In this document: positions 1-36,070 of the stretch, one piece after another
Layout: each line of letters begins with the position of its first letter
How positions within the stretch are numbered: the stretch's first letter is position 1
Source of the DNA: Sulfurovum sp.
GTDB taxonomy: Bacteria > Campylobacterota > Campylobacteria > Campylobacterales > Sulfurovaceae
Length of the DNA: 36,070 nt
NCBI GenBank assembly: GCA_003978395.1
Contig: QNZV01000114.1
Span: 1-36,070, forward strand
Direction of reading: 5' to 3'
Position numbers and translations under genes: made by a program
Notes under the pieces: generated by a model
Database searches by the model: none
The model's input: the letters and a program-made list of their open reading frames with translations, nothing else
Told to the model about the DNA's origin: nothing

Positions 1-953
1 TGTATAGGAGCCATTAGGAAAACCCGTTTCCCTCTTAGTTTATAAGAGCCTACCTGTAAAATTACAGAGACGGTCTCTACCACAAAAATCAGTCCAATTA
101 ATAATAGAAGGGCTTCACTTTTGGCAATAATTGCTAAATATGCAATAACGCCACCAATAGCAAGAGAACCTGTATCGCCCATAAATATTTCGGCAGGATA
201 ACCGTTGTACCATAAAAATCCAAGTAGTGCACCCGAAAGAGTAGTTGCCAAAATAGTTACCTCTCCGACCCCTTGAATATTAGGTAAGAGTAGATAACCT
301 GAAAATACAGCATGTCCAGTTACATAAACAAGAATACCCAGTGTAGAGAGTGAGATAATTGAGGGTACAGTTGCCAAACCATCAAGTCCATCCGTTAAAT
401 TAACAGCATTGGTGGTTGCCAAAAAGACAATAATCCAAAAAGGAATAGCGAAGTAACCCATATCAAAAATAGGGTCTTTGATAAAAGGGATATAAATAGT
501 TGTAGGAAAATCAGCTACCAAGATTAAAAAGAGTGAAACAGCAATAGCAATAACAAGCAATAGAGCCATTTTACCACGGCTCGATAGACCTTGTAGGTTA
601 TCTCCTGCGAGAATCTTGCCTAAGTCATCTTGAAATCCAACCAATGCAAAACCGATAATGGTCAAGAGTCCTGCAATAATATAAGGGTTAGAAATTTGTG
701 CAGTCAAAAGAACACCAACAACAGTAGCAATAACAAAAACAGCCCCACCCATAGTGGGTGTATTCTGTTTAGATGCATGGTTAGGAACATATTTATTAAT
801 CGGTTGTTTGGCTTTTTTAGAGATAGCCCAAGCTATATAACGAGGAATAGCATACAGAGTAAGAAGGAAGGCAATAAAAAATCCAAATCCTGCACGTACA
901 GAGATATATTGTAAAAGATTGATGTCAAAAAGTTCGTAAAGTGAGTAGAGCAT
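1..953 (-). CDS. mraY: Phospho-N-acetylmuramoyl-pentapeptide-transferase MraY (C-terminus truncated by window edge)
   Basis: Minus-strand translation [42 protein letters not shown]...[11 protein letters not shown]...GFQDD...[16 protein letters not shown]...[14 protein letters not shown]: hallmark MraY motifs. Not in the ORF track because it runs off the window. Confidence 0.96.
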
Positions 954-1037
954 AGAGTTATCATCCTGAATTTAGAGTCTATTAAGTAAACAAGTGCTAT
1001 TTTACTTTAATTTTTATAAAGATAGGGGTATAGATAA

Positions 1038-2525
1038 ATGAAGATTAAAAAAACTGTTTTAATTATTACTGATGGTATAGGTTGTAAACCTGATAGTAGT
1101 TGTAATGCCTTTAAAGATGCACAGAAACCAACTTATGATAAGTTGTTAAAAGATGTTCCAAAAACACTTATTTCTACACATGGGTTAAGTGTTGGTCTGC
1201 CAGAAGGACAGATGGGAAATTCTGAAGTTGGACATATGAGTATTGGTGCAGGTCGAGTTTTATATCAAGATTTGGTCAAAATCTCTTTGGCGATTGAAGA
1301 TGGGAGTATAGAAGAGAACGATGCTTTAAACTCTACATTAGAGAAGAGTAATAGAGTTCATATTATTGCACTGCTTTCCGATGGTGGGGTGCATTCTCAT
1401 ATTAATCATATTATAGGTATTGCAAAACTTGCCCAAAATAGAGATAAAAAGGTATTCTTACACCTTATTACTGATGGGCGTGATGTTTCGCCAACTTCAG
1501 CAAAACAATATGTAGAAGAGATAGAGAATATCTGTTCTAAAAACATCTCTATCGCTACTATTGGTGGACGTTTTTATACGATGGATAGAGACAATCGTTG
1601 GGAAAGAGTAGCAAAAGGATACAATGCTATTGTTACAGCAACCTCATCAACAAACTTGGATGCACAAGCTTATATAGCAGACTCATATGCTCATAAAATT
1701 TATGATGAGTTTTTAGAACCTGTAGCCCTAAATGGATATGAGGGAATGCAAGAGAGTGATGCTGTTCTTATTGCCAACTTTCGTTCTGATAGAGTTCGTG
1801 AAATTACAACAGCACTAGGGGTTAAAGAGTTCGATGGTTTTGAGCGTAATTTTTTACCTTTAAACATTGCAACCATGACCAAATATGATGCCTCTTTTGA
1901 TTTTCCAATTATGTTCTCCAAAGAAGTTCCTAAAAATACTCTAGCACAAGTGGTATCTGATGCAAAATTAACACAACTGCATACGGCTGAAACTGAAAAG
2001 TATGCACATGTAACGTTTTTCTTGAATGGTGGAGTAGAAGAGCCAATGATAGGAGAAAGTAGAGTTCTAATTCCTAGCCCTGATGTAAAAACCTACGATA
2101 TGAAACCTGAAATGTCAGCTCCTGAAGTGGGAGAGGCTGTTCGTAAAGGTATGGATGAAGAGTATGATTTGATTATTGTAAACTTTGCCAATGGAGATAT
2201 GGTTGGACATACAGGAAACTATGAGGCAGCGTGTTTGGCTGTAACTGCTGTGGACAAAGAGGTAGGAGAGATAATTAAAAAGGCAAAAGAGAGAGATTAT
2301 GCCATTGTTTTAACCTCTGACCATGGAAACTGTGAGGAGATGAAAGATGAGAAGGGCAATATCTTGACAAATCATACTGTTGGAGATGTTTGGTGTTATA
2401 TTATGGCTGATGGTATTAAAAATTTAAAAGAGAATGGTGGGCTAAATAATGTTGCACCGACTGTTTTGGAGATAATGGGTCTACCAATACCTAGCCAAAT
2501 GGATAAATCTCTAATTAAGCTATAA
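1038..2525 (+). CDS. gpmI: 2,3-bisphosphoglycerate-independent phosphoglycerate mutase
   Basis: 495 aa; DGIGCKPDSSCNAF, GQMGNSEVGHMSIGAGRVLYQDL, TSDHGNCEEM motifs. Confidence 0.96.
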   Translation: MKIKKTVLIITDGIGCKPDSSCNAFKDAQKPTYDKLLKDVPKTLISTHGLSVGLPEGQMGNSEVGHMSIGAGRVLYQDLVKISLAIEDGSIEENDALNSTLEKSNRVHIIALLSDGGVHSHINHIIGIAKLAQNRDKKVFLHLITDGRDVSPTSAKQYVEEIENICSKNISIATIGGRFYTMDRDNRWERVAKGYNAIVTATSSTNLDAQAYIADSYAHKIYDEFLEPVALNGYEGMQESDAVLIANFRSDRVREITTALGVKEFDGFERNFLPLNIATMTKYDASFDFPIMFSKEVPKNTLAQVVSDAKLTQLHTAETEKYAHVTFFLNGGVEEPMIGESRVLIPSPDVKTYDMKPEMSAPEVGEAVRKGMDEEYDLIIVNFANGDMVGHTGNYEAACLAVTAVDKEVGEIIKKAKERDYAIVLTSDHGNCEEMKDEKGNILTNHTVGDVWCYIMADGIKNLKENGGLNNVAPTVLEIMGLPIPSQMDKSLIKL

Positions 2526-2611
2526 TTTAATCTATATTTTATGGAAAGTTATGTTTATATTCGATATTATATAAAAGTGTTATTTTTTATGTTCCAAGGG
2601 AAGGATAGATT

Positions 2612-2953
2612 ATGGATAAAATGATAAAGGAGTCTGTTGCAACGTTGTTCTGTCATGCAATTAAATTAGATAATAAAGATTTAAAGGTTGAAAAGCCTCT
2701 ATTTTGTCGATTTATGGGAGAGAACTTTGATTGTAATAGTGAAGAGTCTCAAAAACTATTAGAAGAGATAATGAATAAGGATTGTGATAATATAGACACC
2801 CATATATCTATTGTTAGTAATGCTTTATATAATGAACCCTATTGGAAAATGCATTTACTAAAACAGTTAAATCATATTATTTTCAAAAGTAATATTAGAG
2901 ATGAAGATTATGATTTTTTTGATAAAGTAAAAGAGTCATTTTTTAAAAGATAA
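2612..2953 (+). CDS. Hypothetical protein (113 aa)
   Basis: Open frame with GGAAGGA upstream; no family recognised. Confidence 0.6.
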   Translation: MDKMIKESVATLFCHAIKLDNKDLKVEKPLFCRFMGENFDCNSEESQKLLEEIMNKDCDNIDTHISIVSNALYNEPYWKMHLLKQLNHIIFKSNIRDEDYDFFDKVKESFFKR

Positions 2954-2974
2954 TTTGCTTTTTAGCAAATTATC
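2949..2974. terminator. Bidirectional hairpin between convergent genes
   Basis: Perfect 11-bp arms GATAATTTGCT / AGCAAATTATC with TTTT loop, spanning the 3' ends of both CDSs. Confidence 0.65.
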
Positions 2975-3368
2975 TACTACTCTCAACAAATTTTTTATAC
3001 TTCATATCTTCATCTAAAACATGCTTAAGTAGCCATGTCGTTACAAAATTTCCAATATCTTTAATATAAGAATCTTGATTAATACCCAAAGCAATTTTTT
3101 TTAATGTTCTTGAAAATTGAATATGTTGTTCTATATGCTCTTCTAGTGCAGGATAACCTTTTGATTGCATATACATCTCTTCATAAATAAAATGTTCAAC
3201 TGTATAGTCATTAAGTGAGATAAACAGCTCTCTAAAAATAGTAGAATCATCTACTCCTGCTTCTACAAAAAAATAGATTTCATTTGAAAGATTAAAGAGA
3301 CCTTTATGCTGTTCATCAATTTTCTCTTCGCCCATAGAATATGCATCTTTCCATTTTAACAGCTTCAT
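2970..3368 (-). CDS. Bacteriohemerythrin (hemerythrin-like O2-binding protein)
   Basis: 132 aa; W-x-DAYSMGEEKIDEQHKGLF, H-F-x-YEE, EEHIEQHIQF, LLKHVLDEDMKYK: diiron ligand pattern. Confidence 0.93.
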   Translation of the reverse strand: MKLLKWKDAYSMGEEKIDEQHKGLFNLSNEIYFFVEAGVDDSTIFRELFISLNDYTVEHFIYEEMYMQSKGYPALEEHIEQHIQFSRTLKKIALGINQDSYIKDIGNFVTTWLLKHVLDEDMKYKKFVESSR

Positions 3369-3551
3369 CAGTTATCTCCATTTACTTTAATAAGAGGTAA
3401 AACACCTTTACATATTAAAAAGTATATTTTAACAAAACTTATAAAAGTATTAAATTTGTAAAATATGAAAAAAAGAGTTCAAAAGAGTGATTTTATGCTC
3501 TTTTAACAAGCAATAGACTACAATAAGCCCAATATTTATAGAAGGCAAATA

Positions 3552-4295
3552 ATGAAATTTACAGGAAAAAATGTACTTGTAACAGGGTCAAGTAGAGGAA
3601 TTGGAGCTGAAATAGCTAAGAGTTTGGCAGGTTTTGGTCTTAAAGTATGGGTTAACTATAGAAGTGGCGAAGCAGAAGCAAAAGCTGTTCAAGCTTCTAT
3701 TATTGAAGCTGGTGGAGAGGCTGAAGTGATTGGTTTTGATGTCAGTGATGAGAAAGCATTTATGGAGGCAATCAAAACCATTGTAGCTACCGATGGCGAG
3801 ATTGCTTACTTGGTTAATAATGCAGGGATTACCAAAGATAAATTGGCAATGCGTATGAAAACAGATGAGTTTATGTCGGTTATCAATGCCAATTTAACCT
3901 CTACTTTTATAGGGTGTCGAGAAGCTCTAAAAGCGATGCGTAAAAAACGTTTTGGTTCGGTTGTAAATATCGCTTCTATTGTAGGAGAAACAGGAAATGC
4001 AGGACAGACAAACTACGCTGCAAGCAAGGGTGGAACCATTGCCATGACAAAATCATTTGCCATTGAAGCAGGAACAAGTGGAATAAGATACAACACTATA
4101 ACTCCTGGTTTTATTGCTACGGAGATGACAAATGTTCTAAAAGATGAGGTAAAAGAGATGTTTACTGCAAAAATTCCTATGGCTCGTTTTGGAAACCCAA
4201 GCGAAGTGGCTGAGGCTGTTGCCTTTTTACTAAGCGACCACTCAAGTTACATTACAGGAGAGACATTAAAAGTAAACGGTGGAATGTTAATGTAG
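3552..4295 (+). CDS. fabG: 3-oxoacyl-ACP reductase FabG
   Basis: SDR: TGSSRGIG, NNAGIT, YAASKGG, GFIATEMT. Confidence 0.95.
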   Translation: MKFTGKNVLVTGSSRGIGAEIAKSLAGFGLKVWVNYRSGEAEAKAVQASIIEAGGEAEVIGFDVSDEKAFMEAIKTIVATDGEIAYLVNNAGITKDKLAMRMKTDEFMSVINANLTSTFIGCREALKAMRKKRFGSVVNIASIVGETGNAGQTNYAASKGGTIAMTKSFAIEAGTSGIRYNTITPGFIATEMTNVLKDEVKEMFTAKIPMARFGNPSEVAEAVAFLLSDHSSYITGETLKVNGGMLM

Positions 4296-4306
4296 TATTG
4301 ATAACA

Positions 4307-4951
4307 ATGAAGATACTCATACTTGAAGATGATAAACTTTTCAATGAAACCCTCGAAGACTTTTTAGAAGAAGAGGGTTTTGATGTAGCATTTGCTCTTG
4401 ACCCCTACTCTGCTTTAGAGTTAGCCTATGAGCAAAAATTTGACCTCTATCTCTTTGATGTCAATCTCCCTTATGAAACAGGCTTCTCTTTACTCAAAAA
4501 ACTACGTGATTCAGGTGATTCTACTCCTACTATTTTTCTAACTTCGCGTGATGATAAGAACTCTATTACCGAGGGTTTTAATGTGGGTGCTGATGATTAT
4601 ATGAAAAAACCTATAGATTTAGATGAACTTCTGTTACGAATCAGAGCTATTTTACGCCGAAAATATAGAAGTGATAAGATAACTATTGGAGAATATACCA
4701 TTGATGTAATGGCTAAAAAACTCTACCATAATCATAAACTTCTCAAAGTAACAAGCAAAGCTATTGAGCTTCTACTATTACTCTTAAATGCAAAAGGAGA
4801 AGTAGTTCAAACAGCTCAAATAGAAGAGCAACTTTGGCATGCCAATGAAGAGGCTAGCTTGGGAGCGATTCGTGTTTATGTAACAAAATTAAAAAAATAC
4901 TTCCCAAATATTGAAAATATTCGAGGAGTTGGGTATCGGTTGGGTAATTAA
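4307..4951 (+). CDS. OmpR-family response regulator (orphan; listed ORF begins at a TTG at 4298)
   Basis: Receiver domain (LEDDKLFNETL, LFDVNLP, FLTSRDD, KKPID) plus C-terminal winged helix ending RGVGYRL; no adjacent kinase. Confidence 0.9.
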   Translation: MKILILEDDKLFNETLEDFLEEEGFDVAFALDPYSALELAYEQKFDLYLFDVNLPYETGFSLLKKLRDSGDSTPTIFLTSRDDKNSITEGFNVGADDYMKKPIDLDELLLRIRAILRRKYRSDKITIGEYTIDVMAKKLYHNHKLLKVTSKAIELLLLLLNAKGEVVQTAQIEEQLWHANEEASLGAIRVYVTKLKKYFPNIENIRGVGYRLGN

Positions 4952-4962
4952 GTCATTTTTAT

Positions 4963-5451
4963 TTACACTTTTATTAAAACAGGTTGCTTTTTACGACTTT
5001 TAACAAATACAGTAAAAAGCATTAATCCTGTAAAAATTAAAAGAGCATTTCCCAAATAGTCATGTGCTAATGAGAAGTTATTCTGTTCTTGCAATACAAA
5101 TTGAGTAACCATCCATATTCTAAAGGTATTTATTAAAGAGATTAAAATATAACCAAATATAGCCCATTTAACTTTATGTAGTAAGGTAGCAGGAAAAGCC
5201 ATAATTGATGCTAAAAAGAAAAGGTAGGGAATTATCCCATTACATGCTTTTTCAATAATTAAAGAGTAGTTATTAGTAATAAAAATACGATAATTATTCA
5301 TCATCTCATTTGGTAATGTCAATGAAGTTAAATAACTTGTTAAGTTTGTTTGGTATTGATTGATTAGTAACCCAAGGGGAGATCCATCCCAATAGAAAAT
5401 TCCAAAAAATAGAGCAATACCTATCCAGTAAGTTAATAAAAATTTAATCAT
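4963..5451 (-). CDS. Small exosortase/archaeosortase-family transpeptidase-like protein (XrtH-like size)
   Basis: 162-aa multi-TM protein with ordered Cys/Arg/His motifs: EKACNGIIPYLFFLASIMAFPA, LINTFRIWMV, LAHDYLGNALLIF. Confidence 0.8.
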   Translation of the reverse strand: MIKFLLTYWIGIALFFGIFYWDGSPLGLLINQYQTNLTSYLTSLTLPNEMMNNYRIFITNNYSLIIEKACNGIIPYLFFLASIMAFPATLLHKVKWAIFGYILISLINTFRIWMVTQFVLQEQNNFSLAHDYLGNALLIFTGLMLFTVFVKSRKKQPVLIKV

Positions 5452-5598
5452 TTTAGTTTTGCCTTATATTATATTTTTTTTAATTCAGAATAATATTAAA
5501 AAATATTATTTATTATATAGTATAAAAGTATAGTATAAGTGGACTTAATTTTAATTTAAACTTAAACTAAAAAATTAATTGTTATTATTTTGATAATA

Positions 5599-6156
5599 TC
5601 AAGGTTTATCTCTACTTGTATTATTTTCATGCTGTTTAATAGGCTTTAATGGTAGATTTTGTGTCATAAAAATTTGTGCTTCTTGACCTTTTACTTTAAT
5701 CATTGCTAATATTTTAGTTTTGTTTTTACTTTTATAAATTTTAAAAAGTTCAAGATGCTTGGCAATAACATCTATTTCAACCTTCTCTTCACTTTTTAAC
5801 GGAATGCTATACTTTCCACCTTCTATACGTAAGAGGGTATTATTCTCTTTATAGACCAACCAAACAACTTTTGCTTGTGCTAAACCATGAATAGAGTTGG
5901 TAGTACGGTTAATTGTTAAACGATGAAACTTATCTTCGGTATTAATAGTAATATTATAATCAGCATGCATCAAATCCATATATAGTGATGTACTTCCTTT
6001 TAAGGTATTGGTTGATTTTTCTAAATAATGGAATAGATGAAGATTTGACTTACGTAAAATATCGGCACTTTTATAGAGTGCCATAAGTACCAAAGAGAGA
6101 AGAGTTATAGAGATAAGAACCTCTACGAGAGTAAATGCTGGCTTTTTGTTTTTCAT
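5599..6156 (-). CDS. gspJ: Minor pseudopilin, GspJ-like
   Basis: Type III prepilin signal MKNKKPA|FTLVEVLISITLLSLVLMALYKS; last gene of T2SS minus-strand cluster. Confidence 0.75.
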   Translation of the reverse strand: MKNKKPAFTLVEVLISITLLSLVLMALYKSADILRKSNLHLFHYLEKSTNTLKGSTSLYMDLMHADYNITINTEDKFHRLTINRTTNSIHGLAQAKVVWLVYKENNTLLRIEGGKYSIPLKSEEKVEIDVIAKHLELFKIYKSKNKTKILAMIKVKGQEAQIFMTQNLPLKPIKQHENNTSRDKP

Positions 6157-6167
6157 ATTTTTATATT

Positions 6168-7679
6168 TTAATCTTCCATAATTCCAATACGAATTGCCTC
6201 TTCATAGGAGGTGTCTCCGTCAACGAGCATATCTTTAAGCTTATCTGCAATGGTTTTCATTCCTAGTTTTTTCATCTCTAAACGAATTTGATGGTCATTA
6301 AGTCCATCTTTCAACATCTCTTTTACTTTATCGTTCATTACAAAAAGTTCCCCCACTGCTTGTCGACCTTTGTAGCCTGTAAAATCACACTCTGTACAAC
6401 CAGAAGCTTTAAAGTAGAGACGATTAGGTAAAGATAGCTCCTCTAGTGCTGTAGGAGATAATTGTGTAGGTTTTTTACAACTGGTACATAATTTTCGTGT
6501 TAACCTTTGTGCTAAGACACCCAATAGAGTAGAAGTTAATAAGAAATCTTCAATTCCCATATCCATCAGCCTAGATATAGCAGAGGTAGCATCATTAGTA
6601 TGTAGAGTAGATAGCATCAAGTGACCTGTTAATGCTGAACGCAGTGAAATATCAGCTGTTTCAGAATCTCTAATCTCTCCTACCATAATAATGTCGGGGT
6701 CTTGTCTTAGAATAGAGCGTAACCCTGCTGCAAAAGTAAGTCCGACTTTGGTATTAACTTGAATTTGATTTACATTTTCAGCATTGTACTCTACAGGGTC
6801 TTCAACGGTAATAATATTTTTATCAGGTGTCGCAATGTGTTGAAGACAAGCATGGAGGGTGGTTGATTTACCCGAACCCGTAGGTCCAGTAACAAGTATC
6901 ATTCCATGAGGATGCGTAAGAAGTCTATTTAAATCTTTGGTAATATCATCGGTAAAGCCCAATGTCTTTAGAGTAGGAATACTTTCACTCGTCATTAAAA
7001 GTCTCATAACCACACGTTCACCATGATAGGTTGGTAAGACGGAAACCCTAATATCAAGTGAATTACCTGAAATACTTACTTGTGTTCGTCCATCTTGTGG
7101 GATTCTCTTCTCTGAAATATCAAGGTTAGAGATAACTTTAATACGTGAAATAACCAGTGCTGTAATATTTTTATCAATATCTAAATGTTTTTTTAGCGCA
7201 CCATTAATTCGTAATCGTACCTCTCCTTTCTTTTCGAGAGTCTCAATATGAATATCTGAAGCTCCTTTTTTAATGGCTTGAAAAAAGAGAGAGTTAACAA
7301 GTTTAACAACAGGAGCAGACTCTTCATTTGAAAGTAAATCTTGTGAGTTTCTAATAAAGTCTAATAAATCAGACTCTACCTCAATAATATCATCAGAAGA
7401 GGTATCTACATTTTCAAAATCAGAACCTGTTTGAATCTCTTTAAATTTTTGTAAGAGCCTATCAAAACTTCCTGTATCAAGTTCAACAATGGGATAGTTT
7501 ATATCAAGCGTAGCTAGATGGTTTAATGCCATAGGTAAATTTTTATTTTCTACTATAATAGAAGGTAAATCATCTATATTGGCAAAGAGAAGATTGTGCT
7601 TCATTGCCAATTTATTATTAATCTCATCACTCCATAAAGGTTCTAAATCTACATTTTCTAAAAAAGGTAACTTTATCAT
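6168..7679 (-). CDS. gspE: Type II secretion ATPase GspE
   Basis: Walker A GPTGSGKSTTLHA, VGEIRDSETADISLRSALTGHLMLSTLHTNDA, Cys4 motif CTSC...CTEC. Internal start MIKLPF at 7679 chosen: one nt after the gspD stop and preceded by GAGGAGA; ORF track extends to 7727. Confidence 0.93.
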   Translation of the reverse strand: MIKLPFLENVDLEPLWSDEINNKLAMKHNLLFANIDDLPSIIVENKNLPMALNHLATLDINYPIVELDTGSFDRLLQKFKEIQTGSDFENVDTSSDDIIEVESDLLDFIRNSQDLLSNEESAPVVKLVNSLFFQAIKKGASDIHIETLEKKGEVRLRINGALKKHLDIDKNITALVISRIKVISNLDISEKRIPQDGRTQVSISGNSLDIRVSVLPTYHGERVVMRLLMTSESIPTLKTLGFTDDITKDLNRLLTHPHGMILVTGPTGSGKSTTLHACLQHIATPDKNIITVEDPVEYNAENVNQIQVNTKVGLTFAAGLRSILRQDPDIIMVGEIRDSETADISLRSALTGHLMLSTLHTNDATSAISRLMDMGIEDFLLTSTLLGVLAQRLTRKLCTSCKKPTQLSPTALEELSLPNRLYFKASGCTECDFTGYKGRQAVGELFVMNDKVKEMLKDGLNDHQIRLEMKKLGMKTIADKLKDMLVDGDTSYEEAIRIGIMED

Positions 7680-7680
7680 T

Positions 7681-9951
7681 TTACTCTCCTCTAACATCAG
7701 AGAATGTTGTTCCTTCGTTATATTCAATCCCTGTATTTAATTGACTAACATCAATAGAATTTTTTTGTTTAAGTCTCTCCATGATAGAGTCACTTCTTAC
7801 ATAATCACTCTCTGAAGTATAAGCTTCTTCTCTGTACTGTGGCTGAGGAGTCTCTTGAACTATTGATTCAACTATTGGTATATATCTCTCTTGTGTTGTT
7901 ATCGCCCCTTGATTATTATAATTTTGGGTGGATATATTCTCTCTTTGGGTAGAAGGAAAACCAACAGGTAGAGATTCTTCATCATCAAAATTTATATTTT
8001 TATTTGATGGAGAGTTAAAAGTTACATGACCTTTTTTAGAAGTACCTTTAACTCTATCTTCTAGCTCTTCAAATATAATTTTATTGTATTGTTGTTGAAC
8101 AGACTCCAACTCATCCAAATGTTGACGTAGACTGCTTAAATCAGAACTCTTTTTGATAATATAGGGAGTTATATAGATAACAACATTTACTTTAGAACCT
8201 GAATTACCCTTGGAAGTAAAGAGCCGTCCAATAATCGGAATATCTCCAAGTATAGGAATTTTACTAATAGATTTACCATCAGAACTTTTGATTAACCCAC
8301 CTAAAATAATGGTTTCAGCATGATTAACTATCGCAGTTGTTTTAACTGATCTCTTTGTGGTAGTAGGTCTATCTGCCGAAGTTCCTGAACCAGGTAAAAT
8401 ATCTTCAATTGTCGTTTCTATCTCTAAAGAGACTTTATTATTTGAGGAAAGTCTTGGTTTCACTTTTAGTGTAATACCAATATCTTCACGTGAATAGTTA
8501 TTGATAACACTTGATGCACCTTGCGTACTCTGTTGAGCTTGTGTTAGTATAGATTGAGTACGTCCTACGTAGATACTAGACTCTTTATTATTGGTTGAAA
8601 GAACAGAGGGTTTAGATAGAATCTGTGCCGCACCATTTTGTTTTAGTAAATCTAATTGAGCCCCTAATGAGAAAACTTTAGATATACCTTTACCAAATTC
8701 AAAAGCTCTTTCATTTGTAGTATATGCGTTTCCATTCTGATCAATTTGGGTTGTTGAATTGTTAAGAAAACCTAATAATGAACTTGAGAGTGCTAAAGGA
8801 GAAGCACCAGCATTGGCTGCTATTGAGAAGAGTCCATTTGATGTAATAGAGCCTCCATTAAACCCATACTTCAGTCCAATATTTTCAGCTAAATTGGTAT
8901 TTACCTCTACTATTTTTGCTTGAATATAGACTTGTGCTTTCTCCACATCAAGTTTTTTGACGGTATCGTAAATATTTTGATACTGTTCTGCATTTGCCAA
9001 GACAATTAAAGCATTTCTTTCTATATCCGAAGCAATAACAGCTTTAGGTATAGGTTTACCACCTTTACCGATAGGTGCACCTGGTGCAAGATTTGATGCT
9101 CCTGTCATTTGAGGTACAATTTTAGTAAGAATTTTTTCCATATCTTCAACGTTAGAGTTTTCTAATGGAATAACATGCATCTTCTGAATGTTACTCTCTC
9201 CTTTTAAATCTAACTGTTGAATATAGCGTTCTATTTGTCGAATATTACTTACTTTTCCTACTAATATAATAGCATTAGAACCAATATCTTGCATTACAGA
9301 AATTTTTTCTGAAATAATATCTTGGGGAAAAAGAGCTTTTGACATACTTTGGATATTAGAAAAAATATCTTTTACTCTGGCATTCTGTAAATGAATAATT
9401 TTAGTCTGTTTTGATTGTTTGTTCTCAATCTTATCAATCAATGCTTTTACTGATTTTAGGGTATGTGGATAAGCCGTAATTGCTAAAAGGTTATTCTTTT
9501 TAAAAGATATTATTTTTGCACTTTTATGCAAAAGGGGTTTTATTTTAGTACGAATAACAGCTGCATTCACATTAGAGAGTTGAAAAACAACGGTTCTCAT
9601 TGTACCATCTCCCGTTCCAATATTTGAACTTACAGGCACACCTTCTCCAGCTGCTATAACACTTTTAACAACAATATAATAACTACCTTTATTGACTAAA
9701 GTCATTCTTTTAGTCTCTAAAATAGCTGTTGCTAATGGTATTAATTCAGATTTTTCAATTGGTGTATTAGAGACAAAGTTTATTTTTCCTTTAATCTCTC
9801 CATCTATTAAAATATTTTTACCTGTAACTTTTGCAACCATTTTAATAAAATCACTAATATTTAAATTATTAAACTTTAAATCGACCTTTTCTGCATGGAC
9901 TTGCATACTTAGTGCAAAAATTAATCCTAATGCTAATTTATTGAATTTCAT
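7681..9951 (-). CDS. gspD: Type II secretion secretin GspD
   Basis: Signal peptide, N-domain repeats, secretin core (VPILGDIPIIGRLFTSKG), long C-terminal extension. Confidence 0.93.
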   Translation of the reverse strand: MKFNKLALGLIFALSMQVHAEKVDLKFNNLNISDFIKMVAKVTGKNILIDGEIKGKINFVSNTPIEKSELIPLATAILETKRMTLVNKGSYYIVVKSVIAAGEGVPVSSNIGTGDGTMRTVVFQLSNVNAAVIRTKIKPLLHKSAKIISFKKNNLLAITAYPHTLKSVKALIDKIENKQSKQTKIIHLQNARVKDIFSNIQSMSKALFPQDIISEKISVMQDIGSNAIILVGKVSNIRQIERYIQQLDLKGESNIQKMHVIPLENSNVEDMEKILTKIVPQMTGASNLAPGAPIGKGGKPIPKAVIASDIERNALIVLANAEQYQNIYDTVKKLDVEKAQVYIQAKIVEVNTNLAENIGLKYGFNGGSITSNGLFSIAANAGASPLALSSSLLGFLNNSTTQIDQNGNAYTTNERAFEFGKGISKVFSLGAQLDLLKQNGAAQILSKPSVLSTNNKESSIYVGRTQSILTQAQQSTQGASSVINNYSREDIGITLKVKPRLSSNNKVSLEIETTIEDILPGSGTSADRPTTTKRSVKTTAIVNHAETIILGGLIKSSDGKSISKIPILGDIPIIGRLFTSKGNSGSKVNVVIYITPYIIKKSSDLSSLRQHLDELESVQQQYNKIIFEELEDRVKGTSKKGHVTFNSPSNKNINFDDEESLPVGFPSTQRENISTQNYNNQGAITTQERYIPIVESIVQETPQPQYREEAYTSESDYVRSDSIMERLKQKNSIDVSQLNTGIEYNEGTTFSDVRGE

Positions 9952-10774
9952 ACTCTATATCCTCACTTTTACCATTTCTCTCAACGGTTAATGTTAAATT
10001 TTCTATATTATTTATATCACCATACAGACCCATTACAGCTCCAATATTGTCTAGTTTTTCAGCATTGATTGCTGTTAGTAAATCTCCACGCTTTAATCCA
10101 AGTTTTTCAAAATCACTACCTCGTTTGACATAATTTATTTTAAAACCATTAAGCTTTCCATTAATTTTATTTTCACTAATACCAATATCTTTCCATATCT
10201 TTTTAGGGTTACTAATATAAGATGTTAATAGACTACGGTTAACTACTTTTATTCCATTTTCTTCTTTAATCTCTTTAGTGGAGTTAATTCTAGTAGCTGT
10301 TCGTCTTGGTTGTTTATTCTGTATAATTTGACTACCAATAGTTTTAGTTGCATTAAGTGTCAGTTTAAACTCTTTTGCATTTTTTGTAAATATTGCATAG
10401 TCTGAACCTGCTGAAGTTAGAAGAAAACCATCAATTTTATCCCCTTTAGTCAATACAGATGCCTTTCTATTCTTTTCAACAGTTATAACTAATCTATCTG
10501 ATGCATTATAGAGGGCAATAAGTTTAATCCCTCTCATAGAACTCACTACTCTTTTAGGTGTTTTTCTAACAATAGGTTTAATAGTATTCATTGTATTATT
10601 ACTTAGTCTAACTCTATAGTAGAGTGCTTTTACTTTAACTTTTGAACTAAACTCTTCTCCTGAATTGGGTAAAAACATAAAAGAGAGTGTTGTCCAAACT
10701 ATTTTAACCAATAAAATAATGGACAAGAAAAATATAAGGGTAGAGAAAAGTTTTGGACTAATAATTTGTTTCAT
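9938..10774 (-). CDS. gspC: GspC-like inner membrane T2SS protein with C-terminal PDZ
   Basis: N-terminal TM; PDZ-like GFKINYVKRGSDFEKLGLKRGDLLTAINAEKLDN; located immediately upstream of gspD. Confidence 0.78.
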   Translation of the reverse strand: MKQIISPKLFSTLIFFLSIILLVKIVWTTLSFMFLPNSGEEFSSKVKVKALYYRVRLSNNTMNTIKPIVRKTPKRVVSSMRGIKLIALYNASDRLVITVEKNRKASVLTKGDKIDGFLLTSAGSDYAIFTKNAKEFKLTLNATKTIGSQIIQNKQPRRTATRINSTKEIKEENGIKVVNRSLLTSYISNPKKIWKDIGISENKINGKLNGFKINYVKRGSDFEKLGLKRGDLLTAINAEKLDNIGAVMGLYGDINNIENLTLTVERNGKSEDIEYEIQ

Positions 10775-11276
10775 ATTTCCACTCTCCTGTTTCATCTTTT
10801 TTTAGAAATTTTCTAAAAGTTTTTATATCTTTTGCTACAGGAAATCCAATTAAAATATGTTTATCCATAAAAGCAATATTTCCATCTAATACCCCAAATG
10901 AACCCTCTGCATCTAATTTTATTTTTAGTGGATTATCAATAGAGTATTTAATTTGAACCTTTTCAATGCTTTTGGGTGCAACATTCTGCATCGCTTCATT
11001 TATAATAATATTTTTAACAGTTAAAGTATTATATAAAAAGAAGACATTGAGTTCCAACTCTGAAACTTCTGCCATTTTTGCCCCTTTGACATATACATCT
11101 GCATCTAAAATTTTAACTCCATACCACGTATCTTTTATAGTCTCATTGGAGATAATAATATCACTCTTTTTTAACTCTTTCTCTAAAAGATAGTATAGTT
11201 CTTGTTTGGGAGCAAGTAGCCATAAGAGTAACAGCGATAGAAAAAAACCACCAATGATTCGTTTTACCATTTGCAT
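10758..11276 (-). CDS. gspN: GspN-like T2SS protein
   Basis: Single N-terminal TM then beta-rich region (LLLLWLLAPKQELYYLLEKELKK); position in operon. Confidence 0.55.
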   Translation of the reverse strand: MQMVKRIIGGFFLSLLLLWLLAPKQELYYLLEKELKKSDIIISNETIKDTWYGVKILDADVYVKGAKMAEVSELELNVFFLYNTLTVKNIIINEAMQNVAPKSIEKVQIKYSIDNPLKIKLDAEGSFGVLDGNIAFMDKHILIGFPVAKDIKTFRKFLKKDETGEWKYETNY

Positions 11277-11680
11277 GTGAACTCCATTGTAAATTTATTT
11301 TTACTACTCTCTTTTATACGAAGCTTAATAATTTGTATAGGCATATTTAATAATTTATTACTTATCTTATTTAACTCATTGGTATTTAAATTGATATAAG
11401 AGAGTGTTACTTTAGTAGATTTTTTAGAAAAATGCTTTACTTTAGAGGCAGGGACAATTCTTTTAAAAATTTTAACTTTATTGGCTATACCTTTATTTTT
11501 CCACTGCTTTTTATAACTCTCTATCTCAATAATCTCTGAAATCTGTTTTTGGATTAGTGCTTTATTTTCATTTACATAATTCGTTGCAGAGAGTTTATAA
11601 TAAAATGCATAAATTGCAAACATAGCTGTAATAAAAAGAATAATTTCATTCCTATAACGTTGAAGGGTCATCATATTCAT
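11264..11680 (-). CDS. gspM: GspM-like T2SS protein
   Basis: Short bitopic protein with N-terminal TM, between gspL-like and gspN-like genes. Confidence 0.55.
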   Translation of the reverse strand: MNMMTLQRYRNEIILFITAMFAIYAFYYKLSATNYVNENKALIQKQISEIIEIESYKKQWKNKGIANKVKIFKRIVPASKVKHFSKKSTKVTLSYINLNTNELNKISNKLLNMPIQIIKLRIKESSKNKFTMEFTCKW

Positions 11681-12561
11681 AGTGTTTTCTCAACTTTCAA
11701 ATCAAGGGAAGAGCCAATAACTTTAAACTTTTTATTAATAGCATTTTCTTTAATTTGTTGGCTTGTAGTTCTATTTGTCGTTTTAATATTGGCTTGAATT
11801 TTATTTTTATCAATAGTTAGCATTTTGAGTTGACTTTTATTGGATAAAAATTTAGAAATATCCTTGACAGCTTGTCTTTTTTTACGCTCTATTTTGTCAA
11901 TAGGTGCATACTTTTCTAAAATACTTTCACGTGCCAACGAGCTATTATAGCTTGGATTTTCATCTAGTAACTCTATTAATTTTGCATTATCATTAGCAAT
12001 AGAATGTTTAATTCTTTCTGCTTCAAAAATAGATATGCCACCTAATAGACAAAAGATACTACTAAGTAAAATAGTCTCTTTTAAGGAGACATAAGAGTTC
12101 AAAGAAGAACCCATAGTTACTCCACCTTTTAATTTAAGAGTGTTAATGTTCAAGGAGTTATATTCTATATTTGAATCCATAATTTGTATAGGAACAAGTG
12201 TAGCAACCCCATCAATATTTTGTATAATAGTGTACTCATCTAATAAGATTGGATTATCTAATTTGTCAACAACTTGTTGTATAAAATATATTTTTGAAAC
12301 ACGATGTTTCTCTATACCTACACTCTTTAAAAAGAGATCTATCTCCTCAATGTTATACGCAAAAAAGCACCAAAGATTATCACATTTATATACATGATAT
12401 TGGTACTCTTTATTTTGGTCGAGATAGTCATCAAATAGTGACCCTGCAATCTGTTTTGCTTGGTAACTAAATTTTACATCCAACTCTTCACGAATAAACG
12501 TATAAAATTGTGGTGTCAAAATGATGTCAATAGAATTTTCTAGCGATATAATTGGTTTCAT
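11677..12561 (-). CDS. gspL: GspL-like T2SS protein
   Basis: Start re-assigned to MKPIISLENSIDI at 12561 (listed ORF from 12696 overlaps gspK); cytoplasmic domain, TM, periplasmic tail; operon position. Confidence 0.6.
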   Translation of the reverse strand: MKPIISLENSIDIILTPQFYTFIREELDVKFSYQAKQIAGSLFDDYLDQNKEYQYHVYKCDNLWCFFAYNIEEIDLFLKSVGIEKHRVSKIYFIQQVVDKLDNPILLDEYTIIQNIDGVATLVPIQIMDSNIEYNSLNINTLKLKGGVTMGSSLNSYVSLKETILLSSIFCLLGGISIFEAERIKHSIANDNAKLIELLDENPSYNSSLARESILEKYAPIDKIERKKRQAVKDISKFLSNKSQLKMLTIDKNKIQANIKTTNRTTSQQIKENAINKKFKVIGSSLDLKVEKTL

Positions 12562-12586
12562 TTTTTTATGTATTAAGAGTTTAGTA

Positions 12587-13495
12587 TTACTCTTTGCCGT
12601 TAAATTCAAAGTTTGTACTCCTTTCGTCAATATAATTAAAATTAAATTTGTATTGCCCTTCTTTATAGGCATATATTTGTTCACAATGCATTGCATTGAG
12701 TGCTTTTTTTGAATAGATTTTTTTATTTACAGGAGCAACAATAGAGTTATCTTTTAAAAATGAGACTAAAGTACTCTCTCCTACTATCCATGAGTCTGAA
12801 ACAATCTCTATTGGAATTTCAAATGCAAGAGAGATAAACTCTGGTGTCAAGTAAACTCCATCTATTTTTGTTTTAGGATTTACTTCTGTAAATGAAAAAT
12901 AAAGATCCCAAGGAATCAATAAAACTTTTGGGTCATCGTAGAGTAGACGATAATTTGTAATAACTCTATTAAACTGCTGTTGTGATACGATACCTCTTTG
13001 CTGTTTTATTCTAGGAGTATAATCTTGATTCTCACTACTCTCTCCTGTAATCTCTTGAATAATAAGTTGCTCTAACTTATGAGGTTCTTCGATTGAATAC
13101 TGCTCCATAACCATAGATAAAATATCTTTAGCTAAATTTCTCTTTTCTGCATTTTTCCAAATAAAATTTTTATCCAACCAGTTGATTGGTACAGCTTTTA
13201 ATAACGGTGTACAGGTTAAATTTAAATTAAATCCACTTTTTGATTCCATTAAAATAAGAGGAACTTTATATATTAGTTTTAATTTTTCAGAATTATTTTG
13301 TTTCTTAGGAAAAAAACGTTTTAAAATATTTATTGTATTTTTATAGAGTAAATCTCCTTGTATAATAGCTGAAGTTCTTCCAGCATCTTTTTGTACCTTT
13401 TCTAAATAGCTAAACGAAACAGCTATTATAGACATTATTGAAGCAATAACCATTAACGTTATAAAAAGTGCTATGCCTCGTTTTCTTTTATCCAT
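12587..13495 (-). CDS. gspK: GspK-like large minor pseudopilin
   Basis: MDKRKRG|IALFITLMVIASIMSIIAVSF without Glu5; about 300 aa, as expected for the tip pseudopilin. Confidence 0.75.
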   Translation of the reverse strand: MDKRKRGIALFITLMVIASIMSIIAVSFSYLEKVQKDAGRTSAIIQGDLLYKNTINILKRFFPKKQNNSEKLKLIYKVPLILMESKSGFNLNLTCTPLLKAVPINWLDKNFIWKNAEKRNLAKDILSMVMEQYSIEEPHKLEQLIIQEITGESSENQDYTPRIKQQRGIVSQQQFNRVITNYRLLYDDPKVLLIPWDLYFSFTEVNPKTKIDGVYLTPEFISLAFEIPIEIVSDSWIVGESTLVSFLKDNSIVAPVNKKIYSKKALNAMHCEQIYAYKEGQYKFNFNYIDERSTNFEFNGKE

Positions 13496-13558
13496 AATAA
13501 AGCTCAATTCAAGTAAAATTTGCATCATTATAACCAATTTAAACTAAGGATTTTAATT

Positions 13559-14074
13559 ATGGATAACCATATAAAGCTAAAAATAGAAAAAAGAATAGAA
13601 TTAAAACAAACTGAAGAATATAATCTAACTATCAAAACTAATCGTACACAGGAAACAACAGTAAAAAAAGCTTTTTCACTACTAGAGTTGCTTGTTGTTA
13701 TTTTGATTCTTGGTATTTTAGCCGCAGCTGTTGTTCCTAAAGTTGTTGGAGCAGGAGATAAAGCAAAAGTAGATTTAGTTTGTGTCAATATGAAAGGTGC
13801 AGCCAATGCACTTAAAATGTTCAAAATGGATAATGGAATGTATCCTGAAACAGAAGAGGGATTTAAAGCATTACAATCAAATCCAGACGCTGATAAATAT
13901 ACAAATTATGCATCATCAGCATATTTAGAAAATTTTCCAAAAGACTCATGGGGTGCTAAAATGATATATATTAAAAAAGGAAATAAATTTGATATTATCT
14001 CCTATGGTGCTGATAGAAAAGAGGGTGGTTCTGATGAGTATGCTGATATAAAATATTCAGGCTGTAATAAATAG
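13559..14074 (+). CDS. gspG: Major pseudopilin GspG with unusually long leader
   Basis: KKA|FSLLELLVVILILGILAAAVVPKVV; DNGMYPETEEGFKAL; C-terminal GGSDEYADI; AAGGA SD 8 nt before ATG at 13559. Confidence 0.92.
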   Translation: MDNHIKLKIEKRIELKQTEEYNLTIKTNRTQETTVKKAFSLLELLVVILILGILAAAVVPKVVGAGDKAKVDLVCVNMKGAANALKMFKMDNGMYPETEEGFKALQSNPDADKYTNYASSAYLENFPKDSWGAKMIYIKKGNKFDIISYGADRKEGGSDEYADIKYSGCNK

Positions 14075-14076
14075 AT

Positions 14077-14613
14077 ATGCAAAAAACAAGACGTTCAGGA
14101 TTTTCTCTGTTAGAACTTATTGTCGTCGTAATGATTGTCTCATTGGTCGGTTTTTTGGTATTTTCTTCTGCTATTAAAGAGCAGAAGAAGCCAAAAGTAT
14201 TGGACCCAACTACTCTTCAAAAAACATTTCGTAACTCATTTCAAGGTCAAGGTGATGTGGAACTCTTTTGTATAAATAAGTGTCAACAGTGCTACGTTAT
14301 TAAAAATAAAGAGATAAATGAGTATAACGGTAGTATTGATTTTGGAAAAGATGTAGAGGTTCATTTACTAGACAATGATAACCATTTAGTTCAGATAGAT
14401 GAAATAGGACGAATTAAAGACAAAAAGATTTGTCTTCGTTATCATCTTTATCCAAATGGAAGTACAACACAAATGATTATTACAAATAACCAAGGTGTCT
14501 ATTATTTGCCCAGTTATTTTGGAGAAGCAAAAAAAGTAAACGACATCGAAGAAGCAAAAGAGTTATGGATAAAAGATGAATATAATCTAAGAGATAGTGG
14601 TTCTTATTATTAA
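14077..14613 (+). CDS. gspH: GspH-like minor pseudopilin
   Basis: MQKTRRSG|FSLLELIVVVMIVSLVGFLVFSS; directly follows gspG. Confidence 0.75.
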   Translation: MQKTRRSGFSLLELIVVVMIVSLVGFLVFSSAIKEQKKPKVLDPTTLQKTFRNSFQGQGDVELFCINKCQQCYVIKNKEINEYNGSIDFGKDVEVHLLDNDNHLVQIDEIGRIKDKKICLRYHLYPNGSTTQMIITNNQGVYYLPSYFGEAKKVNDIEEAKELWIKDEYNLRDSGSYY

Positions 14614-14622
14614 GGAGAAAAG

Positions 14623-15027
14623 ATGAATAAAAAAGCATTTACCCTCATAGAAGTAATTATGTCGGTTATTATTGTCTCTATTGTAGTTATGGGTGCAATG
14701 CAAATTCAAGAGCAAAATTCAGATATGGCAAGCTACCTTTTAAAACGTGGTAACTCAGAATTGGATAATGCTCTTTTTTTAACAGATAAAGTACAACGTT
14801 ACTCAAAAGATAAAAAGAACGCTTATGATATGCTAGTAGATGAGTTCTCTATTAAAGATTTTGATAGTAGAGATATTCTCAAAAAGATAGAGAAAAAGAT
14901 AAATACAACAGAACCACAAGCTATTCCTATTGGTGGAACAGAAGATGAACAACCAATGTTTGTTTTTTATTCTAGTGAAATATTACTAAATGGAGATTAC
15001 CCTGCACGATATTATACATTTAAGTAA
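14623..15027 (+). CDS. gspI: GspI-like minor pseudopilin
   Basis: MNKKA|FTLIEVIMSVIIVSIVVMGAM; directly follows gspH. Confidence 0.75.
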   Translation: MNKKAFTLIEVIMSVIIVSIVVMGAMQIQEQNSDMASYLLKRGNSELDNALFLTDKVQRYSKDKKNAYDMLVDEFSIKDFDSRDILKKIEKKINTTEPQAIPIGGTEDEQPMFVFYSSEILLNGDYPARYYTFK

Positions 15028-15031
15028 ATTT

Positions 15032-15649
15032 TTAATAACTCATCTGTATATTATCCACATCGCCCCATGACATACTTTTACGTTTGCTTCTATGTTGTAA
15101 AATATGGTCAATATATCGTGCAAAAACATCGGTTTCTATATTGAGCTTTGTTCCTACGACATAGTCACACATAAGTGTCTCTCTGAGTGTATGAGGAATA
15201 ATAGTTAGTCTAAAAGAGTTCTTATTCACATCATTAACCGTTAGAGATATACCATCAATGGTAATAGAGCCTTTAGGGATAATATGAGTTATATATTTCT
15301 CATCTACCTTTATAATAAAATCCGTAGCATTCTCCAACGCTATAATACTCTCAACCACGCCCACACAATCAACATGACCTTGAACAATATGCCCTTCAAA
15401 ACGGTCACTCATCTGCATAGCAGGTTCGATATGTACTTTTCCTGAGAGTTTAGATTCATCAATAATCGAACGTGTTTCATCGGCTAATTCCAAATCAAAA
15501 CCATCGTCATTGACCTGAATAACTGTTAAACAGACACCATTGATAGCGATACTATCGCCTAAACCAGCTTGGTATTTTGATTGGATAGTTAATATATTAT
15601 TTGAATAGTTTTTAACAGTGGCGATTTCTCTTATTAGACCTGTGAACAT
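15032..15649 (-). CDS. ribE: Riboflavin synthase alpha chain
   Basis: MFTGLIREIATV; SIAINGVCLTV; HIVQGHVDCVGVV; SITIDGISLTV. Confidence 0.96.
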   Translation of the reverse strand: MFTGLIREIATVKNYSNNILTIQSKYQAGLGDSIAINGVCLTVIQVNDDGFDLELADETRSIIDESKLSGKVHIEPAMQMSDRFEGHIVQGHVDCVGVVESIIALENATDFIIKVDEKYITHIIPKGSITIDGISLTVNDVNKNSFRLTIIPHTLRETLMCDYVVGTKLNIETDVFARYIDHILQHRSKRKSMSWGDVDNIQMSY

Positions 15650-15707
15650 AAATCTCCTAATTAATTGATATAGTAATTTTAGATTATAGCTAAATCATGA
15701 TATTTTT

Positions 15708-16199
15708 TTAATCTTTAACTCGATAAGTTACAATTTTTTTAACCGTCGCTTCTGAACAGAAGAACATCGCTTCAAAAATAGGGTTTAGCTTTACAGTTGT
15801 CTCATCTACTGTTTCAAATACTTTAAAATCAAAACCCTCGCCATCATCTCTAAAGTTTGGGCGTACTGAAAATGTAATTGGACTTAGAGTTCGAATAAGG
15901 TTTAAAATACGTTTATACTCTTTTCCCTCTTTATCAATTAAGAGGTTTGAGCGTTTTTCATTTCTAATTTTTTCAATAAGTTGCACTTTGTCATTAAAAA
16001 TTGTCTTTCCCCATCGTATATTTCCAAATTCAAATAAAAAGTCTTGATGAGGAGTACAAAGAGGCTCTTTGGTTGCAGAACGAAGAGCATGGATAAGTTG
16101 AAGAAAAAAGTTTACACCACCATAATTATTTGCACAGGTAAGTAAAAGGGTATGATAGTGGGCTTTCTCACTGTCACTTAGATTGTTAAAGTCACACAT
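15708..16199 (-). CDS. Conserved hypothetical protein (ORF extends to 16280)
   Basis: Coherent 163-190 aa ORF (MCDFNNLSDSEKAHYHTLLLTCANNYGGVNFFLQLIHALRS...). Confidence 0.7.
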   Translation of the reverse strand: MCDFNNLSDSEKAHYHTLLLTCANNYGGVNFFLQLIHALRSATKEPLCTPHQDFLFEFGNIRWGKTIFNDKVQLIEKIRNEKRSNLLIDKEGKEYKRILNLIRTLSPITFSVRPNFRDDGEGFDFKVFETVDETTVKLNPIFEAMFFCSEATVKKIVTYRVKD

Positions 16200-16359
16200 A
16201 GACTTCCTTTGTATATAAAGTATGGAATTATACTGAATTGATTTAAATTTTTCTTCTATTTTCTCAAAATTGACAATCATTCGATTTTTAATATAATATT
16301 AATACTTAATATATTTTTAAGTATAATCTTTTCTATATAAAAACAATAAGGAATAATAT

Positions 16360-16704
16360 ATGTTTAAGAGTCTGCTCAATAAAGGAAAAGATTTAACTCT
16401 CTCTTTGGCTATTAAAAAAGTGATAAATAAGAAAATAGAAAAATTTGGAGAGATTTCTAAATTAGATTTTAATACTAATACCAAAACAATTGATATTGAA
16501 GTTGAACTTAAAGGAGAAAACAAGATATTAAAAATTTTTGTAGACCAATATGAGATAAAAGAAGAAAATTCTCGACACTACTTAATTATTAATCATATTA
16601 AAAGTTCAAAAGAATGGCTTACATCTCTATTAGAAGAGTATGTTAACAACGAAAACTTTGAAGTTCCAAGTGAATATGTAAAAATTTTAAAAGCAGTTAT
16701 TTAA
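16360..16704 (+). CDS. Hypothetical protein, coupled to EcsC-family gene
   Basis: 114 aa ORF with AAGGA upstream; stop overlaps next start. Confidence 0.65.
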   Translation: MFKSLLNKGKDLTLSLAIKKVINKKIEKFGEISKLDFNTNTKTIDIEVELKGENKILKIFVDQYEIKEENSRHYLIINHIKSSKEWLTSLLEEYVNNENFEVPSEYVKILKAVI

Positions 16705-17576
16705 TGGTTAAGGCAATTAAAAAAATATTTTCTTCAAAAGAGAAAACAATAAAAGTTGAGATAAAAAGAATGAATAGTCAGGAACTTAAAGAGCTTGAAA
16801 AAGCTAAGAAGATTTTGGAAAACCCAAGTTTGTCTATAAAATTAGCAAATTATATAGGTCGTCCCATAGAACAATTGATTGAGAAAATAGATTCCAAACA
16901 AGTAACAAAAATTACAGAAAAAGCATTACAAAAATCACTTAGTCTTGCTATATCTTCTTTGGATAAAGAGAGAGGTAGTAAAGTTTCTAATGGAAAACAT
17001 AAATTTATGACCAGCCTAAGTGGAGGGATTGGTGGTTTTTTTGGACTCTCGGCTTTAGCCATTGAACTTCCTATCTCTACAACTATTATGTTGCGAAGTA
17101 TTGCTGATATTGCAAACTCTCAAGGTCATAACTTAAATAAGATAGAGACAAAAATAGCATGTTTAGAAGTTTTCTCTTTAGGAAGTAGTAAAAGTAAAAC
17201 AGATGATGGAGCAGAGAGTGCTTATTTCACAGCAAGAGGAGCAATCTCTTTAGAGATGAAATTAGCAACAGATGCTGTAGTTGGCATGAGTGAAAAAGCT
17301 ATTCAAGATGCTATTGCAAAGGGGAATCTTCCTATTTTTGTAAAAATTATAGAGACTATTGCTTCACGATTTGGTATTACTGTTTCTGAAAAATTAGTAG
17401 CTCAAGCTGTTCCTATTATTGGTGCTGTTGGTGGAGCCAGCATCAATTTAATGTTTATGAATCATTTTCAAGATATGGCAGAAGGACATTTTATTGTTAA
17501 AAGACTCGAAAAAAAATATGGATTAGAGATGGTAAAGAGTGAATATAATGCATTGAAGATTAAAAATAATAATTGA
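16704..17576 (+). CDS. EcsC-family protein
   Basis: GGIGGFFGLSALAIELPISTTIMLRSIADIA; CLEVFSLG; VGGASINLMFMNHFQDMAEGHFIVKRLEKKYG. Confidence 0.85.
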   Translation: MVKAIKKIFSSKEKTIKVEIKRMNSQELKELEKAKKILENPSLSIKLANYIGRPIEQLIEKIDSKQVTKITEKALQKSLSLAISSLDKERGSKVSNGKHKFMTSLSGGIGGFFGLSALAIELPISTTIMLRSIADIANSQGHNLNKIETKIACLEVFSLGSSKSKTDDGAESAYFTARGAISLEMKLATDAVVGMSEKAIQDAIAKGNLPIFVKIIETIASRFGITVSEKLVAQAVPIIGAVGGASINLMFMNHFQDMAEGHFIVKRLEKKYGLEMVKSEYNALKIKNNN

Positions 17577-17596
17577 TAACTCCTAATTCTACAGAG

Positions 17597-17636
17597 AAAT
17601 CTGGCTTTTTGAACCTAAAAAAGCCAGATTTTTTTT
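17597..17636 (+). terminator. Rho-independent terminator
   Basis: AAATCTGGCTTTTT - GAACCTA - AAAAAGCCAGATTT followed by T-run. Confidence 0.88.
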
Positions 17637-17674
17637 GATATATTTTTCTCATACGAATAACAAATGTTAAAGAG

Positions 17675-18892
17675 TTAACTCCTTATAAAAAAATCCTCTT
17701 CTTGTCCACTTTGTAAATCTGCTTTTATTGGTATCATTTTTACCACGCTATTTTTTTCTAATATACTTATCTCTTTTGTGACGACTATCATTCCATCTGC
17801 TTGATTTAGTGGCGATACCATTCCTGGTTTTTGATTGGGAATTGGAGTAAAAAAAGTTCCATCCCATGTTCCAAGAATTACAGCATTTTTTCCTGCTCTA
17901 AAAGTATATTCTATACCCATTTTTGTAGAGATAAGTGGATGATAAAAATTTTTGGTACCAGAAAGTTTTAAAATAGTCGGTTTTACAAACATCTCAAAGT
18001 TAACCATAGCTGCCAATGGATTTCCAGGAAGGTTTATAACCAAGCAGTTATCAAGTTTTCCAAAGGTAGTGGGTTTTCCTGGTTTTATGTCTACTTTAGA
18101 GAATAAAATTTCCATTCCTAGCTCTTGAAAGGCTTGGATGGTAAAATCTTTGTCTCCTACAGATACTCCACCAGAGGTTAAAATGAGGTCTGCATCATAG
18201 GCATCTTTAACGCACTCTTTTAATGAACTTAAGTTGTCTCCTGAAGATGATATATAGGAGACATCACAACCAAGCTCTTTGGCACGAGCATAGAACATGG
18301 GTGCATTTGAATTATATAGCTGATGAGCTTCTATCTTTTCATAGTGGGCTTTTAACTCTTCGCCTGTACTAAAGATAACTACTTTTGGCTTTCTATAGAC
18401 TTCTACATGGGTAATACCTTGTGAACTAAGTAGCGCTAAGGTATAGGCAGTTATTTTGGTATTGGCATCTAAAAAAACTTCTCCACTTTTAATATCTTCG
18501 CCTTTCCATCGAATCATCATGTTCATTTTAATACCATTTGGTAATGTAATACCATCTTCATGAACCTCTACATTTTCGATAGGGACAATCGCTTCACAAC
18601 CATTTGGAGTAGGAGCTCCTGTCATTATTTTGACTACTTCTCCTTGACCAAAGCTCTCTTCGGCTCTGTCTCCTGCATAGGTAATCTCTTTTATCTTTAC
18701 CTTTTTACCTGCATCATCTACTTTTACAGCATAACCATCCATCGCTGAATTATCGAATCTTGGTAAATCAAAAGATGCCTTGTACTCTTTTGAAACTATT
18801 GAGCCAATGGACTCTTCTATAGGAATAATGTGTCTACTTTTCTTTTTAATGTTACTATATATAATCTCTAATGCGTCATTAATACTAACCAT
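17675..18892 (-). CDS. moeA: Molybdopterin molybdenumtransferase MoeA
   Basis: FDLPRFDNSAMDGYAV; GAPTPNGCEAIVPIE; LTSGGVSVGDKD; PGKPTTFG; NLPGNPLAAMV. Confidence 0.95.
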   Translation of the reverse strand: MVSINDALEIIYSNIKKKSRHIIPIEESIGSIVSKEYKASFDLPRFDNSAMDGYAVKVDDAGKKVKIKEITYAGDRAEESFGQGEVVKIMTGAPTPNGCEAIVPIENVEVHEDGITLPNGIKMNMMIRWKGEDIKSGEVFLDANTKITAYTLALLSSQGITHVEVYRKPKVVIFSTGEELKAHYEKIEAHQLYNSNAPMFYARAKELGCDVSYISSSGDNLSSLKECVKDAYDADLILTSGGVSVGDKDFTIQAFQELGMEILFSKVDIKPGKPTTFGKLDNCLVINLPGNPLAAMVNFEMFVKPTILKLSGTKNFYHPLISTKMGIEYTFRAGKNAVILGTWDGTFFTPIPNQKPGMVSPLNQADGMIVVTKEISILEKNSVVKMIPIKADLQSGQEEDFFIRS

Positions 18893-18980
18893 AAATATAC
18901 CTTATAATTTTATCAAACTATTATAGTATAATTCGCGTAAAATAAAATAGGTTTGTATCAAATCTAAATAAGGATTATAT

Positions 18981-19412
18981 ATGTTTGGTGAATTTGACGA
19001 GATGATTATATATCATGCAGTTTTATTAAAAGCGATGTTGGGAGTATTGGTAGTTGGTATGATTATCCCTTTTTTAACTTCAGAGTGTTCTAAAACTATT
19101 AAACGTATGCGTATTTATATGTTTGTATCTCATGGTTTGATTACGATGATAGGATTTACAGGATTGATTGCTTTTGTTTTTGCAAAGATGGATTTAAGCA
19201 TTGATATTATTATGATGATTGTTGCTTTCTTTGTCATGATTATGGTAGAAGTCTTAAAATATAAAAAGATTTTAAAAGCAGGAAACAGAGAAGATTGTGC
19301 AAAAAAAGCTAAAACCTCAGCTATTATTTTTACGCTTATCAATATTGCAATTATTGCAGGATTGGTTGTCTATAAAATTATGGAAGCGAAAAGTGCAATA
19401 TCTGCAACATAA
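18981..19412 (+). CDS. Small multi-TM conserved membrane protein
   Basis: 143 aa, about 4 TM segments; overlaps rsmE start. Confidence 0.75.
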   Translation: MFGEFDEMIIYHAVLLKAMLGVLVVGMIIPFLTSECSKTIKRMRIYMFVSHGLITMIGFTGLIAFVFAKMDLSIDIIMMIVAFFVMIMVEVLKYKKILKAGNREDCAKKAKTSAIIFTLINIAIIAGLVVYKIMEAKSAISAT

Positions 19413-20061
19413 TGAGGCAGGAGTCTCATCGCTTATTTTAACAGGCGATGAACACCGTTATATCTTCAAAGTTCGCCGTCATAGAGAGGGAGAAACAATA
19501 GCTCTTCGTAATCTTCAAGATGAGCATATTTACCTATATAAAATTACTACTTTAGATAAAAAAGAAGCACATTTAGAGTTAAAAGAGTCAAAAGTATTCA
19601 TCGTCAAGGCTAAAAAAAAGCTACATATTGCATGGTGTGTGATTGACCCAAAAAGTGTTGAAAAAGTTTTGCCCACACTGAATGAGATGGGGGTAGATAA
19701 AATTACTTTTATCTACTGCAGTCGTTCTCAAAAATCTTTTAAACTTGATTTTAAACGTTTAGAAAAGATTCTGTTAAACTCCTCTCAACAGTGTGGAAGA
19801 AGCTCTCTACTTAAACTAGAAATGAACAACTCCTTAGAAGCCTTTTTATCAGAAAATCCTCAAACCATGATGTTGAATTTTTCAGAGTATAGTTTAGATG
19901 CTCATTCAGATAGAGATACCTTTCTCATCGGTTGTGAAGGTGGTTTTACTTCAGAAGAGGTAGCACTATTTGATAGTAAAAATATTGTAGGGTTAGATAC
20001 CTCTCTGATTTTAAAAAGTGAATCAGCAGTTTGTGGGGTAGTAGCAAAGATTCTTTTATAA
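19393..20061 (+). CDS. rsmE: 16S rRNA (uracil1498-N3)-methyltransferase RsmE, GTG start
   Basis: VQYLQHNEAGVSSLILTGDEHRYIFKVRRHREGE... LIGCEGGFTSEEVALF; LKSESAV. The 32 residues upstream in the ORF track read out of frame through the previous gene. Confidence 0.9.
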   Translation: MQYLQHNEAGVSSLILTGDEHRYIFKVRRHREGETIALRNLQDEHIYLYKITTLDKKEAHLELKESKVFIVKAKKKLHIAWCVIDPKSVEKVLPTLNEMGVDKITFIYCSRSQKSFKLDFKRLEKILLNSSQQCGRSSLLKLEMNNSLEAFLSENPQTMMLNFSEYSLDAHSDRDTFLIGCEGGFTSEEVALFDSKNIVGLDTSLILKSESAVCGVVAKILL

Positions 20062-20119
20062 TCTATAATATAGTGATGAGTGGTTAAAATACTTAAAATA
20101 AAAATTAAGGTATTTACTC

Positions 20120-21460
20120 ATGATATTGACACTTTTAGCACTTCTTACTATCTTATTTATCTCTATTGAACTTCAAAAATATTTTAAAATTCCCTCTCCT
20201 ATTAGTTTGATAGGGTTGAGTTATACTTTTTATTATCTCTTTCCTTCGATGGTTCTCTTTTCAGAAGAGACCTTTGCTGAATTGGTACTTTTTTTAATTC
20301 CTATTCTTATCGCTGCTGATGCCTTGCAACTCAAACTTGAAGATTTAAAAAAGAATGCTTTAAGCCTTATCTATTTGGCTCTTTTTTCGGTAGCAGTCTC
20401 TGTTGCCTTTGGTATCTTTTCAGCCCATACCTTTTTTGCAGAATACAATCTAAGTACAGGGGCAATTATTGCTCTGTTTGCTATGGTTTTAGCCACCGAC
20501 CCTGTCTCTGTTGTCTCTGTCTTTTCTAGTTTCAAAGTACCTCATAAATTAGCTATCCTAGCCGAAGGAGAGTCTCTTTTTAATGATGCTACAGCACTCA
20601 TTATCTTTATGTTTATTGCCATTCCTATGATGAATGGAGTGCATATCGGAGCGTTAGATGTTGTGATTGTATCGTTAAAAGTTATCTCTGTCTCAGTTAT
20701 CATAGGGCTTATTATCGGATTTATAGGGGTTTTTATTATGCGTTTGACTTCTGACCCCATGAGTGAGCTTGTTCTGATTTTACTCACAGCTTATGGGGCA
20801 TTTGAAGTTGCAGAACATTGGCATATGGCAGGGTTATTGGCTGTTATTGTAGCCATTATTACGCTCAATACCATGACTCAAAAATCGTTTGATGACAAAG
20901 AGAGACGCGTGATGAAAGCTAAAAATATTGTAAACCGTGCCAACAAAAGTAAAAAAGTTTTTTCATCAGGTTTTATGAGTGGAATAACACGAAAACTGAG
21001 TTCAGATGTAAGTAGCCTAGAGCGTCATAAACAGAATCTAAACTATGTAGCTGTTCTAGCACTTCTTGCAAATACATTTTTATTTATGTCAATGGCGAGT
21101 ATCGTTCATATTGATTTACTTCTAAAATATCAAACAGAAATTTTACTCATGTTTGCTATTACAACAATTATTAGAGCCTTTATGATGGGAACGTTTGCTC
21201 TTACTTCAAACAAAATTAGAAAGATGACCAATATTGGTTTCCGTTGGTGGTCGGTTCTATTGTTTGCAGGAATCAAAGGTGGACTCTCTATCGTTATGCT
21301 TCAAATGCTTCCAAAAGGCTTTGAACACAAAGAGATGTTTGATGCTATTGTCATTGGGGTTATTCTTGTATCTACTTTTGTTTATGCTTTAGTATTGGTG
21401 GGTATTATTATGTTAAATAAAAAGGCATTTGATAAAGAGGTTGATGCAGAGGTGCATTAA
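20120..21460 (+). CDS. Na+/H+ (cation:proton) antiporter, CPA1/NhaP type
   Basis: 446 aa polytopic; ALFAMVLATDPVSVVSVFSSFKVP; EGESLFNDATALIIF. Confidence 0.93.
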   Translation: MILTLLALLTILFISIELQKYFKIPSPISLIGLSYTFYYLFPSMVLFSEETFAELVLFLIPILIAADALQLKLEDLKKNALSLIYLALFSVAVSVAFGIFSAHTFFAEYNLSTGAIIALFAMVLATDPVSVVSVFSSFKVPHKLAILAEGESLFNDATALIIFMFIAIPMMNGVHIGALDVVIVSLKVISVSVIIGLIIGFIGVFIMRLTSDPMSELVLILLTAYGAFEVAEHWHMAGLLAVIVAIITLNTMTQKSFDDKERRVMKAKNIVNRANKSKKVFSSGFMSGITRKLSSDVSSLERHKQNLNYVAVLALLANTFLFMSMASIVHIDLLLKYQTEILLMFAITTIIRAFMMGTFALTSNKIRKMTNIGFRWWSVLLFAGIKGGLSIVMLQMLPKGFEHKEMFDAIVIGVILVSTFVYALVLVGIIMLNKKAFDKEVDAEVH

Positions 21461-21483
21461 AACATTTTTTAAACTAGCTTCGC

Positions 21484-21489
21484 TATAAT
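21484..21489 (+). promoter_or_regulatory. -10 element (TATAAT) for rpmE
   Basis: Perfect TATAAT about 120 nt before rpmE ATG. Confidence 0.6.
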
Positions 21490-21496
21490 ACGCCCC

Positions 21497-21608
21497 TAAA
21501 ATTGTTGTCTCCTCAATGAAGGTTGCAACAACCTCTAAAATTAGAGAAGAGTCAAATGGCTAGAATAGGTTAGTTGCCTATCAAAAAAATTATTTTAAAG
21601 GTCTAAAA
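21497..21608 (+). promoter_or_regulatory. Structured 5' leader of rpmE
   Basis: Small hairpins GGTTG-CAA-CAACC (21522-21534), CTCTAA-AA-TTAGAG (21533-21546) and ATAGG-N7-CCTAT (21565-21581) in the predicted untranslated leader. Confidence 0.45.
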
Positions 21609-21806
21609 ATGAGAAAAGATATACATCCAAATTACCAAGAGTGTTCAGTAAAATGTGCATGTGGAAATGAATTTGTAATTAGAAGTATTAAAGAGAAAAT
21701 GACAATTGATATTTGTAATGAGTGTCATCCATTCTTTACAGGTTCAGAGAGAAGAGTTGATGCTGCTGGTAGAATTGACAAATTTAAGAAAAAATACAAT
21801 CTTTAA
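21609..21806 (+). CDS. rpmE: 50S ribosomal protein L31 (Cys-containing form)
   Basis: [26 protein letters not shown]...[10 protein letters not shown]. Confidence 0.97.
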
Positions 21807-21815
21807 TTGATTGTT

Positions 21816-21844
21816 TGTTCCCTCTTTATTTGGGAACATTTTTA
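21816..21844 (+). terminator. Rho-independent terminator after rpmE
   Basis: TGTTCCC / GGGAACA stem followed by TTTTTA. Confidence 0.85.
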
Positions 21845-21853
21845 TAAAACTAA

Positions 21854-22666
21854 ATGTTAACATTTATCCCCACACCCATTGGAAACCCCCAAGATATTAC
21901 TATTAGAGCTTTACGATATTTCGAAGAAGCAACGCTATTTTTATGTGAAGATACCCGTGAAACAAAAAGATTATTATCTATTTTAGAAGAGCGTTTTGAT
22001 TTTACCTCTCCCAAGGTTGAATTCTTATCCTTTCATGAGCATAATGGAGTAGCACGTCTAAGTGAAATATCTGAACGTCTTAGTCAAGAGAGTGTTGTTT
22101 ATGTTTCAGATGCAGGTATGCCTGTTATTTCTGACCCAGGACAAATTCTGGTTGAGTATTGTCAACAAAACTCTATAGAGTATGATGTGCTTCCAGGTGC
22201 ATCAGCTGTTACTACTGCTTATGCTGCTTCAGGTTTTAAAGAGGGTAGATTTCTTTTCTTTGGTTTTTTACCTCATAAAGGTAGTGAACGCTCCTCATTA
22301 TTAATTGAAGCGATGAATCAAATGGATAATGTTATTTTGTACGAAGCACCTCATCGTATAGAGAAATTAATTGAAGAAATAGCACACATTGATGAGTCCC
22401 GAGAAGTTTTTTTTGCTAAAGAACTTTCCAAAAAATTTCAAAGCTATTATCGAGGAAGTGCCAAAGAGATTTTAGAGCAATTTAAAAGTATTAATTCTAA
22501 AGGTGAATGGGTTGTTGTCATTCAAGCCAAAAAAGAGCAAGCCAAGGCACTTTATGTAGATGATATTTTAGCTTTTGATTTACAACCAAAAGTTAAAGCA
22601 AAACTATTAGCAAAAATAACAGAGAAGTCTACTAAATCATGGTATCAGAAACTGATTAAGAGTTAA
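21854..22666 (+). CDS. rsmI: 16S rRNA (cytidine1402-2'-O)-methyltransferase RsmI
   Basis: TPIGNPQDITIRAL; CEDTRETKRLL; SDAGMPVISDPG; PGASAVTTAYAASG. Confidence 0.95.
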   Translation: MLTFIPTPIGNPQDITIRALRYFEEATLFLCEDTRETKRLLSILEERFDFTSPKVEFLSFHEHNGVARLSEISERLSQESVVYVSDAGMPVISDPGQILVEYCQQNSIEYDVLPGASAVTTAYAASGFKEGRFLFFGFLPHKGSERSSLLIEAMNQMDNVILYEAPHRIEKLIEEIAHIDESREVFFAKELSKKFQSYYRGSAKEILEQFKSINSKGEWVVVIQAKKEQAKALYVDDILAFDLQPKVKAKLLAKITEKSTKSWYQKLIKS

Positions 22667-22725
22667 ATATTATTCTATTGAATTTTTAATGAGAAGACAC
22701 AGCAAAAATTTGATAAAATCTCTTT

Positions 22726-23409
22726 ATGATTATTTATGGGAAACAAGTCTGTTTACATGCCCTAAAAGAGCATGAATCAGCTATTAAAACAGTATATATT
22801 GCAAAAAAGGGCATTTTGCCTCAAAACCTTTTTGAACATTTTAGAGAAAAAATTAAATTTTTAGAAGAAAAATGGGCTCAAAGTATGAGTAAGGGGGGAA
22901 ATCATCAAGGTCTTTTGATTGAGATGCAACCTTTTACCCAAAGTAACATTTCTACTCTAAAACAAGAAAATTTTATTGTAGTACTGGATACTTTAACTGA
23001 TACAGGTAACATTGGTGCTATTGTACGTTCTGCTCATGCTTTAGGTGCAGATGGTATTATTGCCACAGGTGTAAAGACACTTAACTTTGCTTCAATTATA
23101 AGAACAAGCTCTGGAGCATTAATGGAGATACCTTTTGTTATTATTCCAAATACTTTAGATGTTTTGAATGAATTAAAACAAGTTGGATTTACACTTTACG
23201 GTGCATCTATGGAGGGGACAATGGTTGAGTCATGCCACTTCTCCGATAAAAAAGTATTGGTTTTAGGCTCAGAGGGAAAAGGAATTTCAAAACGTGCAAA
23301 AAACAAAATAGATGAGATGATTTCTATTGGTATGAAGCATGAATTTGATTCATTGAATGTAAGTGCAGCAGCAGCAATTTTAATACACAGGATGGAAAAT
23401 GCAATTTAG
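22726..23409 (+). CDS. rlmB: TrmH/RlmB-family SPOUT rRNA 2'-O-methyltransferase
   Basis: LDTLTDTGNIGAIVRSAHALGADGII; VLGSEGKGISK; LNVSAAAAILIH. Confidence 0.9.
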   Translation: MIIYGKQVCLHALKEHESAIKTVYIAKKGILPQNLFEHFREKIKFLEEKWAQSMSKGGNHQGLLIEMQPFTQSNISTLKQENFIVVLDTLTDTGNIGAIVRSAHALGADGIIATGVKTLNFASIIRTSSGALMEIPFVIIPNTLDVLNELKQVGFTLYGASMEGTMVESCHFSDKKVLVLGSEGKGISKRAKNKIDEMISIGMKHEFDSLNVSAAAAILIHRMENAI

Positions 23410-24391
23410 TGAAATTATGGACAAAAGTGGTGTTGAACAAGTCTCTTCTCAGACCAATATCTCAATAGATAACTTGAATAATTTAGTTGAAGAGAATTTT
23501 GAAAAATTAACACGAGTAAAATCTTTAGGTTTTCTACTGATTTTAGAACGAGAGTATAAAGATATAGATGTTTCTGAACTTCGAGAACGTGTAAAAATCT
23601 ATTTTGAAGAGCATAAACCTGCTGATGAAAATGTTGTAATGGTCTCTAAAGATTCTGTTACAGGTGCTAGTTATGATTTTTCATTTTTTAAATGGTTTAT
23701 TGTTGCAGCTCTATTTAGTATTGGACTCTATCTTTATACACAAGGTAATCTCGATGGTGTAATGAAAAACATGGAAGATAAAAAAGATTTTTTTGATGAT
23801 AATAAAGCATTGGAATCAAATGTTACAGATAAAGAAGCAAAAAATGTATTAGTAGAAAACTCTCATCAAGAAGAGCTAGTAACTATTGCTACTCCTGTTG
23901 CACCTGCAGAAAAAAAAATTACTTTAATCTCTCAAGAGGCTAAAAATGATGCAAAACATCATAAAAATGGTATAAGTGAAGCTGAACAGAGTACTGAATC
24001 TGTAGTTAAAGAGGTTGTTGAAAGTGCAGAGGGAGTTGTGAAAAAGACTGTTGATGAAGTTGTTTCTGCAGAATCAGCTAAAACAGATAGCTCTGTTCCT
24101 AAGATTTCAACAATAACTATTAACCCTACACGAGGTACACTTTGGTTTGGTTTTATTAATCTTGATACAAAAAAGAAGAGAGAGTTTATGAAAAAAACAT
24201 CAACTCCCTTTGATATTGAAGGTGCTCGTTGGTTATTAGTTACAGGACATGGGTATGTAGACATTGTCAGTGATATTAACACTATAGAGTTAGCAGATAG
24301 TAAAAAACACTATTTTTATATTGATAGTAAAGAGGTTAAGACTCTTTCTAAGAGAGAATTTAGACGAATGAATGGAAGACGTGGTTGGTAA
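23399..24391 (+). CDS. Bitopic membrane protein with RodZ-like layout
   Basis: N-terminal helical cytosolic domain, single TM (FFKWFIVAALFSIGLYLYTQG), acidic/Val-rich linker, C-terminal globular domain; overlaps rlmB by 11 bp. Confidence 0.75.
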   Translation: MQFSEIMDKSGVEQVSSQTNISIDNLNNLVEENFEKLTRVKSLGFLLILEREYKDIDVSELRERVKIYFEEHKPADENVVMVSKDSVTGASYDFSFFKWFIVAALFSIGLYLYTQGNLDGVMKNMEDKKDFFDDNKALESNVTDKEAKNVLVENSHQEELVTIATPVAPAEKKITLISQEAKNDAKHHKNGISEAEQSTESVVKEVVESAEGVVKKTVDEVVSAESAKTDSSVPKISTITINPTRGTLWFGFINLDTKKKREFMKKTSTPFDIEGARWLLVTGHGYVDIVSDINTIELADSKKHYFYIDSKEVKTLSKREFRRMNGRRGW

Positions 24392-24430
24392 AACCATTGG
24401 TTTAAAATTAAAGATAATAAGAGGATAGTA

Positions 24431-25660
24431 ATGTTTGATGAGATTCAATTTGAAAAAATAAATAGATTGCCAAAGTATATTTTTGCTGAAATAAATGACC
24501 TAAAGATGGAAGCAAGAAGAGCAGGTGCCGATATTATAGATTTTTCCATGGGGAACCCTGATGCCAGAACACCTCAACCTATTATAGATAAGCTTTGTGA
24601 AACAGCTCAACGTGATAAAACACATGGGTATAGTGCAAGTAAAGGTATCTATAAACTTCGTTTAGCAATGGTTAATTGGTATAAACGTAAATATAATGTT
24701 GAACTAGACCCCAATAGTGAAGTAGTTGCAACAATGGGAAGTAAAGAGGGTTATGTCCACTTGGTTCAAGCCATCTCTAACCCAGGGGATGTTGCGATTG
24801 TTCCTGACCCAACTTATCCAATTCATTCACAAGCATTTATTTTGGCAGGTGCAAATGTTGAAAAGATGGAGCTTAAATTTGACGAAGAGAATTTTCAAGT
24901 AGACGAAGAGCAGTTTTTTATTGATTTAAATGATGCACTAGACAACTCGTTGCCAAAAGCAAAGTTTTTGGTTTTAAACTTTCCTCATAATCCAACAACA
25001 GCAACAGTAACACCTGATTTTTATAAAAAAGTAGTGGCACTTGCAAAAGAGAAACGTTTCTATATTATCTCTGATATTGCTTATGCCGATATTACATTTG
25101 AGGGTTATAAAACTCCATCTATCTTAGAAGTAGAAGGTGCAAAAGACGTTGCTGTAGAGGCATATACTATGTCAAAATCTTACAATATGGCAGGATGGAG
25201 AGTTGGGTTTGTCGTTGGAAATAAAAAGCTTATTGGTGCATTACAGAGCATTAAATCATGGTTAGATTATGGTATGTTTACACCAATTCAAGTCGCTGCA
25301 ACAGTAGCTCTTGATGACCATGGTTATGTACCTGATGAGCAGATTATTCCTCGTTATCTAAAACGCCGTGATGTAATGCTTGAATCCTTTGCTAATGCAG
25401 GTTGGAAAATGGGTAAACCAAATGCTTCTATGTTTATTTGGGGTAAAATTCCAGAAAGCTGTAGAGCTATGGGAAGCTTAGAGTTTTCAAAAAGATTGTT
25501 GGTCGAAGCAGGTGTAGCTGTAAGCCCTGGGATTGGTTTTGGAAAATATGGTGATGACTACGTACGTATTGCATTGATTGAAAACGAGAATAGAATCCGT
25601 CAAGCAGCAAGAAATATTAAGAAATTTTTAAAAGTTGTAGAGTCAGAGAACGCAAAATAA
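24431..25660 (+). CDS. PLP-dependent class I aminotransferase (DapL/AlaA-like)
   Basis: DFSMGNPDARTP; NFPHNPTTATV; SDIAYADITFEG; SKSYNMAGWRVGFVVGN. Confidence 0.93.
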   Translation: MFDEIQFEKINRLPKYIFAEINDLKMEARRAGADIIDFSMGNPDARTPQPIIDKLCETAQRDKTHGYSASKGIYKLRLAMVNWYKRKYNVELDPNSEVVATMGSKEGYVHLVQAISNPGDVAIVPDPTYPIHSQAFILAGANVEKMELKFDEENFQVDEEQFFIDLNDALDNSLPKAKFLVLNFPHNPTTATVTPDFYKKVVALAKEKRFYIISDIAYADITFEGYKTPSILEVEGAKDVAVEAYTMSKSYNMAGWRVGFVVGNKKLIGALQSIKSWLDYGMFTPIQVAATVALDDHGYVPDEQIIPRYLKRRDVMLESFANAGWKMGKPNASMFIWGKIPESCRAMGSLEFSKRLLVEAGVAVSPGIGFGKYGDDYVRIALIENENRIRQAARNIKKFLKVVESENAK

Positions 25661-25763
25661 TTTTTAATTCCCTTTTGGGTAGTGTTAAAGCATTACCCCC
25701 ACTACTTTTTACTATAATACTTCTATAAAAAATAAAAACAAAATCGATTGAAAAGGAAATGTC

Positions 25764-27026
25764 ATGGTAAAAATAGGAATACTTGGTGTAGGAACAGTGG
25801 GGGCAAGTGTTGCCAATATTTTAGAGACCAATGCAGATATTTTAGAAGCAAGAGCTGGTAAAAAGATTGTTGTAAAATCGGGTGTGGTTAAAAATTTATC
25901 AAAAGATAGAGGGGTTTCGATTAAACTCTCCGACAACCCTTTAGACATTATTGATGACCCTGAAATAGATATTGTTGTAGAGCTAATGGGTGGGATTGAA
26001 GAACCTTATGCCTTGGTAAAAAAAGCACTAGAAAATGGTAAAGCTGTTGTTACTGCCAACAAAGCACTCTTAGCCTATCATCGTTATGAACTTCAAGAGA
26101 TAGCAGGAGAGATTCCTCTAATGTATGAAGCGAGTACAGCAGGTGGAATTCCAATTATTGGAGCATTACGAAACGGTTTAACTGCCAATCATATTGAGTC
26201 TATTCAAGGAATCATGAATGGTACAACCAACTATATGCTTACCAAAATGATAAATGAGGGTGCTTTATATGATGATATTTTAAAAGAAGCACAAGATTTA
26301 GGTTATGCAGAAGCTGACCCAACTTTTGATGTGGGTGGTTTTGATGCTTCTCATAAGCTTCTTATTTTGGCGAGTATTGCTTATGGAATTGATACTAAAC
26401 CCGAAGATATTTTAATAGAAGGTATTCAAAATATTACTCAAACAGATGTAGCCTTTGCAAAAGAGTTTGGATATGAAATAAAACTGCTTGGAATTGCTAA
26501 AAAAGTCAAAGAGGGTGTAGAACTTAGAGTTCACCCAACCATGATTCCTGCATCAAGCATGATAGCAAAGGTAGATGGTGTAATGAATGCCGTTTCTGTT
26601 GTAGGTGACCGTGTTGGAGAAACCATGTATTATGGTGCAGGAGCAGGTGGAGACGCAACAGCTTCTGCAGTAATTGCTGATATTGTAGATATTGTTCGTG
26701 GAAATCATGGACCAATGTTGGGTTATAAAAAACCTTTAGAGTCAGGATTAAGCTTACTTCCAGAAGAGGAGATAGTAACCAATTACTATCTTAGAATGAG
26801 TGTAGATGATAAATCAGGGGTATTAGCAAAAATTACCAATGAGTTAGAAAAATTTAACATCTCTATCGAGTCAATGCTACAAAAACCTCATAGAAATGAA
26901 GATGTTGTAAAACTTCTGTTCACAACACATTCATGTCAAGAAGCAAAAATCCAAGAAGCGATGTTAACACTTAAAAAACTAGAGTGTGTTCATGGAGAGA
27001 TTGCTATGATGAGAATTGAGAAGTAA
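25764..27026 (+). CDS. hom: Homoserine dehydrogenase with C-terminal ACT domain
   Basis: GILGVGTVGASVANIL; VTANKALLAYH; GIMNGTTNYMLTKM; GADP-like AEADPTFDVGGFDASHKL; ACT YYLRMSVDDKSGVLAKIT. Confidence 0.96.
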   Translation: MVKIGILGVGTVGASVANILETNADILEARAGKKIVVKSGVVKNLSKDRGVSIKLSDNPLDIIDDPEIDIVVELMGGIEEPYALVKKALENGKAVVTANKALLAYHRYELQEIAGEIPLMYEASTAGGIPIIGALRNGLTANHIESIQGIMNGTTNYMLTKMINEGALYDDILKEAQDLGYAEADPTFDVGGFDASHKLLILASIAYGIDTKPEDILIEGIQNITQTDVAFAKEFGYEIKLLGIAKKVKEGVELRVHPTMIPASSMIAKVDGVMNAVSVVGDRVGETMYYGAGAGGDATASAVIADIVDIVRGNHGPMLGYKKPLESGLSLLPEEEIVTNYYLRMSVDDKSGVLAKITNELEKFNISIESMLQKPHRNEDVVKLLFTTHSCQEAKIQEAMLTLKKLECVHGEIAMMRIEK

Positions 27027-27033
27027 GATTTTT

Positions 27034-27060
27034 TAAAGCATGGCAATTTGCTATGTTTTA
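27034..27060. terminator. Hairpin between convergent hom and M28 peptidase genes
   Basis: TAAAGCATGGC-AATTT-GCTATGTTTTA: 11-bp stem including two G-T pairs, flanked by T/A runs. Confidence 0.55.
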
Positions 27061-27093
27061 AGTTACTTTTGTATTAAAAATATAGAAGCTCAA

Positions 27094-28101
27094 TCATGAG
27101 CCTTTAACCATCCTAAAAACTCCCTCCATTACCTTAGCCATCTTTTCATAATCCAATGTATCTGGAGTATCTTTTGGGGTATGATAATTATCTGAACGAT
27201 AAAAAGCCGTATCGCTAATCATCAATGCAGGGTAACCAAACTTCCAATAGTTTCGATGGTCTGAAAAATCAATCCCAGCAATCATCGCAGGGGCATTTAT
27301 GGAGTATACAGGTAAGTTTGAAGTCGATTTTAGAACATTTTTAGCCTCTCGAACCTCTAAAATATTTGCAAAGTTACTAACCACCGAAATAAAATTTGCT
27401 TTTTTAGGATAGTAAACGTCCATCAATGGAACAGGATACATTTGAGAGTTTGGCTCATCACTATAGAAACCTATCATGTCTAACACAATGGCTACTTTGA
27501 CTTTGATATTTTGCTCTTTTAGACGCTTGGCATGGATGAAACTACCCATCTTCTCTGTTCCAAAAGCAGGTGGTTCTTCTAGGGTATAGGAGACTATCTG
27601 CACGTCACATTTTGGTGGATTGTTTTTTAATACTCGTGCTAATTCAATGAGTCCTGCTACAGCCGATGTGTTGTCATTTGCTCCTGCATGACCACCAAAA
27701 GTATCATAATGACCACCGACAATGGTTAATCCCTCACTGCATTCTGACGTACCTTTAAAGTTCGCAATCACATTTTTATACTCAAATACCTCATCATCCA
27801 CAAACTCTTTTAGCTTAAACGTCTGATAGCTTACATCATCGCTATATTTTGAAAATTCATCATAAATATAAGTGGCTGTTGCATCCAACATCTCTAGGTT
27901 AGAGTAGACTCTATCATCAAACTTTTCAACAATAGTATAGACCTGTTTTTTCAAATTTTTAACTTTAATATACTCTATTCTGTCATTTGTACTTTGGTTT
28001 GTAAAGGTAGGTTGAGCCACCATAAACCATATAATGATGATAAATACAGTAAGTGCTATCAAAATGGTCATGATGTCCTCTTTTAAGTTCCAATTATTCA
28101 T
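27094..28101 (-). CDS. M28-family metallopeptidase, N-terminally membrane-anchored
   Basis: VGGHYDTFGGHAGANDNTSAVAGLIELAR; SYTLEEPPAFGTEKMGS; VLDMIGFYSD; SDNYHTPKDTPDTLDYEKM. Confidence 0.9.
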   Translation of the reverse strand: MNNWNLKEDIMTILIALTVFIIIIWFMVAQPTFTNQSTNDRIEYIKVKNLKKQVYTIVEKFDDRVYSNLEMLDATATYIYDEFSKYSDDVSYQTFKLKEFVDDEVFEYKNVIANFKGTSECSEGLTIVGGHYDTFGGHAGANDNTSAVAGLIELARVLKNNPPKCDVQIVSYTLEEPPAFGTEKMGSFIHAKRLKEQNIKVKVAIVLDMIGFYSDEPNSQMYPVPLMDVYYPKKANFISVVSNFANILEVREAKNVLKSTSNLPVYSINAPAMIAGIDFSDHRNYWKFGYPALMISDTAFYRSDNYHTPKDTPDTLDYEKMAKVMEGVFRMVKGS

Positions 28102-28178
28102 TAAAGTCTCTTTTCTCTTTCATTATAGCATTTTTATTCACTCTATCTGCCTATAGTTCATGAGAAAAAAAATCTTAG

Positions 28179-29672
28179 TTAGTTTGTACCAATACTTCCA
28201 CTGGTATTATTGCTAAATGTATTGGATGAAGCTATATCACTATTCGTGATACTGTATCTATCTAACCAAATACCATATTTATAACTATTGCTAAATGTAG
28301 AGTTTTTAATACTCACACGTGATGGGCTTGATTCTGAACTGTCTATATGCACAGCACCATTCCAACCAGAACCGTTTCCTGCATAGTTAACATTAATATA
28401 TTCTAACTCATTTTTGACATTATTAGAGTAGTAGAAGTTAATCCCTTCCCAATAACCTTTTGTCTCTTGTTTGGCTGTAAATATAATTGGTTCTTTTGCT
28501 GTACCAACAGCTTTTAATGCACCTTTTTTCCCAATCTCTAAATCAATACCTGCTTCAAAAACAAATTGAGCACCAGGATTAATAGTTAAAAAAGTATCTG
28601 AATTATAAGAAATATCAATATCATTTTTAACTAAAACAGGTACACTTAATTTATTCCATGTAGAATCAGTTGTTACATAACCTCCATTAAGCGTTACATA
28701 GTCTCCACCAAGATTCCCTGTAAAATTACTTGCAGTGTCAATAGCACTTAAAGCATTTGCAGATAGAGAACCAGCAGTTAATTTATTTTTAGTAGAAGTA
28801 ACTCTTTTAAACTCATCAAGAATAGTATATTCATCAAAGTGGAATCCATGACTAAAACTGTGTCTTATAACAGAATCTCTAATCTTAAGACGAGTTGGAC
28901 TACTTTCTGAACTGTCTGCATGAATAGAACCATGCCAACCCGAACCATTTCCACCATACTCTACAACAATATGAGCCAATTCATTTTTGACATTATTAGA
29001 GTAGTAGAAGTTAATTCCTTCCCAGTAACCTACTGTTTTTTGTTCTGCTGTAAATAGAATAGGTGCAGTAGCTGTACCTACGGCTTTTAACGCACCTTGT
29101 GTGGCAACTTCTAAATCTGTACCTTTTGTAAACATTAAGGTCGAACCTGGTTTAATGGTTAGAAGTGCATTATTGCTTACTGTAATATTTGAAACAACTT
29201 TAAAACAACCATCAAGTGTTTTATCTGTTGAGTATGTACCTGAAATTTTTGTATAGTTTATACAAGTATTTGAAATAGTTCCTGCTTCTATAGCTGTAAT
29301 GGTAACCGTATCTTTTCCAACAGCATCAACAACATCTTTTGCTACAAATTGAATAATATACTCTCCTGCTTTATCAGCAGTAAATGATGCTTTTTTTGTA
29401 GTGGTTGTGGTTAAAGTTGCCGAACTACCTGCTGGTTTAGAGACAAATTTCCACTCATAGGTTAAAGTATCTCCATCAATATCGAATGCAGTACTGGTTA
29501 AATCTACTTTTGTTCCTACATTTATTGTTTTGTTATTTTGCACAATATTAACATCAGGCTTATGGTTACCTTCATTTTCAGGGTCAGTATCTCCACAACC
29601 TGTAAATATAAGTGATAAAGCTATAGCCGATGCAATTACACTTAAAGATGAAATATTCATTATTTTTTTCAT
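28179..29672 (-). CDS. Lipoprotein: PKD/Ig-like domain plus duplicated right-handed beta-helix-like module
   Basis: Lipobox LIFTGC; DIDGDTLTYEWKFVSKPAGSSATL...KAGEYIIQFVAKD (PKD-like); two GALKAVGTA.EPI.FTA...GYWEGINFYYSNNVKNEL modules; SD TAGGAG. Confidence 0.88.
   Translation of the reverse strand: MKKIMNISSLSVIASAIALSLIFTGCGDTDPENEGNHKPDVNIVQNNKTINVGTKVDLTSTAFDIDGDTLTYEWKFVSKPAGSSATLTTTTTKKASFTADKAGEYIIQFVAKDVVDAVGKDTVTITAIEAGTISNTCINYTKISGTYSTDKTLDGCFKVVSNITVSNNALLTIKPGSTLMFTKGTDLEVATQGALKAVGTATAPILFTAEQKTVGYWEGINFYYSNNVKNELAHIVVEYGGNGSGWHGSIHADSSESSPTRLKIRDSVIRHSFSHGFHFDEYTILDEFKRVTSTKNKLTAGSLSANALSAIDTASNFTGNLGGDYVTLNGGYVTTDSTWNKLSVPVLVKNDIDISYNSDTFLTINPGAQFVFEAGIDLEIGKKGALKAVGTAKEPIIFTAKQETKGYWEGINFYYSNNVKNELEYINVNYAGNGSGWNGAVHIDSSESSPSRVSIKNSTFSNSYKYGIWLDRYSITNSDIASSNTFSNNTSGSIGTN
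28239..28588 (-). repeat. Intragenic duplicated module, copy 2
   Basis: TINPGAQFVFEAGIDLEIGKKGALKAVGTAKEPIIFTAKQETKGYWEGINFYYSNNVKNELEYINVNYAGNGSGWNGAVHIDSSESSPSRV; 573-bp offset from copy 1. Confidence 0.85.
28823..29161 (-). repeat. Intragenic duplicated module, copy 1
   Basis: TIKPGSTLMFTKGTDLEVATQGALKAVGTATAPILFTAEQKTVGYWEGINFYYSNNVKNELAHIVVEYGGNGSGWHGSIHADSSESSPTRL. Confidence 0.85.
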
Positions 29673-29712
29673 AATTAACTCCTAAATTTTTTTGGTATTG
29701 TCAATACCTTAA

Positions 29713-29753
29713 TTGATAGTATATTACAACAACGTTGCAAAAGCGTTGCAAAA
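29713..29753 (-). promoter_or_regulatory. Lipoprotein promoter with 11-bp-phased direct repeat operator
   Basis: Minus strand TTTTGCAACG-C-TTTTGCAACG-TTGTTGTAA-TATACT-ATCAA; -10 at 29718-29723. Confidence 0.72.
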
Positions 29754-29789
29754 TGTGAAAAAATATTCTTTGATATAAAAGAGATAGTA

Positions 29790-30479
29790 TTAATCTTCTA
29801 TTCTAAAGATATATCCTTCTGATGGATAGGTTTCTATAAAGTTTTGTTTTAATTTTTGACGAAGTCTACTAATGAGAGAGCGTCTTCTACTTGGATTACT
29901 CTCTTTTTCTGGCCAAAGTTGGTACTCTATATCTGCAATAGAGATAAGATGATTTTTGTGTTCTAAAAACAAGAGTAAAAGAGTTCTCTCTTTTTTTGTT
30001 AAACTAATCATCGTATTGTTGTAGAAGAGTTGTGAAGATTCATTATTGAAACTAAAGTTCTTATCAAGATAGAGTGTATTAGATAGAGAATCATTGGTTT
30101 GAAATTCATTATCAAGCTTTTTTAGGAGTTCTTGAATTTTTATAAAAGTAAATGGTTTTACGATATAGGCATCAACTTTATAGTTTATGCACTCTAAAAA
30201 GTAATTGGTTTTTGTATAGGCAGAGACAACAATTATCTGAATTGTTTTATCTTTTTCTCTTATCTTCTGAATCAGTTCAATCCCATTCATTTTAGGCAAT
30301 TCAATATCTACAAGAAGCGTATCAATTTTATATTTTAAGAGTATCTCATATCCTCTTTCTGCATTATCAACCACATATATTTTTTCAAAGTAGTTTTCAA
30401 AAACTTTTGAGATATTTTCTAAAACTTCTCTCTCATCCTCAATATAAAGAGCAACTTTATTTTTTAGCCTATTAAACAT
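29790..30479 (-). CDS. Response regulator, OmpR-type winged-helix output (paralogue 1)
   Basis: Receiver (IEDEREVLENIS, LVDIELPKMNGIEL, VVSAYTK, VKPFT) plus LTKKERTLLLLFLEHKNHLISIADIEYQLWPEK...SRRRSLISRLRQKL. Confidence 0.92.
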   Translation of the reverse strand: MFNRLKNKVALYIEDEREVLENISKVFENYFEKIYVVDNAERGYEILLKYKIDTLLVDIELPKMNGIELIQKIREKDKTIQIIVVSAYTKTNYFLECINYKVDAYIVKPFTFIKIQELLKKLDNEFQTNDSLSNTLYLDKNFSFNNESSQLFYNNTMISLTKKERTLLLLFLEHKNHLISIADIEYQLWPEKESNPSRRRSLISRLRQKLKQNFIETYPSEGYIFRIED

Positions 30480-30493
30480 TCATTTTATCCTTC

Positions 30494-30534
30494 TTGATAG
30501 AATATCATTGTCGCGTCACAAAAACGTTGCAAAA
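30494..30534 (-). promoter_or_regulatory. Promoter of response regulator 1 with same operator architecture
   Basis: Minus strand TTTTGCAACG-T-TTTTGTGACG-CGACAATGA-TATTCT-ATCAA; -10 at 30499-30504. Confidence 0.7.
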
Positions 30535-30559
30535 GTAATTAATGATTTTTTAATTTAAA

Positions 30560-31228
30560 TTAAATTCTAAAAACATACCCTTCTGATGCATGTGTTTCAA
30601 TAAACTTATGTTTTAATTTAGCACGTAATCGGCTAACAAGAGAGCGTCTGCGACTATCATTACTGGGTTTATTAGGCCAAAGCTCATATTCGATCTTTTC
30701 TATCGTTATTAAGTGGTTTTTCTGTTTTAAAAAAAGAATAAGTAATGTTCGTTCCTTTTTAGTTAGAGAGACATTCTCTCCACAGCAGATAAGTTCTAAT
30801 GATTTTGTATCAAAGCTAAATTCATTGTCCAAAATAATATCGCCTGTCATCATAATGGACTCTTTATTTTTTAGTGCTATTTTAATAGAAACAGCTAAAT
30901 CTTTTCGATTAAAAGGTTTTGTTAAATAGGCTTCAGGATTTACTTCTATGGCTCTATCTATGGTCTCTTCATCCATATATGCAGATAGAAAAATAATAGG
31001 TAAATTAGGTTTTATTTTCTTTATTCTTATTGTGGCTTCAATCCCATCACTCTCTATTAGATATATATCCATTAAAACCAAATCAATATCATTTGAGATG
31101 GCTTTTTTATAAGCTTCATCAGCTGAGGAACAGATAGCTACAACATTATAATTTAGAGATAAAAGATAACTCTCTATCTCCATTGCAACAATGCTTTCAT
31201 CTTCAACAATTAATATATTTTTATTCAT
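30560..31228 (-). CDS. Response regulator, OmpR-type winged-helix output (paralogue 2)
   Basis: ILIVEDESIVAMEIESYLLSLNYNVV, LVLMDIYLIESDGIEAT, FLSAYMDEETIDRA, TKPFNRKDL; C-terminal domain closely resembles paralogue 1. Confidence 0.93.
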   Translation of the reverse strand: MNKNILIVEDESIVAMEIESYLLSLNYNVVAICSSADEAYKKAISNDIDLVLMDIYLIESDGIEATIRIKKIKPNLPIIFLSAYMDEETIDRAIEVNPEAYLTKPFNRKDLAVSIKIALKNKESIMMTGDIILDNEFSFDTKSLELICCGENVSLTKKERTLLILFLKQKNHLITIEKIEYELWPNKPSNDSRRRSLVSRLRAKLKHKFIETHASEGYVFRI

Positions 31229-33066
31229 TATTTAAATCCTATGGTATATTTAGTTGATTCTTTAGTCTCCATTTTTATTGTTCCTTTGAGTTGTTCTATA
31301 ATGAGTTTATGAATAAGTTTTAATCCTAATGATTCGTTCTTTTGATTATAGACAAATCCTTTTCCGTTATCAGAGACAATTAAATAATAAGTTTCTTTCT
31401 CTTTATAGAGTTGAATAGAAACACTTCCCTCTTGAGCATCAAAGGCATATTTATAAGAGTTGGTTACCAACTCATTAATAATAATTCCTATATAGACAGC
31501 TTTTCGTAAGGGTAATGAAGCATTAATTTCGGTCTCTAAGAGAATATTAGAATTTTTATGAAACATACTACTTTCTATATCTAAAAGCAAAGCCTCTATA
31601 TACTCTTCCATATCAATATTTTCTAAATTCTCTTCTACGATAAGCATATTATATGTTTTTGCAATGGCATTAATACGATTTTCTATATTGGTAAACTTCT
31701 CTTTTACTTTCATATCTATGATTTTATCACTTTGTAGTCGTATCATCGACAGAATAATTTGTAAATTATTTTTTACTCTATGGTGTACCTCTCTAAGTAG
31801 TAAACTTTTTGCTTTTAATGCTTTATTCAGTTGAGATGTTTTTAAAACGACTTCATCTTTTATTATATTTTCTCTATTTTTATCTGCTTCCTCTTTTTGC
31901 ATCTGTAAAATTTTGTATCTATCAACAAAGGCTAACGATAAAATAAGTGCTTCAACGGTTGTTCCCCAAATTAAAGTGTTTGGAAAGTGTTGTACAATAG
32001 AGATTAAACCCAAAGCATTGAGTATGAGTATGCTGTAGGATATAAAAACAATACTAAAGCCAATAATAAAAAGTCGGGCTTGTTGATTCCCATGTCTATA
32101 AGAGATGATAGAGGCGACAAGATTAAAGATAATAAGTAAGGCACTGGTTAAAATTGTAATTTGAAGATTATATAGAGTAGGAATATTTAGAATAGTTATC
32201 TCTAAAAGGGCTATTAGAATAAATCCTTTATAAATTTTGTTTAAAATAGGTATCTCCATTGTTTTTAAAAAATAGATAGAAAAGAGAGAGGAAGAGATTA
32301 TCATAAGAGCTATTTTTGTATTTGCCATCCTAATCTCAATGTTTGTTATAAACTCCAATGGTAAGTATAGTTGATTTAATCCTAAATAGCTCCCTTGTTG
32401 ATAGACAAGTGTTAATAGATAAAGACTGTAATAGAGATAACTTTTATCTTTGGCATAGATTGAAAGAATAAAACTGTAAATCATTAAAATTATAATCATT
32501 GCTAATAACATTGCTTTTACAAGTTGTTGTTGTAAATCTTCTTTCTGAAACTGTTGCTTATCGTTCAGTACAATTTTAAAATTAATGGGTGTCCAATAGG
32601 AGTTAACTTTTATATAGTACTCTTTTGATTCTTTTGCTTCTAGTTGAATTTCGTAACTGGGACAGAGTGCTACCCTCTCTTTATCTATATATTTTACACC
32701 ATTTAAAAGAGGTTTGTTTAAATTGGTACTGTTGTAAAGTTCAATCTGTTCCAGAATTGGAGAGCTTAGAATCAATACTTTTTCTATATTTGTTGTTGCA
32801 CTATTCTTAAGTTTTATTTTTATCCAAATGGTTATTTTTTTGAGACCTATATTGATTTCTGATTCAAGATAAGGCTTAAAAAGGTTTTTCTGAAGCACCT
32901 CTTTGATTGTTTGATTATTATCTTTGTCAAAATAGACTTCACTATACTCAAGGATAGAGATGGCTTCTTTCTCTTTTGAAATATCAAGAGGAGAGAGTGC
33001 ATGAAGAGAGATAGAGAAGAATAATAGTAAAATAAATGATTTAATATTTTCAATATAAATAAACAT
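31228..33066 (-). CDS. Sensor histidine kinase: 7TMR-DISM sensor + HisKA_2 + HATPase
   Basis: Periplasmic DISM-like N-domain, seven TM segments, LLREVHHRVKNNLQIILSMIRLQS (HisKA_2 H-box), NELVTNSYKYAFD and DNGKGF (HATPase); TAATG stop/start overlap with 30560-31228. Confidence 0.93.
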   Translation of the reverse strand: MFIYIENIKSFILLLFFSISLHALSPLDISKEKEAISILEYSEVYFDKDNNQTIKEVLQKNLFKPYLESEINIGLKKITIWIKIKLKNSATTNIEKVLILSSPILEQIELYNSTNLNKPLLNGVKYIDKERVALCPSYEIQLEAKESKEYYIKVNSYWTPINFKIVLNDKQQFQKEDLQQQLVKAMLLAMIIILMIYSFILSIYAKDKSYLYYSLYLLTLVYQQGSYLGLNQLYLPLEFITNIEIRMANTKIALMIISSSLFSIYFLKTMEIPILNKIYKGFILIALLEITILNIPTLYNLQITILTSALLIIFNLVASIISYRHGNQQARLFIIGFSIVFISYSILILNALGLISIVQHFPNTLIWGTTVEALILSLAFVDRYKILQMQKEEADKNRENIIKDEVVLKTSQLNKALKAKSLLLREVHHRVKNNLQIILSMIRLQSDKIIDMKVKEKFTNIENRINAIAKTYNMLIVEENLENIDMEEYIEALLLDIESSMFHKNSNILLETEINASLPLRKAVYIGIIINELVTNSYKYAFDAQEGSVSIQLYKEKETYYLIVSDNGKGFVYNQKNESLGLKLIHKLIIEQLKGTIKMETKESTKYTIGFK

Positions 33067-33134
33067 AATAAAATATTTTATCTAAATTTTACTTTAGTTA
33101 AACGCTCATTTTCTCTCTAAAGTAGAGTAATTTA

Positions 33135-34142
33135 TTAAATTTTTTTTAAAAGATTCGCAACCTGTAACGCTCCATCTTTTTCTATCATATTTTGAAGCTT
33201 TTTACTCTTCTCTTTCATATTTTCATCCAAAATGAGTATTACCTCTTCTAAATCTATCTCTTTTTCACGCATAATCCATGCTACATCTTGATCTACTAAA
33301 AATTTTGCATTGTAAAATTGGTGGTCTCCTGCTGCGTAAGGATAAGGGATATAAAGTGTTGGACATGCCATGGCAGAGAGTTCCCATAGAGTAGATGCAC
33401 CCGAACGAGCTATCGCAAAGTCAGCTTTTTGCATGTAATCTGATAGTTTATTTGTAAATCCAAAAACCTCTGCTTCTATTCCAAGGGCTTCATACTCTTT
33501 TTTTACATTTTCTATATTTTTTTCACCTGCTTGGTGGATGATTTTTATTTTTTTATCTTTTAGGGTAGAAGCGAGAGATAGAGCTAATTTATTAATTGCT
33601 ACAGCACCTTGTGAACCTCCTAGAAAAATAACTGTTTTTATCTCTTCTCTAATTCTAGATTTCTCAAAAAACTCCTCTTTTATAGGATAAGCCTTTATAG
33701 GAGACTCCTCTTCATAGGATGATATAAAAGCAGTGGAATAAGAGCGTAAAAGTCTATTTAATGAACCTATAGAGGCATTTTGTTCATGAATAACCAAGGG
33801 GATATTTAACATTTTTGCAGCAAAAGAGGTTGGTGCTGCCGAGAAGCCTCCAACACAAAAAACTACTTTTGCATTTTTCTCTTTTAAAATTTTTCGAGCT
33901 TGAAATGTGGCTTTTATCAACATAAAAATAGATTTTACTTTTCCAACTACTCCTTGATTAACTACCCCTTGTGTGGTTAAAAAATGCGTTGATTCAAACT
34001 GCTTATCGTTTTCAAACCATGCTCTATCTTGTCCTTTTGTTGAGCCTATATAGGTTAACTCTTCATCTAAAAGTTGCTCTTTTACAGCTTTAATAATGGT
34101 TAAGTGTCCACCTGTTCCCCCACCTGTCATAACAATGCTCAT
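33135..34142 (-). CDS. murG: UDP-GlcNAc:undecaprenyl-PP-MurNAc-pentapeptide GlcNAc transferase
   Basis: MSIVMTGGGTGGHL; GGSQGAVAIN; RSGASTLWEL; PYPYAAGDHQFYNAKFL. Confidence 0.97.
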   Translation of the reverse strand: MSIVMTGGGTGGHLTIIKAVKEQLLDEELTYIGSTKGQDRAWFENDKQFESTHFLTTQGVVNQGVVGKVKSIFMLIKATFQARKILKEKNAKVVFCVGGFSAAPTSFAAKMLNIPLVIHEQNASIGSLNRLLRSYSTAFISSYEEESPIKAYPIKEEFFEKSRIREEIKTVIFLGGSQGAVAINKLALSLASTLKDKKIKIIHQAGEKNIENVKKEYEALGIEAEVFGFTNKLSDYMQKADFAIARSGASTLWELSAMACPTLYIPYPYAAGDHQFYNAKFLVDQDVAWIMREKEIDLEEVILILDENMKEKSKKLQNMIEKDGALQVANLLKKI

Positions 34143-34152
34143 TTTTTTCCTT

Positions 34153-35268
34153 CTAATTCTTTATTTTTTTTGAAATCATTAATACGATACCAATACTTAG
34201 CGAAGAGGCAATCACTTGTGAGCCTCCATAGCTTAAAAATGGTACAGCAATACCTTTAATAGGGGTAATTCCTGCGATACCAAAACTGTTAATCAAAAAT
34301 GAAAAGGTAATTAAGAGGGCTGTTCCCACACAATAGAGGTAATAGGTTGGTGTTTCTACTTTTGCTGCAATTTTAAAGATATGGTAGATAATAAAAAACA
34401 TAAGTAAGGTAATAATGATTATACTGATTGCTCCTAGCTCTTCAGCAATTCCTGCCAAAACAAAATCGGTATTTACTTCAGAAAGAAAACCCAGTTTATA
34501 TTGACCATTACCCAAACCTTGCCCCCAAAAACCTCCATGGTGGATAGCATCTAAAGAGTTAGATATTTGATAGGTCTCTAAACGGTTTGCAGGTGTGTCT
34601 ATAGAGATAAACCAATCTTGTATTCTTTTCATTCTATGTGGAGCACTGATGATAAGCACTGCTAATCCTGATATGGCTATACCAAAAAGAAGTGAAAAGA
34701 AGCGAAAACTACTTCCGACAAGTAGAAATAAGATAATAAGCGTAGCAGATAGAACCACTGTTTGTCCTAAATCTTTTTGAAAAACAGCAATGAGGAGTGT
34801 CGAGATAAGAAGCACCATGACATAAGGGATAAAGAGTTTTATCTCCTCTTTTAGTGGCATGCGTCCACGTGTAAAACGGGTACGTACCAAAGACCATGAG
34901 ATAAACATAATAAAGCCAACTTTATAAAACTCTACAGGAGTAATAGACGTAACTCCAAGGTTAATCCAGCGTTTTGCTCCACCAATACTATGTACCAATG
35001 ATTCTGGTAATAAGGGCATGATTAACAATATAAATAGAAAAGTAGAAAATAGAAAAATTCCAATAGGTTTAAACCATCGGTCAGGGTCAAGTCGGCTAAT
35101 CCCAACCATTAATGAAATACCAATGGTTACAGCAACAAACTGTCGGATAAAAAAATGAAAATCATTGTAGTGAAATTTTACAACAGCATAGCTAGAGAGA
35201 GAGTAACTCATGATTAATCCAAAGATTAAAAGGATAACTGTTGCTCCAAATAGGGGTTTATCAATCAT
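34153..35268 (-). CDS. ftsW: SEDS peptidoglycan glycosyltransferase FtsW
   Basis: GGAKRWINLG; FQKDLGQTVV; GGFWGQGLGNGQYKLGFLSEVNTDFVLAGIAEELG; VPFLSYGGSQ. Confidence 0.93.
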   Translation of the reverse strand: MIDKPLFGATVILLIFGLIMSYSLSSYAVVKFHYNDFHFFIRQFVAVTIGISLMVGISRLDPDRWFKPIGIFLFSTFLFILLIMPLLPESLVHSIGGAKRWINLGVTSITPVEFYKVGFIMFISWSLVRTRFTRGRMPLKEEIKLFIPYVMVLLISTLLIAVFQKDLGQTVVLSATLIILFLLVGSSFRFFSLLFGIAISGLAVLIISAPHRMKRIQDWFISIDTPANRLETYQISNSLDAIHHGGFWGQGLGNGQYKLGFLSEVNTDFVLAGIAEELGAISIIIITLLMFFIIYHIFKIAAKVETPTYYLYCVGTALLITFSFLINSFGIAGITPIKGIAVPFLSYGGSQVIASSLSIGIVLMISKKIKN

Positions 35269-35360
35269 ATTGCATTCTTTTTTATTTTTAGTTAGGATAT
35301 TTTATCAAAAGTTTGTAAAAAAAATAGTAAAATCCCTTTATAGAATTTAAAAAGGTTAAT

Positions 35361-36070
35361 ATGTCCAATGTAAAAATAGAAAATAAAATGATACATTATC
35401 GCTCTGCCATATTACTTGCAATGTTTCTTTCAATACTTCTCCTTTTTATGATATTTCTAAGTAAGATTATCGGAATCATCAATCAAGATAGAAAAACAGA
35501 TAATAAAGTTATAACTATTGAAAATAAAGCAATACGAGGAAAAATTATTTCAGCAGATAATTTTGTGGTCTCTTTTAGCCAAAAACATTTTAGAGCAGAG
35601 GTTAATACTCGGAGTATCGACCCAAAAAAGAAAGACCTCTTTGTTAAGCTCTTTTCCATCTATTCTGGAATTTCTGAAAAGAAAATTTTATCTAAATTTG
35701 TCTCTAAATCAGGAAAAAAAATCAGAGGGCGTATTGTTCTTTGCTCCAATATAGATGTCCGTTTATCAAAAGATTTAAAATCACTCTCTCATAAAATGAG
35801 TGCTTTAGATATTTTTAGACCATTAAATTTGAAAAAACCCCATTTAGTTTATGGTTTGGATATTTTACCTGATAGTGAAACACGCTCTTTTCCTCATAAA
35901 GATATTTTGACTCCTGTGGTAGGTTATGTACGAACAAAAGTTGTGGATAATTATAAAGTTCCCATAGGAATGAAAGGTTTGGAGAAATCGTATATAGATT
36001 TTTTAGAACCTACTCAAAATGGAGTAATAAAAGGAAAACGTGATGTTATAGGGACAATTCTTCGTGATGG
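35361..36070 (+). CDS. ftsI: Class B penicillin-binding protein (FtsI/PbpB-like), truncated by window edge
   Basis: Translation MSNVKIENKMIHYRSAILLAMFLSILLLFMIF...RKTDNKVITIENKAIRGKIISADNFVVSFSQ...YVRTKVVDNYKVPIGMKGLEKSYIDFLEPTQNGVIKGKRDVIG: PBP dimerisation domain. Absent from ORF track because incomplete. Confidence 0.88.
   Translation, partial: MSNVKIENKMIHYRSAILLAMFLSILLLFMIFLSKIIGIINQDRKTDNKVITIENKAIRGKIISADNFVVSFSQKHFRAEVNTRSIDPKKKDLFVKLFSIYSGISEKKILSKFVSKSGKKIRGRIVLCSNIDVRLSKDLKSLSHKMSALDIFRPLNLKKPHLVYGLDILPDSETRSFPHKDILTPVVGYVRTKVVDNYKVPIGMKGLEKSYIDFLEPTQNGVIKGKRDVIGTILRD

Follow-up and report, generated by a model that had tools for sequence, protein, structure and literature searches.

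Genes of the locus

The window, by which we mean the whole stretch of 36,070 nucleotides that was analysed, carries on its minus strand, in this order, a histidine kinase, a first response regulator (RR-A), an 80-bp gap with operator 2, a second response regulator (RR-B), a gap with operator 1, a lipoprotein gene, and an M28 peptidase gene. The features are listed below in the direction of reading, the two operators being candidates.

31228..33066, minus strand: 7TMR-DISM/HisKA_2 histidine kinase (Pfam PF07696, PF07695, PF07568, and PF02518 above cut-off)
30560..31228, minus strand: RR-A, OmpR/PhoB-type response regulator, 222 aa (PF00072 and PF00486 above gathering scores)
30514..30534, minus strand: candidate operator 2, with TTTTGCAACG at 30534-30525, T at 30524, and TTTTGTGACG at 30523-30514
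30499..30504, minus strand: -10 hexamer TATTCT belonging to operator 2, after N9 at 30513-30505 and followed by ATCAA
29790..30479, minus strand: RR-B, 229 aa (PF00072 and PF00486 above gathering scores)
29733..29753, minus strand: candidate operator 1, with TTTTGCAACG at 29753-29744, C at 29743, and TTTTGCAACG at 29742-29733, the decamers 11 bp apart
29718..29723, minus strand: -10 hexamer TATACT belonging to operator 1, after N9 at 29732-29724 and followed by ATCAA
28179..29672, minus strand: lipoprotein with a PKD/K319L-like domain, 497 aa, target gene (Pfam PF22352 and PF00801)
27094..28101, minus strand: M28 peptidase, separated from the lipoprotein by 77 bp (Pfam PF04389)

The sequence-only reading had placed a 7TM-DISM/OmpR-type system with two OmpR-type regulators at this locus, and the Pfam domains, all above cut-off, bear it out. 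The kinase combines DISMED2, 7TM, HisKA_2, and HATPase domains and is thereby of the 7TMR-DISM class. Its reading frame overlaps that of RR-A by 1 nt, and RR-A is presumed to be its cognate partner. Both regulators consist of an N-terminal receiver and a C-terminal winged helix (Trans_reg_C), as is characteristic of the OmpR/PhoB family, and the receiver residues associated with phosphorylation, read from the sequence, are present in RR-A (E9/D10, D54, S82, and K104) as well as in RR-B (E14/D15, D58, S86, and K108). RR-A additionally matches DrrD (1KGS) over its full length (E = 1.4e-19). The N-terminus of the lipoprotein carries the lipobox LSLIFTGC, and the peptidase is possibly co-transcribed with it.

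Two promoters with the same repeat and spacing

The general form of the site, read on the minus strand, is TTTTGCAACG-N1-TTTTG(CA/TG)ACG-N9-(-10), and it occurs twice in the window. The initial description, two promoters sharing an 11-bp-phased repeat 9 nt from the -10 box with ATCAA behind it, proved exact on direct reading. When TTTTGYRACGNTTTTGYRACG was searched at up to 3 mismatches, three window matches were obtained, namely the two perfect ones and an overlapping register shift of operator 1, against a chance expectation of 0.05 +/- 0.22 per window in dinucleotide shuffles. One of the sites had been described as lying upstream of response regulator 1. It does precede a regulator gene, with a start codon about 20 nt past TATTCT, but the gene is RR-B, the second and promoter-distal regulator; RR-A, which directly follows the kinase, has no such operator upstream. 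An extra half-repeat in the lipoprotein spacer, TTGTTGTAATA, is conserved neither in the relatives nor at other sites, and was therefore not counted.

The geometry is fixed. Half-site gaps of 0-8 bp were scanned, and all 10 perfect matches have a gap of 1; found without demanding a -10, each of them has one at 9 nt. A grid of periods and gaps in the RR-A loci gave 20 sites at period 11/gap 9 versus 0-5 at any other combination tried. The 9-nt gap is likewise common to all 18 sites used for the matrix, which by construction of the search never lie over or downstream of the -10. The arrangement is that of an OmpR/PhoB-type operator: two direct repeats with a period of ~11 bp stand in for the -35 at a fixed distance ahead of the -10. 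Nor does inspection of the window promoters reveal a -35-like hexamer 16-18 bp from the -10 on which polymerase could rely without the regulator.

Distribution of the motif and its target genes

The assembly from which the window derives (1.64 Mb, 173 contigs, ~75% complete) was scanned with consensus patterns, not with the matrix. A single further strong site was found at up to 3 mismatches, TTTTGCAACG-T-TTTTGCAACA-N9-TATAAT (G000:C12:9988-9968, minus strand), which precedes the gene of a 510-aa vWA-type lipoprotein. The possibility that the motif is equally frequent in coding DNA was dispelled, since the strong sites of this genome are all intergenic and promoter-placed. Two 3-mismatch matches were rejected: one on C137 lies within a coding frame and has no -10 at the right position, and one on C115, before a porin-like gene, is of the Pho type described below.

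Across 34 genomes of the genus, the motif together with a -10 was matched 24 times, including a handful of Pho-type sites, as against a single match of the reversed pattern. The genus sites are mostly found upstream of genes for lipoproteins or secreted proteins, with a start codon within ~130 nt of nearly all of them. Of the 33 collected sites, 15 have a lipoprotein gene downstream, whereas of the 319 remaining reading frames of these loci only ~26 encode lipoproteins (p = 2e-7, a heuristic value from a crude signal test, in which several genes scored 'sec' or 'none' read as lipoproteins). Domains of the target proteins include PKD, Ig-like, vWA, and carboxypeptidase-regulatory-like modules.

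The sites are also retained upstream of orthologues, as an operator was expected to be. The lipoprotein orthologues in G001 (L129) and on contig L056 have the same promoter site, and before the RR-B orthologue on L056, 21 bp are identical to operator 2, including the TTTTGTGACG half-site, with TATTCT also kept. Sites recur in other families although the flanks have diverged. As a separate observation, very large secreted-type proteins are encoded between regulon sites in L131:5196-13672 (G022:C102), one of 1676 aa that combines vWA with F5/8 type C domains and one of 1149 aa without a Pfam match, which suggests a surface or envelope cluster.

RR-A as the regulator associated with the motif

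RR-A relatives were counted in 12 of the 34 genus genomes and in 17 of 400 genomes of the order. Orthologues (54-100% identity) are present in 11 genus genomes, 10 of which have the motif, versus 2 of the remaining 23 (10 genomes with both, 2 with the motif only, 1 with RR-A only, and 21 with neither; p = 5e-6, kinship ignored). In G030, which has the motif only, the contig breaks off at the place that the kinase and RR-A occupy in G032. In G020, which also has the motif, the RR-A relative is just 38% identical and its own locus is without the site.

Physical linkage is stronger evidence than this co-occurrence. In G001, G007, and G011, a site follows RR-A after 13-42 bp, and in other families the distance between site and RR-A is 25, 59, 179, and 693 bp in G260, G348, G372, and G073, respectively, while in G164 the two are adjacent; the adjacent sites of G372 and G164 were found by the matrix. 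Among the 400 order genomes, strict matches outside the genus are limited to G260, G348, and G073, all less than 0.7 kb from an RR-A orthologue, and a Pho-like site in G062. For each of the first three, a position so near RR-A would arise by chance with a probability of 0.0004-0.001. The locus search revealed no recognisable site near the RR-A orthologues of G033, G163, G259, G268, G276, G417, and G422.

Regulator and operator also appear to vary together. Recognition helices of the form RR[SAT]L[IV][SN]RLR or LRALVSRLR go with TTTTGCAAYG-type sites. In the sister genus g4 (G239, G174, and G377), the kinase/RR-A pair is accompanied by TTTTG[TG]CACA, present twice with the same period and gap; here the helix reads [IL]RTLV[RK]RLR[QE] (e.g., RTLVRRLRQ) and the operator half-site TTTTGTCACA. 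Because G073, with the helix LRALVSRLRA, retains TTTTGCAATG, these few cases suggest that the residue preceding RLR (S/N or R/K) may be a determinant of operator specificity.

Taken together, co-occurrence with RR-A, linkage, and helix/operator covariation argue strongly that the motif is the operator of the kinase-RR-A system. The suggestion that it serves the local system is hence upheld in that it tracks RR-A within the genus and adjoins RR-A orthologues in other families. In G359 (L171:5745-6218), the RR-A orthologue contains an in-frame TAG and may therefore be broken; an operator-like site is still present in that locus.

RR-B as a receiver/DNA-binding-domain mosaic

The two domains of RR-B have different affinities. 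The DNA-binding domain shares 71% identity with that of RR-A and retains SRRRSLISRLR in the recognition helix, whereas its receiver is only 26% identical to that of RR-A and 50-57% identical to another lineage ('MYDxLKDK'). In the receiver tree, RR-B groups within a clade of 17 rows that contains no RR-A (support 100/99), while in the DNA-binding-domain tree it lies within the 14-row genus RR-A clade (support 100/99). Judged from its sequence, RR-B is a mosaic, with a DNA-binding domain descended from RR-A and a receiver from another regulator lineage. This point is new to the present analysis and had gone unnoticed in the sequence-only reading.

RR-B was found only in its own genome and on contig L056 (DQTL01000045.1), where positions 1-2775 hold the RR-B/lipoprotein locus at 77-85% identity (85% for RR-B itself). 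L056 has three sites, before RR-B, before another lipoprotein gene, and before the orthologue of the window lipoprotein. Since L056 comes from an independent assembly and has the same arrangement, the mosaic is not an assembly artefact. L056 is filed under a Lutibacter (Bacteroidota) assembly but has campylobacterote gene content, and is probably a misbinned campylobacterote contig.

Because the DNA-binding domain is of the RR-A type, both regulators should share the operator, so that two receivers, probably with different inputs, would read one site, RR-B itself being among the targets. Some regulators of the 'MYDxLKDK' lineage adjoin a cache-type kinase. A search for an RR-B kinase yielded relatives of that kinase in the same genome, with alignments confined to the C-terminal kinase region. 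A 689-aa kinase without an adjoining regulator, encoded at L007:2858-4927 (G000:C12) ~3.5 kb away from the gene of the vWA lipoprotein, is a possible partner of RR-B. Elsewhere, L060:7461-7496 has CTTTGCCACA-C-TTTTGCCACA-N9-TATGAT beside a regulator of RR-B's receiver lineage, i.e., the same geometry with another half-site.

Pho-type operators of the genus

The genus contains a second class of operators with TTTTGTAACCA twice at 11 bp, 9 nt from the -10, and the half-site TGTAACCA. A spacing control gave 33 matches at N9 and none at N10. These sites occur in 22 of the 34 genomes, many of them without RR-A, and the genes behind them encode porin, PstS, PstC-like, and PiT-like proteins, so that the set looks like the Pho regulon of the genus. 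An example is found at G000:C115:6653-6688 (L008), with -10 TATACT; others are in L046-L048, L055, and L191-L205. The window motif falls outside this regulon: its targets are lipoproteins and RR-B, it is essentially confined to genomes with RR-A, and its half-site differs from the Pho-type one at positions 10-11. The two motif searches overlap in borderline matches only, the G011 site having 3 mismatches as Pho-type and a few Pho sites 3 mismatches as RR-A-type. Pho boxes of such geometry mediate activation in well-studied systems. Since the window motif shares its 11-bp/9-nt geometry with the Pho-type promoters of the genus, activation of the PhoB kind, from the -35 region, is the favoured mode here as well.

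Alternative explanations

Four other readings deserve consideration. That the repeats are a dispersed repeat element, or that AT-rich promoters merely look alike by chance, might be expected in an AT-rich genome where T-runs are common, but is refuted statistically by the shuffles and reversed-pattern controls and is at odds with the conservation of sites in other families despite diverged flanks; we give it practically no weight. The repeats could instead be Pho boxes that belong to the PhoB-like regulator of the genus and have nothing to do with the local regulators. The identical geometry and similar half-site TGTAACCA of the Pho-type operators speak for this, yet those operators are widespread in genomes lacking RR-A and precede porin, pst, and PiT-like genes, whereas TTTTGYAACG sites are essentially confined to RR-A genomes and precede lipoproteins and RR-B. 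With the difference at positions 10-11 and the merely borderline overlap of the searches, the Pho-box explanation appears very improbable.

The remaining two concern how the operator is used. Because the sites cover the expected -35 position, RR-A and RR-B might bind there as repressors that block polymerase, a mode of action that was weighed for PceP too, though with arguments against it (PMC7755780). However, the Pho-type promoters of the genus are built to the same geometry, and without the regulator no -35-like hexamer would be left for polymerase at the usual distance. We therefore regard repression as unlikely. Slightly less so, though still doubtful, is the reading in which the operator serves RR-A only, RR-B being a decaying or inhibitory duplicate that fails to bind or merely competes. 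The rarity of RR-B would agree with this, but RR-B has kept both the SRRRSLISRLR helix and its phosphorylation residues, and its gene and promoter site are preserved in L056 at 85% identity; RR-B may nonetheless compete at the operator.

Proposed mechanism

The reading that we prefer, and consider quite probable as a whole, is that the repeat would serve the local two-component system as its operator, acting by PhoB-like activation, with the mosaic RR-B as a second reader. The 7TMR-DISM/HisKA_2 kinase would phosphorylate RR-A, which would then bind as a head-to-tail tandem dimer on one helix face, one subunit per TTTTG(C/T)AACG half-site. Positioned 9 nt upstream of the -10 in place of a -35, the dimer would recruit RNA polymerase (class II activation) and thereby drive lipoprotein and secreted-protein genes, the role that PhoB has at pho boxes. 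RR-B would have arisen in this lineage by joining an RR-A-type DNA-binding domain to the receiver of a different regulator lineage; it would read the same operator, answer to another phosphodonor, and, being expressed from one of these operators, add a self-amplifying step to a regulon under two-input control. We infer binding, activation rather than repression, and the separate input of RR-B, the direction of control being argued from geometry alone.

We further suggest, with the balance for and against about even, that RR-B is a naturally recombined regulator through which an existing regulon would receive a second, unrelated phospho-signal, a one-step rewiring that would create a two-input, self-amplifying switch under the same operator and in which mixed RR-A/RR-B dimers may form. 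If so, RR-B offers a clean natural case of wiring a new input into an old regulon. More generally, a poorly studied lineage, taken to be Sulfurovum-like from named relatives among the loci, gains a candidate operator, regulator, and target set, and the helix/operator covariation series could help to work out how regulators of this branch recognise their DNA.

Comparison with known systems

In the literature on operator motifs of Sulfurovum regulators and on 7TMR-DISM systems in Epsilonproteobacteria, we found nothing on this motif. A close parallel is PceS/PceP of Sulfurospirillum, from the same phylum, which likewise pairs an OmpR-family regulator with a kinase having a periplasmic sensor and seven transmembrane helices. 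PceP binds, as shown by EMSA, direct repeats overlapping the -35, with CTATA at 11-bp steps, and its own regulator operon is a target (PMC7755780). The half-site differs, however (CTATW, with the outer copies 17 bp apart), the system controls organohalide respiration, and no mosaic second regulator is described in that study; the likeness between PceP and RR-A is one of architecture and operator and not a claim of homology.

The pho box consists of tandem 11-nt direct repeats, with seven conserved and four less conserved bases, to which PhoB binds head-to-tail (PMC4415409). Here, by contrast, the repeat is TTTTGCAACG, the targets are lipoproteins rather than phosphate genes, and the kinase is of the 7TMR-DISM/HisKA_2 type. 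PhoP of M. tuberculosis forms a compact tandem dimer on direct repeats of 7 bp kept strictly 4 bp apart, which amounts to an 11-bp period, and a one-base change in spacing costs it ~20-fold in affinity (PMC4832192). Its half-site and regulon are unrelated to those described here, and the likeness concerns the repeat period. It is on the geometry of the pho box and PhoP, together with the Pho-type promoters of the genus, that we base our proposal of class II activation by a tandem dimer.

In the CmrRST system of Clostridioides difficile, two OmpR-family regulators and one kinase share a locus, a regulator binds upstream of its own operon, and heterodimers are possible (PMC12548384). CmrR, however, uses an inverted repeat, and CmrT likely has a pseudoreceiver, whereas RR-B combines an intact receiver of foreign lineage with an RR-A-type DNA-binding domain.
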